Assembly: GCF_002001085.1 (NCBI RefSeq)
Contig: NZ_MUNU01000013.1
Span: forward strand, 186,001-250,000
Length of the DNA stretch: 64,000 bases
Origin: Rhodanobacter sp. B05
Lineage (GTDB): Bacteria > Pseudomonadota > Gammaproteobacteria > Xanthomonadales > Rhodanobacteraceae
Direction of reading: 5' to 3'
The notes beneath the pieces are model-generated. The model ran no database searches, was not told where the DNA came from, and was given only the letters and a program-made list of their open reading frames with translations. This document shows, in pieces, positions 1-64,000 of this stretch. The position numbers were made by a program, and so were the translations under genes. Positions within the stretch are counted from its first letter, which is position 1, and the number at the start of each line of letters is the position of its first letter.

Positions 1-269
1 GAGACCTTCGGGTACACGCCGAATTCCTGCGGCAGGTAGCCGAGCAGCCGGCGGGTGGCCTGCTTGTCGGCGAGCAGATCCATCTCGTCCAGCTTGATCG
101 TGCCCTCGTCGGGATCCTGCAGCGTGGCGATCGTGCGCATCAGCGACGACTTGCCGGCACCGTTCGGGCCGAGCAGGCCGAACATCCCGCTGGGGATGTC
201 CAGCGACACGCCACGCAGGGCTCTGACGCCGTTGGCATAGGTTTTGGACAGGTCACGAATGGTCAGCAT
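1..269 (-). CDS. ABC transporter ATP-binding protein (N-terminal part, runs off the window)
   Basis: The first 89 or so codons of an ABC ATPase are read leftwards from an ATG at 267-269, and the gene continues beyond base 1. The protein begins MLTIRDLSKTYANG. It has a clear Walker A motif, GPNGAGKSSLMR, followed by a Q-loop region around GYLPQEFGVYP. This pattern is typical of ABC-2-type exporter ATPases. The signature motif, Walker B and any partner permease lie outside the window, so the substrate cannot be named. The gene is divergent from aceF, with 226 bases between the two start codons. Confidence 0.85.
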   Translation of the reverse strand, partial: MLTIRDLSKTYANGVRALRGVSLDIPSGMFGLLGPNGAGKSSLMRTIATLQDPDEGTIKLDEMDLLADKQATRRLLGYLPQEFGVYPKV

Positions 270-495
270 GGGTTCCTTCCGGTGCCGCGTGCTGCGGCGT
301 GAACAGGGCTCAGGTTACGGTACAGGGCCGCGCGACGCGTCCGCTCAAGGTCATGGATACGCCGGCGCATGGTGGGTTGCGAGGTCCCGACCTTACACGA
401 TCCGGCATGCGCAATGCCCGCCCCCTTCGTTATGATTGACCTCTTGTATGCAGCCGCCATCCCCGAGCGGTGCGCCATCGCCAGCAGGAGTCACC

Positions 496-1839
496 ATGGC
501 CGACCTCAAAGAAGCCCGCGTTCCCGATATCGGTCACGAGGGCGTCCCCGTCATCGAAGTGCTGGTCAAGGCCGGCGACAAGGTCGAGAAAGAACAGAGC
601 CTGATCACGCTGGAGTCGGACAAGGCGACCATGGAAGTGCCTTCGCCCTATGCAGGCGTCGTCAGGGAAATGAAGCTGAAAGTCGGCGACGAAGTCTCCG
701 AGGGTGCGGTGATTGCCATCATCGAAGCGGAAGGTGCCGCCGCTGCCGAGCCTGCCGCTGCCAAGCCTGCGGCCCCTGCTCCGGCTCCAGTGGCGCCCGC
801 GCCCGCAGCCGAGCCCGCCCCCGCGCCGGTGGTCGGTCAGGGCGTGCAGCCCGGCAACGCGCCCGAGGGTGACGTGCCGCCGCAGGTGCGTCCCCCGGTG
901 GACGCCCGCATCGTGATGCCCGGCGACGTGCCCTACGCCAGCCCGGCGATCCGCGCCTTTGCGCGCGAGCTGGGGGTGGATATCCAGCAGGTGAAGGGCA
1001 GTGGTCGTGGCGGCCGTATCCAGCGTGACGACGTCAGCGCATATGTGAAGCATGCGCTGGCTTCCGGCGCGCGCCCGTCGACGGGTGCCGCTGCCTCGCT
1101 CGGCGGCCTCAGCCTGCTGCCGTGGCCGAAGGTCGATTTCGCCAAGTTCGGCGCGATCGAGGAGAAGCCGCTGTCGCGCATCCAGAAGATCTCCGGCGCG
1201 AACCTGGCGCGCAACTGGGCGATGATCCCGCACGTCACCCAGCACGAGGACGCCGACATCACCGAGATGGAGGCGTTCCGCAAGAAGCTCGGTGAAGAGA
1301 ACAAGGATCTGAAGATCTCGCCGCTGGTGTTCCAGATCAAGGCGGTGGTCGCCGCGCTGAAGCAGTTCCCGCAATTCAACGCCTCGCTCGACGAGTCGGG
1401 CGAGAAGCTGATCCTCAAGAAGTATTTCCACATCGGCATCGCCGTGGACACGCCCGACGGGCTGGTGGTGCCGGTGATCCGCGATTGCGACAAGAAGGGC
1501 CTGGTCGACCTGGCCCGCGATCTCGGCGAGATTTCGAAGAAGGCGCGCGACAAGAAGCTCGGCCCGGCCGAGATGTCCGGCGGTTGCTTCTCGATCAGTT
1601 CGCTCGGCGGCATCGGCGGCACCTACTTCACGCCGATCGTCAACGCGCCGGAAGTCGCCATCCTCGGCGTGTCCAAGTCGGTGACCAAGCCGCTGTGGAA
1701 CGGCAAGGAATTCGCACCGCGACTGGTGCTTCCCTTGTCGCTGTCGTACGACCACCGGGTGATCGACGGCGCACTCGCCGCGCGTTTCGCCAGCTTCCTC
1801 GCCAACCAGCTCGGCGACATCCGCCGGCTGCTGCTCTGA
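496..1839 (+). CDS. aceF: Pyruvate dehydrogenase E2, dihydrolipoamide acetyltransferase
   Basis: E2 core of the cytoplasmic pyruvate dehydrogenase complex; it transfers the acetyl group from lipoamide to CoA. One lipoyl domain (residues 1-80) carries the lipoylation Lys43 in ESDKATME. An Ala/Pro-rich linker follows, then the E3/E1-binding domain at about 145-180 and the catalytic domain ending in SYDHRVIDG, with the catalytic His near 420. I placed the start at ATG 496, behind a CAGGAG ribosome-binding site; an ATG 60 bases upstream is in frame but has no such site. The 447 aa length is short because there is only one lipoyl domain, where E. coli has three. lpdA follows after 15 bases. No aceE is adjacent in this window. 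Confidence 0.95.
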
Positions 1840-1854
1840 CCGGAGGCGACGACG

Positions 1855-3705
1855 ATGGCCAACACGATCGAAATCAAGGTTCCCGATATCGGCGGTCACG
1901 ACGGCGTGCCGGTGATCGAGGTGCTGGTGAAAGCCGGCGACACGGTGGCGAAGGAGCAGAGCCTGATCACGCTGGAGTCGGACAAGGCGACCATGGAGAT
2001 TCCCTCCAGCGCCGCCGGCGTGATCAGGGAGCTGAAGCTCAAGGTGGGCGACGAGGTTTCCGAAGGGGCGGTGATTGCCATTTTGGAAACCGTCGGCGCA
2101 GCCGACACCGCGTCCCCCTCTCCCGCTTCGGGAGAGGGCAGGGGTGAGGGTGCGGGGTCGCCGGGTAGCCCCAGCAGAGAAGCGGCCGAGAGCAACAAGT
2201 CCTCCGCAAGCCCCAGCCCCTCACCTCAATCCTCTCCCCAGAGGGGAGAGGAGGCGAAGGTGCCGCAAGCGGCAGCGTCATCAGGAAGAGCCCCAGATAT
2301 CGAATGCAAGCTCGTCGTGCTCGGCTCCGGCCCCGGCGGCTATTCCGCCGCGTTCCGCGCCGCCGACCTCGGCGTCGACACCGTGCTGGTCGAGCGCTAC
2401 GACACGCTCGGCGGCGTCTGCCTCAACGTGGGCTGCATCCCGTCCAAGGCGCTGCTGCACGCGGCGGCGGTGATCGACGAGGCCGAGGCGATGGCCTCCC
2501 ACGGCGTCAGCTTCGGCGCGCCGAAGATCGACATCGACAAGCTGCGCGACTTCAAGACCAAGGTGGTCGGCCAGCTCACCGGCGGTCTCGCCGGCATGGC
2601 CAAGGCGCGCAAGGTGCGCACGGTCGAGGGCAACGGCACGTTCGTTTCGCCGCATGAAATGGAAGTCCAGACCAAGGATGGCGTGAAGCTGATCCGCTTC
2701 GAGCAGGCGATCATCGCCGCCGGCTCGCAGTCGGTGAAACTGCCGGCGTTCCCGTGGGATGACGAGCGCGTGATGGACTCCACCGGCGCGCTCGAGCTGA
2801 AAGACATACCGAAGAACCTGCTGGTCGTCGGCGGCGGCATCATCGGGCTGGAAATGGCCACCGTGTATGCCGCACTGGGCAGCGCGGTGACCGTGGTCGA
2901 GTTCATGGACCAGCTGATCCCCGGTGCCGATGCCGACCTGGTCAAGCCGCTGGCCAAGCGCCTGGGCGGCCGCCTCAAGGGCGTGCACCTGAAGACCAAG
3001 GTGGTCAGCGCGAAGGCCACGAAAAAGGGCATCGAGGTCGGCTACGAGGGCGACAGCATTCCCGCGACCACGCTGTTCGACCGCGTGCTGGTGGCGGTGG
3101 GCCGTTCGCCGAACGGCAACAAGATCGGCGCGGACAAGGCCGGCGTGGCGGTGACCGAACGCGGCTTCATAAACGTCGACACGCAGATGCGCACGAACGT
3201 GCCGCACATCTTCGCGATCGGCGACCTGGTCGGCCAGCCGATGCTGGCGCACAAGGCCACCCACGAGGCCCATGTCGCCGCCGAAGTGGTGGCCGGCCTG
3301 AAGAGCCATTTCGATGCGCGGGTGATTCCGTCGGTGGCGTTCACCGATCCGGAAATCGCCTGGGTCGGCGTGACCGAGCGCGAGGCGAAGGAGAAAGGTC
3401 TGAAGGTCGGCGTCGGCAAGTTCCCGTGGGCGGCTTCGGGTCGCGCCATCGGCATCGACCGCACCGAGGGCTTCACCAAGCTGATCTTCGACGAGGAAAC
3501 CCATCGCATCGTCGGTGCCGGCATCGTCGGCGTGCACGCCGGCGACTTGATCTCTGAGCTGGCTCTGGCGATCGAGATGGGCAGCGAGGCGGCCGACATT
3601 GCGCTCACCATCCACCCGCATCCCACCTTGGGTGAGTCGGTCGGCATGGCCGCGGAAGTCTACGAAGGCACCATCACCGACCTGTACCTGCCGAAGAAAA
3701 AATAA
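1855..3705 (+). CDS. lpdA: Dihydrolipoyl dehydrogenase with N-terminal lipoyl domain (E3)
   Basis: FAD-dependent E3 that reoxidises the dihydrolipoamide of the pyruvate dehydrogenase complex. An N-terminal lipoyl domain (Lys44 in ESDKATME) is joined to a complete flavoprotein: the FAD motif GSGPGG near residue 157, the redox disulfide CLNVGC (Cys189/Cys194), an NAD-binding GGGIIGLEMA motif, and the C-terminal catalytic HPHPT. The 616 aa length fits the lipoyl-fused E3 type known from Neisseria and xanthomonads. The linker (about residues 88-139, Ser/Pro/Gly/Glu-rich) is encoded by two REP-like hairpin repeats that stay in frame. A GGAGG ribosome-binding site lies just upstream, and the gene is co-transcribed with aceF. 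Confidence 0.96.
   Translation: MANTIEIKVPDIGGHDGVPVIEVLVKAGDTVAKEQSLITLESDKATMEIPSSAAGVIRELKLKVGDEVSEGAVIAILETVGAADTASPSPASGEGRGEGAGSPGSPSREAAESNKSSASPSPSPQSSPQRGEEAKVPQAAASSGRAPDIECKLVVLGSGPGGYSAAFRAADLGVDTVLVERYDTLGGVCLNVGCIPSKALLHAAAVIDEAEAMASHGVSFGAPKIDIDKLRDFKTKVVGQLTGGLAGMAKARKVRTVEGNGTFVSPHEMEVQTKDGVKLIRFEQAIIAAGSQSVKLPAFPWDDERVMDSTGALELKDIPKNLLVVGGGIIGLEMATVYAALGSAVTVVEFMDQLIPGADADLVKPLAKRLGGRLKGVHLKTKVVSAKATKKGIEVGYEGDSIPATTLFDRVLVAVGRSPNGNKIGADKAGVAVTERGFINVDTQMRTNVPHIFAIGDLVGQPMLAHKATHEAHVAAEVVAGLKSHFDARVIPSVAFTDPEIAWVGVTEREAKEKGLKVGVGKFPWAASGRAIGIDRTEGFTKLIFDEETHRIVGAGIVGVHAGDLISELALAIEMGSEAADIALTIHPHPTLGESVGMAAEVYEGTITDLYLPKKK
2111..2270. repeat. Pair of REP-like hairpin elements inside lpdA
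   Basis: Two hairpins of the CCCTCTCCC/GGGAGAGGG type lie in opposite orientation within the lpdA linker. The first has arms 2116-2125 and 2129-2138 and is followed by a GGGGTGAGGG tail. The second has arms 2231-2239 and 2243-2251 and is followed by GGCGAAGGTGCCG. The second tail reappears beside the hairpin at 53397-53423, which identifies these as copies of a dispersed family. Both are translated in frame without a stop codon. Confidence 0.85.
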
Positions 3706-3718
3706 GCGCGCAACAAGA

Positions 3719-3746
3719 AGAAGGCCCGGGCAATCCCGGGCCTTCT
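3719..3746. terminator. Hairpin terminator between lpdA and the Spy-like gene
   Basis: A perfect 12-bp stem (3719-3730 with 3735-3746) closes a CAAT loop and is GC-rich. It lies between the convergent ends of lpdA and the Spy/CpxP-like gene. On the minus strand the stem is followed by a T-rich stretch (TTCTTGTTG); on the plus strand the T tract is poor. It probably serves the minus-strand gene best. Confidence 0.65.
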
Positions 3747-3793
3747 GGTCGTCCAATCGCCGCTTTACAGGGAGGATCGCGGCGGAGGACGGC

Positions 3794-4294
3794 TTACTGG
3801 CCGGACGGCGCGGGGTTCTGTGCCTTGAACTGCTTCCACTGTGCCCGACGCGCCTGGGCCTGCGCCTTGAGCGTGGCCGCCTGCGCCTGCTGTGCCGGAG
3901 TCAGCACCGCGTAGATCTGCGCGCGCAGGTTGGCCATCTGCTGCACCCGGACCTGGGTCGCCTGGCCTTCGGCCTGGGCCAGGCTGGCGGCGGCCGCCTG
4001 GTAACCGACCTGGTTGGGCGTCATCGACTCGAACGCGGCACGCTGTTGCCGCAAAGCCTGCCGCTGGCCCTTGTTCTGCTCGCGATTCGTGCTGACGATC
4101 TGCTTGATGCTGGCCTTCTGCGCGTCGCTGAGGTTCAACTTGTGCAGCATCATCATCTGGCCGTGGCCGCGATGACCGTGCCAGCCATGATCGGACGAGC
4201 CCGGGCCGCCGGCGCCCGGAGCGGCCATGACGACGGTGGTGCCGATGGCCAGGGCCGACGCCAGGGCCAGACCGAGAAGTGTGTGCTTGCGCAT
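3794..4294 (-). CDS. Spy/CpxP-family periplasmic protein (LTXXQ motif)
   Basis: Small periplasmic protein of the Spy/CpxP type, a family that chaperones misfolded envelope proteins or inhibits the CpxA sensor. I start it at ATG 4292-4294, giving 166 aa with a clear signal peptide (MRKHTLLGLALASALAIGTT, cleavage near VMA-AP). An in-frame ATG 51 bases upstream would bury the signal peptide. The mature part is Gln/Ala-rich and helical, with LNLSDAQ and LTPAQQAQ repeats matching the LTXXQ signature. It is divergent from a CpxRA-like pair, which supports a Cpx-like stress circuit. Whether it acts as CpxP (sensor inhibitor) or Spy (chaperone) cannot be told from the sequence. Confidence 0.85.
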   Translation of the reverse strand: MRKHTLLGLALASALAIGTTVVMAAPGAGGPGSSDHGWHGHRGHGQMMMLHKLNLSDAQKASIKQIVSTNREQNKGQRQALRQQRAAFESMTPNQVGYQAAAASLAQAEGQATQVRVQQMANLRAQIYAVLTPAQQAQAATLKAQAQARRAQWKQFKAQNPAPSGQ

Positions 4295-4371
4295 GATGCT
4301 TGCCTCTTTCAGTGGTGGGGAAGGTACGCCACCATTTGACGACACCTTTGCGTATATGTTCTTTGCGCGAA

Positions 4372-4391
4372 GGTAAAGAACGGTAAAGAAC
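4372..4391 (+). promoter_or_regulatory. Candidate CpxR box: 10-bp tandem repeat
   Basis: A perfect tandem duplication of GGTAAAGAAC (4372-4381 and 4382-4391) places two GTAAA pentamers five bases apart. This matches the enterobacterial CpxR recognition pattern GTAAA-N4 to 8-GTAA. It lies in the 126-base divergent region between the Spy/CpxP-like gene and the CpxR-like gene. The 10-base spacing puts both half-sites on the same DNA face. Binding is inferred from the pattern and the context. Confidence 0.6.
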
Positions 4392-4420
4392 GTGGTGCCC
4401 GCCCGGCACTACCGTATTGA

Positions 4421-5131
4421 ATGGCTGCCATGCAGACGCCCAACCCTTCCCGCATCCTGATTGCCGATGACGACCGCGCGTTGTGCGGCCTGCTGGCCGA
4501 ATATCTGCGGCGCGAGGGGTTCGTGGTGGATCTCGCGCACGATGGCGCGGAGGCGCTGGTGCGCCTGCGCAACCCTGCCGAGCGGCCGGACTTGCTGATC
4601 CTCGACGTGATGATGCCCGGGCGCGACGGGCTGGATACCTTGCGCGAGCTGCGCCTGCAGCATCGCTTGCCGGTGATCATGCTCTCCGCACGCGGCGAAC
4701 CGGTGGATCGGGTGATCGGGCTGGAACTCGGCGCCGACGACTACCTGGCCAAACCCTGCCTGCCGCGCGAGCTGCTGGCGCGGGTGCGCGCGCAGTTGCG
4801 CCGCAACGCGCCGCTGGCTGCGGGTACGGTGCAGGTGGGCAACCTGCAGCTGTTTCCGGGCGAACGCCGCGGCCAGGTGGGCGAGCAGGAGCTGACGCTG
4901 ACCGGCGCGGAATTCCTGCTGCTGCTGGGCCTGGCCCAGCGCGCCGGCGAGCTGGTCGACAAGGGCGCCCTGACCCGCCTGGCGCTGGGACGCGAGCTGG
5001 AGCGTTTCGACCGCAGCATCGATGTGCACGTGAGCCGATTGCGGCACAAGCTGGCCGAGGCTTCGTCGGAGGCGCCGCGGATCGAGTCGGTGCGCGGCTC
5101 CGGCTACGTGCTGGTGGTGGCCGCGCCATGA
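4421..5131 (+). CDS. cpxR: OmpR/CpxR-family response regulator
   Basis: DNA-binding response regulator. The receiver domain (residues 10-125) has the acidic cluster ADDD, the phospho-acceptor Asp62 in LILDVMMPG, and the conserved Lys in DDYLAKP. The C-terminal winged helix ends RIESVRGSGYVLV, typical of OmpR-type Trans_reg_C domains. Length is 236 aa. ATG 4430 is an alternative start. The stop overlaps the kinase start by four bases (ATGA), so the two are translationally coupled. The CpxR assignment rests on family similarity and the divergent Spy/CpxP-like gene, so the symbol is provisional. Confidence 0.85.
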   Translation: MAAMQTPNPSRILIADDDRALCGLLAEYLRREGFVVDLAHDGAEALVRLRNPAERPDLLILDVMMPGRDGLDTLRELRLQHRLPVIMLSARGEPVDRVIGLELGADDYLAKPCLPRELLARVRAQLRRNAPLAAGTVQVGNLQLFPGERRGQVGEQELTLTGAEFLLLLGLAQRAGELVDKGALTRLALGRELERFDRSIDVHVSRLRHKLAEASSEAPRIESVRGSGYVLVVAAP

Positions 5132-6480
5132 GCCCGCTGAAGACGTCGCTGTACTGGCGACTGCTGGTCTGGTTCTGCGTCGCCAACCTGCTGGTGCTGT
5201 TCCTGGGCGGTTTGTTCGCACGGCGTTTCATCGAATTCACCACCACGGTCGAGATCAACTGGACGGCCTTGGCGCAGGAGGCCGACCAGGCGTACGAGCG
5301 TGGCGGTCGCGATGCGCTGACCGCGTGGATGGCGCAGCAGCGCGAGCAAGGGGTCGAGGCGACCCTGTTCGAAGACGGCGAGCCGCTGGTTCCCATCCGC
5401 CTGCGCGGCGTGATGAACTCGATGCTGGAGGAATGGTTGTCGTCGGGGCAAAGCATCGTGCTGCAGCCGCGTCCCGGTCTCTATGTCGCCTTCCAGCAGG
5501 TCACCGGCGCCGACGGGCACACGCGCCAGCTGCTGGCGATGAGTCGCTCGCATGTGCGATTGCGTCCGCAGACGCGCGAGAAGATCTATCTCGCCGTCCA
5601 GCTGCTGCTGTCCCTGCTGTTCATCGGCGTGGTTGGCTGGTGGGTGGCGCGCAGCGTGGCGCGCCCGGTCGAGGCGCTGCGTCGTGCCACCCGGCGCATG
5701 GCTGACGGCGAGCTGTCGACCCGGGTCGGGCGCCAGGGCGGGCTGGCGCATGATGAGCTGGCCCAGCTGGCCGGCGACTTCGACCTGATGGCCGGTCGGA
5801 TCGAGGCGCTGGTCGCGCACGATCGCGGCGTGCTGCAGGACCTGTCGCACGAATTGCGCTCGCCGCTGGCGCGGCTGCAGTTGATCCTCGATCTGGCCCG
5901 CCGCAGCAACCAGCCGGCCGAGGCCGCGCCGTACTTCGAGCAGGCCGAGCAGGAGATCGCGCGACTGGACCGGATGCTCGGCGAGATGCTGGCCTTGTCG
6001 CGCATGGAAGGCGGCCTGCCCGGCATGGAGCGCGAGCCGATCGAATTGACGGCGCTGGCGCACGACTGCATGGAACAGTTCCGCCTCGAGGCCGAGGCGC
6101 GCCACGTCGACTTGGGCCTGACCAGCGTCGACTCCGTGGTGGTGTCGGGCAACGCCATGTTGCTGGAGCGTGCCTTGGGCAACCTGCTCGCCAACGCGAT
6201 CAAGTTTGGTCCCGAGGGCGGCCGGGTCGGCGTGACCCTGCGGGTCGACCAGCGCTTCGCCGAACTCGCCGTGCGCGATCATGGGCCGGGCGTGCCCGAG
6301 AGCGAACTTGCCTTGTTGTTCCGGCCGTTCTACCGCGGCAGCAATGCGGCGCGGGCCGATGGCCATGGTTTGGGGCTGTCGATCGTGCAGCGTGTGGTGC
6401 AGGTGCATGGCGGCAGCATCGAGGTGCGCAACGCCGAGGGCGGCGGGCTGGAGGTTCGGCTGCGCTTGCCGCTGGCGTGA
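5128..6480 (+). CDS. cpxA: CpxA-like sensor histidine kinase
   Basis: Inner-membrane sensor kinase of 450 aa. TM1 (about 10-32) is followed by a periplasmic sensor domain of about 120 residues, TM2 (about 152-172), a HAMP domain (RPVEALRRATRRMADGELSTRV), an H-box with His241 in LSHELRSPLARLQ, and the ATPase motifs N (NLLANAIKFGP), G1 (DHGPGVPE) and G2 (GHGLGLSIVQRV). The start at 5128 overlaps the regulator stop. The context, with a Spy/CpxP-like protein divergent, suggests envelope stress sensing. The assignment is by architecture and synteny, so the specific name is likely but not certain. Confidence 0.85.
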   Translation: MSPLKTSLYWRLLVWFCVANLLVLFLGGLFARRFIEFTTTVEINWTALAQEADQAYERGGRDALTAWMAQQREQGVEATLFEDGEPLVPIRLRGVMNSMLEEWLSSGQSIVLQPRPGLYVAFQQVTGADGHTRQLLAMSRSHVRLRPQTREKIYLAVQLLLSLLFIGVVGWWVARSVARPVEALRRATRRMADGELSTRVGRQGGLAHDELAQLAGDFDLMAGRIEALVAHDRGVLQDLSHELRSPLARLQLILDLARRSNQPAEAAPYFEQAEQEIARLDRMLGEMLALSRMEGGLPGMEREPIELTALAHDCMEQFRLEAEARHVDLGLTSVDSVVVSGNAMLLERALGNLLANAIKFGPEGGRVGVTLRVDQRFAELAVRDHGPGVPESELALLFRPFYRGSNAARADGHGLGLSIVQRVVQVHGGSIEVRNAEGGGLEVRLRLPLA

Positions 6481-6922
6481 CGGTGTTTGTTCTGATCGGC
6501 TGACGTGGTTCGCGATGTGCGAGTGCAAAAATGCAACAGCGTTTCGACCCGCTGCGCGGGCCGAGTTACTTATCTCTTGCGGGGCTACGCGCCCGTCCGG
6601 AACGGGCGCGAACGGCGAAGCCGGCCCGAAGGGCGAAGGGCAGGATGCCCGGAGTAAAGATAAGTGACCAACAGAGAATTTCACCCCGCCTGGCGCGCAG
6701 GAGCCTCGGGTAGAGCGGCGCGCCATCGTGCAACCGCTCCTACGTTGCCTCAACTCGGGCATCCATGCCCTCGCCGTGGCGCGCACTCGGTACGCCACCG
6801 CCGCGCGGTGGTGAGAGCCCAGGAGCCAAGAGCGAGGGATCCCACATCGAGCGGGGTTTTCCGAGTGGGCGTATGTCTCGGTCCGGCCACGACGCGACAG
6901 TCGCCACCTCAATCAAGCCGCC
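6481..6922. other. 442-base non-coding gap with palindromic remnants
   Basis: No convincing gene is visible here. The stretch holds the degenerate palindromic element at 6565-6668 and another GC-rich hairpin-prone segment around 6790-6815 (CACC...GGTG). The short open frames have neither a ribosome-binding site nor protein-like composition. It lies between the convergent ends of the kinase gene and the TPR-protein gene. Confidence 0.6.
6565..6668. repeat. Degenerate palindromic repeat (possible MITE-like or intergenic repeat)
   Basis: Outer arms GTTACTTATCT (6565-6575) and AGATAAGTGAC (6658-6668) are inverted repeats with one mismatch. They enclose an 8-bp hairpin, 6589-6596 with 6602-6609. 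The layout resembles intergenic repeats with TTACTTTTCT-like ends that are common in xanthomonad genomes. No second copy is seen in this window. Confidence 0.4.
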
Positions 6923-8779
6923 CTACCGCGTCGCGGCGGACACCGGCACCGCGCCGCCTTGCAGCACCTGCCCCGGCAGCGGCAGGCCCGCCTCCTTGCA
7001 CAACGCCGCAAAACGCGGGTCGTCCTTGTACGCCCGCGTGATGAACGGGTCGGCGAGCAAGCCACCGTTGAGCAAGTTGCCGTTGCCAAAAATATTCGGA
7101 TCGTGCTGTATCCAGGCGCGCTGCAGCCACTCGAACATTTCATCCGGTTGCTTGCGCAGCCCGTACAGCTCGGCAACGGTGTAGGGCTGATCCTTGCCGT
7201 ACTTGGCCAGGTAAGCGTGCAAAGCCGCATCCGCCTGCTTGTGATCGGGACTGATCTGTTGCGCCATCGCCTGAATCCACGACCCGGCTACCGGATTGGT
7301 TTCCTGCTTGGCGTCATGCACCGCCGCGGCGGCATCGCCGCGCAGGATGTCGATCTGCGCCAAGATCGAATACAACTGCAGGAAATCCGGCTGCAAGGCC
7401 AGCGCCTGGCGGCCCGCCCGCTCGGCCGCATCGAGCTGGCCTTGTGCCAACAGGGCGCTGGCCAGATTGGGATAGAAGACGTGGCTCAGCGGATCGGTGG
7501 CGATGGCTTTACGGAACAAGTCGGCCGCCGGCTGCAGTTGCCCGAGGGTCTGATATCCGATGGCCAGGGAATTCATGATGCCGCCATTGTTCGGTGCCAG
7601 CGCGTACGCCCGCTGGTACTCCGCCTGCGCTCCCACCGGATCGTTGTCGACCACGGCCAACAGGTAACCGCGAACCGCGTGGGTATTCGCCGCGTCCGGC
7701 GCTAGCAGCTGCGCCTTGTCACTCGCCACACGCGCTTGCGCGTACGCCTGCTGTTGCGCATCGCCAGTCAGAACGAACTCCCCCAGAGCGGCCCATGTAG
7801 CGGACAGCGTGTTCCAGGCATGGGCGTAGTTGGGGTCTAGCGTGAGCGCTTGCTGGAGCAGTGCGATACCTTGGCGATAACCGGCTTCGTCGAAGCGATC
7901 GCTGAGGGCGACCCCTTGCAGAAACAACCGGTAGGCCTCGACATTGCCGCTGGGCGGCTTGTCGGTCGAGACGATGGCGTTGCCCAATAGCTGGATCTTG
8001 AGTGCCGCCGCCACGGCATGACCGATCTGGGTCTGGATCGCGAACACGTCCTTCAGTTGTTCGTCATAGTGGTGCGACCACACGCTGCTACCGTCCTTCG
8101 CGCGGATCAGGCTGACGGTGACGCGGATGCTTTGCCCCACTTGGAACACCGAGCCCTGGATCAGGTGTGCCACCCCCAGCGCCGCGCCGATCTGTGCCGG
8201 GCTGTCCTTCGAATCTCGGAACTTGAAGCTGGAATCCTTCCCGATCACCTTCAATCCATCGACCTGGGTGAGATCGGAGATCAACTCCTCGGACAGGCCA
8301 TCGACGAAGTATTGCTGCTTGGGATCGCCGCTTTCGTTGGCCAGCGGCAGCACCGCCACGGATTTGTCCGGTAGCTTGGCCAGCTCGGCGGCGAGGGTCT
8401 TGGCATCGGCGGCGGTGGCGGTGCTGGTGGCATCGCGGTGCATCACAAAGGTGTTGGTGACCAGCAGGATGATCGCTACCGCCATGATCGCGATGATCCA
8501 GCGGTCGAACCGCTTGCCGATGTGCGCCGCGATCGACTCTTCCGGCTTGATCTCGCTTTCGCGCTTGAGGCCGTTCGGCGTGAGTTCGTAGAACCACGCA
8601 AACGCCAGCCAGAACGGAAAGCCGATGATCGCGGCCACCAGAAACCAGCGCGTCGTCCAGTCGGGCAGCCCGATCGAGGGCGCCAATTGCGAGATGCCTT
8701 GCGCCAGCGCCCACACGGCAGCGGCATACACTGCGCCTGCGCGCAACACGTTGCGACGCTTGAGTTCCCCGAAAAACAT
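6923..8779 (-). CDS. TolB-like N-domain/TPR membrane protein
   Basis: Protein of 618 aa. It begins MFFGELKRRNVLRAGAVYAA, a recurrent opening of proteobacterial membrane proteins with a TolB/FlgO-like domain plus TPRs. Two or three membrane segments lie at about 15-35, 48-66 and 92-112. A TolB-like/FlgO domain (SVAVLPLANESGDPKQQYFVDGLSEEL) spans about 135-265. Several TPRs follow (ALTLDPNYAHAWNTLSATW, AYALAPNNGGIMNSLAIGY and others). I prefer ATG 8779, with AAGG five bases upstream, over a TTG four codons earlier. Relatives are often annotated as adenylate-cyclase-associated, but no cyclase domain is present here. The function is unknown. Confidence 0.8.
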   Translation of the reverse strand: MFFGELKRRNVLRAGAVYAAAVWALAQGISQLAPSIGLPDWTTRWFLVAAIIGFPFWLAFAWFYELTPNGLKRESEIKPEESIAAHIGKRFDRWIIAIMAVAIILLVTNTFVMHRDATSTATAADAKTLAAELAKLPDKSVAVLPLANESGDPKQQYFVDGLSEELISDLTQVDGLKVIGKDSSFKFRDSKDSPAQIGAALGVAHLIQGSVFQVGQSIRVTVSLIRAKDGSSVWSHHYDEQLKDVFAIQTQIGHAVAAALKIQLLGNAIVSTDKPPSGNVEAYRLFLQGVALSDRFDEAGYRQGIALLQQALTLDPNYAHAWNTLSATWAALGEFVLTGDAQQQAYAQARVASDKAQLLAPDAANTHAVRGYLLAVVDNDPVGAQAEYQRAYALAPNNGGIMNSLAIGYQTLGQLQPAADLFRKAIATDPLSHVFYPNLASALLAQGQLDAAERAGRQALALQPDFLQLYSILAQIDILRGDAAAAVHDAKQETNPVAGSWIQAMAQQISPDHKQADAALHAYLAKYGKDQPYTVAELYGLRKQPDEMFEWLQRAWIQHDPNIFGNGNLLNGGLLADPFITRAYKDDPRFAALCKEAGLPLPGQVLQGGAVPVSAATR

Positions 8780-9128
8780 CCCAGCCTTCAAGCGCTTGCC
8801 CTTGGGTTCGGGGTCCGTGGGCCCGCAGTCGCGCAGTGTGTAACGCTGCCGCTATCCGTGCAAGCGCGCGACTGCAGGTTGGTGGGCGCCTGCCGAGCTT
8901 TCGCGTTTACCCCACGCGGATCCCGTCGCTGAAGTCGATGGCCGTCGACAACCCGTCTTCCCAAAAGTGGCGTTTGCCACCTTTCGCTTCGGGTCGGTTT
9001 CTCCCGATCGGAGCCGTCAAGGTTCTCCAGCCCTTTTCTTCATCTCCGAGTGACCATGCCGATCGGGTACGCTTTGGATCGAAAGGCAAGGCATTCGCCG
9101 ATTATCGGGTAACGCCACAGGGGGCTTC
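8780..9128. other. 349-base divergent intergenic region
   Basis: The region separates the divergent TPR-protein gene and the MacB-like permease gene, so it should carry both promoters. I found no clear -35/-10 pair with correct spacing. A small imperfect hairpin (AAAGTGGC...GCCACCTTT) sits near 8962-8983. No plausible gene is visible, and no ATPase gene that could serve the downstream permeases. Confidence 0.5.
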
Positions 9129-10457
9129 ATGTGGGGGTATTACATCGCTTTGGCGTTGCGAAGCAGCGCACGAAGCAAGGCGTTGACCGCGCTGGTGATC
9201 GTGCTGCTGGGTTTCGGGGTGTCGGCGTGCATGGTGTCCTATGCCGTGTTCCGTGCGACCACGAGCGACCCGCTCCCCGGCAAGTCATCCCGGCTCTACG
9301 TGCCGCTGATCGACAATGTTGGTTCGTCCTACAACGATCAGGGTGAACCCATCGAGACGCTGAGCTACATCGATGCGATGGCGCTGTGGCGGGCACGCAA
9401 GGCGAGCCGGCTAACCTTGCTCTATGCCACAACATGGCAAGTGGAATCGGATAATCCATTGATCCCCGCCATGTCGCTGGGTGGCGACGCGGTGACTGCC
9501 GATTTCTTCTCAATGTTCGATGTGCCCTTTCGCTTTGGCGGCGGATGGACGGCGGATGACGATGCACAGCACGCCACCGTGGCGGTCATCAGTCGGCACT
9601 TGAACGAAACGCTGTTTGCCGGACAAAACAGTGTCGGACGCGAGATCCGGCTGGATGGCCAACTCTTCCGGATCGGCGGTGTACTGGAGGACTGGAACCC
9701 GAGACCGCGCTTTTTTGACGCCGGCAGTCATGGAACGGTCTATGCGTTCGATGACGCGGGGGATATCTACATCCCATTCACCCGCGCGACCGACATGAAG
9801 AAGGACAGCACCTTCGTTTATTGCCCGACGGCGTCACGGCAATCGGATACCTCCCACTGGGGTGCCTACCTGCACAGCGAATGTGACCGGATCGATGCCT
9901 GGGTCGAGCTGGCGACACCCGCCGACGCGGATCGCTACCGCGAATACTTGCGCTACTATGCCGCGGAGCAGCAACGCCTCGGGCGCTTCTCGTGGGAGCC
10001 CAACATACGCCTGCGCAATCTGACGGATTGGCTGGCGTACTTGCAGGTCACGCCCAGGGCATCCAGCTTATCGATGCTGGTCTCTGCCAGCTTTCTGCTG
10101 ATCGTCCTGGTCAACGTCGTCGGACTCATGCTTGCCCGATTCATGCGGCGAGCACCGGAAATTGGCATACGCCGCGCCCTGGGTGCTTCGCGAGCGACCA
10201 TCTACCGGCAGTTCCTGATCGAGGCGGCCACCATGGGATTTGTCGGCGGCCTGCTCGGCGTGGTACTGACGCTGCTGGGCGTCTGGGGTGCCGGGGGACT
10301 TTTCGCGCCGAACATTGCACGTCTCGTGCATGCCGATACCTCGCTGATCGCACTGACCGTGCTGCTCGCCATCGCTGCCACGGTGGTTTCCGCCCTGTAC
10401 CCAACCTGGCGGGCGGCGCAAACCCAGCCCGCCTGGCAAATCAAGATCACCGGTTGA
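9129..10457 (+). CDS. MacB/FtsX-type ABC transporter permease (first of pair)
   Basis: Permease of 442 aa. It has an N-terminal TM (ALTALVIVLLGFGVSACMVS), a large periplasmic MacB-core-like domain (about 45-290), and three C-terminal TMs of the FtsX domain with the typical RRAPEIGIRRALGASR cytoplasmic motif near 338-353. An AGGGGG ribosome-binding site precedes the ATG. A second permease of the same type follows after 10 bases. MacB-type transporters normally need an ATPase and a membrane-fusion protein; neither is adjacent. It may be an export or lipoprotein-handling transporter, but the substrate is unknown. Confidence 0.8.
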   Translation: MWGYYIALALRSSARSKALTALVIVLLGFGVSACMVSYAVFRATTSDPLPGKSSRLYVPLIDNVGSSYNDQGEPIETLSYIDAMALWRARKASRLTLLYATTWQVESDNPLIPAMSLGGDAVTADFFSMFDVPFRFGGGWTADDDAQHATVAVISRHLNETLFAGQNSVGREIRLDGQLFRIGGVLEDWNPRPRFFDAGSHGTVYAFDDAGDIYIPFTRATDMKKDSTFVYCPTASRQSDTSHWGAYLHSECDRIDAWVELATPADADRYREYLRYYAAEQQRLGRFSWEPNIRLRNLTDWLAYLQVTPRASSLSMLVSASFLLIVLVNVVGLMLARFMRRAPEIGIRRALGASRATIYRQFLIEAATMGFVGGLLGVVLTLLGVWGAGGLFAPNIARLVHADTSLIALTVLLAIAATVVSALYPTWRAAQTQPAWQIKITG

Positions 10458-10467
10458 GATAATTCTC

Positions 10468-11718
10468 ATGGCACTCAGCAGGACATTCATGCAGCTGCGG
10501 CCAATCATTGCCGCACTGGGGCGACACAAGGTGGCCACCGCGCTCATCGTCCTGCAGGTGGCGCTGACGCTGGCGGTGGCATCCAACGCACTGTTTATCG
10601 TGGCAACGCGCATCGTCCACCTGTCTCGCCCCACCGGAACGGACGAAGCCCGTATCTTCGTTATCCGCAACGGGTGGAGGCTGGGTCAGAATGCGGCCCA
10701 GATCGATGCGAATATTCGCGCCGATCTGGATACCCTGCGGCATGTCACGGGCGTGCGTGATGCGTTTTCCAGCCAGGGGTTTCCACTGGCTGGATATAAC
10801 GCCAAGATCATCACAAGACTGAAGCTCGAACCGGACCAGAAGACGCGCGCGCAATTGGTCACGTTCTTTGCTTCCGACGAGCACACGATCGATACGCTGG
10901 GCATATCGCTGGTCGCGGGGCGCAATTTTCGCCCCGATGAAATCACCGCCATCGGCCCCAACGACAAGCTGTCTCCTCCAGGCATCATCGTCACCCGCAG
11001 TCTTGCCGACAAGCTGTTTCCCGATGGTTCGGCCCTGGGCAAGACGGTTTACCTGCCGGATGGGCCCACCGCCATCATCGGCATCCTCGCCGGCCTGCAG
11101 GGGCCACTCAAAGAATCGAAATCCTTGGATGGCTATACCGTGCTGGTCCCGACGCATTATCTCGATCCAGCGGGTGTCGTGTATCTGGTGCGCACCGACT
11201 CCGCCGCCATGAAACCGGTGATCGCTGCAACACTGAAAGCGCTGCAAGAGCGTGGCGCCGCACGCATCATCGATCCGAAAGACGGTGTCGTCAGCATGGC
11301 CCAGGTACGTGAGCGCGCTTATGCAGAGGATCGGAGCGTGGCGCTGCTGATGAGCATCCTCAGCGGATTGCTGTTGCTGGCTACCGCAGGCGGCATCGTG
11401 GGGTTGAGCAGTTTCTGGGTCAGCCAGCGGCGCCGGCAGATCGGCATCCGTCGTTCGCTCGGTGCCACCACGGGTGACATCCTGCGTTACTTCCATGCCG
11501 AGAATTTCCTGATCGTCAGCGGCGGCATCGTACTCGGTGCGTTGCTGGCGTTCCTGGCGAATCTCGGCCTGATGCATGTCTATGAGTTGCCGCGCATGCC
11601 GCTTTACGCGCCACTACTGGGTGCACTGCTGTTGTGGCTACTCGGTCAACTGGCCGTACGGGGGCCGGCCCGATATGCCGCCAAGGTGCCACCCGTGGTC
11701 GCGATTCGCACAGAGTGA
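10468..11718 (+). CDS. MacB/FtsX-type ABC transporter permease (second of pair)
   Basis: Permease of 416 aa with the same architecture as its upstream neighbour: an N-terminal TM (ALIVLQVALTLAVASNALFIVA), a periplasmic domain, and a C-terminal FtsX domain with RRRQIGIRRSLGATTGDILRY followed by TMs. The sequence is diverged from the first permease, as in permease pairs that form heterodimers. Ten bases separate the two genes, so they form an operon. The matching ATP-binding subunit must be encoded elsewhere, or the pair is a remnant. Confidence 0.8.
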   Translation: MALSRTFMQLRPIIAALGRHKVATALIVLQVALTLAVASNALFIVATRIVHLSRPTGTDEARIFVIRNGWRLGQNAAQIDANIRADLDTLRHVTGVRDAFSSQGFPLAGYNAKIITRLKLEPDQKTRAQLVTFFASDEHTIDTLGISLVAGRNFRPDEITAIGPNDKLSPPGIIVTRSLADKLFPDGSALGKTVYLPDGPTAIIGILAGLQGPLKESKSLDGYTVLVPTHYLDPAGVVYLVRTDSAAMKPVIAATLKALQERGAARIIDPKDGVVSMAQVRERAYAEDRSVALLMSILSGLLLLATAGGIVGLSSFWVSQRRRQIGIRRSLGATTGDILRYFHAENFLIVSGGIVLGALLAFLANLGLMHVYELPRMPLYAPLLGALLLWLLGQLAVRGPARYAAKVPPVVAIRTE

Positions 11719-11937
11719 ATTGAATCGCCCGAGTCGTGTCGCCGGTTCATCGATCCCGCGAAAGGCAGAAATGGCGGTGGACTCAATTGTTGGATACAAC
11801 ACGCTGGAGCTGTCAGGGCAGCAGGAGCTGTTGCAGCTGCACCAGCGGAAGCGAATTTATTACTCGGAGACGTCGAAGTCGTTGACGTGGGATCGCCGGC
11901 AGCGCGACCGGCGAGGTCGGCCGCGTGCCAGCCTTGC

Positions 11938-12531
11938 TCAATACGGCGTGCCCTCCCGGCGCTGCCGCTGCAGGGCGCGGGCGTACCATTCGAACTCGTC
12001 GAGGAAGCGGATGAGGGTGCGCGGGACGTGTTCGTTCTGGGGCTTGCCGTCCTCGTCCAGTGCGGAGGCGATGCGCGGAATCGGACATTCGCTGGGGATC
12101 GCCGGCATGCCCAGCTCCGCCAGGGTGGTGCGCAACGCCACGGCGGCGCGCACGCCGCCGAACATCCCAGCCGAGTAACAGACGATCGCGGAGGGTCGCC
12201 AGAAGTATTCCTCGAGGAAGTGGTCGAGCAGGTTTTTCAGCGCGGGTGGAATGCCGTGGTTGTATTCGCCGCTGACGATGACGAAGCCGTCGACGCGGCG
12301 GTAGAGCATGGCCAGTTGTTCCAGCGACGGCGGCGCGGTGCCGGCGGCATACTCCTTGTACATGCGATCGAGCAGCGGCAGCTGCAGTTCCAGCGGGTCG
12401 ACCAGGATCGCCTCGTGACCACGCGCTTCGAGGGCATGCATCGCCAGTTTCGCGGCGCGTATGCCCATGCGGTTGCGGCGTACCGAGCCGAGCAGGACGG
12501 CGAACGACAGGGGCGAGGTCGCTTCGGACAT
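11938..12531 (-). CDS. NADPH-dependent FMN reductase family protein
   Basis: Flavodoxin-like oxidoreductase of 197 aa. The FMN phosphate-binding loop is at the N-terminus (VLLGSVRRNRMGIRAA, residues 13-28) and the second flavin-binding segment is VIVSGEYNHGIPPALKNLLD near 100-119; both are diagnostic of the FMN_red (SsuE/azoreductase-like) family. It would reduce FMN, quinones or azo compounds with NADPH. It is divergent from the DapB-like gene, with 82 bases between the starts. The physiological substrate is not deducible. Confidence 0.85.
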   Translation of the reverse strand: MSEATSPLSFAVLLGSVRRNRMGIRAAKLAMHALEARGHEAILVDPLELQLPLLDRMYKEYAAGTAPPSLEQLAMLYRRVDGFVIVSGEYNHGIPPALKNLLDHFLEEYFWRPSAIVCYSAGMFGGVRAAVALRTTLAELGMPAIPSECPIPRIASALDEDGKPQNEHVPRTLIRFLDEFEWYARALQRQRREGTPY

Positions 12532-12613
12532 GAGGCTTTCCCATCGGGCATGGCGGGATTGATCCGGCGATCCAGATTACTCTTGGCTACCCGCTCCGTG
12601 AAAAGAGGTCGCC

Positions 12614-13414
12614 ATGTCACTCAAGGTCTGTGTCGCCGGCGCCACCGGCTGGGCCGGTTCCGAACTTTCCCGCGGCATCGCCGCGGCCGATGACCTCACG
12701 ATGGTGGCCGCGGTGGCGCGGCGCCATGCCGGACAGGTGCTGGGCGAGGTGCTGGGTGAGCCGCGCCTGGCTGCACCGATCTTTGCCAGCGTGGACGAGG
12801 GGCTGGCAAAGCCCTGCGACGTGCTGGTCGAATACACCAGCGCGGGCAGTGCGAAGGCAAACATTCTTGCTGCACTGAAGCGCGACGTGCACGTGGTGGT
12901 GGGCAGCTCCGGGCTCACCGACGAGGACTATGCGCAGATCGACGCGCTGGCGCGCGAGCGTGGTCGCGGCGTGCTGGCCTGCGGCAACTTCGCGCTCACC
13001 GCGGTGTTGCTGATCAAGTTTGCCGAGATGGCGGCGAAGATCATTCCGCAGTGGGAGATCATCGACTACGCCTACGCCGGCAAGCCGGACGCACCCAGCG
13101 GTACGGTGCGCGAGCTGGCTGGCCGGCTCGGCAAGGTGCGTCAGCCGCAGGTGCAGGTGCCGATTGGCGAAACCGCCGGCATGCCGGCGACGCGTGGCGG
13201 CACTTTGGGCGGCGCCCAGGTGCATGCGGTGCGCTTGCCGGGGTTCGTGCTCGGTGCCGAGGCGATTTTCGGGATGCCGGACCAAACTCTGGTGATCCGT
13301 CACAACGCGGGCAGCAGCGCCGTGCCGTATGTGGATGGCGCCTTGTTGGCGATCCGCAAGGTGGCCGGCCTGGTCGGTCTGCACCGCGGGCTCGATACGG
13401 TGCTGGAGTTGTGA
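12614..13414 (+). CDS. DapB-like dihydrodipicolinate reductase paralogue lacking the catalytic histidines
   Basis: Protein of 266 aa with the DapB fold. An N-terminal Rossmann motif (VCVAGATGWAGSE), a GSSGLTDEDY segment, and the substrate loop KPDAPSGTV are all present, so substrate-type residues remain. However, the segment corresponding to E. coli EAHHRHKVDAPSGT reads DYAYAGKPDAPSGT: the catalytic His pair is replaced by Ala and Tyr while the Lys is retained. An AGAGGT ribosome-binding site precedes the ATG. It is unlikely to be the lysine-pathway enzyme unless the chemistry tolerates this change; it is more likely a paralogue acting on another imine or a degenerate one. Confidence 0.75.
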   Translation: MSLKVCVAGATGWAGSELSRGIAAADDLTMVAAVARRHAGQVLGEVLGEPRLAAPIFASVDEGLAKPCDVLVEYTSAGSAKANILAALKRDVHVVVGSSGLTDEDYAQIDALARERGRGVLACGNFALTAVLLIKFAEMAAKIIPQWEIIDYAYAGKPDAPSGTVRELAGRLGKVRQPQVQVPIGETAGMPATRGGTLGGAQVHAVRLPGFVLGAEAIFGMPDQTLVIRHNAGSSAVPYVDGALLAIRKVAGLVGLHRGLDTVLEL

Positions 13415-13477
13415 GCGGCTCGACGGCCGCCGTCACGCGCCCGCGCCTGCGTTGGCGCCCACGGAGCAGGTGACTGC

Positions 13478-14104
13478 ATGAACGAGCACATACTTTTCAA
13501 CCTGGTCGATCTGGCCGGCACGTTCGCGTTTGCGATCAGCGGCGCGACCGCGGCGCGGCGCTGCAACCTGGATCTGTTCGGGATCCTGGCGATCGCGTAC
13601 ATCACGGCCTGCGGCGGCGGTATCGCGCGCGACCTGTGCATCGGCGCGATTCCGCCAGCGGGCTTGTCCGACTGGCGCTACCTGGCCACCGCCGTGATTG
13701 CCGCCATGCTTACCATCGTGGCGTACCCGTGGGTGGAGCGTCTGACCTATCCGGTGCGGCTGTTCGATGCGATGGGGCTGGGTCTGTTTTCAGTCTACGG
13801 CGCGCACAAGGCGCTGGTGTTCGGCCACAACGCCGAGGTGGCGATTCTGCTCGGCATCGTCACGGCGGTCGGCGGCGGCATGGCGCGCGACGTGTTGCTG
13901 GCGCGCGTGTCGATCGTGCTGGAGAAGGAGATCTATGCGTCGGCGGCGCTGGCTGGCGCGGCGCTGGCGGTGTTGGGCGAGCATCTCCACTGGCCGGCGG
14001 TGTGGGCGACCTGGCTGCCGATCCTGGTGTGCTTCGTGCTGCGCTTCCTGTCGCTGCGCCTGCACTGGAATCTGCCGCGCTTCGGGCGTGACCGGGGACG
14101 TTGA
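13478..14104 (+). CDS. TRIC-family (UPF0126/YicG-like) membrane channel protein
   Basis: Protein of 208 aa with about seven membrane helices and the two internally repeated glycine motifs of the family: AYITACGGGIARD near residue 41 and GIVTAVGGGMARDVLL near 127. Bacterial homologues are trimeric cation channels (TRIC). An AGGTGA ribosome-binding site precedes the ATG. It lies 63 bases after the DapB-like gene on the same strand and could be co-transcribed with it, but no functional link is evident. Confidence 0.85.
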   Translation: MNEHILFNLVDLAGTFAFAISGATAARRCNLDLFGILAIAYITACGGGIARDLCIGAIPPAGLSDWRYLATAVIAAMLTIVAYPWVERLTYPVRLFDAMGLGLFSVYGAHKALVFGHNAEVAILLGIVTAVGGGMARDVLLARVSIVLEKEIYASAALAGAALAVLGEHLHWPAVWATWLPILVCFVLRFLSLRLHWNLPRFGRDRGR

Positions 14105-14258
14105 GTCGCGGCGGCGGTGCGGGTTCCGGCGGCAACACCACGTCCCGCAGCTGCCCGGCCGATGGGCAAGCGCCATTGGTCACCTTTGCCCTGCCGTCGC
14201 CGCATGTTAGTTTCCGACGTTCGGGCGGGGAGCCCGGTCTTCAACAGGGAGCTGGTCC

Positions 14259-15218
14259 ATGACCGCAGCAAGCGTGCGCATCGAGTCCGTCACCAAGCGC
14301 TTTTCCGGGCACACCGCGGTGAATCGTCTTTCCATGGAGGTTGCCGCCGGCGGCATCTTCGGCCTGCTCGGGCCGAACGGCGCGGGCAAGTCCACCACGA
14401 TCCGGCTGATCATGGGCATCCTGGAGCCCGACGAGGGCAAGATCGTCCTGTTCGACTCGCCGCACGGGAGTCGCGCGCTGTCGCAGCGCATCGGCTATCT
14501 GCCGGAAGAGCGCGGCCTGTACAAGAAGATGAAGGTGCTCGACCACCTCATTTTCCTGGGCGAGACGAAGGGCATCGGTCGCGCCGACGCGCGCAAGCGT
14601 GCGCAGGTCTGGCTGGAGCGGCTCGGCGTCAGCGAATGGGCGTTGAAGAAGGTCGAGGACCTGTCCAAGGGCATGCAGCAGAAGGTGCAGTTTGCCGGCG
14701 CGCTGTTGCACGAGCCGGAGCTGGTGATTCTCGACGAGCCGTTCTCCGGACTCGATCCGGTCAACGCGCAGGTAATGAAGGACATCGTGGTGGGCATCGC
14801 CAAGGAAGGTCGCACCGTGCTGTTCTCCACCCATGTGATGGAGCAGGCCGAGCGCATGTGCGACCGCATCGCGATCATCGCGCGCGGCGAGATGGTGGTG
14901 AACGGCACGGTGGCGCAGGTCAAGGCGGATTTCGGCGGGCGTCACGTGGCGCTGGGCTTCAGCCACGACCGCCAGCGCGCCGCCGCAATTCTTGCCGATC
15001 CACGCCTGATCGCCCGGATCGACGACTACGGCGCCAGCGCCGAACTGAAGATGGCCGACGGTGCCGATCCCGAGCAGTTGCTGGCGGCGCTGGTGCGCGA
15101 AGGCGTGGGCCTGCGCCGGTTCGAGGTGGTGGAGCCTTCGCTGCAGGCGATCTTCATCGCCAAGGTCGGTGCCGATCCCACCGCCACCCCGCTGCCCGCC
15201 GCTGGAGCTGCCGCATGA
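14259..15218 (+). CDS. ABC exporter ATP-binding protein (NatA-like)
   Basis: ATPase of 319 aa. It has Walker A GPNGAGKSTT, the Q-loop in IGYLPEERGLYKKM, the signature LSKGMQQKVQF, Walker B LVILDEPFSGLDP and the switch His in STHVMEQAE. The C-terminal DUF4162-like extension fits the ABC-2 NatA/YhaQ type. An AGGGAG ribosome-binding site precedes the ATG. The stop overlaps the permease start (ATGA), so the two genes form a coupled operon. The probable role is export of sodium or a small toxic compound; the substrate is not shown. Confidence 0.9.
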   Translation: MTAASVRIESVTKRFSGHTAVNRLSMEVAAGGIFGLLGPNGAGKSTTIRLIMGILEPDEGKIVLFDSPHGSRALSQRIGYLPEERGLYKKMKVLDHLIFLGETKGIGRADARKRAQVWLERLGVSEWALKKVEDLSKGMQQKVQFAGALLHEPELVILDEPFSGLDPVNAQVMKDIVVGIAKEGRTVLFSTHVMEQAERMCDRIAIIARGEMVVNGTVAQVKADFGGRHVALGFSHDRQRAAAILADPRLIARIDDYGASAELKMADGADPEQLLAALVREGVGLRRFEVVEPSLQAIFIAKVGADPTATPLPAAGAAA

Positions 15219-16531
15219 ACAAGACGTTTGCCGTGATCCGGCGCGAGTACGTCGAGCGTGTGCGTACCAAGGCGTTCGTGATTTCCACCGTGCTGCTGCC
15301 GGTGTTCATGGTGCTGGCGGTGCTCTTGCCCGGCCTGATGATGAGCGGCGGCAACCGCACTCGCCACGTGGCCGTGGTGGATGCTTCCGGCAGCGGCCTG
15401 GGCCAGCCGGTGAGCGAGGTGCTCAAGGCGGCTACCTTCGGCGACGCGAAGAATGCCAAGCCGCGCTATCAGGTGCAGGTGTTTCCGGCCGATGCGGCCA
15501 ACCTTGCCCAGGTGCGCGACGGTTTGATCGCCAAGACGGGTTTTGCGAAAGATCGCCAGCCGGACGGCTGGGATGGCGTGCTGGTGCTCGCCGACAGCAC
15601 GTTGGCCAGCGGCAAGCTCACCTACTACGGCGACAACGTGAGTTCGCCCAATTCCATGTCGCAGTTGCAACGCGATGTCTCCAAGGCGCTGGCCGGTGTG
15701 CGCCTGGCCAAGTCGGGCGTGGATCAGGCGCTGGTGTCCAAGGCGATGGCATCGGCCGACCTGGACACCGCCAAGGTGTCCGACGGCAAGCTCACCGGCC
15801 AGAGCGGCGAAGCCTCGTTCATGATCGCGTACTTCATGGGCTTCGTCCTGTACCTGGCGACCCTCATCTACGGCCAGCAGACGATGACTTCGGTGATCGA
15901 GGAAAAGACCTCGCGCATCATGGAAGTGCTCACCTCGTCGCTGACCCCGTTCCAGATGCTGCTGGGCAAGGTGCTTGGCGTGGGTTCGGCCGGACTGACG
16001 CAGATGGCGATCTGGGTCGGCTCGGCCTTCGTCCTCGGTAGTCAGGGTGCGCGTCTGGCAGGTGCGTTCGGCGCGAGCGCGGAGGCAGCCAGGAGCTTTT
16101 CGATACCGGGCATCGCACCGAGTCTGATGGTGGTGTTCCTGCTGTATTTCGCACTGGGTTTCCTGCTCTACGGTGCGCTGTACGCCGCGATCGGCGCGAT
16201 GTGCAACACCATCCAGGAGACCCAGCAGTATGCGATTTTCGTCACCATGTTTGTGCTCGTGGGCTTCTTCTCGGTGTTCGCGCTGATCAAGGATCCCACC
16301 GGAAGTCTCGGCGTCACGATGTCCTACATCCCGTTCTTTTCGCCGTTCACCATGCCGGTGCGCTGGTCGATGACGTCGGTGCCGTTGCTGCAGCTTTGCG
16401 TGTCGCTGGCCTTGATGGTGCTGGCCTTGCTGGCGTGTGTATGGCTGGCCGCGCGTATCTATCGCACCGGCATCCTGATGTACGGCAAGAAACCGTCGTG
16501 GCGTGAGCTGTGGCGCTGGGTCAGGGCGTGA
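15215..16531 (+). CDS. ABC-2 family permease (NatB-like)
   Basis: Permease of 438 aa. The N-terminal motif IRREYVERVRTKAFVISTVLLP with a first TM is typical of NatB/YhaP. A large extracytoplasmic domain (about 60-200) and five C-terminal TMs follow, including the coupling segment TSVIEEKTSRIMEVLTSSLTPFQMLLGK. The start at 15215 overlaps the ATPase stop by four bases. It partners the ATPase encoded immediately upstream. It is convergent with coq7, with 21 bases between stops. Confidence 0.9.
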   Translation: MNKTFAVIRREYVERVRTKAFVISTVLLPVFMVLAVLLPGLMMSGGNRTRHVAVVDASGSGLGQPVSEVLKAATFGDAKNAKPRYQVQVFPADAANLAQVRDGLIAKTGFAKDRQPDGWDGVLVLADSTLASGKLTYYGDNVSSPNSMSQLQRDVSKALAGVRLAKSGVDQALVSKAMASADLDTAKVSDGKLTGQSGEASFMIAYFMGFVLYLATLIYGQQTMTSVIEEKTSRIMEVLTSSLTPFQMLLGKVLGVGSAGLTQMAIWVGSAFVLGSQGARLAGAFGASAEAARSFSIPGIAPSLMVVFLLYFALGFLLYGALYAAIGAMCNTIQETQQYAIFVTMFVLVGFFSVFALIKDPTGSLGVTMSYIPFFSPFTMPVRWSMTSVPLLQLCVSLALMVLALLACVWLAARIYRTGILMYGKKPSWRELWRWVRA

Positions 16532-16552
16532 GGGCCTGCCACAGCTGGCCCG

Positions 16553-17194
16553 TTACAGCCGGTAGGCCACCGTCTTCATCAGCATCGAGCTGAGGTGCAT
16601 CAACTGCGGCAGCGGAAACGGCAGCTCGACGCCGCCGCGCTGCCGCGCGGCCTCGGCGTGGCGGATTTCGTCGGCTTGCATCGTGGCCAGCACGGCGCGT
16701 GAGCGCGCGTCCTGCACCGGCAGCTTTTCCAGATGCTCGGCCAGATGCGTTTCCACCTGGCGCTCGGTTTCGACCACGAAGCCGAGGCTGACCGGATCGC
16801 CGGCGAGCGCGGCGACGGCGCCGATCGCATAGCTGCCGGCATACCACAGTGGATTGAGCAGGCTGGGGCGGCTGTGCAGTTGCTGCAGGCGCTCGGCGCA
16901 CCAGGCGAGGTGGTCGGTCTCTTCGGCGGCGGCGTGCAGCAGGTGTTCGCGGTTGTCGGCATCACGCGCCAGTGCGGCCTGACCGACATACAGCGCCTGC
17001 GCGCAGACTTCGCCGGTGTGGTTGATCCGCATCAGGCCTGCGGCATGACGACGTTCGGTCTCGTCCAGCTCTGCTTCGGCAAGGCCGGTGGCGGGCGAGC
17101 GGCGAGCGGCGATCGGTGTGCCGGCAATCGCCTCCAGCGCGCGTTCGCCACCGACGAGCAGGCGATCGAGGGTGCTCAGGGTGCGGGCGCTCAT
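16553..17194 (-). CDS. coq7: Demethoxyubiquinone hydroxylase (Coq7 type)
   Basis: Di-iron monooxygenase of 213 aa that hydroxylates demethoxyubiquinone in ubiquinone synthesis, alternative to UbiF. The four-helix di-iron ligands are visible: Glu in [12 protein letters not shown], the EETDH motif, Glu in [10 protein letters not shown], and DEIRHAEAA. It overlaps the preceding iron-sulfur gene by four bases (ATGA), suggesting translational coupling. Coq7 is the form usual in xanthomonads, which fits the lineage. Confidence 0.95.
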
Positions 17195-18411
17195 CGGGTC
17201 TCCTGTTGAAGTTGTCTGGCCAGCAAGGTCAGCGGATGCATGGTCGGCAAGGGCGGGCCTTGCGTGTCGATGCCTGCGGCCAGATGCAGGCGGCAGCCGA
17301 TATTGGACGACAACAACAGTTGCGGCGCCAGCGTGGCGACTTGCCGCAGCGTCGCGTCACGCAGCCGGGCGGCGCGTTCGGGGAATTCCAGCAGATGGCT
17401 GCCGGCCGCGCCGCAGCAGTGCGGCGGTCGTGGCAGCGACGACACTTCGAGTGCCGGGATGCGCTCGAGCAACTGCAGCAGCGCCGCACCGGTTCCGGCC
17501 ACGTTGATCTGGGTGCATGGCAGGTGCAGCGCCGCGCGCTGCTTCAGTGGCCGAAAGTGCAGACGCTGCGCGTGTGCGGCCAGCAGCTCGACGGGATCCA
17601 CCACGCGCACGTCGGGCAGGGCGCGACGCAGCGTCCCAAGGCAGCCTGGCGTCACCGAAACCAGTTGCCCGGCGCCGCTGGTGTGCCACGCCTGGCGCAC
17701 CTGCTTCGCGGCGTTTTCGGCCGCCGCCGTCGCGCCGCCGTGGAGGTCCATCGCGCCGCAGCAGAATGCGGGCAGCGCCATGACCGCGAAGCCCGCGGCC
17801 TGCAACAGCGTGACGGCCGCCTGCTGCGCCTCGGCGTCCTCGACACTGGCCACGCAACCCGGGAACAGCGCCAGCAGGGGCTGGTCGGGTCGTGCTGAAT
17901 CGGCGCGGACGCGCGGCGCCGGAGCGTGGTCGGGAAGGGTGAGCAGGGCCGCCTGCCAGGTCGGGCGGCCAGCAAGTCGCCGTGCAAGCCAGGGTTTCCA
18001 GCGGGCCAGATCCAGGCGGCGGGCGATCTGGCGCAGCGTCCGCAGCCGCCGCGGCCGTGTGAGCAGGCCCAGCAGGCGCCGTGGTCGTCCCGGCATGGGT
18101 CCGATCAGGCGGCGCGTCTCGATCAGCAGTTCGCCGTACCGTACCTGCGCCGGGCACACGGTTTCGCAGTTCAGGCAGGCCAGGCAGTGATCCAGGTACG
18201 TACGCAGATCAGCGGTCGGGTCGGCTTCGCCGCGGGCCAGTGCCGCGGCGATCGCGATACGGCCCCGCGGCGACTCCGCCTCACTGCGATCCAGCGCATA
18301 GGTGGGGCATACGGGCAGGCACAAGCCGCACTGCACGCACTGGTCGGCCAGCTCGGCGATGTGTCCCGGGGACGCAGGCTGGGGGGACTTCTCAAGCGGC
18401 ATGGCCTTCAT
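17191..18411 (-). CDS. GlcF/LldF-like iron-sulfur oxidoreductase subunit
   Basis: Protein of 406 aa. Two ferredoxin-type 4Fe-4S motifs ([12 protein letters not shown] at about 25-36 and [12 protein letters not shown] at about 75-86) precede two CCG cysteine-rich domains (FPGC...PAFCCGAM and LPCTQ...PPHCCGAAG). This is the layout of the glycolate oxidase iron-sulfur subunit GlcF. GlcD and GlcE are absent nearby, and the gene instead overlaps coq7, so it may feed electrons from another 2-hydroxyacid dehydrogenase to the quinone pool. The start at 18411 is divergent from rplM, with 142 bases between. Confidence 0.85.
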
Positions 18412-18449
18412 GCTATCATCGCCAGCTCACAGTTCGCCGGTCGGCGGGC

Positions 18450-18479
18450 TTGCGCCATGGATGACGGCTCCGCTATCAT
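18450..18479 (+). promoter_or_regulatory. Candidate promoter for rplM-rpsI
   Basis: A TTGCGC -35 (18450-18455) and TATCAT -10 (18474-18479) separated by 18 bases lie upstream of rplM, leaving a leader of about 70 bases. No L13-specific leader fold was recognised. Confidence 0.4.
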
Positions 18480-18553
18480 CTCGCGCCTTTGTTCCATCGA
18501 AGCACGCTCTTCCATCATGCGTACCGCCTCGTGGCGGTCGACAGGTATTCGAA

Positions 18554-18982
18554 ATGAAAACGTTCAGCGCCAATGCCGACAACGTCAAGCGCGACTGGTT
18601 CGTGGTCGACGCCACGGACAAGACTCTTGGTCGCCTGTCGACCGAGATCGCCCGTCGTCTGCGCGGCAAGCACAAGCCGGAATACACCCCGCATTGCGAC
18701 ACTGGCGATTATATCGTGGTGGTCAATGCGCAGAAGGTGCACGTCACCGGTGCCAAGCTGGACGACAAGAAATACCACCGCTTCACCGGCTATGTCGGCA
18801 ACCTGAAGACCACCAGTCTGAAGGATCTGCTGGCGACCCACCCGGAGCGCGTGATCGAGATCGCCGTCAAGGGCATGCTGCCGAAGAACCCGCTGGGCCG
18901 CGAGATGTATCGCAAGCTCAAGGTCTACGGCGGCGCCGAACATCCGCATACCGCACAGCAGCCGCAGGCGCTGGAAATCTAA
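18554..18982 (+). CDS. rplM: 50S ribosomal protein L13
   Basis: L13 of the large ribosomal subunit, 142 aa, the same length as in E. coli. It begins [20 protein letters not shown] and contains [22 protein letters not shown] and [19 protein letters not shown], all characteristic. I chose ATG 18554 because it gives the family's exact N-terminus; longer upstream frames are not conserved. rpsI follows after nine bases, forming the standard rplM-rpsI operon. Confidence 0.98.
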
Positions 18983-18991
18983 GGAATCATG

Positions 18992-19384
18992 ATGAGCATC
19001 CAGCAGAATTACGGCACCGGCCGCCGCAAGACCTCCGCCGCACGCGTGTTCCTGCGCAAGGGCAGCGGTGCGATCGAAGTCAACGGCAAGACGCTTGAGG
19101 CATTTTTTGGTCGCGAGACCTCGTGCATGATCGTGCGCCAGCCGCTCGAGCTGACCGACAGCACCAGCAAGTTCGACATCAAGGTGACGGTCGCCGGTGG
19201 CGGCATCACCGGTCAGGCCGGCGCGATCCGCCTGGGCATTGCCCGCGCTCTGGTCGAGTACGACGAAAGCCTGAAGTCGCCGCTGCGCAAGGCCGGTTTC
19301 GTGACCCGCGACGCCCGCGAAGTCGAGCGCAAGAAGGTCGGCCTGCACAAGGCACGCCGCGCCACCCAGTTCTCGAAGCGCTAA
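18992..19384 (+). CDS. rpsI: 30S ribosomal protein S9
   Basis: S9 of the small subunit, 130 aa from ATG 18992. A tandem ATG at 18989 is the alternative, but AAGGA is better spaced from the second. The N-terminus [16 protein letters not shown] and the C-terminal tail [10 protein letters not shown], which reaches the ribosomal P site, are conserved. It is co-transcribed with rplM, and the tRNA-Gln gene follows 13 bases later. Confidence 0.98.
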
Positions 19385-19397
19385 GCTCCAGCTCTAT

Positions 19398-19472
19398 AGC
19401 CCCGTCGCCAAGCGGTAAGGCACCTGACTCTGACTCAGGCATTCGGTGGTTCGAATCCATCCGGGGCTGCCA
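19398..19472 (+). tRNA. tRNA-Gln (anticodon CTG)
   Basis: The 75-base cloverleaf includes an encoded CCA. The acceptor stem AGCCCCG pairs with CGGGGCT, and the D-arm is GCCAAGCGGTAAGGC. The anticodon stem CCTGA/TCAGG closes the loop CTCTGAC with anticodon CTG. The T-arm is GGTGG-TTCGAAT-CCATC with one G-T pair. It reads CAG codons. Its position 13 bases after rpsI suggests it can be processed from the ribosomal protein transcript. Confidence 0.95.
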
Positions 19473-19510
19473 ATCCAGATGCCGACCCCTGCAGCGATGC
19501 TCGGAGGCTC

Positions 19511-19548
19511 AACGCAAGATGCCCGCCCCTCGGCGGGCATCTTGCGTT
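19511..19548 (+). terminator. Strong hairpin after tRNA-Gln
   Basis: A perfect 17-bp stem (19511-19527 with 19532-19548) closes a CCTC loop 38 bases beyond the tRNA. The T tract is weak (GTTGTG), but stem length and position argue for termination of the rplM-rpsI-tRNA transcript. Confidence 0.7.
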
Positions 19549-19723
19549 GTGAGGCATGGCCGTGCGCTGGCCGGTCGGCGGTGATGGGCGTATTTGCCGG
19601 ACCGCAGGGGCTGGATGGGGACAACGCGAATACGCAGGAAGTTGCGTGAAATTCCGGGAATTTGCCCTTTTTTTCCGCATTGCAGCAGCGTAAAATTCCC
19701 GTTTTACCTCCCGTGAAATCTCG

Positions 19724-21646
19724 ATGACGCCTGCTACTGACGATCACGTCGGGCATGTCGACGTGCGCACAGTCGGCAGCACCGATGCGCTGCCGATAGC
19801 TCCCGCGCTTGGGCTGTCCCTGGACGCGGCGCGCATGCCGCGCAAGTCCACCCTGGTCAACCACCGCATCCTGCTGATCAGCGTCCTGGCGGTGGTGCTT
19901 GGTGTCGCGGCGGCCTACGTTGCGCAACTGCTCATGCTGATGATCAACCTGATCACCGACCTGTGTTTCTACGGTCGCGTATCGGATGTCATCGGACCCA
20001 CGGCGCGCAGCGGTTCGTTCGTGCTGTCGCCGGCCGACAACCATCTTGGCGCGTGGGTCATCCTGATCCCCGCCATCGGCGGTCTGCTCGCCGGGATCAT
20101 GGCGCGCTGGGGTTCGCGTGCCATCCAGGGGCACGGCATTCCCGAGGCGATGGAACAGATCCTCACCAACGAATCCAACATCCCCGCGCGCATCACCTGG
20201 CTGAAGCCGGTCTCCTCCGCGTTCGCGATCGGCACCGGTGGTCCGTTCGGTGCCGAGGGCCCGATCATCTCCACCGGCGGCGCGTTGGGTTCGCTGATCG
20301 GCCAGCTCCTGCGCGTCACCGCGAACGAGCGCAAGGTGCTGCTGGCGGCCGGTGCGGCAGCAGGCATGGCGGCGGTGTTCGGCGCGCCGGTCGCGTCGCT
20401 GGTGCTCGCCGTGGAACTGCTGTTGTTCGAACTGCGTCCGCGCTCGTTGATTCCGGTGGCACTGGCCACGGTAACGGCGGTCGGCGTGCGTTACGCCACC
20501 TATGGCGCCGCGCCGGTGTTCCCGATGCCCGAAGTGCTGCAGTCCGGTGGCTTGGCGCTGATCAGCTTTGTCGTGATCGGTGGCCTCGTGGGTTTCGCCT
20601 CGGTGGGGGTGACCAAGGCGGTGTACGGCGTCGAGGATTTGTTCGAGAAGCTGCCGATCCACTGGATGTGGTGGCCCGTCATCGGCGCGCTGGTGGCCGG
20701 CGTGGTGGGCTGGATCGAGCCACGCACGCTGGGCGTGGGTTACGACAACATCGACGCGCTGGTGCAGGGACATTGGGGCCTCGCCATGCTGCTTAGTTTC
20801 GGTGCGCTGAAATTCATTTCGTGGGTGATCGCGCTGGGTAGCGGGACGTCCGGCGGCACGCTGGCGCCGCTGTTCATGATCGGTGGCTCGCTCGGTGCCG
20901 TGCTTAGCATCGGCCTGAACCATCTGCTGCCAGGCTTCCACATCGATCCACGCATCGCTGCGTTGGTGGGCATGGCGGCTATTTTCGCCGGCTCCTCGCG
21001 CGCGCTCCTGACGGCCGTGGTGTTCGCCTTTGAAACCACTCGCCAACCGGCATGCCTGCTACCGCTTCTTGGTGGTTGCACCGCGGCCTACCTGATCTCG
21101 GCCCTGATCATGCGCAACACGATCATGACCGAGAAAATCGCCCGTCGCGGTGTGCGCGTCCCGTCGGAATACGCGGCCGATTACCTGGAACAAGTGAGCG
21201 TGGGTACGGTGTGTTCACGCGATGTGGCGACCTTGCAAACGACCCAGACACTGGCGGAAGTGCGGCGTTGGCTAGCCGAGGAATCTGCCGATACCCAGCA
21301 TCGAAGCTATCCTGTCATCGACGAACAGGGGCACGTGAAAGGCATGCTGCCCCGACGTACCCTGCTCGACCCGCAATGGCATTACACGTTGGCGCTGGGT
21401 GAGTTGCTGACGGGAGCACCGGTTGCAGTCAATGAAAACCATTCGCTGCGTGATGCCGCCGATCACATGGTCGCCGAAAGCGTCGGGCGGCTGCTGGTGG
21501 TCAGCAAGGACGATCCGCGCAAGCTGGTGGGTATCGTCACCCGCGGCGACATCCTCACATCCCACACCCAGCGTTTGCGCGAGGCGCGTTTCAAGGGTCG
21601 GCACATCAAATTGGGCAAGTCGAGCAAGGCAATGTCGTCGATTTGA
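19724..21646 (+). CDS. CLC-family chloride/proton transporter with CBS domains
   Basis: Membrane protein of 640 aa. The CLC core (about 45-480) shows the filter motifs GHGIPEAME, GPFGAEGPI (gating Glu178) and GSGTSGGTLAPLF. The proton-path glutamate corresponding to E. coli Glu203 is kept (Glu236 in LLLFELRP), suggesting an exchanger. The residue matching the E. coli Ser107 anion ligand is His137. A C-terminal CBS pair (about 485-615) would bind adenine nucleotides. The start at 19724 is the first ATG of the conserved frame. No ribosome-binding site stands out. Confidence 0.88.
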   Translation: MTPATDDHVGHVDVRTVGSTDALPIAPALGLSLDAARMPRKSTLVNHRILLISVLAVVLGVAAAYVAQLLMLMINLITDLCFYGRVSDVIGPTARSGSFVLSPADNHLGAWVILIPAIGGLLAGIMARWGSRAIQGHGIPEAMEQILTNESNIPARITWLKPVSSAFAIGTGGPFGAEGPIISTGGALGSLIGQLLRVTANERKVLLAAGAAAGMAAVFGAPVASLVLAVELLLFELRPRSLIPVALATVTAVGVRYATYGAAPVFPMPEVLQSGGLALISFVVIGGLVGFASVGVTKAVYGVEDLFEKLPIHWMWWPVIGALVAGVVGWIEPRTLGVGYDNIDALVQGHWGLAMLLSFGALKFISWVIALGSGTSGGTLAPLFMIGGSLGAVLSIGLNHLLPGFHIDPRIAALVGMAAIFAGSSRALLTAVVFAFETTRQPACLLPLLGGCTAAYLISALIMRNTIMTEKIARRGVRVPSEYAADYLEQVSVGTVCSRDVATLQTTQTLAEVRRWLAEESADTQHRSYPVIDEQGHVKGMLPRRTLLDPQWHYTLALGELLTGAPVAVNENHSLRDAADHMVAESVGRLLVVSKDDPRKLVGIVTRGDILTSHTQRLREARFKGRHIKLGKSSKAMSSI

Positions 21647-21687
21647 TTACGGACAGGCGTGTTCCTCGCGCCGCCCGCTGTTGAAAT

Positions 21688-21715
21688 GCAAAACGGCCCT
21701 TGCGGGCCGTTTTGC
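21688..21715. terminator. Bidirectional terminator between clc and rpiA
   Basis: A perfect 12-bp stem (21688-21699 with 21704-21715) closes a TTGC loop with AAAA/TTTT at its base. It serves both convergent genes. Confidence 0.85.
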
Positions 21716-21738
21716 TGAGCACGGCTGGCTCGTTGGAT

Positions 21739-22380
21739 TTACATCTCGCGCCCGCCAACCAGCACCACGTCGGCCGGCCGGCGCGCGAACAGGCCGACGG
21801 TGACGATGCCGGGCAGCTGATTGAGTTCGCTCTCCAGCGCGGCCGGATCGGCGATCAGCCAGTTATGCACGTCGATGATCCAGTTGCCGTTGTCGGTGAC
21901 CACGCCATCGCGCCACACCGGGTTGCCGCCCAGCTTGACGATCTCGCGGCCGACCAGGCTGCGTGCCATCGGGATCACCTCGATCGGCACCGGGAACCTG
22001 CCAAGCAGGTCGACCCGCTTGCTGGAGTCGATGATGCAGACGAACTTCTCGCTCGCCGCCGCCACGATCTTCTCGCGCGTCAGCGCGGCGCCGCCGCCCT
22101 TGATCAGGCGCCGGTGCGGATCGCACTCGTCGGCGCCGTCGATGTAGATCGTCAGCGGGCCGGCGCTGTTGAGGTCGAGCACCGGAATGCCCAGGCGCTT
22201 CAATTGCGCGGTGGATTGTTCCGAGCTGGACACCGCGCCCTGGATGCGATCCTTCAGGTCGGCCAGCGCGTCGATGAAGAAGGCCACGGTGGAGCCGGTG
22301 CCCACGCCCACGATGGCGCCGTCCTCGACGTAGCGGATCGCGGCTTCGCCGGCGAGTTTCTTTTCGTTTGCTTGGCTCAT
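21739..22380 (-). CDS. rpiA: Ribose-5-phosphate isomerase A
   Basis: Interconverts ribose 5-phosphate and ribulose 5-phosphate in the pentose phosphate pathway. The 213 aa from ATG 22380 match the family N-terminus ([14 protein letters not shown], compare E. coli MTQDELKKAVG); an in-frame ATG nine bases upstream is the alternative. Motifs: [24 protein letters not shown] with the catalytic acidic residues, and [11 protein letters not shown]. Confidence 0.95.
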
Positions 22381-22419
22381 GCGACGCATTCCGTGGAAGT
22401 GGGTGGTTTCGGATTTTCT

Positions 22420-22450
22420 CCCTCTCCCCCGAGTGCGCTCGGGGAGAGGG
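22420..22450. repeat. REP-like hairpin between rpiA and the EVE gene
   Basis: The arms CCCTCTCCCCCGAG and CTCGGGGAGAGGG pair across a TGCG loop with one bulged C. It is the same dispersed family as the copies in lpdA, mpl and behind hppA. It lies six bases beyond the EVE stop codon and lacks a T tract, so I read it as a repeat rather than a dedicated terminator. Confidence 0.8.
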
Positions 22451-22456
22451 CTTCAA

Positions 22457-22905
<449 letters not shown>

Positions 22906-22909
<4 letters not shown>

Positions 22910-23511
22910 GCGTTTACCCCAGGGTTGCAGTCGATCAGTTCGTGCTCGGTGGCGATGAAGTCGAGCGGGACATCCCAGCCTTCTTCGTCGACCTCGGGCA
23001 ATTCCTGAAAGGTGTAGGCGATGCCGACCAGCAACGGCTCGGTCGGCCGCACCTGCTCGTTGAGAAAGGCGAAGCTGCGGTCGTAGTAGCCACCGCCGTG
23101 GCCGAGCCGGTTGCCGCGACGGTCGAAGCCGAGCAGCGGCACGAACACCAGGTCGAGCTGGAACGGTTCCAGCAGTTCATCCTGCGCGACCGGCTCGGGG
23201 ATGCCGTAGCGGTTCGGCTGCACGTCCTCACCGGATTGCCATGGCGCAAAGCGCAGGCGCTTGCCCTTGCCGATCACCGGCAGCAGGAATTGCTGGCCGC
23301 GTGCCGCCAGTGGCGGAATCACCAGGTTCAGCGGCAGCTCGCCGTGGCTGGCCCAGTAGCCGGCCACGCGCGCGTCGGTGAGGTATTCGGGCAACTGCTC
23401 AAGGCTGCGGCGCAGGCCTTGCGCGGCGCTCATGCGTTCGGGCGGGGTGAGGGCGCGGCGCTGGTCGGCCAGGCGCTGGCGAAGCTCGTGTCGTTGGGCG
23501 GCGGCGTCCAC
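22906..23511 (-). CDS. fau: 5-formyltetrahydrofolate cyclo-ligase
   Basis: Converts 5-formyl-THF to 5,10-methenyl-THF using ATP. Protein of 201 aa with an N-terminal RQRLADQRRAL, the substrate segment GYWASHGELPLNLVI, and the C-terminal VPLLGFDRRGNRLGHGGGYYDR motif that binds ATP and folate. It lies directly downstream of the 6S RNA gene, a conserved gammaproteobacterial arrangement (ssrS-ygfA) with presumed read-through past the intervening terminator. Confidence 0.95.
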
Positions 23512-23530
23512 GTTTCGAGCGTCTCCATCG

Positions 23531-23566
23531 AAAAGTCGCCCCGTTCATCGCGGGACGAACGGGGCG
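23531..23566 (-). terminator. Terminator downstream of 6S RNA
   Basis: Read on the minus strand, a 10-bp GC-rich stem extended by three further pairs closes a CCGC loop and is followed by ACTTTT. It sits between the 6S RNA and fau, so fau expression would depend on read-through or another promoter. Confidence 0.75.
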
Positions 23567-23575
23567 GATAGAAGT

Positions 23576-23765
23576 GGCGTCAACCGCGATGCCGCTGCCC
23601 ACCAAACGACCTTGATCCAAGATGGATCAGGTGGGAGAGCTACATGGTCTCGAGGCTTTCCGCACGTGGCGGACATGCACAACAACCGATGTGAAGCCGA
23701 CCCGGGGCCGTATTTAGGAACAAGGCAAATGTAAGAGTGTGCTGGCGCACATCGCAGTAAACGCC
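23576..23765 (-). ncRNA. ssrS: 6S RNA
   Basis: RNA of about 190 nt that binds sigma70 RNA polymerase. The ends form a closing stem with 15 of 16 positions paired (23750-23765 with 23576-23591). Interior segments match the E. coli 6S order when read on the minus strand: CGGTTGTTGTGCATG, AAGCCT, the hairpin TGATCCATCTTGGATCA, and the 3-prime strand GGGCAGCGGCATC. It sits directly upstream of fau with a good promoter and terminator of its own. zapA, often upstream in other gammaproteobacteria, is not here. A covariance-model search would confirm the exact ends. Confidence 0.85.
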
Positions 23766-23772
23766 GAGGCCG

Positions 23773-23801
23773 ATTTTAGGCGCTTGCCCGGAAATGTGCC
23801 A
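23773..23801 (-). promoter_or_regulatory. Sigma70 promoter of 6S RNA
   Basis: On the minus strand, TGGCAC (-35, 23796-23801) and TAAAAT (-10, 23773-23778) are spaced by 17 bases. The -10 ends seven bases before the predicted 5-prime end of the 6S RNA at 23765. Confidence 0.7.
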
Positions 23802-23933
23802 CCGCCGCGTTGGGTGGCTTCGGCCTTTCGGTCGATCGCACCAATCATGCCAGGGGATCCGTTTCGGGTCGCGGGCGTGAATGACACGACATGCACGACA
23901 TCCTTCCGGTACGCACGAGGTATCGTGGCTGTT

Positions 23934-25823
23934 TCAGTGGGCGGTGGCCGACGGCTGTACTGGCGCCACGCCGCCGTGAGCGATGGCGCCCGATGGCGTC
24001 GACGTCGCGATCGGCATCAGCTTTCCCAGCTTGCCGCTCATGCGCAACTGGTCGACGCTGGCCATGGCGTCGTCGAGTTGCTTGAGGTCGCTGCCTTCCT
24101 CCGGGGGAGGCGCGCCCGGTGCCGAGGTCAGCACGGCAAGCTGCGGGCCGACCAACTGAGTCAGGGCGAAGTACGGATCGTCGTGGATGCCCGCCTGTGC
24201 CAGCAACTGGCCCGGCAGCAGCCATGCAGCGCTATCTTCGTGCTGCGGCTCGCCCTGGCCGTGCGGATCGACCAGCAGCCAGGTGCCGGCTTGGCTCAGC
24301 ATGTCGCCGCCGTCGACAAAGCCGGTGATGTGGTAACTGTTGGTCAGTGCCGGCAGATGGTCGCCGTAGAACAGCACCAGGCTGGGCCGCTGGCGCTGGG
24401 CCAGCCATGTCACCAGGCGGCCGAGTTCGGCGTCGGCATGCTTGAGGTGGTACAGGTAGGTCTGCAGTTCCAGCTTGTCGCGACCGGTGATGCCGTCGGG
24501 CACCGGGATCGCATTGCGCTCGGTGGTGTTCGCCGGCTCCACGTCATAAGGGCCGTGTGCCTCGATGCTGATGGCGAAGATGAATTGCGGCGGGCCGACG
24601 TCCTTCAGCTGGCTCATGATCTCGTCGGTCATCGCGCTGTCGGCCATGTACTTGCCGTCGTTCGCTGCGTTGGCGGGGAAGCTGGATTGCGAAACGAAGC
24701 GGTCGAATCCGATCGCCTTGAACGCGGTGGTGCGGTTCCAGAACGACGGATCGTTGCCGTGCAGGGCGAGCGTGCTGTAGCCGTGCGCCTTCAGTGTGCG
24801 GACCAGGCTGGGCAGCGATTTGTGACTCATCTGCAGGTAGGGGAACTGCAGGTTGTCGAAGTAGCGCAACGACAGGCCGGTGAGCACCTCGAACTCGGTG
24901 CGGATGGTGCCGCCGCCGAAGGTGGGCACGTGCAGTTTGCCGCTGATGCCATGGGCAGCCAGCCGGCGCAGGTTCGGCGCGAAGTCGCTGTGTTCGTAGC
25001 CACGCATGATGGCGGGATCGAAAAACGATTCGCTCTGGATCACCACGATGTCCGGCAGGCCGCTGGCCGGCGCAGCCTGCTGCATCGTCTGCAGCAGCGC
25101 AGGGGCGGACCGGGCGATGAGCTGCGTGGCGGCGGCGCGATCAGGCTTGCGATGGCCACCGCCGTATTGCAGGTGGAACAACATCAGCGAGCTGACCAGG
25201 CCGGAATGGTTGGTGGTGACGCTGGCCGACCACGGCTCCAGCCACAGCACCCTTCTGTTGTAGATCTTCCCCCACGGGGAAAGGCCGGCGAGCATGCTGA
25301 GGAGCAGGGCCGCGAACACACCACCGGCGAGCAGCCGCTTGCCCCGCGTGCGGCGCGGAAACAGCGGCGGTTCCAGCCGCCAGGCCGCCACGATCAGGAT
25401 CAGCGCGGCCAGCATGGCCAGATACGGCCACGGGCTGTGCGGCAGGTAGCCGGACAGCAGGTGCATGCCGCCCTTGCGCAGCTGGCCGATCATGCGGAAG
25501 TCGTCCGGCAGCAGTGGCGTGCCCAGGTTGGCTACCTTGAGCCGGTTCACGCCGTAGATCAGCCCTTCGAACGCGAAAGCCAGCCCGAACGAGAGCAGCG
25601 CACGTCGGCTCCACGCCAGCAGCACGCCGGCCAGCAGCAATCCGGGCAGTGCATTGGCGAGCGGGAAGCGTGGCTGCACCAGCAGTTGCCTGGCCGTCAC
25701 GCCGATGCCGCCATCGATCAGCCCGGTCAGCAGCAAGAAAACCAGCGCCAGCAGCAGCACCAGCGCGATGCGCACAGTCAGCGGGCGCCAGCCACCACTA
25801 GTGTCGGGGAGTTTCAGGGACAT
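23934..25823 (-). CDS. LTA-synthase/phosphoglycerol-transferase-like sulfatase family membrane protein
   Basis: Protein of 629 aa. Four or five N-terminal TMs (to about residue 170) are followed by a periplasmic alkaline-phosphatase-fold sulfatase domain. Metal and catalytic motifs are visible: VVIQSESFFDP, FGGGTIRTEFEVLTG (the likely nucleophile Thr lies here) and VLFYGDHLPAL. This is the architecture of LtaS/OpgB-type phosphoglycerol or phosphoethanolamine transferases. In a Gram-negative the probable substrates are periplasmic glucans or LPS. A CAGGA ribosome-binding site precedes the start. It is divergent from glnE. Confidence 0.85.
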   Translation of the reverse strand: MSLKLPDTSGGWRPLTVRIALVLLLALVFLLLTGLIDGGIGVTARQLLVQPRFPLANALPGLLLAGVLLAWSRRALLSFGLAFAFEGLIYGVNRLKVANLGTPLLPDDFRMIGQLRKGGMHLLSGYLPHSPWPYLAMLAALILIVAAWRLEPPLFPRRTRGKRLLAGGVFAALLLSMLAGLSPWGKIYNRRVLWLEPWSASVTTNHSGLVSSLMLFHLQYGGGHRKPDRAAATQLIARSAPALLQTMQQAAPASGLPDIVVIQSESFFDPAIMRGYEHSDFAPNLRRLAAHGISGKLHVPTFGGGTIRTEFEVLTGLSLRYFDNLQFPYLQMSHKSLPSLVRTLKAHGYSTLALHGNDPSFWNRTTAFKAIGFDRFVSQSSFPANAANDGKYMADSAMTDEIMSQLKDVGPPQFIFAISIEAHGPYDVEPANTTERNAIPVPDGITGRDKLELQTYLYHLKHADAELGRLVTWLAQRQRPSLVLFYGDHLPALTNSYHITGFVDGGDMLSQAGTWLLVDPHGQGEPQHEDSAAWLLPGQLLAQAGIHDDPYFALTQLVGPQLAVLTSAPGAPPPEEGSDLKQLDDAMASVDQLRMSGKLGKLMPIATSTPSGAIAHGGVAPVQPSATAH

Positions 25824-26010
25824 GCCGATCCTGCACTTGCCGCCATGGGTCGATCCTCAAATGTAGTCAGGCCTGGATGAACGGCAAGTAGGCGCCAGAC
25901 GGCGAGTCTCGAACCTGCGCGCGGTTTAAGCAACGCACCATCAACGCACCGGCACGGCTTCGGTTCACCCGGCAGTCGGCAGCGCGGACGCACTGCGGCA
26001 CAATGGCCGG

Positions 26011-28884
26011 ATGGCCCTGCCCGAATCCGCCACGCTGCGCGCGCTGATCGACGACCGCTACCGCGAACTGGTGGCGCGTTGCCGTGCCGCCGGCGTGCCG
26101 CTGCATGACGATGCCGGCGTGGCCGAACGGATCCGCCGCACCTTGCTGGCCAGCGATTTCGCGTTCGATGTGTGGTGCCGCCAGCCGCAACTGCTGGCGC
26201 CGGCCGGGCTGGAGCGATTGCGCTCCGGGGCCGATGCCGGTGCGCGCATCGACGCCCTGAAACTGCCGCAAGACGAGGCCGGCTGCATGGCGGCGCTGCG
26301 CCGCTTCCGTCATGCCGAGGCGTTGCGGCTGGTGTTTCGCGACGTCAATGGACTGGACGAGCTGCCGGAAACCCTCTCGGCCACCAGCGTGCTGTACGAG
26401 TCGCTGCTGGCCAGGGCGCTGGACTGGGCCACCGATGCGATGGCCACGCGCTATGGCCACAGTCGTGGCATGGATGGCGCGCTGCAGCGGCTGCTGGTGA
26501 TCGGTTTCGGCAAACTCGGCGGCAGCGAGCTCAATTTTTCTTCCGACATCGACCTGGTATTCGCCTATCCGCAAGGCGGCCAGAGCGATGGCACGCGCGT
26601 GCTCGACAACAGCGAATATTTCGTGCGACTCGGTCGCCAGCTGGTGCGGCTGCTGAACGAGCCGACCATGGATGGCATCTGTGCCCGCGTCGACATGCGC
26701 CTGCGCCCGTTCGGCAACGCCGGCCGACTGGCGCTGTCGTTCGCCGCGATGGAGCAGTACTACCAGAGCGAGGGGCGCGACTGGGAGCGCTACGCCTGGA
26801 TCAAGGCGCGCCCGGTGGCAGGCGACCAGGCGGCTGGCAAGCAGCTGCAGGATCTGCTGCGCCCGTTCGTCTACCGCAAGTATCTCGATTACACCGCCTT
26901 CGCCGGACTGCGCGAGATGAAGGCGCTGATCGATGCCGAAGTGGCGCGCAAGGATCTGGCCGACAACCTCAAGCTCGGCCCCGGCGGCATCCGCGAGATC
27001 GAATTCGTCGTGCAGCTGGTGCAGCTGATCCGCGGCGGCCGCGAGCCGTCGCTGCGCGTGCGCGGCCTGCTGCCGGCGCTCGCCGCCTGCGAGGCGCGCG
27101 GGCACATCGGCGCCCAGCGCGCGCGGCGCCTGCGTGAGGCGTATGCCTTGCTGCGCCGGGTCGAGAACCGCGTGCAGATGCTTCGCGACGCGCAGACCCA
27201 CGATATTCCGGACGATGCGCTCAGCCGCGAACGCATCGCGCTGAGTCTGGATCATCCGGACTGGGACATGTTGAACCAGGCACTTGCCGCGCATCGCGCG
27301 ACCGTCAGCGAGGAATTCGCCGCGGTGCTGATGCCGGAGCAAGGCCGGGCGGTCAGCGCGCCTGCCGCGGACGTGCGCTTGTGGGAGCTGGCCTGCGACG
27401 AGGCGCTCGACGTGGCCACCCTGGAGGCATCCGGTTTCGTGCCCGCGGCGGAGTTGGTCGATGCCTTGCTGAAGCTGCCGCAAGCCGCGGCCGTGCGCGC
27501 GATGTCCGCGCGCTCGCGCGAGCGGCTGGACCGGCTGGTGCCGCGACTGCTGGGCGCGGCGCGCGCCACCCCGGCGCCGGTGCCGAGTCTGCTGCGGCTG
27601 TGCCGCCTGATGCAGGCCGTGGCGCGACGTTCCTCCTACCTGGCCTTGCTGGACGAGCAACCCGCTGCACGTCGACGCCTGGTGCGCCTGTTCGCCGACA
27701 GTGCCTTCCTGGCCGAGCGCGTGATCGCGCAACCATTGCTGCTGGACGACGTGCTCGATCCGCGCATCGACCAGTTGCCGTTCCGGCGCGCCGACATTGC
27801 GGCCGAGATCGCGCGCGTGCTGGGCACGCTGGACGAGCGCGACGCCGAAGCCGAACTGGAGCGGATCACCGAGTTCAGGTCATCCACGGCGTTCCGGCTC
27901 GGGCTCGCTTTCAACGACGGTCGCGTCGATGCGGTGGCCACTTCACGCCGCCTGGCCGCACTGGCCGAGTCGGTGGTGGGTGCGGTGCTGGCGCTGGCCG
28001 AACGCGACCTGATTGCACGGCACGGGCGGCTGCCCGGCGCGGGTTCCGGCTTCGCCGTGCTCGGCTACGGCAGCCTCGGCGGCGAAGAGCTTGGCTTCGC
28101 CTCCGATCTGGATCTGGTCTTTGTCTACGACGGTCAGCGTGCACAGGCGATCAGCGACGGCGCGCGGCCACTGGACGGTTTTCGCTTTTATCAGCGGCTG
28201 GCCCAGCGGGTGATGAACTGGCTGACCGTGCTGACCCGCGCCGGCCGCTTGTACGAAGTCGACACGCGCCTGCGGCCGGACGGCTCCAAGGGCCTGCTGG
28301 TCAGCAGTGTCGATGCATTCGTTGCCTATCAGCAGAGCCGCGCCTGGACGTGGGAGCACCAGGCCTTGCTGCGCGCCCGCCCGGTGGCCGGTGATCCGGT
28401 GCTCAACCGGAATTTGTCGGACGTGCGCCGGACCATTCTCTCCGGCGCGCGCGAACATGCCACCGTGCTGGCCGAGGTCAGCAGCATGCGCCGGCGCTGG
28501 CGCGCCGAGCGCGACCGCTCCGATCCCGGCCAGTTTGATCTGAAGCAGGGGCAGGGCGGTCTGCTCGATATCGAGTTTGCGCTGCAGGGACTGGCGCTGG
28601 CGCATGCGGCGCGTCATCCCGGCCTGCTCGGGGTCACCGCCAATGCCGGCTTGATCGAGGCATGTCGCAGCGCCGGCCTGCTCGACGACCGGCAGGCCGC
28701 AACCCTGGCCACCGCCCATGCCGATCTGCTGCAGCGCGCATTGGCCTGCACGCTTGACCTGCGTTCCCGGATCGCGCCTCGCGACGAATCATTGGAACAA
28801 TTGTGCGATCAGGTACGCGCGATCACCGAAGCGCTGGGCCTCAGGTTTGCCCCCGGCGACGGCCCGGCCGCGTCATCGGGCTGA
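26011..28884 (+). CDS. glnE: Glutamine synthetase adenylyltransferase/deadenylylase
   Basis: Bifunctional enzyme that adds and removes AMP on glutamine synthetase according to PII signals. Two nucleotidyltransferase domains are visible: the deadenylylase half with GFGKLGGSELNFSSDIDLVF (about residue 165) and the adenylylase half with GYGSLGGEELGFASDLDLVF (about residue 684). Each is followed by a GlnD-PII-uridylyltransferase-like helical region (for example KLGPGGIREIEFVVQ and KQGQGGLLDIEFALQ). Length is 957 aa against 946 in E. coli. It is transcribed divergently from the sulfatase gene. Confidence 0.96.
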   Translation: MALPESATLRALIDDRYRELVARCRAAGVPLHDDAGVAERIRRTLLASDFAFDVWCRQPQLLAPAGLERLRSGADAGARIDALKLPQDEAGCMAALRRFRHAEALRLVFRDVNGLDELPETLSATSVLYESLLARALDWATDAMATRYGHSRGMDGALQRLLVIGFGKLGGSELNFSSDIDLVFAYPQGGQSDGTRVLDNSEYFVRLGRQLVRLLNEPTMDGICARVDMRLRPFGNAGRLALSFAAMEQYYQSEGRDWERYAWIKARPVAGDQAAGKQLQDLLRPFVYRKYLDYTAFAGLREMKALIDAEVARKDLADNLKLGPGGIREIEFVVQLVQLIRGGREPSLRVRGLLPALAACEARGHIGAQRARRLREAYALLRRVENRVQMLRDAQTHDIPDDALSRERIALSLDHPDWDMLNQALAAHRATVSEEFAAVLMPEQGRAVSAPAADVRLWELACDEALDVATLEASGFVPAAELVDALLKLPQAAAVRAMSARSRERLDRLVPRLLGAARATPAPVPSLLRLCRLMQAVARRSSYLALLDEQPAARRRLVRLFADSAFLAERVIAQPLLLDDVLDPRIDQLPFRRADIAAEIARVLGTLDERDAEAELERITEFRSSTAFRLGLAFNDGRVDAVATSRRLAALAESVVGAVLALAERDLIARHGRLPGAGSGFAVLGYGSLGGEELGFASDLDLVFVYDGQRAQAISDGARPLDGFRFYQRLAQRVMNWLTVLTRAGRLYEVDTRLRPDGSKGLLVSSVDAFVAYQQSRAWTWEHQALLRARPVAGDPVLNRNLSDVRRTILSGAREHATVLAEVSSMRRRWRAERDRSDPGQFDLKQGQGGLLDIEFALQGLALAHAARHPGLLGVTANAGLIEACRSAGLLDDRQAATLATAHADLLQRALACTLDLRSRIAPRDESLEQLCDQVRAITEALGLRFAPGDGPAASSG

Positions 28885-28979
28885 ACCAGCCGCGCTGACA
28901 CCTGTCCGGCGGCGCTTGAACGGAACCATGCCGGCAGGCAAGATCGGACGAAGTCGGGGGACGGGGCGGTAGCAGCGGG

Positions 28980-31900
28980 ATGACTTACCACACGACAAGG
29001 AAGGGTTCGGCACGCGCCATGCTCGAGGTGGTGCTCGGGTTGATGGCGTGCCTGCTGGCGGTGCCGGCGGCTGTCGCGATGAATCCGCAGCAGCCCTTTC
29101 ACTCCTATGCTCTCGATCACTGGAGTGTCGAAGAAGGCCTGCCGCAGATCACCGTCCTCGACATGACCGAGGATCGGGCCGGGTTTCTCTGGGTCAATAC
29201 CCAGGCCGCGGTGGCCCGTTTCGACGGTGCGCGCTTTGTCACGTATGACCGGGCCGCCACCGGTGTCGACACCAGCATGCTCGCCGTGGCGTGGGCCGAT
29301 CCAAAGGGCGGAGTCTGGTTCGGCGGTGCCCATGGCCTGTTGCACGAACACGATGGCCGTTTCACCCTGCTGGGCGGCGCCGCGGTCAACGCGATCATCG
29401 ATGCGGGCGACGGCACGCCCCTGCTGGCCACCTCGGACGGCTTGAAGCGCGTGCAGGACGGCAGGATCGTCGCGCTGGACGGCTATGCCGGGCCGGCTTT
29501 CAGCCTACTGCGTGATGGCAGGATGCTGTGGATCGGCGGTATCGGGCGCGTTTGCCGCCGTGATGGCAGCGTCCAGTCTGCGCCGATGACCTGCATCGAT
29601 GCCAGCCAGGCGCAGCACCAGCGCATGGTTGTCAGACACCTGGCCAGACAGGGTAGCCAGGTGTGGCTGGGCACCCAGGCCGGGTTGATGCGGGTGGGTG
29701 GCGATCAGCTTGCGCCAGCCGGATTGGGCGACGGATTGCGAGCCGTGTCGATCGAGAGCCTGCTCACCGACCGCCATGGCGTGCTGTGGATCGGTACCGT
29801 GGATGCGTTGTATCGATACTTGCCGGATGGCCGACTGGAACGGGTGGCCGACGAGGACATCACGCAACGTCCGTGGGTGCGGGCGCTGTTCGAGGATCGC
29901 GGCGGCAGCTTGTGGCTGGGCACGCACACGCACGGCCTGTACCGGGTCTGGAATGGCTGGACGCGGCGCGTGTCGACGCGCGACGGGGTGGTCGACCCGC
30001 TGGTGTGGAGCGTGCTGCGGGCGCCGGACGGAGCGATCGTGTTCGGTACCAATTCCGACGTGGAGGTCTTCGATGGCAAGAGCGTACGCACGCTGATCCC
30101 GGGAAGTGCGTTGCCCGACCCGTCGGCGTATGAGCTGTATTACGACCGGGAAAACCGGCTGTGGGTGGGTACGCGCGCGGGTATCGCCGTGTTCGACCAG
30201 GGCCGCGACGTTACCCCGAAGGCCTTGTCCGCGCTGAGCAGCTGGCGCATCGACGACATCCGCGAAGTCGCTGCCGGTGATTTCTGGATCGGCACGTCCG
30301 GCGGCTTGTACCGCTGGCGCCAGGGTACCTTGAGTCGTGCGGATCCGGATGCCTCGACGGCCGCCGCCATCATCCGCTCGATCCTGCCGCTGGCGCTGGA
30401 TCACCTGTACCTGGGGACCGAGGATGGCGTGCGCGAACTGCGCGATGGCAAGTTGACGGAGCCGTCGTGGGCGAAACCGCTGCGCGGGCACTTCGTGACC
30501 CGCGTGGCCATGTTGAAACCCGGTCTGCTCGGGGTGGCCACCAGCGATGCCGGCATCGGCGTCGTGGAGAACGGGCGCCTGCGCATGACCAGCCAGGCGG
30601 ATGGCCTGCCCAGCGACAACGTCTGGACCTTCGACGTGCTGGGCGAGGCGCTCTATGCCAGTTCGGCGGCGGGCGCATGGCGACTGCCGCTCGCCCAGCT
30701 GCCCGTGCCGGGGTCGCCCGCGCGCGCCGTCTCGCCGCAACGGCTTGCCGGTGAGCAACGCGCCACCAGCGTGAACGGCCAGCGTTGCTGCAACGGCGGC
30801 GCCAGTGCGCGCAGCGCGATCGATGGTGATGTCATCTGGTACAGCACTACCGATGGCATCGTTGGGGTCGATACGCGCGCCCTCGGCGCCCTGCCGACGG
30901 CTCCGCCGGCCACCGTGGTCGCTGTCGAGCACGATGGCAAATCGTTCTTCGGGCGTTCGTTCGAGCTGGACCAGGGCACGCGCGACCTGACCGTCCATTA
31001 CACCGCGCCCTACCTGCGCATCGGCACCGTGCGGTTTCGTTACCAGCTGGAAGGTTACGACACCGGTTGGCAGAACGCGGACCTGCGGCGCGAGGCTTTC
31101 TACACCCATCTGCCGGCGGGGGACTATCGTTTTCGCGTCGCCGCCACCCTGCCGGGCGCCACCGGGTACGGGACCGAGGCAAGCGTCGTCATCCGGATCC
31201 TGCCGCGCTGGTATGAGCGCGTTGTCGTGCGTGCCGCAGGACTGGTGCTGCTGTGCCTGCTGCTCTTCCTGCTGGTTCGCTGGAGCATGCGCAGGCAGCG
31301 TCGGCGCAATGCGTGGCTGGAGGCGCAGGTCGAGCAGCGCACCGGGGAACTCTCGCGGGCGCTCGAACGCCTGCGCGTCACCAACCTCGCGCTGGCCGAG
31401 GAGAGCCATACCGATACCCTCACCGCGCTGCACAACCGGCGTTACCTGATGGCGCAGTTGCCAGCGGTATTGTCAGGCGATGCCTGCATCGGCGTGTTGC
31501 AGATCGATATCGATCATTTCAAGCACATCAACGATGAGTACGGCCATGCGGTAGGCGATTCGGTGCTGCGCGAGCTGGGCAGCGAACTGGCGGCGTTGCG
31601 GCGCGACAGCGACGTCACCGTGCGTTGGGGTGGCGAGGAATTTCTGCTGCTGCTGCAGGATGTCGATGCGCCCGGTGTGCTGGTCATTGCCGAACGGCTG
31701 CGTTGCGACATCGCGGCAAGAACCTTCAGGGATGGTCGCGGCGGCGTGATCCGGCTTACCTGCTCGATCGGTTTCAGCATGCATCCCCTGGCCACCCGGG
31801 TCGACAGGGCAACTTTCGATGCAGCGCTCGAATTGGCCGACCTTGCGCTGTACAAGGCCAAGCACCTCGGGCGCAACCAGTGCATGGGGCTGCTGGCCAG

Positions 31901-32000
31901 TGCACCGCTGTCGGCCGACGTTCTGCGGACCCCGTTTGCGCCGCAGCTGGATGCTTTGCTGGCCTCGGGCCAGCTGCAGTGGATGCGGGCGGGTTCGTGA
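28980..32000 (+). CDS. Beta-propeller sensor diguanylate cyclase (Reg_prop - Y_Y_Y - TM - GGDEF)
   Basis: Protein of 1006 aa. A signal/anchor segment is followed by a periplasmic two-component-regulator-type beta-propeller (about 40-680; repeats such as DRAGFLWVNTQ, DRHGVLWIGT and DRGGSLWLGT), a Y_Y_Y domain ending near 745, one TM (about 749-770), a short coiled linker and a GGDEF domain. The active site is GGEEF near residue 883 and the inhibitory RxxD site (RDSD) lies exactly five residues before it, so c-di-GMP synthesis with product inhibition is expected. There is no histidine kinase or receiver. The start may alternatively be ATG 29019. Confidence 0.9.
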   Translation: MTYHTTRKGSARAMLEVVLGLMACLLAVPAAVAMNPQQPFHSYALDHWSVEEGLPQITVLDMTEDRAGFLWVNTQAAVARFDGARFVTYDRAATGVDTSMLAVAWADPKGGVWFGGAHGLLHEHDGRFTLLGGAAVNAIIDAGDGTPLLATSDGLKRVQDGRIVALDGYAGPAFSLLRDGRMLWIGGIGRVCRRDGSVQSAPMTCIDASQAQHQRMVVRHLARQGSQVWLGTQAGLMRVGGDQLAPAGLGDGLRAVSIESLLTDRHGVLWIGTVDALYRYLPDGRLERVADEDITQRPWVRALFEDRGGSLWLGTHTHGLYRVWNGWTRRVSTRDGVVDPLVWSVLRAPDGAIVFGTNSDVEVFDGKSVRTLIPGSALPDPSAYELYYDRENRLWVGTRAGIAVFDQGRDVTPKALSALSSWRIDDIREVAAGDFWIGTSGGLYRWRQGTLSRADPDASTAAAIIRSILPLALDHLYLGTEDGVRELRDGKLTEPSWAKPLRGHFVTRVAMLKPGLLGVATSDAGIGVVENGRLRMTSQADGLPSDNVWTFDVLGEALYASSAAGAWRLPLAQLPVPGSPARAVSPQRLAGEQRATSVNGQRCCNGGASARSAIDGDVIWYSTTDGIVGVDTRALGALPTAPPATVVAVEHDGKSFFGRSFELDQGTRDLTVHYTAPYLRIGTVRFRYQLEGYDTGWQNADLRREAFYTHLPAGDYRFRVAATLPGATGYGTEASVVIRILPRWYERVVVRAAGLVLLCLLLFLLVRWSMRRQRRRNAWLEAQVEQRTGELSRALERLRVTNLALAEESHTDTLTALHNRRYLMAQLPAVLSGDACIGVLQIDIDHFKHINDEYGHAVGDSVLRELGSELAALRRDSDVTVRWGGEEFLLLLQDVDAPGVLVIAERLRCDIAARTFRDGRGGVIRLTCSIGFSMHPLATRVDRATFDAALELADLALYKAKHLGRNQCMGLLASAPLSADVLRTPFAPQLDALLASGQLQWMRAGS

Positions 32001-32045
32001 GTCGTCCGGGAGCATTCCGCAGGAGAGGGCGACGTCAAGATCGCG

Positions 32046-33041
32046 TTATCGATCCACGGTACTCCGGGTTGTCGCAGCAAGTATCCTGGCGCGAACCAGG
32101 CTGGCGATTTGCGCGGTTTCCCGCAAGCGAGTCTGCGCAGCGAGGAGCGGCGAGTCGATATCGTGCAGCAGGCCCGCTTCCCGCAGTGCCTGATGGAAGC
32201 GCAGGATTTTTTCGGGCAGCGGTGCGTTCACGAACGTCAGCACCGGGCAGCCGACGGCGCAGGCCTCGGACAGCATGTTCACCGAGTCGGGCGTGACTAC
32301 CAGGCGATCGGCCCAGCCGAGCACGCCCGGGTATGGGTTGGGGCCGTCGTCGCGACCAGTCCAGAGCAGGCCGGGAACACCCTTGAGCAAGGGACGAAAG
32401 GTCTCGATCAGGACTGCGGGCGTTCGCCGCGAAGTCAGCACCAGCAGGCTGCCACCCTCGTTGCGCTGGCGTTCGAGCAGATGCCCGGCCAGGTCGCGGG
32501 CGTAGTCGGCATCCAGCGCGATGCCGTGACGTGTGCCTCCGAGCAGTACGCCAACGCGTGGCCGTGGCAGTCCGTCGAATTCGGGGCAGGCGTCGCGGCC
32601 GTCGGCCAGCCATTCACTGTCCACCGGATTCAGCGATCCGAGCGGTCGCAGCACGTTGCCGCCTTCGAGGCCGTCGTGTCGTGGCGCAATCACGGTGTCC
32701 CACAACCCGGGATCGAGGCGCGGATCAAGGATCTGCACGGTATGGCAGCGACCTGCCGACAATGGGCGCAGCATGCGGGTGAACAGGGCAGCGGCGCGAC
32801 CGCAGCCGATCGCCACTGCCGGCCACGGTGGCGCAAACCATGCCCGCTGGCTGGCGGGCAGGGCGAGTTGCCCGCCCAGGGTCAGCCGTGGCGCCAGCCA
32901 TGACCACGGGGCCCGCGGTTCCAGCAGCAGGTGGCGGCTTGGCATCTGCAGCTGTTCGGCCAGCGCCAGCGCCTGGCGCTGGTTGCCCGCCGAGGCGTCG
33001 GTGATCACCCAGCATTCGCCACGCGGGGTCAGCATGGGCAA
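32046..33041 (-). CDS. ELM1/GtrOC1-like putative glycosyltransferase (DUF1022)
   Basis: Protein of 331 aa of the mitochondrial-fission-ELM1 family, which has a GT-B-like fold. Conserved segments are CWVITDASAGNQRQALALAEQL at the N-terminus, the middle VLLGGTRHG and the C-terminal DRLVVTPDSVNMLSEACAVGCPVLTF. Bacterial members sit in LPS and envelope regions, as this one does, close to waaA and glycosyltransferases. The enzymatic activity is not established. It is divergent from the YceI gene with 247 bases between. Confidence 0.85.
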   Translation of the reverse strand: MPMLTPRGECWVITDASAGNQRQALALAEQLQMPSRHLLLEPRAPWSWLAPRLTLGGQLALPASQRAWFAPPWPAVAIGCGRAAALFTRMLRPLSAGRCHTVQILDPRLDPGLWDTVIAPRHDGLEGGNVLRPLGSLNPVDSEWLADGRDACPEFDGLPRPRVGVLLGGTRHGIALDADYARDLAGHLLERQRNEGGSLLVLTSRRTPAVLIETFRPLLKGVPGLLWTGRDDGPNPYPGVLGWADRLVVTPDSVNMLSEACAVGCPVLTFVNAPLPEKILRFHQALREAGLLHDIDSPLLAAQTRLRETAQIASLVRARILAATTRSTVDR

Positions 33042-33089
33042 GCGTGTCGCGAGATTGTTTCGCCAGTCAACACACTGCGTTCCCTCACC

Positions 33090-33120
33090 TTGACGCCCGT
33101 GCGCCGGCGCCCGCTATACA
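33090..33120 (+). promoter_or_regulatory. Candidate promoter upstream of the YceI gene
   Basis: TTGACG (33090-33095) and TATACA (33115-33120) are 19 bases apart, longer than optimal. The pair lies in the divergent region on the YceI strand and would give a leader of about 160 bases. Confidence 0.35.
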
Positions 33121-33288
33121 CTGGCACAACGTGAAGTCGATGTCGGTACAAGATTTGCGCAGGATACCGATGAACGACATGTGTTGCGGTGCCCGCGGCT
33201 CCACTCGCCGGCGCCCGCGATTCTTTCGCCCGGGCAGCGGCCGAGGTTGGGCGGCGCCCGGTGTTTCCATCCCCCCAGAGATCCCGCC

Positions 33289-33882
33289 ATGTCCCCATTG
33301 AAATATCTCGCCCTTGCCGCCCTGCTGTCCGCCGCGACGTCGGTGCAGGCCGTACCGGTGACCTACAAGCTCGATCCCAACCACACCATGGTGCTGTTCA
33401 GCTGGAACCACTTCGGCTACTCCAATCCCACCGCCGACATCGGCCTGGGCGAGGGTACGGTGGTGTTCGACGAGCAGCATCCGGCGCAGTCCAGTGTCGA
33501 GATCACCTTGCCGCTGGCAAAACTCGACACGCACGTGCCGGCGCTGGACGAGCACCTGAAGAAGCCGGACTTTTTCGATGCCGCGAAATATCCGGTGATC
33601 ACGTTCAAGAGCCGCAAGGTGCAGCCGCTGGGCGACCACCATTTCAAGGTCACCGGCGATCTCAGCGTGCATGGCGTGACCCGCAGCGTCGTGCTGGATG
33701 CCACCCTCAACAAGATCGGCCCGCACCCGATGAACAAGGCGCAGTCGATCGGCTTCGATGCCACGGCAACGTTGAAGCGCTCGGATTTTGGCGTCGGTGC
33801 CTATGTGCCGAAGGTCAGCGACGAGGTGCATGTCCGCATCACCACCGAAGGCTCGGTGCCCAAGGCGGATGCCGCGCAATAG
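33289..33882 (+). CDS. YceI-family periplasmic protein
   Basis: Protein of 197 aa with a signal peptide (MSPLKYLALAALLSAATSVQ, cleavage after VQA) and one YceI lipocalin-like domain that binds isoprenoid lipids such as polyprenyl compounds. Motifs: YKLDPNHTMVLFSWNHFGYS, KKPDFFDAAKYPVITFKS and LKRSDFGVGAYVPKVSDEV. I chose ATG 33289 because it begins the signal peptide; the frame is open further upstream. It is followed by a strong terminator and is probably monocistronic. Confidence 0.92.
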   Translation: MSPLKYLALAALLSAATSVQAVPVTYKLDPNHTMVLFSWNHFGYSNPTADIGLGEGTVVFDEQHPAQSSVEITLPLAKLDTHVPALDEHLKKPDFFDAAKYPVITFKSRKVQPLGDHHFKVTGDLSVHGVTRSVVLDATLNKIGPHPMNKAQSIGFDATATLKRSDFGVGAYVPKVSDEVHVRITTEGSVPKADAAQ

Positions 33883-33891
33883 ATGCCGCAA

Positions 33892-33919
33892 AAAACCGCG
33901 CCGATAGCGGCGCGGTTTT
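33892..33919. terminator. Bidirectional terminator between the YceI and YIP1 genes
   Basis: A 12-bp perfect stem (33892-33903 with 33908-33919) closes an ATAG loop with A and T runs at the base on both sides. It serves both convergent genes. Confidence 0.88.
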
Positions 33920-33947
33920 CATCGGCTTGAAAGGTTGTCCGACCGCG

Positions 33948-35210
33948 TTATTCGGATTTCACGCCGGCTTCTTTCATTGACTCCAGCTTGCCCAGGTCAA
34001 TGCTGCCCACCGCCTGCTTCAACACATCGATGCTGTCGGCGTTGCCGTTGGCCTTGACCGTGAAGCGCTTGCCGACGATCACGCTGTATTCGCCGGATTT
34101 GGACTGGCTGTCCCATTCCTCATGCACCAGGTTGCCACCGGCGCTGTAGGTCTTCTCGTAGCCGTGGTCGGTCTGCTTCTCCTCTTCCGGCGCCATCGCG
34201 GCAGCCATCGCGATGAAGCCCTTGGCACCGCCGGTATCGGCGACTTCCAGGGTGATTCTCTGGTTGTCGGTGCCGGCGTATTCGGCGCTGGCCTGGGACA
34301 CTTGCATGCCCATGGCGCCGTTGCGCTCGGCCGAGATGCTGGTGCGCTTGAGGCTGCCCAGGCTGTCCGGCAGGAACGCCTTGATCTGGTCGGGCGCCAA
34401 TGCCTCGACCGGACCGTTGCTGCCCGACATCGCGCCCATCATCTTGCCCATCGCCGCCGATTGTGCGGCGCTATCGCCCGACTTCTGCGCCGCCTCCATG
34501 TCCTTGCTGGCCTGGTCGGCCTTCTGGCCCATCGCCGCAAGCTTGGCCAGGGTGCTGTTGCCGTCGATGGTCACGCTGTCGCCGGTGCTGCTGGTGACCT
34601 GCATGCCACTGAGCGCCGCCCCGCCCATGGCTCCGACGAACAGAAGGCCGACGATCAGGCTGATCACCCAGCCGAGCACGATCGCGATGATCACGCTCAC
34701 CGCGGTATAGCCGGCTGCCTTTTCCGGCGGACACTTCATGGTATGCGGCAGGCCCAGGTACAGCAGATAGATGCTGTAGATGCCACCGGCAAGCAGGATC
34801 AGGAGGCCGAGCCAGGGCACGATCACCCCGATGCCGGCGATCCATGCCGCGGTCCATGAATAGGCGACAGTCTTCAGCGCCTGCACCAGGTTTGCCTGTG
34901 CGCCGAAGGTCCCGGCCAGTGCATTGATGATCCATGCCATCACATAGACCAGCACCAGCGACAGGATGTAGCTCAGGATCATCCGACCGATGCCGACGCC
35001 GATGGAACTGCGTACGGTGACACCCAGGAAGCTGGTTCCAATCAGGCTGCCCTTGATGAACTGGGCAATCACCGGCAATGCCGCCACGATCGCGATATAG
35101 CCGGTATAGAGGCCACTGACCGTGGCCGGCTCGGCCGCCGCGACGGGCCACTCGGTCTGGGGTGTGCTCAGGATGTTTTTTGCGCGTGCAATGATGTTTG
35201 CGGAATCCAT
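33948..35210 (-). CDS. YIP1-family membrane protein with C-terminal soluble domain
   Basis: Protein of 420 aa. The N-terminal 210 residues form a YIP1-type domain with five TMs and the typical opening IIARAKNILSTPQTEWPVA. The C-terminal half (about 220-420) is soluble, Ala/Met/Gly-rich, with a region like lipoprotein-type stress domains (DQIKAFLPDSLGSLKRTSISAERNG at about 280-305). No enzymatic motif is seen. It is monocistronic and convergent with the YceI gene. The function is unknown. Confidence 0.8.
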   Translation of the reverse strand: MDSANIIARAKNILSTPQTEWPVAAAEPATVSGLYTGYIAIVAALPVIAQFIKGSLIGTSFLGVTVRSSIGVGIGRMILSYILSLVLVYVMAWIINALAGTFGAQANLVQALKTVAYSWTAAWIAGIGVIVPWLGLLILLAGGIYSIYLLYLGLPHTMKCPPEKAAGYTAVSVIIAIVLGWVISLIVGLLFVGAMGGAALSGMQVTSSTGDSVTIDGNSTLAKLAAMGQKADQASKDMEAAQKSGDSAAQSAAMGKMMGAMSGSNGPVEALAPDQIKAFLPDSLGSLKRTSISAERNGAMGMQVSQASAEYAGTDNQRITLEVADTGGAKGFIAMAAAMAPEEEKQTDHGYEKTYSAGGNLVHEEWDSQSKSGEYSVIVGKRFTVKANGNADSIDVLKQAVGSIDLGKLESMKEAGVKSE

Positions 35211-35416
35211 GGTCTGTTCCTCGATCGGGTGCCGTGAATCCGGCGCAAGGCGCCGGGCCGTGGATGATTTCCTCGTTGCATGAGTTGCATGACAAGCCGT
35301 GCGTCAACGCGTCGGCCGAACCTGATGGCGATTTCCCCTTGCCCGGCTCAGCTCCCCCGACAGCGGCCGCCAGCCTGCTACCATTTGCAGCCTGCTGTCC
35401 AGTCCGGAGTCCGCCG

Positions 35417-35626
35417 ATGTCGTCCCCTCTAGCCGCGACGGTGCCCCTGGTGCCGGCAAATGCCGAAAATCGTTACGAAGTGACGCGGGGCGACCTGCCG
35501 CTGTCCTGCCCGATGCCCGGCATGGCACTGTGGAATTCGCATCCCAAGGTGTACCTGCCGATCGTCGACGATGGCGGCGAATCAACCTGCGCCTACTGTG
35601 GCGCGCGTTACGTCTTGCGCGACTGA
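35417..35626 (+). CDS. CHCC zinc-finger domain protein
   Basis: Small protein of 69 aa with the zf-CHCC pattern of the NDUFS6/YfiC-like family: Cys31, His42, Cys58 and Cys61 (LSCPMPG...NSHPKVYLP...CAYCGARY). ATG 35417 gives the family's usual size; the frame is open upstream without conservation. It precedes the glycosyltransferase gene by 54 bases. The role is unknown, possibly zinc-dependent binding. Confidence 0.88.
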   Translation: MSSPLAATVPLVPANAENRYEVTRGDLPLSCPMPGMALWNSHPKVYLPIVDDGGESTCAYCGARYVLRD

Positions 35627-35680
35627 GCGCGGGAGCGCCGCGGAGGTCAGTGGTGGCACTTTTTTTGCTTTATCTTTGCC

Positions 35681-36838
35681 ATGAAAGCCGCCAGTCCTGA
35701 GCTCATGTCCAGCATCGCCGTGCCCACCAAGCTGCTGACCGTGATCCAGCTGATCCCCGCGCTGCATTCCGGTGGCGCGGAGCGTTCGGCGCTGGAGATC
35801 GCCAGGGCGCTGGTACAGGCCGGGCATCGCTCGGTGGTGATTTCGGGCGGTGGCCGCCTGGTCGGGCAGCTGCTGGCCGAGGGCAGCGAGCACATCACGC
35901 TGGATCTGGGGAGCAAGTCGTTGCGCACGCTCGGCCGGATCGGCGCGTTGCGTCGGGTGCTGCGCGAGCTCAAGCCCGACATCGTGCATGCCCGCTCACG
36001 GCTGCCGGCGTGGATCGGCTGGGGGGCACTGAAGGGCATCCGGCCGCGGCCGCATTTCGTCACCACGGTGCACGGCTTCAATTCGCCGGGACGCTACAGT
36101 TCGATCATGCTGCGCGGCGAACGCGTCGTGGTGGTTTCGCAGACCCTGCGCGATTACGTGCTGAGCCACTACCGCTGGCTGGAGCCGTCCCGGGTGCGGG
36201 TGATTCCGCGCGGCATCGACCCGGAAGCATTCCCCTACGGACATCGGCCGGACGACGCCTGGCAGAAAGCGTTCTTCGCCGAGTTCCCCGCATTGAACGG
36301 CGCGCCGCTGCTGACCATGCCCGCACGCGGCACGCGGCTGAAGGGTCATCACGATGCGATCGAGCTGCTGGCGGACCTCAAGCGCCGCGGCATCGAGGCG
36401 CGCCTGCTGCTGCTTGGCGTGATCGAGCCAGGTCGGGAAGCCTACGTGGCCGAGCTGCAGGAGCTGATCCGGCTGCGCGGCGTCACCTCGCAGGTCGTGT
36501 TGTCGCCGCCGCGCGACGACATTCGCGACATCTACGCGGTCTCGGCGCTGGTGCTGCAGCTGTCGACCAGGCCCGAGTCGTTCGGACGCACCGTGGTCGA
36601 GGCGCTGTCGCTGTGCCGGCCGGTACTGGGCTATGCCCACGGCGGCGTCGGCGAGTTGCTGGCCGAACTGTACCCCGCTGGCCGGGTACCACTGGGCGAT
36701 CGCGAGCGGCTGGTGGAGCGCGCCGCCGAATTGTTGCGCGTAGCACCGCCCATCGCGCCACTGCAGAGTTACCGCCTGAGCGACATGCAGCAGACAACAC
36801 TGGCGCTTTACGAGGAAGTCAGCCAGCTGCAGGAGTGA
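35681..36838 (+). CDS. Glycosyltransferase family 4 (LPS-type)
   Basis: GT-B glycosyltransferase of 385 aa. The N-terminal donor-side loop is IQLIPALHSGGAERSALEIARAL. The C-terminal half has a Glycos_transf_1 domain with the EX7E-like segment RPESFGRTVVEALSLCRPVLGYAHGGVGELL. ATG 35705 is an alternative start. It lies just before the O-antigen ligase gene on the same strand with a 72-base gap, so it probably builds LPS core or O-chain. The sugar donor is not deducible. Confidence 0.87.
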   Translation: MKAASPELMSSIAVPTKLLTVIQLIPALHSGGAERSALEIARALVQAGHRSVVISGGGRLVGQLLAEGSEHITLDLGSKSLRTLGRIGALRRVLRELKPDIVHARSRLPAWIGWGALKGIRPRPHFVTTVHGFNSPGRYSSIMLRGERVVVVSQTLRDYVLSHYRWLEPSRVRVIPRGIDPEAFPYGHRPDDAWQKAFFAEFPALNGAPLLTMPARGTRLKGHHDAIELLADLKRRGIEARLLLLGVIEPGREAYVAELQELIRLRGVTSQVVLSPPRDDIRDIYAVSALVLQLSTRPESFGRTVVEALSLCRPVLGYAHGGVGELLAELYPAGRVPLGDRERLVERAAELLRVAPPIAPLQSYRLSDMQQTTLALYEEVSQLQE

Positions 36839-36910
36839 GCGGGTGTTCGCGCAGCTCGTCGGGGCTCGCGCTCGCCTACAATGCGGCAACGCCTTTGCTC
36901 CGGTTCCTGC

Positions 36911-38242
36911 ATGAATTCCCTCACCGCCTCGCTCAAGGACGCGTTGCGTTCGCCCCTGCTGCCGTTCTGGCTGGTGATCGCGCTGCTGCCGTTCGGCCGC
37001 AGTGCCGAGCTGGGTACTTTCCTGTGCCTGCTTGGCGTCATCATGCTGTTCGCGCGCGATCCGCATGCCCTGCGCCAGCACCCCGGCGCGCAATTGCTGC
37101 TGTGGTTGCTGGCGGCCTATGTGGCGGCGGCGCTGTTTTCCGCTGTCGATGCGATCCGGCCCGGCAAGAGCTGGGGCACGGTGGCCGCGCTGCTGCGCTA
37201 TGTGCCGCTGGGGTTGTATGCGTGTTTCGCGATACGCCGGGAGCGCAAGCTGCACGCGCTGTACGTGGCCGTGGCCGCGGTGCTCGCCCTGTGGTGTGCC
37301 GACGCGTGGCTGCAGGCATTCACCGGCTGGAGTCTCGGCGGGCATCCCGACGCCGAGCGCATCTCCGGCATCTTCGGCGCGCACAACCTGAAGCTGGGGC
37401 CGACCCTGGCGGTGTTGTCGCCGTTCGCGCTGTGGGCGGCGCGGCAGCGCTGGGGGCGACCCGGCCTGCTGCTGGCCAGCGTACTGGTGCTGGGGCCGGT
37501 GCTGCTGGCCGGTTCGCGCTCGGCCTGGTTGTGTTACGTGCTGGTGCTGCTGGGTTTCGCCTGGCGCGAAGCCCGGTCGACGCGGCGTTTCGTGCTTTGC
37601 TGTGCCGTGGCCGCGGCATTGCTCGGGCTGGCTGGCGGGATCGCCTGGAAAAGCTCGGTGCGATTCCAGGATCGGATGACGCGCACCCTGCTGGTGTTGC
37701 ATGGCACCGATCAAGCGGTGGATACGGCGCTCAGTGGCCGGCTCGACATCTGGCATGCCAGCGTCAGGATGATCGCGGCGCATCCGATCAATGGCGTTGG
37801 CGTGCGCGACTTCCGCTACGCGTATCCCCACTACGCACCGGCAAACGACCACTTCGTGGTTTCCGACGAGGCCTGTGGCGTGGGCGAGGGTGCCTGCCAT
37901 CCGCACCAGTTGGTGCTGGAGATCCTCACCGGAACCGGCGCGCTCGGCCTGCTGCTGTGGCTGGTCGCGGTGGCCTGGGGCTGGCGGGCATGGCGACGGG
38001 TGGGTGTGGCGGCACGGTCACGCGCCTTCCCCGTCACGCTGGCGCTGGGCGTGATGCTGTTTCCGCTGAATTCGCACCTGGCGTTCTACTCGGCGTGGTG
38101 GGGCCTGCTGTTTGCGTGGCTGCTCGGCCTGTGGTGCGCCAGTCTATTTGTGGCCGGCGTCCCTGCCGGCACAGCAGAAACCGGCATCCCTGCCGGACTC
38201 CTCAAAGAAGCTTCCCTCCGCGAGGCGCGTGATGGCGCCTGA
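36911..38242 (+). CDS. O-antigen ligase family protein (WaaL/Wzy-type)
   Basis: Inner-membrane protein of 443 aa with 10 to 12 TMs and a large periplasmic loop (about 240-345) containing LSGRLDIWHASVRMIAAHPINGVGVRDFR and the conserved HPHQLVLEIL; both regions carry the Arg and His expected of Wzy_C ligases. It would join O-antigen to lipid A-core in the periplasm. The start is at ATG 36911. The 3-prime end overlaps the next glycosyltransferase by 11 bases. Confidence 0.88.
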   Translation: MNSLTASLKDALRSPLLPFWLVIALLPFGRSAELGTFLCLLGVIMLFARDPHALRQHPGAQLLLWLLAAYVAAALFSAVDAIRPGKSWGTVAALLRYVPLGLYACFAIRRERKLHALYVAVAAVLALWCADAWLQAFTGWSLGGHPDAERISGIFGAHNLKLGPTLAVLSPFALWAARQRWGRPGLLLASVLVLGPVLLAGSRSAWLCYVLVLLGFAWREARSTRRFVLCCAVAAALLGLAGGIAWKSSVRFQDRMTRTLLVLHGTDQAVDTALSGRLDIWHASVRMIAAHPINGVGVRDFRYAYPHYAPANDHFVVSDEACGVGEGACHPHQLVLEILTGTGALGLLLWLVAVAWGWRAWRRVGVAARSRAFPVTLALGVMLFPLNSHLAFYSAWWGLLFAWLLGLWCASLFVAGVPAGTAETGIPAGLLKEASLREARDGA

Positions 38243-39005
38243 ACCGCTGTCGGTGGTGGTGACCACGTTCAACAGCGTCGACACGCTCGACGCCTGCCTG
38301 CGCAGCGTGGCCTGGGCCGACGAGTTGGTGGTGCTGGACTCCGGTTCGACCGATGCGACCCTCGCCATCGCGGCGCACTACCACGCGAGCGTCCACACGC
38401 AGCCATTCGCCGGCTACAGCGCGCAGAAGCAGGCGGCGATCGACCTGGCCAGCCACCGCTGGGTGCTATTGCTGGATTCGGACGAGTCGCTGCCGGCCGG
38501 CGCAGCCACGCTGCTGCGACAGGCACTGGCGTCGCCGGTCCACGCCGGTTACCAACTGTGGCGGCGCGAGTGGCAGTTCTGGCGCTGGCAGTCGCCGCGC
38601 ACCCGGCTCAACCACTATGTGCGACTGTTCGACCGGCAGCGTGCGCGGATGAGCGGGCATGAAGTACACGAGTCGGTGCAGGTCGATGGCCCGATCGGCG
38701 TACTCGACATCATCATCGATCATTACGGCGAGCCCGATATCGCCGGCCGCGTGGTCAAGGCCAATCGCTACTCCAGCCTGCAACTGGCCGACCTGGATCA
38801 GCGCGCCGTGCCCTGCTTGCGTCTGCGCATGGTCGCCTACCCGATGGTCGCGTTCGCGCGTTACTACCTGCTGCGCGGGCATTGGCGCGCGGGCTGGGCC
38901 GGGTTCATCGCCGCGCGGATCCACGCCTTCTACGCCTTCCTGAAATACGCCAAGTTGTACGAAGCGCGCCGGCGCGAGGCGGATCGGGCCGAACCCGATC
39001 AGTAA
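38232..39005 (+). CDS. Glycosyltransferase family 2 (WaaE/KdtX-like)
   Basis: GT-A enzyme of 257 aa. It begins LSVVVTTFNSVDTLDACLRS, has the VVLDSGSTD motif near residue 38, and the DSDES metal-binding segment near 84. QPFAGYSAQKQAAIDLA is characteristic of LPS core glycosyltransferases of the WaaE/KdtX group. It overlaps the ligase gene and shares its operon. It ends seven bases inside the convergent acyltransferase gene. Confidence 0.88.
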   Translation: MAPEPLSVVVTTFNSVDTLDACLRSVAWADELVVLDSGSTDATLAIAAHYHASVHTQPFAGYSAQKQAAIDLASHRWVLLLDSDESLPAGAATLLRQALASPVHAGYQLWRREWQFWRWQSPRTRLNHYVRLFDRQRARMSGHEVHESVQVDGPIGVLDIIIDHYGEPDIAGRVVKANRYSSLQLADLDQRAVPCLRLRMVAYPMVAFARYYLLRGHWRAGWAGFIAARIHAFYAFLKYAKLYEARRREADRAEPDQ

Positions 39006-39916
39006 ACGGACGGCTGCCCCGGTGGCCGGGTCTTGAAGCGCTTGTGCACCCACAGGTATTGCCCGGGTGCCTCGCGCACCATCTGTTCGATGCAGACGTT
39101 GACCCTGGCGGTATCGTCCAGCACGTCGTCGCCGGGAAAATCCTGCAGCGGCGCGGCGAGGCGCAGTACGTAACCCTGCCCGTCGGGCAGGCGTCGATGG
39201 AAGAATGGAATCACCACTGCGCCGGACATCCGCGCCAGGTGGTGGGTGGCGGTGATGGTCGCCGCGGGTACGCCGAAGAACGGCACGAACACGGTATCCT
39301 TGCTGCGCATGTCCTGATCCGGGGCGTACCACAGCGTGCCGCCGCCGCGCAGGTATTTCACGGTGCCGCGGATGTCGTCCTTGTCGAACATCGCCGCGGC
39401 ATAGTGCAGTCGTGCACGCAGCACCACCCATTCGAACACGCTCGAATCCATCCGTCGGTACATGCCGGCGATGCGGATACGCTGCGAGACCAGCCGCGCG
39501 CACAGTTCCAGGTGCGAGAAATGGCCGCCCACCAGCAACACGCCCTTGCCCAGGGCGCGTGCCTGCTCGAGGTGTTCGAGCCCTTCGATGCGGGTGGCGA
39601 TCGCGGCCATGCGGCGGTCGCTGGCCATCCAGCCCAGCGCGAACTCCACCAGCATCTGGCCGATGTCGCGCAAGTTGGCGTCGACCAGCGCATTGCGCTC
39701 CGTGGCATCGAGCTCGGGGAAGCAGAGCGCGATATTGGCGGCGGCAATGCGTCGTCGCGCCGAAGGTATGCGCAGCACCAGTGCGCCGAGGCAACGGCCG
39801 AGCCATCGCATCGCGGCCGGCGGCAAGCGTGCGATCAGCCAGATCGAGGCCGCACCCAGCCATGCCGGCCAATGGCGCGGCGCGAGCAGGGCGCGGGTGA
39901 AGTCGGGGCGGGGCAT
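38999..39916 (-). CDS. lpxL: Lipid A biosynthesis acyltransferase (LpxL/HtrB family)
   Basis: Late acyltransferase that adds a secondary acyl chain to Kdo-lipid A precursor at the inner membrane. The catalytic HX4E motif is His132-Glu137 in GGHFSHLEL. An N-terminal TM anchor and the YAPDQDM segment fit the family. From ATG 39916 it is 305 aa, matching E. coli LpxL (306). In-frame ATGs at 39925 and 39934 are alternatives, and none has a strong ribosome-binding site. It is divergent from waaA, whose product makes its usual substrate. Confidence 0.9.
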   Translation of the reverse strand: MPRPDFTRALLAPRHWPAWLGAASIWLIARLPPAAMRWLGRCLGALVLRIPSARRRIAAANIALCFPELDATERNALVDANLRDIGQMLVEFALGWMASDRRMAAIATRIEGLEHLEQARALGKGVLLVGGHFSHLELCARLVSQRIRIAGMYRRMDSSVFEWVVLRARLHYAAAMFDKDDIRGTVKYLRGGGTLWYAPDQDMRSKDTVFVPFFGVPAATITATHHLARMSGAVVIPFFHRRLPDGQGYVLRLAAPLQDFPGDDVLDDTARVNVCIEQMVREAPGQYLWVHKRFKTRPPGQPSVY

Positions 39917-40010
39917 GCCGGGCATCGCCGGCATTGTAGCGGGCTGTCCGCGCGCGGGTTTGCCGCGCTGGCTCTCGCTATACTCCCGCGTTGCCTGCAA
40001 GGATCCGTCG

Positions 40011-41276
40011 TTGCGTTTTCTGTACACCCTCGCCATGTTCCTGGCCACGCCGTTGCTGGTGCTGCGCCTGCTCGCGCGCGGGTTGCGTTCGCGGCCGTAC
40101 CACTGGCGCTGGCCCGAGCGCTTTGGATTCTTCAAGGCGCCCGACATTCGCGGCAGCCTGTGGGTGCACGCGGTGTCGGTGGGCGAGGTGAATGCCGCCG
40201 AGCCGTTGATCAAGGCCTTGCAGCATGACTATCCCGAGGCGCCGCTGGTGATCACCACTGTCACCCCGACCGGCACGGCCCGGGTGCAGCAGTTGTTCGG
40301 CGACAGCGTGTTCCATGTGTACCTGCCGTATGACCTGCCGTTCGCGGTGCGCCGGTTCATGAACCGGATCCGTCCGCGACTGGCGCTGATCGTGGAAACC
40401 GAGATCTGGCCGAACCTCTATTTTGCCTGTCGGCGGCGCGGCATTCCGCTGATGATCGTCAATGCGCGGTTGTCGGAGCGCTCAATGCGCGGCTACAAGC
40501 CGTTGCGAAGCCTGCTGCGTTCAGCGTTGCGCTGCGTGGACCGGATTGCGGCGCAATCGCGCACCGATGCGGCGCGCTACCGCCTGCTGGGGGCCGACCC
40601 GAAGAAGATCCTGGTCAGCGGCAACATGAAGTTCGACATGCCGATACCCGAAGCGGCGCGGGCCGATGGCGCGGCCATGCGCGCGCGCTGGGGCGAGCGA
40701 CGACCAGTCTGGATGGCCGCCAGCACCCACGAGGGCGAGGAGCTCGCGGCGCTCGAGGCGCACCTCCAGGTACTGCGGCGATTGCCTGACGCGCTGCTGC
40801 TGCTGGCGCCGCGCCATCCCGAGCGGTTCCGCATGGTCGAACATGCGGTGCGCGGCCTTGGATTCAGGGTTGCCACGCGCAGCGTCGACGGCGTGCCGAC
40901 GGCCGCACACCAGGTTTGCGTGATCGACGCGATGGGCCAGCTGATGCCGTTCTTCGCCGGCAGCGACGTGGCCTTCGTGGGCGGCAGCCTGGTGCCGATC
41001 GGCGGCCACAACGTGCTGGAGCCCGCGGCACTGTCGGTGCCGGTCCTGGTGGGGCCGCACACCTTCAATTTCGAGGAGATCACCCGCAGCCTGATCGAGC
41101 AGGGCGGCGCCGAGGTGGTGCCGGATGCCGCGCATCTCGGCCCGGACGTGCTGCGTCTGCTGCTCGATGGTGCCCGGCGCGAGCAGATGGGCGAGGCGGC
41201 GCAGCGGGTTTTCGAACGCGAACGCGGCGCGGTGCAGCGGGTCATGCAACTGATCGATGCGTTGTTGCAGGAATGA
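40011..41276 (+). CDS. waaA: 3-deoxy-D-manno-octulosonic acid (Kdo) transferase
   Basis: Transfers Kdo from CMP-Kdo to lipid IVA. Protein of 421 aa with an N-terminal TM anchor (LRFLYTLAMFLATPLLVLR), the PERFGFF acceptor motif, ETEIWPNLYF, and the C-terminal CMP-Kdo site GGSLVPIGGHNVLEPA. I start it at TTG 40011: AAGGA lies seven bases upstream and the N-terminus then aligns with E. coli KdtA (MLELLYTALLYL). The first in-frame ATG downstream (40035) would cut into the anchor. Convergent with tolC. Confidence 0.93.
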   Translation: MRFLYTLAMFLATPLLVLRLLARGLRSRPYHWRWPERFGFFKAPDIRGSLWVHAVSVGEVNAAEPLIKALQHDYPEAPLVITTVTPTGTARVQQLFGDSVFHVYLPYDLPFAVRRFMNRIRPRLALIVETEIWPNLYFACRRRGIPLMIVNARLSERSMRGYKPLRSLLRSALRCVDRIAAQSRTDAARYRLLGADPKKILVSGNMKFDMPIPEAARADGAAMRARWGERRPVWMAASTHEGEELAALEAHLQVLRRLPDALLLLAPRHPERFRMVEHAVRGLGFRVATRSVDGVPTAAHQVCVIDAMGQLMPFFAGSDVAFVGGSLVPIGGHNVLEPAALSVPVLVGPHTFNFEEITRSLIEQGGAEVVPDAAHLGPDVLRLLLDGARREQMGEAAQRVFERERGAVQRVMQLIDALLQE

Positions 41277-41295
41277 CCCGCCGACCTGCCGCGGT

Positions 41296-42717
41296 TTACT
41301 GCAACAGCGCGTTGATTCCCTGGATATCCTTGAAGTCGGCCGTGCCGGCGGCCTGCTGCAGCAGCAGCTTGTTCAGGATGAACTGGTGGCGCGCCTGCGA
41401 GTAGGTGCTCTCGGACTGGGTCAGGGTCTGGATCGCCAGCAACACATCGGTGAAGGTCTGCGTGCCGACCTCGAAGCCCGCGCGGGTGGCTTCCAGCGCC
41501 TTCTGACCCGATTCCACCGAAGCCTTGCTCGACTCCACCTGCGAGATGCCGGCCAGCACCGAGCGGTAGAAATTGAGCGTGTTCTGCACCACCTGGCGCC
41601 GCTGCAGTTCCATGGCGTCGGTTGCCGCGTCGCGCTGATAGATCGACTGGCGCACGCGGGACTGGGTGGCGCCGCCGGAGAAGATCGGCACGTTCAGGGT
41701 CAGCCCGATCGTGGTCGACGCAGGCCGGCTGGAAGGATCGCCGATCGGGTTCTGGTACCAGCTGCTGCTCTTGCCGTAGTTCACGCTGGCGGTGATGGTG
41801 GGCAGGTGGCCGGAACGTGCCACGGTGATGTTGTGCTCGGCGGCCGCCACATTGTCTTTCTGCGCCTGCAGGGTGGGATTGTTCTGCACCGCCTGCTTGA
41901 CCCAGTCATCCGGGTCGTTGGGCGCCGGCGGCTGCAGCGGCAGGTCGTCGCGCAGTTTCTTGAGCTCGCCGATCGGCTTGCCGGTGATCACGCGCAGCGC
42001 CTCCTTGTCGTTGTCGAGGGTGTTCTGCGCGGCGATCGTCTGCGTCCTGGCGTTTTCGTAAAAGGCCTTGGCCTGATAGACGTTGGTGATCGCCGAGAGA
42101 CCGACCTTGTACTGCTGGTCGGCCTGGTCGTACTGGCGCTTGAAGGCGTCTTCATTGGCCTTGGCGAAGGTCAACTGGTCCTCGTCGTTCAGGACCGTGA
42201 AATAGGCGGCGGTCACGCGCACCAGGAGGCCCTGCAATGCGGCCTGGTAGGTCGCGTCCTGCGCGTCGGCGGCCGAATGCGCGGCCTTCAGGTTGGCGTA
42301 CTTGCTGAAATCGAAAATGGTCTGGCTGAGCGTGCCGTTGATGCTGCGCGTACGCACATGCCCGGTATCCCCTTGCACGCCGCTCGACGTCAGCGGACCA
42401 ACGCAGTCGTAGTTGCCGGTGCCGGCGGCGATGCCACTGCACAGAAAATTGTCCGTGCCGGTTCCGAAGCCGCTCTGGTCAAGCGCGCTCTGCCCGTTGT
42501 TGGTCTGCGACAACGAGAGCGAGGCGTTGATCTGCGGCAACAGCAGCGCGCGCGCCTGCGGCACGCCTTCGCCGGTGGCCAGCCGGGTGGCATCCGCTTG
42601 CGCCAATACGGGGTCGTTGGCGCGGGCGTCGCGATAGGCGTCCAGCAGGTCCTCACCATGGCTGGGCAGCGAGACGGCGGCCAGGGCCAGGGCCAGGGTG
42701 AGCAGCTTCAAACGCAT
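41296..42717 (-). CDS. tolC: TolC-family outer-membrane efflux protein
   Basis: Outer-membrane channel of type I secretion and RND/MacB efflux systems. Protein of 473 aa with a signal peptide (MRLKLLTLALALAAVSLPSH, cleavage near SHG-ED) and two repeated OEP halves: EDLLDAYRDARANDPVLAQADA and DWVKQAVQNNPTLQAQKDN open the repeats. pcm lies 33 bases upstream, so it is probably the first gene of a pcm-tolC operon, with a TetR gene divergent from it. Confidence 0.93.
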   Translation of the reverse strand: MRLKLLTLALALAAVSLPSHGEDLLDAYRDARANDPVLAQADATRLATGEGVPQARALLLPQINASLSLSQTNNGQSALDQSGFGTGTDNFLCSGIAAGTGNYDCVGPLTSSGVQGDTGHVRTRSINGTLSQTIFDFSKYANLKAAHSAADAQDATYQAALQGLLVRVTAAYFTVLNDEDQLTFAKANEDAFKRQYDQADQQYKVGLSAITNVYQAKAFYENARTQTIAAQNTLDNDKEALRVITGKPIGELKKLRDDLPLQPPAPNDPDDWVKQAVQNNPTLQAQKDNVAAAEHNITVARSGHLPTITASVNYGKSSSWYQNPIGDPSSRPASTTIGLTLNVPIFSGGATQSRVRQSIYQRDAATDAMELQRRQVVQNTLNFYRSVLAGISQVESSKASVESGQKALEATRAGFEVGTQTFTDVLLAIQTLTQSESTYSQARHQFILNKLLLQQAAGTADFKDIQGINALLQ

Positions 42718-42750
42718 GGGATGCCTCGTGTCGATCGATGGGAGCGGAAT

Positions 42751-43410
42751 TCAGAAAACGAACCGTGGGGCGGGTTCGGCGTGAATCAGGTAGGGCAGGT
42801 CGGTTTCGAACAGGATCTCTTCGCGGCAGCCGTCGGCGTCTTCCCGGGTCAGCAAGGTGGCGTGCTGCACGGGCGACTGGCCGTGCACGATCAATGCGCG
42901 CGCGCCCGGCTTGAGCCAGCCGAGCCAGCGCGTCGGAATCTCCGCCACCGCGCCGGTCACCACGAGGACATCGAACAACGCGTCCGGTTGCCAGGCGTTG
43001 ACTGCTTCGCCGGTGATCAGGGTGGCATTGGCGATGCCCGCGTCGTGCAGGCGCTGCGTGGCGCCGGCGGTGAATTCGGCATGGATGTCCACGCTGGTCA
43101 GGTGCGCCGACATAGTGGCCAAACACGCGCTTAGGTAACCCGAACCGGTACCGATTTCCAGTACGTGATCGGTCGGTTGCAAGGCAAGCGCCTGCAGCAC
43201 GCGCCCCTCCACCACCGGCTTCATCATCACCTCGCCGTGGCCGATCGGCAGGCAGAGGTCGGCGAAAGCCAGTTGCCGGTGCTCCGGCGCCACGTAATCC
43301 TCGCGACGCACGCGGGCGATCACGTCGAGCACGCGGCCGTCCAGCACCTCCCACGGGCGCACCTGGTTTTCCACCATGTTCACCCGCGCCTGCTCGAAAT
43401 TCATCGCCAT
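42751..43410 (-). CDS. pcm: Protein-L-isoaspartate O-methyltransferase family protein
   Basis: SAM-dependent methyltransferase of 219 aa. The repair-type PCMT opening is FEQARVNMVENQVRPWEVLD, the SAM motif I is VLEIGTGSGYLSACLA (near residue 82), and a HGEVMMKP segment lies before it. It methylates isoaspartyl residues so that they can be repaired. An alternative ATG six bases downstream is possible. Classical Pcm has a TISAP motif before the SAM site; GHGEVMMKP stands at the equivalent place, so it is a divergent member of the family. Confidence 0.85.
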   Translation of the reverse strand: MAMNFEQARVNMVENQVRPWEVLDGRVLDVIARVRREDYVAPEHRQLAFADLCLPIGHGEVMMKPVVEGRVLQALALQPTDHVLEIGTGSGYLSACLATMSAHLTSVDIHAEFTAGATQRLHDAGIANATLITGEAVNAWQPDALFDVLVVTGAVAEIPTRWLGWLKPGARALIVHGQSPVQHATLLTREDADGCREEILFETDLPYLIHAEPAPRFVF

Positions 43411-43611
43411 CTGCCCGTGTTCCGTACTCACCAAAAAGACCCAGAAGGATAAGCGTTGCCACCCGGTCCCACAATGACATGTGCGCTTGAGGTCTAGCCT
43501 GCCGGCTGCAGAGCAGTCCACGAAGTGCCGGAAGTCATCGCCTGAGGCTGACGGAAGTCACCCTTTGCGGATGTGTGCACGGGCGCGCGGGCGGCCGGAG
43601 TGGCACCCGCA

Positions 43612-43640
43612 TGGCAAATAAATGAACCGTGGCGTATAAT
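43612..43640 (+). promoter_or_regulatory. Sigma70-like promoter of the TetR gene
   Basis: TGGCAA (43612-43617) and a perfect TATAAT (43635-43640) are 17 bases apart, 33 bases before the ATG. This is one of the best promoter matches in the window. It lies between divergent pcm and tetR. Confidence 0.7.
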
Positions 43641-43673
43641 AAAGCCCATATTTCTGTTTGTGAAGGTGGAGGC

Positions 43674-44330
43674 ATGAGTACCAGCGCGCCAATCAGAGCC
43701 CAGGGACCTGGTCGACCAAAGGACATGGAAAAGCGCGCAGCGATCCTGGCGGCAGCGAAGGCGCTGTTCATCAGCAATGCGTTCGCCGGTACCAGCATGG
43801 ACGCTATCGCCGCCGATGCCGGCGTGTCCAAGCTCACCGTCTACAGCCATTTCGGCGACAAGGACAACCTGTTCCGCGAAGTGATCCGCTCGCGCATCCA
43901 GGACCTGCTGCCGGAGGAAACCTACCGTTTCGAGCGGCAGACCGATATCCGCGAGACCCTGCTGCGGGTGGCGCTGACCCATGCCCATCTGGATTGCAAC
44001 GCCGAGACCGTGGGTACCTTCCGCGCGATCCTCAGCGACTGTCGCCAGGGCAACCCGCGCTACGGCAAGCTGATCTGGGAGGAAGGCGCGACGCGTACCC
44101 ACGGGCTGATGGAGCGCCTGCTGCAACAGGCAGTGAACGCCGGTCAACTTGAGATCGAGGACGTGCCGCGGGCCAGCATGCAGTTTCTCACCTTGATCAA
44201 GGGCAACCTGATGATGCGGCAGATGTTCGGGTGCACCAGCTGTCCCGAAAGCTATCTGAAGGAAATCGAGGCCACGGCGCGTGCCGGTGTGAGCACGTTC
44301 CTGCGTGCCTTCCTGCCGCGCGCGCACTGA
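43674..44330 (+). CDS. TetR/AcrR-family transcriptional regulator
   Basis: Repressor-type regulator of 218 aa. The N-terminal HTH (RAAILAAAKALFISNAFAGTSMDAIAADAGVSKLTVYSHFGDKDNLF) is textbook TetR/AcrR; the C-terminal half is helical and variable. A GGAGG ribosome-binding site and a strong promoter precede ATG 43674. It is divergent from pcm-tolC, a layout typical of efflux regulation, so it probably controls that operon and itself. No clear palindromic operator is visible. Confidence 0.88.
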   Translation: MSTSAPIRAQGPGRPKDMEKRAAILAAAKALFISNAFAGTSMDAIAADAGVSKLTVYSHFGDKDNLFREVIRSRIQDLLPEETYRFERQTDIRETLLRVALTHAHLDCNAETVGTFRAILSDCRQGNPRYGKLIWEEGATRTHGLMERLLQQAVNAGQLEIEDVPRASMQFLTLIKGNLMMRQMFGCTSCPESYLKEIEATARAGVSTFLRAFLPRAH

Positions 44331-44635
44331 GAACTGCGAAGCATTGCCCTTCCATGCGATTGCCGCCGGAATTCCCCGTGCGCGCAATGGCGCGCGAGCG
44401 GCATCGCCTGTTCATCGAGGCACGCCGGACGCGTGAACGTGTCCAGCCCGGATCGTTGGTGCCGCTGTCGCCGTGATGTCGTGATGGCCGGTCGGGTCCT
44501 GCGGCGGAGATCCCGTTCGCTTCGGCGTTGCCGCCACGCGCGTCGCCAGTCCATGCGAAGCTACCCGGTGTGCGAGACTTTGCCGCAGGATTTCTGGTGC
44601 GCTTCCGCGCCCCATCCGGGACGTAAGGTCATCCG
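44331..44635. other. 305-base gap before the hydroxylase-sulfotransferase pair
   Basis: The gap follows the TetR gene. I see no gene, no convincing promoter and no terminator. Short open frames are low-quality. The downstream gene has TAAGG seven bases before its ATG. No short peptide gene that could be a modification substrate was recognised here. Confidence 0.5.
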
Positions 44636-46468
44636 ATGAAGCTTCACGTGCCTTTTGTGCAACTTCCGGTGCAGTTCGACGCCGCCCGTCTGCTCGCCGA
44701 AGTCGAAGCACTGGGGCCGGATCGGTGGATCGACCACCCGCAAAAATTTCCCGGCAACTACGCGTTGCCACTGATCTCGGTCCATGGCGATCCGGCCAGC
44801 GATGCGGTTGCCGGCCCGATGCGGCCGACCCCTGCGCTCGCGGAGTGCCCATACCTGATGCAAGTGCTCCATCGACTTGGCGCGGTGTGGGGACGTACGC
44901 GCCTGATGAAGCTCAGCGGCCACGCCGAAGTTACCCCGCATACGGATCTCAGTTACTACTGGCGTGAGCGGGTGCGCGTGCACGTGCCGATCCGTACCAA
45001 GCCCAATGTGCGTTTCTTCTGTGGCGACGCCGACGTCAACATGGCGGCGGGCGAGTGCTGGATCTTCAACACGTGGCTCAGCCACCGCGTCGTGAACGGC
45101 GATGACGACGAGAGGATTCACCTGGTCGCCGACAGCGTGGGCAGTGATCCGTTCTGGCAGCTGGTCAGGAATGGCCGGGCGCCCGGGCACGGCAACTTCC
45201 AGGATTGGCGGGCGGAACCCGTGGCGCCGAAGTCGGAGGCGACGTCGGACCTGATGTACGAATCGGTCAACGTACCGCAGGTGATGACGCCCTGGGAGAT
45301 ACGCGAGCACCTGATGTTCCTGCTCAGCGACGTGCGTCCGCACCCACAGATTCCCGTCGTGCGGACCGTCATATCGCGCTTCGCGTTCGCCTGGCAGGCG
45401 CTGTGGGCGCAGTACGGTCCCGATCGCCGTGGGTGGCCGGACTACCGCAGGGCGCTGGACGAGTTTCGTCAGCAGATGACCCAGGCGGCTGCCCCGTTGC
45501 AGCTCGCTTGCGGAGCGCAGTTCATGAACGGTTTGCGGGCGGGCATCCTGGACGTTGCGCTGGCTGACCGCGACCAGGATTTCGGTGCGCGCGAAACGCG
45601 CCCCCTACCCAGGGGAGCCGTGGCATCGAGCCAGTACGACCCGGAATTCGATCGTCCGGTTTTCATCGTGTCCTCGCCCCGATCGGGCTCGACCCTGCTG
45701 TTCGAGACACTGACACAGGCGCGCGGCCTGTACACCATCGGCAGGGAAAGCCACGCCCTGATCGAGGACATGGCGGCGCTGAATCCCGGCCTGCTCGGCT
45801 ACGCGTCCAACCGGTTGCCGGCCAGTGCGGCGACACCGGCCGTGGTAAGGGAATTGCGCCAGCGCATGTGGGCCGAGCTGCGCGATCGCGATGGCGCGGC
45901 GCCGACGGGCGCGCCGGTGCGCGTACTTGAAAAGACGCCCAAGAATGCGTTGCGGGTGCCGTTCCTGGCCGAGGCATTTCCCCAGGCGCGATTCGTCTAC
46001 CTGTATCGCGACCCGCGGCAGACGCTCAGCAGCATGATCGAGGCCTGGCAATCGGGCCGCTTCCGCACCTATGCGGATCTTCCTGGCTGGAAAGGCCTGC
46101 CCTGGTCGATGCTGCTGGTACCGGGCTGGCGCGAGTTGAACGGTCGCTCGCTGCAGCAGATCGTGGCCGCGCAATGGGAGATCACCACGCAAACCCTGCT
46201 GGATGACCTGAGCGCCTTGCCTGCCGGGCGCTGCCAGGTCGTGCATTACGATACGTTCCTCGCGAACCCCGCCGACGAGGTGGCGCGGTTGTGCAAAAGC
46301 CTCGACCTGCCGTGGGATCGCCCCCTGGACATGGCACTGCCGCTGTCGCGCTATACCGTGTCCGAGCCGGCGGCGGACAAATGGCGCCGCCACGCCGATC
46401 TGATCGACGAAGTGTTGCCGGCCTTGCAGGCCACGCGAGATCGCGCCGAGCAGTTCGCGGGAAGCTGA
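44636..46468 (+). CDS. Asp/Asn beta-hydroxylase-like oxygenase fused to a sulfotransferase (copy 1)
   Basis: Protein of 610 aa. The N-terminal domain (about 1-170) belongs to the aspartyl/asparaginyl beta-hydroxylase Fe(II)/2-oxoglutarate group: HxD (His102-Asp104 in TPHTD), second His150, 2OG-binding Arg160 in ERIHLVAD, and the RVHVPI strand. A helical linker follows. The C-terminal domain (about 340-600) is a PAPS sulfotransferase: PRSGSTLLFE (5-prime phosphosulfate loop, near 347), EKTPKNALRVPFLAEAFP, and YLYRDPRQTLSSM (3-prime phosphate site). One polypeptide could therefore hydroxylate and sulfate. The substrate is unknown. A close paralogue follows 192 bases downstream. Confidence 0.88.
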   Translation: MKLHVPFVQLPVQFDAARLLAEVEALGPDRWIDHPQKFPGNYALPLISVHGDPASDAVAGPMRPTPALAECPYLMQVLHRLGAVWGRTRLMKLSGHAEVTPHTDLSYYWRERVRVHVPIRTKPNVRFFCGDADVNMAAGECWIFNTWLSHRVVNGDDDERIHLVADSVGSDPFWQLVRNGRAPGHGNFQDWRAEPVAPKSEATSDLMYESVNVPQVMTPWEIREHLMFLLSDVRPHPQIPVVRTVISRFAFAWQALWAQYGPDRRGWPDYRRALDEFRQQMTQAAAPLQLACGAQFMNGLRAGILDVALADRDQDFGARETRPLPRGAVASSQYDPEFDRPVFIVSSPRSGSTLLFETLTQARGLYTIGRESHALIEDMAALNPGLLGYASNRLPASAATPAVVRELRQRMWAELRDRDGAAPTGAPVRVLEKTPKNALRVPFLAEAFPQARFVYLYRDPRQTLSSMIEAWQSGRFRTYADLPGWKGLPWSMLLVPGWRELNGRSLQQIVAAQWEITTQTLLDDLSALPAGRCQVVHYDTFLANPADEVARLCKSLDLPWDRPLDMALPLSRYTVSEPAADKWRRHADLIDEVLPALQATRDRAEQFAGS

Positions 46469-46660
46469 GGGCACGTTCCCCGCCGGGGGCCTTCACGGGC
46501 CTCGCCTGCACGTCCCTGCGCCGACGAAAGCCACTGCTGCCACCGCTGCGGGATTACTCTCGCCCGCTTTCCGCCGCCAACACCGGTGGTGTGAGAAACT
46601 GCATGGCGATGGTTTTCGCGTGGGCACAGCAGCCTGCGACAAGGATCGAAGGTTGTTTGA

Positions 46661-48511
46661 ATGAAGCTACAAGTCCCGTTCGTTCAGTTGCCGTTGCGCT
46701 TCGACGCCGCCCGATTGCTGAGCGAAGTGAGCGCGCTCGACCATGGCCAGTGGCTCGAGCACCCACAGAAGTTTCCGGGCAACTACGCGTTGCCGCTGAT
46801 CTCGGTGGGTGGAGATCCGCACAGCGATGCGATCGCCGGGCCGATGCGGCCGACGCCGTCGCTGGCGCAGTGCCCGTACCTGATGCAGGTGCTCGGTCGG
46901 ATCGGCGCCGTGTGGGGGCGTACCCGACTGATGAAGCTCAGCGGTCATGCCGAGGTCACTCCGCATGCCGATATCAACTACTACTGGCGTGAGCGTGTGC
47001 GCGTGCACGTGCCGATCGTGACTCGACCGACCGTGCGTTTTCTCTGCGGTGATGCCGAGGTCAACATGGCCGCAGGCGAATGCTGGATCTTCGACACCTG
47101 GCGCACCCATCAGGTGCTCAACGCCGCCGACGACGAGCGTATCCACCTGGTTGCGGACACGATCGGCAGCGATCAGTTCGCCGACCTGGTCCGGCGTGGC
47201 CGCGCACCGGGTCACGGCGAATTCGCGGGCTGGCTGGCGGAAGCGGTGACGCCGCGCGAGGAAGCAAACCCGGTACTGCGTTACGAGTCGGTCAATGTGC
47301 CGGTGGTGATGACGCCCTGGGAGTTGCGCGAGCACATCGGTTTCCTGCTTGGCCACGCGCGTCCGCATCCGCAGCTCGCGCTGGCCCAGCAGGCGGCGGC
47401 GCGATTCCTGGGCATCTGGCACGCCTTGTGGGCCGAGTACGGCATCGATCGTGCGGGTTGGCCGGCCTATCGCCAGGAGCTCGAAGCGTTCGAGACATAT
47501 ATGGAGCGGTTCGCGGTATCCCTGCAATTGGCCAATGGCGCGATGTTCATGAACACCCTGAGGGCCATGATCCTTCGTGTTGCATTGAGCGATCGCGGGC
47601 TGGCCGCGGATGCGTACGAACCGCGCCGGTCCGCCGCGGTGCCCGCGATGTCGACCAGACCAAGCGGCGAGGCGAAGCGCGACCCCCTGTTCGATCGTCC
47701 GGTATTCATCATTTCGCCCCCGCGTGCAGGCTCGACGCTGCTGTTCGAAACACTGGCGAAAGCTCCTGGCCTGTGCACCATTGGTCATGAAAGTCACGCG
47801 CTGATCGAAGGTCTGCCGGATCTGCACCCGGGGCATCGACAGTTCGACTCCAATCGACTCGACGAGACGATCGTGACGCCGGCACTGGCGGAGGAACTGC
47901 GTCAACGGTTTCTGGCGGAACTGCGTGACCGCGATGGTCGCCCCGTGACGGGGCAGCCGCTGCGCCTGTTGGAGAAAACGCCGAAGAACGCCTTGCGCGT
48001 GCCGTTCCTGGCGAAAATTTTCCCGGAGGCGCATTTCGTCTATCTGCATCGCGATCCGCGGCAGACCCTCAGCAGCATGCTCGAGGCATGGCAATCAGGT
48101 CGCTTCCGCACCTATCCGCAATTGCCGGACTGGAGTGGTTTGCCATGGTCGCTGTTGCTGATACCAGGCTGGCGCGAGCTGATCGGGCGCTCGCTGCCCG
48201 AGATCGTGGCCGCACAATGGGAAACGACGACGCGCATCCTGCTGGACGACCTCGAGGCGATCCCCGCCGATCGTCGCCACGTGGTCCGCTACGATGCGTT
48301 GCTGGCCGATCCTGGTGCCGAAGTGGCGCGTCTGGCCGAAATACTCGGATTTGGCTGGGACCAACCCATCGACGGCAAGCTGCCGTTGTCGCGCTTCACG
48401 GTGTCCCCACCCTCGGTCGACAAGTGGAAGCGGCACGCGGAATTGATCGAACCCGTGCTGGGCACGATGCAGGCCACGATCGAGCGCGCAAGCCGTTTCG
48501 CCGGGGCCTGA
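46661..48511 (+). CDS. Asp/Asn beta-hydroxylase-like oxygenase fused to a sulfotransferase (copy 2)
   Basis: Protein of 616 aa, colinear with the upstream paralogue. By hand count 135 of the first 170 residues are identical. His102-Asp104 (TPHAD), His150 and Arg160 are at identical positions. The sulfotransferase loop reads PRAGSTLLFE (Ala for Ser next to Arg), followed by EKTPKNALRVPFLAKIFP and YLHRDPRQTLSSM. All predicted catalytic residues are kept, so both copies are probably active. AAGG lies nine bases before the ATG. The linker region (about 215-345) differs most, which may reflect distinct substrates. Confidence 0.88.
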   Translation: MKLQVPFVQLPLRFDAARLLSEVSALDHGQWLEHPQKFPGNYALPLISVGGDPHSDAIAGPMRPTPSLAQCPYLMQVLGRIGAVWGRTRLMKLSGHAEVTPHADINYYWRERVRVHVPIVTRPTVRFLCGDAEVNMAAGECWIFDTWRTHQVLNAADDERIHLVADTIGSDQFADLVRRGRAPGHGEFAGWLAEAVTPREEANPVLRYESVNVPVVMTPWELREHIGFLLGHARPHPQLALAQQAAARFLGIWHALWAEYGIDRAGWPAYRQELEAFETYMERFAVSLQLANGAMFMNTLRAMILRVALSDRGLAADAYEPRRSAAVPAMSTRPSGEAKRDPLFDRPVFIISPPRAGSTLLFETLAKAPGLCTIGHESHALIEGLPDLHPGHRQFDSNRLDETIVTPALAEELRQRFLAELRDRDGRPVTGQPLRLLEKTPKNALRVPFLAKIFPEAHFVYLHRDPRQTLSSMLEAWQSGRFRTYPQLPDWSGLPWSLLLIPGWRELIGRSLPEIVAAQWETTTRILLDDLEAIPADRRHVVRYDALLADPGAEVARLAEILGFGWDQPIDGKLPLSRFTVSPPSVDKWKRHAELIEPVLGTMQATIERASRFAGA

Positions 48512-48662
48512 GTCGCGCATGAGGTCGACGCATGATCGTCCGGTCGCGCACGGGATCATCTTCACCCGGCCTTTTCACCGGCCTTCCTAAGCTGCAGGGA
48601 CATCCAGCGGTGTCGAGCGGCGATCGCCTGCCGCTACCGTTCCACGTTCGCAGGAGCAAGCC

Positions 48663-49259
48663 ATGGCCAAGACCAAGCCGTTCGTCAGCGATATCGAGAA
48701 CATCCGCAAGCGCGCGCGCAAGGACATCGACAAGGGTGCGATGACCGCCGGTTACCGCGCCGACCGCGAAACCGTGGTCAAGCTGCTCAACCAGGCGCTC
48801 GCCACCGAGCTGGTCTGCGTGCTGCGCTACAAATATCACTACTACATGGCCTCGGGCATCCACTCGCAGGCGATCAAGGCCGAATTCCTGCAGCATGCGA
48901 ACGAGGAGCAGGGCCACGCCGATCTGATCGCCGAGCGCATCACCCAGCTCGACGGCAAGCCGAACCTGTCACCGGAAGGCCTGCTCAGCCGCAGCCATTC
49001 AGACTACGTCGAGGGCGAAGACATCGTCGACATGATCAAGGAGGATCTGGTTGCCGAACGCATCGCGATCGACAGCTATCGCGAGATGATCAGCTACGTC
49101 GGCACCGACGATCCGACCACCCGCCGCGTGCTCGAAGGCATCCTGGCGATGGAGGAAGAACACGCCGAGGACATGAATACGCTGCTGGAGCAGCTCGGCA
49201 AGAAGGGCGAGCCGGCCAAGCCGTCGCCGACCAGGAAAGCTGCGGGCAAGCGGCGCTGA
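48663..49259 (+). CDS. Ferritin-like (bacterioferritin/DPS-type) iron protein
   Basis: Protein of 198 aa with a four-helix ferritin fold. Di-iron-type residues are visible: Glu in ALATELVCVLRYKY, EEQGH, Glu in EDLVAERIAIDSY and MEEEHAEDM. The N-terminal 30 and C-terminal 25 residues are Lys/Arg-rich, as in some DNA-interacting ferritins. Homologues are annotated as bacterioferritin in xanthomonads. AGGAG precedes the ATG. It is monocistronic and followed by a strong terminator. Confidence 0.82.
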   Translation: MAKTKPFVSDIENIRKRARKDIDKGAMTAGYRADRETVVKLLNQALATELVCVLRYKYHYYMASGIHSQAIKAEFLQHANEEQGHADLIAERITQLDGKPNLSPEGLLSRSHSDYVEGEDIVDMIKEDLVAERIAIDSYREMISYVGTDDPTTRRVLEGILAMEEEHAEDMNTLLEQLGKKGEPAKPSPTRKAAGKRR

Positions 49260-49293
49260 GCAGCGCGTCGCCGCACAATACGCGCCGTTGGAC

Positions 49294-49327
49294 AAAAGGG
49301 CAGGGTGGCGTGCCACGCTGCCCTTTT
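49294..49327 (+). terminator. Terminator after the ferritin-like gene
   Basis: The outer stem of 10 bp (AAAAGGGCAG with CTGCCCTTTT) continues after one mismatch into a GTGG/CCAC inner stem. It ends in TTTT. Confidence 0.85.
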
Positions 49328-49411
49328 GGTTGCGCCGTTGCGGCTTGCCGGAAGGCATGAGCCCCGCGCAGGCGGGGCCCATGGGGCTGGCGCGGCGGCG
49401 CGATTGCCGGA

Positions 49412-49957
49412 TCAGGCCTTGTTGCCGTGCTCGGCCTGGTAGCGTGCAATGCCGGCGGTGATCTCGGCCCGGGCCTCTTCGGCGCCGACCCAGCCATCCA
49501 CCTTGACCCACTTGCCCTTCTCCAGGTCCTTGTAGTGCTCGAAGAAGTGGCCGATGCGCTCCAGCCAGTGCGGCGATACGCCCTTCATGTCGTTGATGTG
49601 CGCGTAGCCGGGAAACACCTTGGGCGAGGGGATCACCACCAGCTTTTCGTCGCTGCCCGCCTCGTCGGTCATCTTCAACATGCCGACCGCATGGCAGCGG
49701 ATCACCGAGCCGACGGCAAGCGGCATCGGCAGGATCACCACCACGTCCAGCGGATCGCCGTCACCGCCGAGGGTGCCCGGCACGTAACCGTAATTGCACG
49801 GGTAGCGCATCGGCGTGGACAGGATGCGGTCGACGAAGATCGCGCCCGATTCCTTGTCCACCTCGTACTTGACCGGCTCGGCGTCCTTGGGGATCTCGAT
49901 GATGACGTTGATTTCGTTTGGCACGTCGCGACCGGCGGCGACAAGATGCAGACCCAT
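49412..49957 (-). CDS. ppa: Inorganic pyrophosphatase (soluble, family I)
   Basis: Hydrolyses pyrophosphate to drive biosynthesis. Protein of 181 aa with the family I signature DGDPLDVVV (in VPGTLGGDGDPLDVVVILP), KYEVDKESGAIFVDR and YPCNYGYVP. GAGGA lies five bases before ATG 49957; the frame is open further upstream without support. It belongs to the PPi-related genes in this part of the window (hppA and PPi-PFK). Confidence 0.96.
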   Translation of the reverse strand: MGLHLVAAGRDVPNEINVIIEIPKDAEPVKYEVDKESGAIFVDRILSTPMRYPCNYGYVPGTLGGDGDPLDVVVILPMPLAVGSVIRCHAVGMLKMTDEAGSDEKLVVIPSPKVFPGYAHINDMKGVSPHWLERIGHFFEHYKDLEKGKWVKVDGWVGAEEARAEITAGIARYQAEHGNKA

Positions 49958-50059
49958 GGGAATCCTCAGGTAGGAGAAATGCAGTCCGCTAGGATACGCC
50001 AAACGCTGCTGCATCGCAGCAACCGGGCGCCCCCGACGGACGCCTCGGCACATGAGCGT

Positions 50060-50914
50060 TCAGCCGCGCCCGGCCTGCCGGTAGGGTCGCTCGCGCAGCC
50101 ATTTGGTGGCGATCCACTTCTCGCCGCAAATCACCGGCAAGCCCGCGTGCAGCGACTGCTGATCGCCGCCTTCGTAGGCGAAGTACACGGCCGCGCCGCG
50201 CCGCGCGGTCACCGTCAGGCCCAGTTCGGGAAACGCGGTGCCGCCGCCGAGTTCGGGCGTGTTGAGGTACATCACCACGCTGGCAATGCGCTGGCCGCCG
50301 GACCGGGTGATGGTTTCGTAACCGGGCAGTGCGGGATCGAACCAGTCGAAGTGCGGCTCGTAGGCCTGGCCCGGCCGATAGTGCAGGATCTGCAGTCCCT
50401 CGCCGTGACTGGCCGGCACGCCGAGCAGATCGGCGAGGCGCTGTTCGATCTGCCGAATCAGCGGCAGCTCGCCGAGTGCGAAGAACATGCCTTCGCTGGT
50501 ACGACGCTGGTCCACCTGCTGCTCGCCGTTGTCGTCGACGGTGAGCGCGCGCTGCAGCCGCGGACGCGCCAGCTCGATCAGCTCGGCGCACTCCGCCTCG
50601 TCGAGAACTCCTTCCAGCACGCGTAGCGGTGGTGCGTCCACGCAGAGCGATACGTCGATGGCGTGTCCGGCGATGCAGACCGATGGCGGCTCCGGGTGTT
50701 TCGTGCGCAAGCCGTGTGGCGCGGCCTTGGCCCTGCTTGCGTTCAGTGCGGCTAGCGGCAACTTCAGCACGTCGGCGACGATGCTGCGGCTCTGGCGCGG
50801 ATCGTAGCCGTTGTCCTTCATCAGTCGCAGCACGTCCGGTACGCCGTGGCCGGCCCGCGTGGTGGCAAGGATCCATTCGCGCAGTTCGTGGCTGATGGTG
50901 ATACGTGCAGGCAT
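50060..50914 (-). CDS. Prolyl-4-hydroxylase-like 2OG-Fe(II) oxygenase
   Basis: Protein of 284 aa. The C-terminal double-stranded beta-helix has the Fe ligands His188, Asp190 and His256 (YEPHFDWFD ... SLHAG) and Lys266 for 2-oxoglutarate. The RRTSEGMF and LGGGTAFPELGL segments match P4H-type enzymes that hydroxylate proline in proteins or peptides. The N-terminal 60 residues contain a helical domain (ELREWILATTRAGHGVPDVLRLMKDNGY). I chose ATG 50914. The substrate is unknown. Confidence 0.85.
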   Translation of the reverse strand: MPARITISHELREWILATTRAGHGVPDVLRLMKDNGYDPRQSRSIVADVLKLPLAALNASRAKAAPHGLRTKHPEPPSVCIAGHAIDVSLCVDAPPLRVLEGVLDEAECAELIELARPRLQRALTVDDNGEQQVDQRRTSEGMFFALGELPLIRQIEQRLADLLGVPASHGEGLQILHYRPGQAYEPHFDWFDPALPGYETITRSGGQRIASVVMYLNTPELGGGTAFPELGLTVTARRGAAVYFAYEGGDQQSLHAGLPVICGEKWIATKWLRERPYRQAGRG

Positions 50915-51009
50915 GGCGGCGGCGCAGATCGAATGGCTTCGAAGCATACTTCAGGGACCGTCATCGCCGCACGCCAGTCACGGCGTGGCGTGCGGCGAAT
51001 CAACGCGCT

Positions 51010-53148
51010 CTATTTCAGCTGATCCCACAGGAAGTCGTAGGCCAGTGCATGCATGTGCGCAGACTGCTTGTTGTCCGCGCCGGCACCGTGGCCGCCTTCG
51101 AGGTTCTCGTAGAACCACACGTCCGGATGACCCTGCGCCAGCATCTTCGCCGCCATCTTGCGTGCCTGCACCGGCCCGACGCGGTCGTCGCTGGTGGTGG
51201 TGTAAAACAGCACCGGCGGATAGTGGCCATCCCTTTTCACGTTCTGGTAGGGCGAGAAGGTCTTGATGAAGTTCCAGTCCGAGGTATCCGGATTGCCGTA
51301 TTCGGCCATCCAGGACGCGCCGGCGGACAGGTGCGAGTAGCGCTTCATGTCGAGCAGCGGCACCTCGCAGGCGATCGCGCCGAACAGCTGCGGATACATC
51401 GTCAGCATGTTGCCCATCAGCAGGCCGCCGTTGCTGCCGCCTTCGGCGCCCAGGTGTTTCGCCGACGTGACGCCACGCTTGATCAGGTCCTCGGCCACCG
51501 CGGCAAAATCCTCGTAGGCGCGCGGACGATTCGCCTTGAGCGCCGCTTGGTGCCAGCGCGGGCCGTACTCGCCACCGCCGCGGATGTTGGCGACCACGTA
51601 GACGCCGCCGCGATCGAGCCATGCGCGGCCGATGCTGCCGCTGTAATGCGGCAACAGGGAAATCTCGAAACCGCCGTAGCCGTAGAGCAGGGTGCGGTTG
51701 GAGCCGTCCAGCTTGATGCCCTTCGGGGCGATCTCGAAATAGGGCACGCGGGTGCCGTCCTTCGAACTCACGAAGTGCTGGCTGACGGTGAACTTCGAGG
51801 CATCGAAGAAGGCGGGCTCCTGCTTGATCGTCTCGGCAGGAGTGCTGTCTAGTACGCCGCGCTCGAGCGAAGACGGGGTGAGGAAGCCGGCGACATCTAG
51901 CCAGTATTCGTCGCTGTGGTCGGGATCGGTATCGACCACGCTGACCGTGCTCAGCGCCGGCGCGCCGGGAAGGGTCCTGGGTTGCCAGCCGTTGTCGGGC
52001 CCGGCCATCTGCGGTGGGGTGAGCACTTCGAGGCGGCTCTTGACGTCGTCCAGCACGTCGATGATCAGGTGATGCCGGGTCCACGCGTAACCCGACAATG
52101 CGGTGTGCTCGTCCGGCTTGAACAGCACGGTGAACTGGCGCTTGCCTGCCATGAAATCGTCGAAGCGGATGGCCAGCAGGCTGCCGGAGGCGTAGGTGTT
52201 GCCGCCGGTCGTCCAGGGTGACTTGGTCTGCACCAGCAGCCATTCTCGATGCGCATCGGCGCTGGCATCGGTCGGCACGTCGATGTGCGTCAGCTTGGCG
52301 CCGTTGCGCAGGAACATCTGCGAGTGGAAGAAGTCCTTGGCGACCGAGACGAAATCACGTTCGTAGCCGGGCGTGCGGTCGTGAAACGCGCTTACCGCCA
52401 GGTCATCGGTCTTGCCCTCGTATACCGTGGTGGCCGCGGACAGCGGGGTGCCGCGCTTCCACTCCTTGGTGATGCGCGGATAGCTGGATTCGGTCATCGA
52501 GCCGGGGCCGAAGTCCGTGCCCACGTAGATTGTGTTCTCGTCGATCCAGGCGACCTGGCTTTTCGCCACCGGCAGGTCGAAGCCGTCCTTCACGAAGGCC
52601 TTGTGCGGGATGCTGAACTCGCGCACCGCTACCGCATCGCCGCCATCCGGCGACAGCGAGACCAGGCAGCGCTCGTATTTCGGCTTCAGGCACTGCACGC
52701 CCTTGAATACCCAGCGTTTGCCTTCGGCCTTGTTGAGCGCGTCGATGTCCAGCAGCACCTCCCATTTCGGCGAGGGCTGGCGGTATTCGGCCAGGGTGGT
52801 GCGGCGCCAGACTCCGCGCGGATGCGTCTTGTCGCGCCAGAAGTTGTACAGCTCGCCGCCCATGCGGCTCACGTAGGGGATGCGCGCATCCGAATCGAGT
52901 ACCTGGAGGATCTCGTCCTGGGTCTTGTCGAACCCGGCGTTGTCGGCGAACCGCTTGATCGTCCGCGCGTTCTCCTGCTTCACCCAGGCCATCGAACGCT
53001 CGCCGTGGATGTCTTCCAGCCACAGGTAGGGATCGTCGGTCACCTTGGTGTCCGTGGGCGCCTTGGCAGGTTTGTCGTTCCGGGTATTGGCGTTGCTCAT
53101 GCCCGTGAGTGTGGCGCCGAGTGCCAGCATCAGCCAGACCGATTTCAT
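51010..53148 (-). CDS. Prolyl oligopeptidase (S9A), secreted
   Basis: Cleaves peptides after proline; here probably periplasmic, since the protein starts with a signal peptide (MKSVWLMLALGATLTGMSNA). It has 712 aa: an N-terminal seven-bladed propeller, then a C-terminal alpha/beta-hydrolase domain with the nucleophile Ser in GAEGGSNGGLLMG near residue 573 and the catalytic His in LEGGHGAGADNK near 690. The opening DDPYLWLEDIHGERSMAWVKQEN is typical of S9A. Convergent with none; it lies 173 bases beyond the hppA tail relic on the same strand. Confidence 0.93.
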   Translation of the reverse strand: MKSVWLMLALGATLTGMSNANTRNDKPAKAPTDTKVTDDPYLWLEDIHGERSMAWVKQENARTIKRFADNAGFDKTQDEILQVLDSDARIPYVSRMGGELYNFWRDKTHPRGVWRRTTLAEYRQPSPKWEVLLDIDALNKAEGKRWVFKGVQCLKPKYERCLVSLSPDGGDAVAVREFSIPHKAFVKDGFDLPVAKSQVAWIDENTIYVGTDFGPGSMTESSYPRITKEWKRGTPLSAATTVYEGKTDDLAVSAFHDRTPGYERDFVSVAKDFFHSQMFLRNGAKLTHIDVPTDASADAHREWLLVQTKSPWTTGGNTYASGSLLAIRFDDFMAGKRQFTVLFKPDEHTALSGYAWTRHHLIIDVLDDVKSRLEVLTPPQMAGPDNGWQPRTLPGAPALSTVSVVDTDPDHSDEYWLDVAGFLTPSSLERGVLDSTPAETIKQEPAFFDASKFTVSQHFVSSKDGTRVPYFEIAPKGIKLDGSNRTLLYGYGGFEISLLPHYSGSIGRAWLDRGGVYVVANIRGGGEYGPRWHQAALKANRPRAYEDFAAVAEDLIKRGVTSAKHLGAEGGSNGGLLMGNMLTMYPQLFGAIACEVPLLDMKRYSHLSAGASWMAEYGNPDTSDWNFIKTFSPYQNVKRDGHYPPVLFYTTTSDDRVGPVQARKMAAKMLAQGHPDVWFYENLEGGHGAGADNKQSAHMHALAYDFLWDQLK

Positions 53149-53274
53149 CGTGTGCCCCCTCGTGTGCGGATGGATGCGGCGGGCATGACCCGCGACTGAT
53201 CGAGCGTAGCCGCATGAATCTGCGGGCGCCTGTGACTAAAGTCAGGGTGAGTTGGCCCATGTTGCCTGGAAACG

Positions 53275-53300
53275 GAAAGTCCCGCCGGAGCGGGACTTTC
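53275..53300 (-). terminator. Terminator downstream of hppA
   Basis: An 11-bp perfect stem GAAAGTCCCGC/GCGGGACTTTC (53275-53285 with 53290-53300) lies downstream of the hppA tail relic. The T tract is short (CCGTTTCC on the minus strand). Confidence 0.6.
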
Positions 53301-53320
53301 GCTGTCACGTGACGCGTGGC

Positions 53321-53368
53321 TTACAGTAGCGGAATCAGCAGCAGCGCCACGATGTTGATGATTTTGAT
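53321..53368 (-). pseudogene. Second copy of the hppA 3-prime end (16 codons)
   Basis: On the minus strand this encodes [15 protein letters not shown] followed by TAA, identical in protein to the true hppA terminus at 53452-53499 (which ends in TAG). The two 48-base segments differ at six positions, and all six are silent. Similarity stops sharply at the first codon. A REP-like hairpin lies between the copies. It is best read as a relic of a duplication or recombination at the hppA end. Confidence 0.8.
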
Positions 53369-53383
53369 CCGCGCCTGCAGCGC

Positions 53384-53440
53384 GCCTCACCCCGTCCCCC
53401 TCTCCCGTTTTGCGGGAGAGGGGCGAAGGTGCCGAGCGGG
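53384..53440. repeat. REP-like hairpin element downstream of hppA
   Basis: The arms CCCCTCTCCCG (53397-53407) and CGGGAGAGGGG (53413-53423) pair perfectly and are followed by CGAAGGTGCCG. The tail GCGAAGGTGCCG is shared with the second element in lpdA. It lies between the hppA stop and the duplicated tail relic. Confidence 0.85.
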
Positions 53441-53451
53441 AATCGCTTCGG

Positions 53452-55518
<2,067 letters not shown>

Positions 55519-55636
55519 CGGAGCCTCCCCATGAGTTGTCAGTAGCCGTCCGGAACGGGCGGTCCCATGGAGTATAGGCAGACCTTGTTGCACAGGCTGT
55601 TGTGCGGCGCAGCGCGTTGGATTGCGCCATCCGCAA

Positions 55637-55667
55637 ATGAAAAGGGCCATGCACGGAGGCATGGCCC
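55637..55667 (-). terminator. Terminator of the RcnB-like gene
   Basis: On the minus strand a 9-bp stem GGGCCATGC/GCATGGCCC (55644-55652 with 55659-55667) with a six-base loop is followed by TTTTC. It lies just after the RcnB stop and before hppA. Confidence 0.8.
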
Positions 55668-55692
55668 TCGACTCATTCACGCTGGCGCCGAC

Positions 55693-56106
55693 TCAATGCA
55701 ACGCCATGTCCAGAATGACACCGGTGGCGATCGCGACCAGCAGGTAGTCGTTGTCCGCACGTACCCAGTGATAGCCACGCGGTGGCGGACGCAGGCGGTA
55801 GTAACCGTAGTTGCGCACGACATAGGTGGGGCCGTAATAGCGATGGCCGCGTTCCCAGCGATGTGGATGACCGTAGTTGCGCGGTCCGCTGTGGGAGTAG
55901 CCATAACGTCGGTCGTCGTAACGCCGGCCGTCGTAGCGGCGGTTGTCGTGCCTGCGACGATTGTCGTGGCGGCCGTTGTCGCCGTGATTCCCGCGGTCGT
56001 GATTCTGACCCTGACGGTCATGATCGCCATGGCCAGGTGCGGCGAGTACGAGACTGCCGGTGCTGAGCAAGGCAATGGCAATGAGCAGGCGGCTGATGAG
56101 TTTCAT
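55693..56106 (-). CDS. RcnB-family periplasmic protein
   Basis: Protein of 137 aa with a signal peptide (MKLISRLLIAIALLSTGSLV, cleavage near VLA-AP). The middle is Asp/His/Arg/Tyr-rich (GDHDRQGQNHDRGNHG and RRYD repeats) and could bind nickel, cobalt or zinc. The C-terminal domain (PRGYHWVRADNDYLLVAIATGVI) is the RcnB domain. In E. coli RcnB modulates nickel/cobalt efflux; here no efflux pump is adjacent, so the role is open. Confidence 0.85.
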   Translation of the reverse strand: MKLISRLLIAIALLSTGSLVLAAPGHGDHDRQGQNHDRGNHGDNGRHDNRRRHDNRRYDGRRYDDRRYGYSHSGPRNYGHPHRWERGHRYYGPTYVVRNYGYYRLRPPPRGYHWVRADNDYLLVAIATGVILDMALH

Positions 56107-56264
56107 CTCTGGTCTCCTCCGTGGTCGTCGCGGCCGCAACGGTGCGGCCATCGACTTCGGGTGGATGGATCGTAAGAACGTGCGACTGAACGCAAGGCGG
56201 CTGGATGCCGCGCCGTTTCAGGTGGCGCTCAGCCATTGCGGGTTGCGTCACAAATGCAGGTACT

Positions 56265-57542
56265 TCAGCGCTGAAAGCCGGTCAGCTTCTTCGCCACCGC
56301 GGCATTCTTCAGCTGCACATAGCGGGGCAGGCCATCCTTGCCGTACGGCAGCGGCGCTTCGCCGCGGATCAGCGGCGCCAGATAACGGCGCGCGGCGGCA
56401 GTGATGCCGAAGCCATCGCGGGTGATGAAGTTCTTCGGCATCTTCTTTTCGCGATTGGCGATCTTCGCCAGCGGCGCCGGTTCGACCTTCCAGCGATACG
56501 GTGCATCGCTGCTGCGTACGATCACCGGCATCACCGCGTTCATGCCGGCCAGCGCGTACTCGACGGCGGCCTTGCCCACCGCATGGGCTTGCTCGGCGTC
56601 GACCGCCGAGGCCGCATGCCGCGCGGAGCGCTGCAGATAATCGGGCAGTGCCCAGTGATATTTGTAGCCGAGCTTCTCTTTCACCAGCGCGGCCAATACT
56701 GGCGCCACGCCACCGAGTTGGGCATGACCGAACGCGTCGCGCGTACCGGCCTCGGCGAGGAACTGGCCGGCTGCATTGCGCACTCCTTCGGAGGCGACCA
56801 CGGTGCACCAGCCGACGCGCTCGACGGTGGCCTTCACCTTGGCCAGGAACGCGGCTTCGTCGAACGTGTTCTCGGGGAACAGGATGATGTGTGGCGGCGC
56901 ATCTGCGCCTTCACCGGCCAGTCCGGCAGCGGCGGCGATCCAGCCAGCGTGGCGGCCCATCACTTCGAGAATGAACACCTTGGTCGAAGTCTCGGCCATC
57001 GAGGCCACGTCGAGGCTCGCTTCCAGGGTGGAGATCGCGGTGTATTTCGCCACCGAGCCGAAGCCGGGGCAGCAGTCGGTGACGGCCAGATCGTTGTCCA
57101 CCGTCTTCGGCACGCCGATGCAGCGGATGTCATAGCCCAGCGCCTTGCCCAACTGCGAGATCTTCAGCGCGGTGTCGGCCGAGTCGTTGCCGCCGTTGTA
57201 GAGAAACCAGCGGATGTCGTGGGCGCGGAACACGTCGATCAGCCGCGCGTATTCGGCGCGGTTGTCCTCCAGCGACTTCAGCTTGTAGCGGCACGAGCCG
57301 AACGCGCCGCCCGGCGTATGGCGCAATGCCGCTATCGCGGCGGCGGATTCCCGCGAGGTGTCGATGAGCTCCTCGCGCAGCGCGCCGAGGATGCCGTTGC
57401 GTGCGGCGTAGACCTTGACGCCCTTCGCGCGCGCCGCTTCGATCACGCCGGCGGCCGTGGCATTGATGACGGCAGTGACTCCGCCGGACTGGGCGTACAG
57501 CAGGTTGCCGGTGCTGGCGGATGGTCGGTGGGCAGGGCGCAT
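56265..57542 (-). CDS. pfp: PPi-dependent 6-phosphofructokinase
   Basis: Phosphorylates fructose 6-phosphate with pyrophosphate, reversibly, in glycolysis or gluconeogenesis. Protein of 425 aa from ATG 57542. Two residues mark PPi rather than ATP use: Asp at the second position after GG (YNGGNDS, where ATP enzymes have GGDGS) and Lys in PKTVDND (ATP enzymes have PGTIDND). It also has GFGSVAKYTAI and MGRHAGW. It shares the region with hppA, ppa and adk, consistent with PPi-linked glycolysis. Confidence 0.93.
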   Translation of the reverse strand: MRPAHRPSASTGNLLYAQSGGVTAVINATAAGVIEAARAKGVKVYAARNGILGALREELIDTSRESAAAIAALRHTPGGAFGSCRYKLKSLEDNRAEYARLIDVFRAHDIRWFLYNGGNDSADTALKISQLGKALGYDIRCIGVPKTVDNDLAVTDCCPGFGSVAKYTAISTLEASLDVASMAETSTKVFILEVMGRHAGWIAAAAGLAGEGADAPPHIILFPENTFDEAAFLAKVKATVERVGWCTVVASEGVRNAAGQFLAEAGTRDAFGHAQLGGVAPVLAALVKEKLGYKYHWALPDYLQRSARHAASAVDAEQAHAVGKAAVEYALAGMNAVMPVIVRSSDAPYRWKVEPAPLAKIANREKKMPKNFITRDGFGITAAARRYLAPLIRGEAPLPYGKDGLPRYVQLKNAAVAKKLTGFQR

Positions 57543-57730
57543 GGGAATCCTCGGGTCGATCAGTGGCTGGTGGGCGGCCGGCGGCAAATTCCATGGAAGG
57601 CAATAACTTGGCGGCTTCCGGGGAACGTTGCCGTTTGACGGCATCGGGCGCAGCCGCTAATTTGACAACTTATTCTGGAATCGCTCGAACTGCCGCAGTG
57701 TGCGGCAGCCGGCCGAACTTGTGGAGCATT

Positions 57731-58312
57731 ATGCGACTCGTCCTACTTGGTGCGCCCGGCTCGGGCAAAGGCACGCAGGCCGCCCGGTTGAAGACGGCAT
57801 TGGGCGTACCGCATATCTCGACCGGCGACATGCTGCGCGCCGCGGTCGCCGCCGGTACCGCGATGGGGCTGAAGGCCAAGGCGGTGATGGATGCCGGCCA
57901 GCTGGTCTCCGACGACATTCTGCTCGGCATGCTGGAAGATCGCCTGGCGCAGGACGATGCCAGGGCGGGCTTCATCCTCGACGGCTATCCGCGCAATCTG
58001 GCGCAGGCCGATGCGCTGGATCAATTGTTGGCCAAGATCGGCCAGCCGCTTGACGCGGTGATCAAGCTCGAGGTGCCGAACGAAGCGATCATCGGCCGCT
58101 GCGAGATCCGCTTCAAGGCCGAAGGTCGCGCCGACGACAACCCGGACACGGTGCGCAAGCGGCTGGCGATCTACGCCGAACAGACTGCTCCGGTCGCCGA
58201 TTTCTACGCCCGTCGCGGCAAGTTGCAGGTCGTCGATGGCGTCGGCGAACTGGACCAGATCACCATCCGGATCAGGCAGGCGTTGCAGAACGAAGCGGCT
58301 GCCGCCGGCTGA
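57731..58312 (+). CDS. adk: Adenylate kinase (short type)
   Basis: Interconverts AMP and ADP/ATP. Protein of 193 aa with P-loop GAPGSGKGTQ (residues 7-16), AMP-site DGYPRNLAQA and the short-lid segment ADDNPDTVRKRL, the short variant without a zinc-bearing lid. It is divergent from PPi-PFK with 188 bases between starts. TTGACA lies at 57662-57667, but no good -10 follows at the right distance. Confidence 0.95.
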   Translation: MRLVLLGAPGSGKGTQAARLKTALGVPHISTGDMLRAAVAAGTAMGLKAKAVMDAGQLVSDDILLGMLEDRLAQDDARAGFILDGYPRNLAQADALDQLLAKIGQPLDAVIKLEVPNEAIIGRCEIRFKAEGRADDNPDTVRKRLAIYAEQTAPVADFYARRGKLQVVDGVGELDQITIRIRQALQNEAAAAG

Positions 58313-58355
58313 TCGCATCCGGCGACGACCGGGCGGGTATCAAGGGTTCATTCCG

Positions 58356-59825
58356 ATGCGTCTGCACATTCTCGGCATCTGCGGCACCTTCATGGGCGGT
58401 GTTGCTGCGCTGGCGCGCGAGCTCGGCCACACGGTCGAGGGCTCCGACGCCAACGTCTATCCGCCGATGAGCACCCAGCTGGAGGCGCTCGGGATCGGCC
58501 TGATGAGTGGCTACGCCGCCGACCATCTTCAGCCCGGGCCTGATCACGTCCAGCCCGATCTGGTCGTGGTCGGCAACGCGATGACACGGGGCAATCCGGC
58601 GGTGGAATACATGCTGGATGCGCGCCTGCGCTACATCTCCGGGCCGCAATGGCTGGGCGAGACGGTGCTGGCCGATCGCGACGTGCTCGCGGTGGCCGGA
58701 ACCCATGGCAAGACCACCACCACCAGCCTGCTGGCGCATCTGCTGGAAAGCGCCGGGATGGCGCCGGGCTTTCTGGTGGGCGGGGTGCCGGGGAATTTCG
58801 GGGTGTCGGCGAGGTTGGGAGGGGAAAGGAGCGAGCAAGTGCGAGTGGGCACCGAACCCTCATCCGGCGCTTCGCGCCACCTTCTCCCGAGGGGAGAAGG
58901 GGTTTTGAAGCCGCCGGTGGCGGCGCTTTTCGTGATCGAAGCGGACGAGTACGACACCGCCTTCTTCGACAAGCGCTCCAAGTTCGTTCACTACCGGCCG
59001 CGCATCGCGATCCTCAACAATCTCGAGTATGACCACGCGGATATCTTTCCGGACGTGGCCGCGATCCAGCGCCAGTTCCACCACCTCGTGCGCACGGTGC
59101 CGGGCAACGGCCGGCTGATCGTCAATGCGCATGACGAACGGCTCGCCGAAGTGCTGGCCATGGGTTGCTGGACGCCGGTGGAGACCTTTGGCATCGGCGC
59201 GGGTGACTGGCAGGCAAGCCTGATCGAAGCGGATGGCTCGGTGTTCAGCGTGCGTCACGCCGGTCGGTTGATCGGCGAAGTCCGCTGGCCCCTGCTTGGT
59301 CGTCACAACGTGATGAATGCGCTGGCTGCGCTGGCGGCGGCCGTGGCCGCAGGCGCGGACGCGCAATCCCTGTTGCCGGCGTTTGCCGAATTCGAAAGCG
59401 TCAAACGCCGGATGGAGCTGGTCGGCGAGGTGGGCGGCGTGCGCGTCTACGACGATTTTGCGCACCATCCCACCGCGATCGCCACCACCCTGGCCGGCCT
59501 GCGCGCGAAGGTGGGCGCTGCACGCATATGGGTGGCGCTGGAGCCGCGCTCGAATTCGATGCGGCAAGGCGCGCACGCGGCAGCACTGGCGCCATCGCTG
59601 GCCGATGCCGACCAGGTGGTGTTCCTGCAGCGCGCCGAGTTGGCGTGGGATGCCGCCGCGGTCACGGCGGCCCTGGCCGGCCACGGTGCGACGGTTCCGA
59701 CGGTGGATGCCTTGCTCGACAGCCTGCGTGCGCAGGTGCGGCCGGGCGACCAGGTGATCTTCATGTCCAATGGCGGCTTCGAGGCTGCCCCGCGCCGCTT
59801 CGTCGAGAGTCTGCGCGACGCCTGA
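58356..59825 (+). CDS. mpl: UDP-MurNAc:L-Ala-gamma-D-Glu-meso-DAP ligase
   Basis: Recycles murein tripeptide by joining it to UDP-MurNAc. Protein of 489 aa with GTHGKTTTTSLL (ATP loop), EADEYDTAFFDKRSKFVHYRP, and the C-terminal DDFAHHPTAIATTL of Mur ligases. ATG 58356 begins MRLHILGICGTFMGG. Between VSARLG and FVIEADEYD there is an extra segment of roughly 35 residues (about 153-190) that E. coli Mpl lacks. It coincides with a REP-like element at 58858-58902 and reads through in frame. The insert lies near a conserved core, so whether activity is kept is uncertain. Confidence 0.9.
   Translation: MRLHILGICGTFMGGVAALARELGHTVEGSDANVYPPMSTQLEALGIGLMSGYAADHLQPGPDHVQPDLVVVGNAMTRGNPAVEYMLDARLRYISGPQWLGETVLADRDVLAVAGTHGKTTTTSLLAHLLESAGMAPGFLVGGVPGNFGVSARLGGERSEQVRVGTEPSSGASRHLLPRGEGVLKPPVAALFVIEADEYDTAFFDKRSKFVHYRPRIAILNNLEYDHADIFPDVAAIQRQFHHLVRTVPGNGRLIVNAHDERLAEVLAMGCWTPVETFGIGAGDWQASLIEADGSVFSVRHAGRLIGEVRWPLLGRHNVMNALAALAAAVAAGADAQSLLPAFAEFESVKRRMELVGEVGGVRVYDDFAHHPTAIATTLAGLRAKVGAARIWVALEPRSNSMRQGAHAAALAPSLADADQVVFLQRAELAWDAAAVTAALAGHGATVPTVDALLDSLRAQVRPGDQVIFMSNGGFEAAPRRFVESLRDA
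58858..58902. repeat. REP-like element inside mpl
   Basis: A hairpin GGCGC/GCGCC (58866-58878) is followed by CTTCTCCC/GGGGAGAAG (58881-58899). It opens with CCCTCATCC, as in intergenic family members. It is translated in frame as EPSSGASRHLLPRGEG within mpl. Confidence 0.8.
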
Positions 59826-59883
59826 GCCCCGGTCGTGGCGATGGTCGCAAACCGCGCATGCCGGCACTCGTTACACTCGCCCG

Positions 59884-60486
59884 ATGGCCGTCAAGTCCGC
59901 CCACGTCGACATCCCGCTGTTTCCGCTGGCCTCGGTGCTGTTTCCCGGCGGGCGCCTGCAACTGCGCATTTTCGAACCGCGTTATCTCGACCTGGTGCGC
60001 GAGTGCGCCCGTCATGGCAGCGCGTTCGGCGTGTGCCTGATCCTCGCGGGCCACGAAACCGGCGAACCGGCCGTGCCTGCGGCGATTGGTACCCTGGCAC
60101 GGATCAGCGACTTCCATCGCGACGAGGACGGCCTGCTCGGCATCGTGGCCGAGGGCGGCGCACGTTTTCGCGTGGCGCGCAGCCGGATTCGTGCCGACGG
60201 CCTGCTGCGCGGCGATGCCAAGCTCTGGCCGGACGAGCCGGAACTCGAGGTGCCGGTGGAATTCGCCTTGCTGCAGAGCATCCTCGAACGCCTGATCGAG
60301 ACGATGGCGCCACACTGGCGGCAAACCCCGCGCAGCAACTACGAGGATGCCAGCTGGCTGGGTTTTCGCCTGGCCGAACTGTTGCCGCTGGATCCCGGCG
60401 AACAGCAGCGCATGCTGGAACTGACCGATCCGCTGCAGCGGCTGGCGGAACTGCGCGACATCCTGCCGCGTTTCCAGAAGCCCTGA
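59884..60486 (+). CDS. LON N-terminal substrate-binding domain protein
   Basis: Protein of 200 aa containing only the Lon N-terminal substrate-binding domain (IPLFPLASVLFPGGRLQLRIFEPRYLDLV near the start), without ATPase or protease domains. Homologues are YcbN-type or PUA-like LON-domain proteins of unknown role. It lies between mpl and an SDR gene on the same strand, within 60 bases of each. ATG 59884 gives the family's usual N-terminus. Confidence 0.87.
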   Translation: MAVKSAHVDIPLFPLASVLFPGGRLQLRIFEPRYLDLVRECARHGSAFGVCLILAGHETGEPAVPAAIGTLARISDFHRDEDGLLGIVAEGGARFRVARSRIRADGLLRGDAKLWPDEPELEVPVEFALLQSILERLIETMAPHWRQTPRSNYEDASWLGFRLAELLPLDPGEQQRMLELTDPLQRLAELRDILPRFQKP

Positions 60487-60533
60487 GGCGCGCGCCCCGC
60501 TAGACTGCAGGTTTTTCCGATGGAGCCGAATGC

Positions 60534-61352
60534 ATGGGCACCCTGGCTGGCAAGACCTTGTTCATCACTGGCGCCTCGCGCGGCATTGGCCTGGCGATCG
60601 CGCTGCGTGCGGCGCGTGATGGCGCCAATATCGTGATCGCGGCCAAGAGTGCCGTGCCGAATCCCAAGCTGCCCGGCACCATCCACACCGCCGCCGCCGA
60701 AGTCGAGGCCGCCGGCGGCAACGCGCTGGCCTTGCAGGTGGACATCCGTGAAGAGAGCGAGGTGGTGGCCGCGGCAGCCCAGGCGGCGGAGCGCTTCGGC
60801 GGCATCGACATCGTGGTCAACAACGCCAGCGCGATCTGGCTGGCCGGCACCGCGGACACGCCGATGAAGCGCTACGACCTGATGCACCAGGTCAACACCC
60901 GCGGCACGTTTCTGGTCACTCGCAGTTGCCTGCCGTATCTCAAGCAGGCGAAGAACCCGCACGTGCTGATGCTGTCGCCGCCACCGAACCTCGACCCGAA
61001 ATGGTTTGCGCCGCATACCGCGTACACCATCGCCAAGTACGGCATGAGCCTGTGCGTGCTGGGGATGAGCGCCGAATTCGCCGAGCAGGGAATCGCGGTG
61101 AACGCGTTGTGGCCGCGCACGGTAATCGCCACGGCGGCGATCGGCATGATCAATGGCGTGACCGTCGAACACTGCCGCCGACCGGACATCGTCGCCGACG
61201 CCGCCCACGCGATCCTGACCCGGCCGTCGCGCGAGTACACCGGCCATTTCGCGATTGACGACGAGGTGCTGCGCGCAACCGGCGTGACCGATTTCGACCA
61301 CTATGCGGTGCAGCCCGGCGCCGCCTTGCTGCCGGATCTGTTCCTGGACTGA
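60534..61352 (+). CDS. Short-chain dehydrogenase/reductase (HSDL2-like)
   Basis: Classical SDR of 272 aa. The NAD(P) motif is TGASRGIG (near residue 12), the NNAS segment follows, the catalytic Ser is in MLSPPPN, and Tyr-Lys are in AYTIAKYG. The SPPPNLDPKW and NALWPRTVIATAA segments fit the HSDL2-type subgroup, whose members act on lipid-type or hydroxyacyl substrates. argD follows after five bases, so it is probably the first gene of an operon. The substrate is not deducible. Confidence 0.87.
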   Translation: MGTLAGKTLFITGASRGIGLAIALRAARDGANIVIAAKSAVPNPKLPGTIHTAAAEVEAAGGNALALQVDIREESEVVAAAAQAAERFGGIDIVVNNASAIWLAGTADTPMKRYDLMHQVNTRGTFLVTRSCLPYLKQAKNPHVLMLSPPPNLDPKWFAPHTAYTIAKYGMSLCVLGMSAEFAEQGIAVNALWPRTVIATAAIGMINGVTVEHCRRPDIVADAAHAILTRPSREYTGHFAIDDEVLRATGVTDFDHYAVQPGAALLPDLFLD

Positions 61353-61357
61353 CGACG

Positions 61358-62593
61358 ATGCCATCTGATCAAGACAACCCATCCGCCCTGATCGACCTGG
61401 GCAAGCACTACTGGCTGCCGGTCTACAAGCCGCGCGAGCTGGTGCTCGACCACGGCAAGGGCGCGCGGGTATGGGATACGCAGGGTCGCGACTACATCGA
61501 CTTCGGCGCGGGGATCGCAGTGAACGCGCTGGGTCACCTGGACCCGGATCTGCTCGCGGCGCTGATCGCGCAGGCAGGCAAGTTGTGGCATGCCAGCAAC
61601 GTGTTCTACACCGAGCCGCCCTTGCGCCTGGCGGAGGAACTGGTCAAGGCATCGGGTTTTGCCGAGCGCGTGTTTCTCTGCAACTCGGGCGCGGAAGCGA
61701 ACGAGGCGGCGATCAAGCTGGTGCGGCGCTGGGCCGCCTCGAAAGAACGTCCTCCCGAGCAACGCACGATCATCACGTTCCGCGGTTCGTTCCATGGCCG
61801 CACCCTTGCCACGGTGACCGCGACCGCCCAGCCGAAGTATCAGGAAGGCTACGAACCCCTGCCGGCCGGATTCCGCTATCTCGACTTCAACGACGCGGAA
61901 GCCCTGGAACAGGCCTTCTCCGCAGGCGACATCGCGGCGGTGATGCTGGAGCCGGTGCAGGGCGAGGGCGGCGTGGTACCGGCCGCACCGGGTTTCATGA
62001 AACGCGTACGCGAGCTCTGCGACAAGCACGATGCTCTGCTGGTGCTGGACGAAATCCAGTGCGGCATGGGCCGCACCGGCAGCCTGTTCGCCCACACCGA
62101 CGAGGCAATCACGCCGGATATTGTCACCCTGGCCAAGGCATTGGGTTGCGGTTTTCCTATCGGCGCGATGCTGGCCGGCCCGAAGGTGGCCGAGGTGATG
62201 CAGTACGGCGCCCATGGCACCACCTTCGGCGGCAATCCCATGGCTGCGGCCGTGGCTCGCGTCGCGCTGGCCAAGCTCGCCTCGCCGGCGGTGCTGGCCA
62301 ATGTGAAGCACCAGGCGAGCGCTTTGCGCGCGGGTCTCGCACGCATCGATCATAGAGGCGATCTGTTCGCCGAGGTGCGCGGCCGCGGTCTGATGCTCGG
62401 TGCCGTGCTGGCCCCTGCGCATGCCGGCAAGGCCGGCACGATCCTCGATCACGCGGCGGCTCACGGTCTGCTGCTGTTGCAGGCTGGCCCGGACGTACTG
62501 CGCTTCGTGCCGCCGTTGACGATTACCGACGAGGAGCTGGCCGAGGGTCTGCAGCGCCTGCATGCGGCCCTGAGCGCGTTTGCGGCAGACTGA
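61358..62593 (+). CDS. argD: Acetylornithine aminotransferase family (ArgD/AstC)
   Basis: PLP-dependent class III transaminase of 411 aa. Motifs: [21 protein letters not shown] at the N-terminus, [26 protein letters not shown], the PLP-binding Asp in [13 protein letters not shown], and the PLP Lys in [16 protein letters not shown]. It would convert N-acetylglutamate semialdehyde to acetylornithine in arginine synthesis, or succinylornithine in catabolism; the sequence alone does not separate the two. The SDR gene is immediately upstream, and the glyoxalase I gene starts 43 bases downstream. Confidence 0.87.
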
Positions 62594-62636
62594 GTGCAGT
62601 CGCTCGGGGCAGCATGACAACCAAGGAGATCCATCG

Positions 62637-63056
62637 ATGAAATATCTGCACAGCATGGTTCGCGTACGCGACCTCGATGCCTCGTTGCGATTCTATTGCG
62701 AAGGCCTCGGCTTGCGCGAAATGCGTCGCAAGGAAGTCCCTGAAGGCAAGTACACCTTGGTGTTCGTGGCTGCGGCCGACAGCCCCGAGGCCGAGATCGA
62801 GCTGACCTTCAACTGGGATTCGTCCGCGGATTACGGCAGCGCACGCAATTTCGGCCACCTGGCCTTTCGCGTGGAAGACATCTACGCCACCTGCACGCGC
62901 CTGCAGTCGATGGGATACACCATCCATCGGCCGCCGCGTGACGGCCACATGGCCTTCGTGCGTTCGCCCGACCTGATTTCGATCGAGCTGCTGCAGGAAG
63001 GCCACCTGCCGCCGCGCGAGCCGTGGGCGTCGATGCCGAATAGCGGCACCTGGTGA
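62637..63056 (+). CDS. gloA: Lactoylglutathione lyase (glyoxalase I)
   Basis: Converts methylglyoxal-glutathione hemithioacetal to lactoylglutathione. Protein of 139 aa. Metal ligands are at His5, Glu55, His74 and Glu117, the same order and near the same positions as in E. coli GloA. AAGGAG lies upstream of ATG 62637. The gene ends one base from the convergent hemL. Confidence 0.93.
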
Positions 63057-63057
63057 A

Positions 63058-64000
63058 TCAGCCCTTCGCCTCGCGCATGGCACCGCGTGCGGCTTCCAGG
63101 GTATCGGCAATGTCCTGGTCGCTGTGCGCGCTGGACATGAAACCGGCCTCGAATGCCGATGGCGCCAGGTACACGCCGCGCTTCAACATGCCATGGAAGA
63201 AGCGATTGAACCGCGCGGCATCCGCGGTGGTTGCCTGTGCGTAGCTGCGTACTCTTTCGGCGCTGAAGAACAAGCCGAACATGCCGCCTACGCGGTTCGT
63301 GCTGAACGCGATGCCTTCGCCATCCGCGACCGACTGCAGGCCATCGGTCAACAGGCGTGTGCGCGCGGCGAGTCGGTCGTGGAAACCGGGTGCCTGGATC
63401 AGTTCCAGCATCGCCAGGCCCGCGGCCATGGCGACCGGATTGCCGCTCAGCGTGCCGGCCTGATAGATCGGCCCGGCCGGCGCGATCTGTTCCATCAGGT
63501 CGCGTCGACCGCCGTAGGCACCCACGGGCATGCCGCCGCCGATGATCTTGCCGAACGTGGTGAGGTCGGGAGTCACGTCGTAATGCGCCTGGGCACCGCC
63601 GAGCGCCACGCGAAAACCGGTCATCACCTCGTCGAAGATCAGCACGGTGCCCGACTTCGTGCACAGCTCGCGCAGACCCTGCAGGTATCCGTCCACCGGC
63701 GGGATGCAGTTCATGTTGCCGGCGACCGGCTCGATGATCAGCGCAGCCAGTTCGTGGCCTTGTTCGGCAAACAGCGCCTTCGCCGCATCGAGGTCGTTGT
63801 AGGGCAGGGTGAGCGTGAGGTCGGCATTCGCCTTCGGCACGCCGGGGGAGGTCGGTACACCTAAGGTCAGTGCGCCGGAGCCGGCCTTGACCAGGAAACT
63901 GTCGCCGTGGCCGTGGTAGCAGCCCTCGAACTTCACGATCTTGCTGCGGCCGGTGGCGCCGCGGGCAAGCCGGATCGCCGACATCGTGGCCTCCGTGCCG
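63058..64000 (-). CDS. hemL: Glutamate-1-semialdehyde 2,1-aminomutase (C-terminal part)
   Basis: The C-terminal 314 or so residues of the PLP enzyme that makes 5-aminolevulinate for heme. The N-terminus lies beyond base 64000. The frame is open to the edge with GTEAT before MSAIRLARG, the typical internal segment, so ATG 63984 is not the start. Motifs: [26 protein letters not shown], and the PLP Lys in [18 protein letters not shown]. Convergent with gloA. Confidence 0.95.

Follow-up and report, generated by a model that had tools for sequence, protein, structure and literature searches.

The closest described relatives of the proteins reported here come from separate enzyme systems. Human AspH, an oxygenase with the PF05118 fold, acts on Asp and Asn of EGF-like domains, and L-proline cis-4-hydroxylase (PDB 4p7w/4p7x) acts on free proline as a solved chain of 292 residues without a sulfotransferase. 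The tyrosylprotein sulfotransferases TPST1 and TPST2 are eukaryotic Golgi enzymes. We know of no substrate for many bacterial sulfotransferases and Asp/Asn-hydroxylase-like oxygenases. A fusion of the two ties both chemistries to one substrate, and the question can then be tested on a single protein by a single mass shift. Searches of titles and abstract openings in the open-licence PMC literature (hydroxylase-sulfotransferase fusions, TonB links, Rhodanobacter sulfotransferases and peptide links) returned no description of such a fusion, and no mention of TIGR03032 or DUF4915 was found in the open-licence PMC literature.

Architecture of the Two Fusion Proteins

The window analyzed here is a 64,000-nucleotide stretch from Rhodanobacter sp. 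B05. It contains two neighboring open reading frames (Table 1), at the coordinates given by an earlier note on this DNA. Both proteins have the architecture Fe(II)/2-oxoglutarate oxygenase, variable linker and PAPS sulfotransferase. The note had read these domains from the sequence, and profile searches agreed, placing PF05118 (Asp_Arg_Hydrox) at the N terminus and PF13469 (Sulfotransfer_3) at the C terminus of both proteins, above the curated cut-offs. The note had also proposed estimating the distance between the active sites by structure prediction; the relative position of the two domains was not predicted, their placement in the full-length model being unreliable (pTM 0.51), which counts against the mechanism proposed below. 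The TetR/AefR-like gene directly upstream is a possible regulator of the fusion genes, and its gene cluster is also present in 18 loci of the neighborhood comparison. Scanning between the two copies found no promoter or terminator, although scans of this kind are weak.

Table 1. Features of the fusion locus (window coordinates)
Feature	Position	Strand	Description and evidence
Fusion gene 1	44636..46468	+	610 aa, oxygenase + sulfotransferase; ORF, Pfam PF05118 and PF13469 above cut-off
Gene 1 oxygenase unit, residues 1-312	44636..45571	+	β-helix core ~1-184, helical part ~219-305; predicted structure
Gene 1 linker, residues 313-335	45572..45640	+	pLDDT <50 at 315-332; 6/23 identical between copies
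Gene 1 PAPS sulfotransferase, residues 336-610	45641..46465	+	PF13469 E 1.4e-27; TPST1 fold match
Fusion gene 2	46661..48511	+	616 aa, old paralogue of same architecture; ORF, Pfam, separate place in both domain trees
Gene 2 oxygenase unit, residues 1-312	46661..47596	+	PF05118 E 1.2e-14; own HMM match reaching residue 312
Gene 2 PAPS sulfotransferase, ~residues 342-616	47684..48508	+	PF13469 E 4.8e-27; own HMM match starting at residue 343
TetR/AefR-like regulator, directly upstream of fusions	43629..44330	+	PF00440, PF14246; start uncertain (home-made caller: 43725)

The Oxygenase Half

The PF05118 matches begin at residue 65 and score 54.2 bits for gene 1 (E 1.9e-14) and 54.9 bits for gene 2 against a gathering cut-off of 22.6, placing both proteins in this superfamily. 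A model of residues 1-311 of gene 1 (pLDDT 95.3, pTM 0.90) was closest in fold to a nucleoside-antibiotic hydroxylase (7v4m, Z 16.4), followed by L-proline cis-4-hydroxylase (4p7x, Z 15.3; 4p7w, Z 15.2 for 180 residues over model residues 5-302) and AspH (8re5, Z 14.8 over 160 residues). The proline hydroxylase is also the best PDB match of the oxygenase profile (E 1.2e-10), and the relation to it holds by sequence and fold. The N-terminal half is of the same type as the Fe(II)/2-oxoglutarate oxygenases that hydroxylate Asp/Asn and proline.

The residues singled out in the earlier note (His102, Asp104, His150 and Arg160) do not vary in an alignment of 26 fused proteins that contains both window copies. 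Across 101 distinct oxygenase domains (defined below), Asp104 and Arg114 are kept in every one, while Arg89, His102, His116, His150 and Arg160 are kept in 99; the metal His pair and the Arg contacting the 2-oxoglutarate C5 carboxylate (H102, H150 and R160) are thus retained in both copies and in 99/101 domains. Both exceptions are oxygenase-DUF4915 proteins without a sulfotransferase domain. Paired by eye, Lys666, His679, Arg686, Arg688, His690, His725 and Arg735 of human AspH correspond to Arg89, His102, Arg112, Arg114, His116, His150 and Arg160. Whereas AspH has a two-His metal site without an acid, Asp104 completes a triad in the window proteins; Met91 occupies the position of Ser668 in the AspH RXS motif, a sulfotransferase is attached, and neither window protein gave a Pfam match at E 0.1 to the TPR repeats that AspH has at its N terminus. 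Judged on these sequence features (two-His-only site, RXS motif and TPR repeats), the window oxygenases do not appear to be AspH proper.

That the best PDB sequence relative acts on a free amino acid counts against the mechanism proposed below. Together with the nucleoside-antibiotic hydroxylase as closest fold, it would suit a small-molecule pathway in which a free amino acid or metabolite is hydroxylated and then sulfated, perhaps for TonB-linked uptake or export. No biosynthetic gene set was recognized next to the window copies, however, and we regard this pathway as unlikely; the neighborhoods described below bear on it from both sides.

The Sulfotransferase Half

The PF13469 matches score 97.8 bits (gene 1) and 96.1 bits (gene 2) against a gathering cut-off of 27, and the PRSGST/PRAGST loops and the RDPRQTLSSM motif are present exactly as first reported. 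In fold, the C-terminal half is closest to TPST1 (5wri, Z 17.6, 226 residues, 3.6 Å). The two share the PAPS loop, and Glu371 aligns within the GEET motif of TPST1, at the catalytic Glu of tyrosylprotein sulfotransferases; identity to TPST1/2 in the fold alignments is 16-19%. In 71 distinct sulfotransferase domains, P348, R349 and G351 of the 5' PAPS loop are kept throughout, Glu371 in 69 and R458 in 70. The split sulfotransferases of two Lysobacter are altered at the catalytic positions E371 and S466. A transferase from a damaged-looking locus (L154_10) is also without R458, S466, Q513 and W514. The Rhodanobacter genome itself encodes an APS kinase, and one three-domain relative has an ATP sulfurylase-APS kinase gene two genes away.

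The nearness to tyrosylprotein sulfotransferases favors two independent modifications, with the oxygenase acting on Asp, Asn or Pro, the sulfotransferase acting on another residue such as Tyr, and the fusion just delivering both to one substrate. The lone oxygenases and degenerate split sulfotransferases of Lysobacteraceae fit as well, but independent modifications give no special reason for repeated fusion, and we doubt that they account for the pair. The CurM sulfotransferase, for which sulfate is a leaving group, is also among the nearest relatives (E 7.4e-06; fold Z 16.6). By analogy, sulfate on the new hydroxyl could serve as activation, leading to net desaturation or cyclization; no polyketide gene was recognized among the window genes read, and such a role seems very improbable.

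Origin of the Two Copies and Selection

The hand count of 135 identities among the first 170 residues of the two copies was exact. Identity falls to 84/142 over residues 171-312 and is lowest in the linker, with 185/275 over residues 336-610 and 410/610 aligned residues (67%) overall. The copies are tandem in position, as the earlier note had put it, but not by recent duplication: the oxygenase tree pairs copy 1 (window_37) with G035 (100/99) and places copy 2 (window_38) inside a separate clade of 16 rows (100/99), making the two old paralogues. The closest rows were unchanged in a rapid tree built on the sulfotransferase half, although window_38 was weakly supported there (0.78, 0.37).

In comparisons of each copy with its nearest relative and of the copies with each other, the oxygenase core gave dN/dS of ~0.08-0.14 and the sulfotransferase 0.11-0.23, values that indicate purifying selection on both halves. 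With the catalytic residues intact, these low ratios uphold the suggestion that two activities are selected, and they rule out a dead or passenger domain in either copy.

Distribution of the Pairing among Relatives

A search of 149 genomes, the source genome among them, gave a hit at E 1e-20 in 40; in 24 of these 40 genomes the hit extended across both halves, and the fusion is therefore not a chance event. To describe its relatives, distinct oxygenase segments with E <1e-30 to our own HMM were taken, using a home-made gene caller, from the window and the retrieved loci, 133 records in all. The resulting 101 domains leave out shorter relatives (e.g., G060) and the fragment L133_5; no oxygenase gene was called in L134, L148 or L154, and L200, L201 (fused) and L202, found later, are outside the count. 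Sixty-four of the 101 are fused to a sulfotransferase and 5 have one as the next gene. Another 14 have some other sulfotransferase within the same stretch; for 4 of them (L067, L114, L115 and L116) the sulfotransferase of an adjacent fused paralogue is counted here. Twelve, several of them from Lysobacteraceae, are lone oxygenases without any sulfotransferase in the retrieved locus DNA, some on short contigs; six lone oxygenases near contig ends form a separate class.

The pairing recurs in a divergent branch (Sphingomonas-like and other genomes), where a shorter homologous oxygenase adjoins a different sulfotransferase or, in G060, is fused behind a sulfotransferase-like protein in reverse order. 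These pairs differ in that the match covers just ~residues 8-190 of the oxygenase profile, the sulfotransferase belongs to another branch, and the neighbors in some are tail-collar, DUF4347 or lasso-like genes.

The case for a joint reaction rests chiefly on this repeated pairing, whether fused, adjacent or reversed. The pairing supports the functional coupling suggested earlier, and more strongly than the window sequence by itself could; the further step, that the hydroxyl made by a chain is the site of its own sulfation, would be an extrapolation from it. Same-chain sulfation is weakened by the 12/101 lone oxygenases and the two degenerate Lysobacter transferases, and since several Lysobacteraceae keep the oxygenase without a nearby sulfotransferase, the two steps are separable.

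Proposed Mechanism

The computational analysis shows both folds, catalytic residues that are intact, purifying selection acting on each half, and the repeated pairing. Our best reading of these is a two-step enzyme in the cytoplasm. Its substrate would bear a carboxylate and would probably be a protein or peptide destined for export; the enzyme would first hydroxylate it and then sulfate it, most simply on the new hydroxyl. We consider this mechanism evenly balanced between right and wrong. That the proteins are working bifunctional enzymes is, taken alone, highly probable; given such an enzyme, same-site sulfation is slightly favored. The alternatives are not all mutually exclusive. A cytoplasmic location is assumed because no signal peptide was apparent by eye. 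His102, Asp104 and His150 would bind Fe(II) and Arg160 would bind 2-oxoglutarate, with the hydroxyl placed next to a carboxylate gripped by Arg89 and Arg114, a role modeled on Lys666 and Arg688 of human AspH, which hold the substrate Asp. The C-terminal domain would transfer sulfate from PAPS to the same substrate. We infer carboxylate binding, same-site sulfation and the substrate class, most likely a protein or peptide bound for the cell surface.

If the new hydroxyl does receive the sulfate, this would be a new post-translational modification, as far as we know. The fuller proposal is that a dedicated single-chain enzyme makes and then sulfates a hydroxyl, leaving exported bacterial proteins with a new protein or peptide modification, a sulfated β-hydroxy amino acid, and that evolution joined the pair repeatedly, with the domains in either order; it is offered tentatively, as a whole rather doubtful.

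Gene Neighborhood and Candidate Substrates

The claim that no polysaccharide gene is adjacent is true of the immediate neighbors but not of the wider locus, since 3.4 to 9 kb upstream (35681-41276) lie LPS genes: two glycosyltransferases, an O-antigen ligase, a lipid A acyltransferase and a Kdo transferase. Many Rhodanobacter loci carry these gene clusters on the flanks of the fusion, as might be expected if lipid A or LPS underwent LpxO-like hydroxylation and then sulfation. Neither window protein matches the NCBIfam LpxO profile (NF033391) at E 0.1, however, and the relative L068 scores 12.5 bits against a cut-off of 500. The Kdo-transferase/acyltransferase clusters (5 and 7) also occur in none of the listed Lysobacter, Pseudoxanthomonas and Hyphomonadaceae loci (flanks ≤10 kb), and an LPS substrate is very improbable.

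The window locus has no receptor, giant secreted protein or precursor peptide among its neighbors, which counts against the proposed mechanism, and no TonB plug domain was found within 80 kb of the copies on their contig. In some relatives the neighbors do include TonB-dependent receptors or large secreted proteins, and others sit at a lasso-like peptide cluster; these links provide a short list of candidate substrates, among them the receptor paired with a fusion gene in Pseudoxanthomonas (L161) and the candidate precursors at L191 and L193. Likewise, the statement that no RiPP maturase is adjacent holds for the window but not for the divergent relatives L191 and L193, which lie in the lasso-like cluster. 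In loci that share ancestry, TPR-sulfotransferase genes occupy 29/383 positions 1-2 genes away versus 5/621 positions 5-10 genes away, and TonB receptors 16/383 versus 6/621. Of the 100 loci with an upstream neighbor, 12 have a TonB receptor as that neighbor, in the same orientation, which is compatible with hydroxylation and sulfation of a small molecule for uptake or export. Against that use, both the linked sulfotransferase and the AspH homologue at L086 bear TPR repeats, which are usual in protein-acting enzymes. At L086 (by Pfam) and L087 (by our own HMMs), TPR-sulfotransferase and TPR-AspH genes beside TonB receptors in the same genome bring the two chemistries into one locus, as the fusion does, but as separate chains with TPR repeats rather than a single chain. 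In L202, too, the oxygenase adjoins a TPR-sulfotransferase and a TonB receptor.

A halotolerance table (PMC10040529) places two sulfotransferases, an aspartyl β-hydroxylase, lasso B2, PqqD and asparagine synthase under neighboring cluster numbers in Pontixanthobacter and Allopontixanthobacter; in the part of that paper available to us, asparagine synthase is the only one of these entries discussed. When 768 small ORFs lying up to 2.5 kb from the oxygenases were compared, no conserved peptide gene emerged, no family occurring in more than 8 loci. The 8-locus family sits ~2 kb off, and most small-ORF families may be shared non-coding DNA. A conserved small protein of ~55 aa (cluster 34), hydrophobic by eye, is encoded nearby in 7 of the 80 loci retrieved.

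Domain integrity and conservation of the fusion

Each of the two adjacent window genes had been described in the earlier note as encoding an Asp/Asn-hydroxylase-type oxygenase followed by a PAPS sulfotransferase. ORF reading, Pfam searches, and alignment bore out both ORFs with their domains, motifs, and catalytic residues, and a recount reproduced exactly the 135 identical residues previously counted by hand over the 170-residue N-terminal stretch. The fusion is very probably a genuine two-domain enzyme with both sites intact. Among 101 distinct oxygenase domains, R114 and D104 (copy 1 numbering) were kept in all, and R89, H102, H116, H150, and R160 in 99; Arg112 was replaced by His in 12/101. 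The two exceptions, from relatives' loci L083 and L084, are oxygenase-DUF4915 proteins with no transferase domain, and from their sequences appear to be pseudo-oxygenases retained on the DUF4915 domain. In the transferase, P348, R349, and G351 were invariant in 71/71 domains and E371 was kept in 69/71. Both misses were split genes of Lysobacter (L156_8 and L162_7), in which S466 is also altered, as is S352 in L156; these sulfotransferases look as if they were decaying. Related Lysobacteraceae loci carry the oxygenase alone. Substitution rates were calculated by the Nei-Gojobori method with our own script for four segments.

Substitution rates in four segments of the fusion (dN/dS)
Comparison	Oxygenase core	Residues 185-312	Linker	Transferase
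Copy 1 vs genome G035	0.075/0.993	0.222/0.847	0.221/1.207	0.070/0.643
Copy 2 vs genome G031	0.098/1.09	0.226/0.929	0.507/1.734	0.150/1.229
Between window copies	0.143/0.994	0.376/1.134	0.800/0.658	0.255/1.099

Predicted structure and active sites

The model of the oxygenase unit (copy 1 residues 1-311; 77 alignment rows) reached pLDDT 95.3 and pTM 0.90. In fold comparisons its core matched the nucleoside-antibiotic hydroxylase 7v4m (Z 16.4, 2.1 Å, 153 residues), L-proline cis-4-hydroxylase 4p7x (Z 15.3, 3.0 Å, 180 residues), and AspH, the human aspartyl/asparaginyl β-hydroxylase (8re5; Z 14.8, 2.8 Å, 160 residues), with residues 219-305 forming helices C-terminal to the core. The sulfotransferase half matched the tyrosylprotein sulfotransferase TPST1 (5wri; Z 17.6, 3.6 Å, 226 residues), and also TPST2 and the CurM sulfotransferase. 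In the whole-chain model, linker residues 315-332 fell below pLDDT 50 and pTM was 0.51, so the packing of the two domains is not fixed by the model.

PMC6817910 describes the substrate Asp side chain of AspH as salt-bridged by Lys666 and Arg688, and the 2-oxoglutarate analogue as held by His690, Arg688, Arg735, and Ser668. By alignment, with residues paired by eye through the RxRxH motif (N-terminal to which the fusion family has three extra residues), AspH His679, His725, and Arg735 correspond to His102, His150, and Arg160, and His690, Arg688, Arg686, and Lys666 to His116, Arg114, Arg112, and Arg89. The metal-binding acid, absent in AspH, is supplied by Asp104 in the fusion family. Arg89 and Arg114 also align with presumed Arg93 and Arg118 of proline cis-4-hydroxylase (the numbering assumes a 12-residue tag). 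From the pairing with both enzymes, the oxygenase substrate likely carries a carboxylate; the mapping does not tell whether that would be an Asp residue of a protein or a free amino acid. Glu371 of the transferase aligns with the TPST1 GEET motif, the site of the catalytic Glu.

That one substrate is both hydroxylated and sulfated, probably an exported protein or peptide and most simply at one site, is in our judgement an evenly balanced proposition. Its main weaknesses are that no substrate lies at the window itself and that some relatives keep the oxygenase without a nearby transferase.

Distribution and architectures

Matches at E 1e-20 were found in 40/149 genomes, the source genome included. 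Across the GTDB 220 collection the oxygenase profile gave 245 confirmed hits, the best 80 of which were fetched and include Rhodanobacteraceae, Lysobacteraceae, Caulobacteraceae, and Hyphomonadaceae. An even sample of the phylum held an oxygenase relative at 1e-20 in 16/398 genomes, many of the short kind; in an even sample of the class the fusion profile matched at 1e-40 in 14/369, five of them (source genome included) full length.

The 101 domains comprised 64 fused, 5 split with adjacent genes, and lone oxygenases whose locus has another sulfotransferase (14), whose examined locus DNA has none (12), or which lie near a contig end (6). A third domain, DUF4915/TIGR03032, was present in 2/64 fused proteins; in the vicinity of the one at L068 are a 1765-aa Calx-beta/beta-helix protein and a gene for an ATP sulfurylase-APS kinase. 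In a tree of 100 oxygenase domains, copy 1 paired with G035 (support 100/99) and copy 2 belonged to a clade of 16 rows (100/99), among them copies adjoining TPR-sulfotransferases and TonB receptors. The nearest rows were the same in a quick tree built from the transferase half, weakly for copy 2. The split genes at L074, L075, and L076 formed a single clade amid mostly fused rows, which suggests that they arose by fission, the direction depending on a midpoint root.

Genomic neighbours

TonB receptors occupied 16/383 positions 1-2 genes from the oxygenase versus 6/621 at 5-10 genes, and TPR-sulfotransferases 29/383 versus 5/621. Of the 100 loci with an upstream neighbour, 12 (in Lysobacter, Vulcaniibacterium, Pseudoxanthomonas, and another member of the Lysobacteraceae) have a receptor as the immediately preceding gene in the same orientation; the oxygenase after it is lone, split, or fused. 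Receptors were identified with our own HMMs and three Pfam checks (L161, L086, and L202). Flanking genes that are thiC-like and pyrophosphatase-like, as named from sequence starts, are common to most receptor-linked Lysobacteraceae loci and the window's relatives.

The 3.8-Mb source genome has 38 TonB plug matches (37 above cut-off) and 13 Sulfotransfer_3 matches; six of the 13 have, by listed coordinates, a plug match no more than 5 kb away, and neither window copy is among these six. At four of its loci (L085, L086, L087, and L090) TPR-sulfotransferase genes adjoin TonB-dependent receptors as a repeated set, joined at L086 and L087 by a TPR-AspH homologue.

Large proteins adjoin the fusion in two species, one with DUF4347 and IPTL-CTERM secretion features (L069) and one assigned by similarity (L071); they are possible substrates. 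The cluster of a separate short PF05118 protein (L123) lies near the fusion in 10/80 fetched loci. The ferritin-like gene directly 3' of the second fusion was found in 12 loci of the neighbourhood comparison, and the further window oxygenase, which adjoins a pyrophosphatase-like gene, is conserved in relatives.

Coordinates of features in the window and in fetched loci
Feature	Location	Strand	Remarks
Ferritin-like gene	window 48663-49259	+	
2-Oxoglutarate oxygenase	window 50060-50947	-	PF13640
Oxygenase-DUF4915	L083:9300-11636		R89, H102, H116, H150, R160 lost
Oxygenase-DUF4915	L084:8211-10445		R89, H102, H116, H150, R160 lost
Oxygenase-sulfotransferase-DUF4915/TIGR03032	L068:7922-10933		
Oxygenase-sulfotransferase-DUF4915/TIGR03032	L080:8979-12155		
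Large protein	L069:10909-14718		
Large protein	L071:11030-14872		
Short PF05118 protein	L123:13344-14000	-	218 aa (Pfam)
Candidate precursor peptide	L191:11635-11826	-	W-x-T-P-x-V-I; 63 aa as called
Candidate precursor peptide	L193:2372-2536	+	W-x-T-P-x-V-I; 54 aa as called

A divergent branch with lasso-like clusters

Divergent oxygenases of ~190-270 aa (own-HMM E 1e-24 to 1e-34) adjoin a 317-398-aa sulfotransferase-like gene at L191, L193, L194, L195, L196, L198, and L199; in the same fetch none was adjacent at L190, L192, or L197, the last of which is truncated by a contig end. Pfam checks of four of the seven placed three above the PF13469 cut-off and L195 below. In genome G060 a single 565-aa chain has the reverse order: residues 445-548 match PF05118, and the first part matched no Pfam family at 0.01. 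Its residues 12-374 can be aligned to the G172 sulfotransferase-like gene (38%), and residues 372-563 to the G399 oxygenase (49%). In the sample holding G060, with three candidates scored per genome, 12 genomes had the short oxygenase half and 9/12 the transferase half too, ~9 kb apart in G372.

Tail-collar neighbours occur at L191 and L195 (Pfam) and at L096 and L193 (by resemblance), and L195 also neighbours a DUF4347 giant protein. At L191 the cut-off was passed by PqqD, B2 (transglutaminase-like), and AsnB-like genes but not by an HPr-kinase-like gene; the L193 genes were labelled by resemblance to these. Both clusters also contain the oxygenase and sulfotransferases (at L193 by resemblance), and in both a small ORF, the candidate precursor, adjoins the AsnB-like gene.
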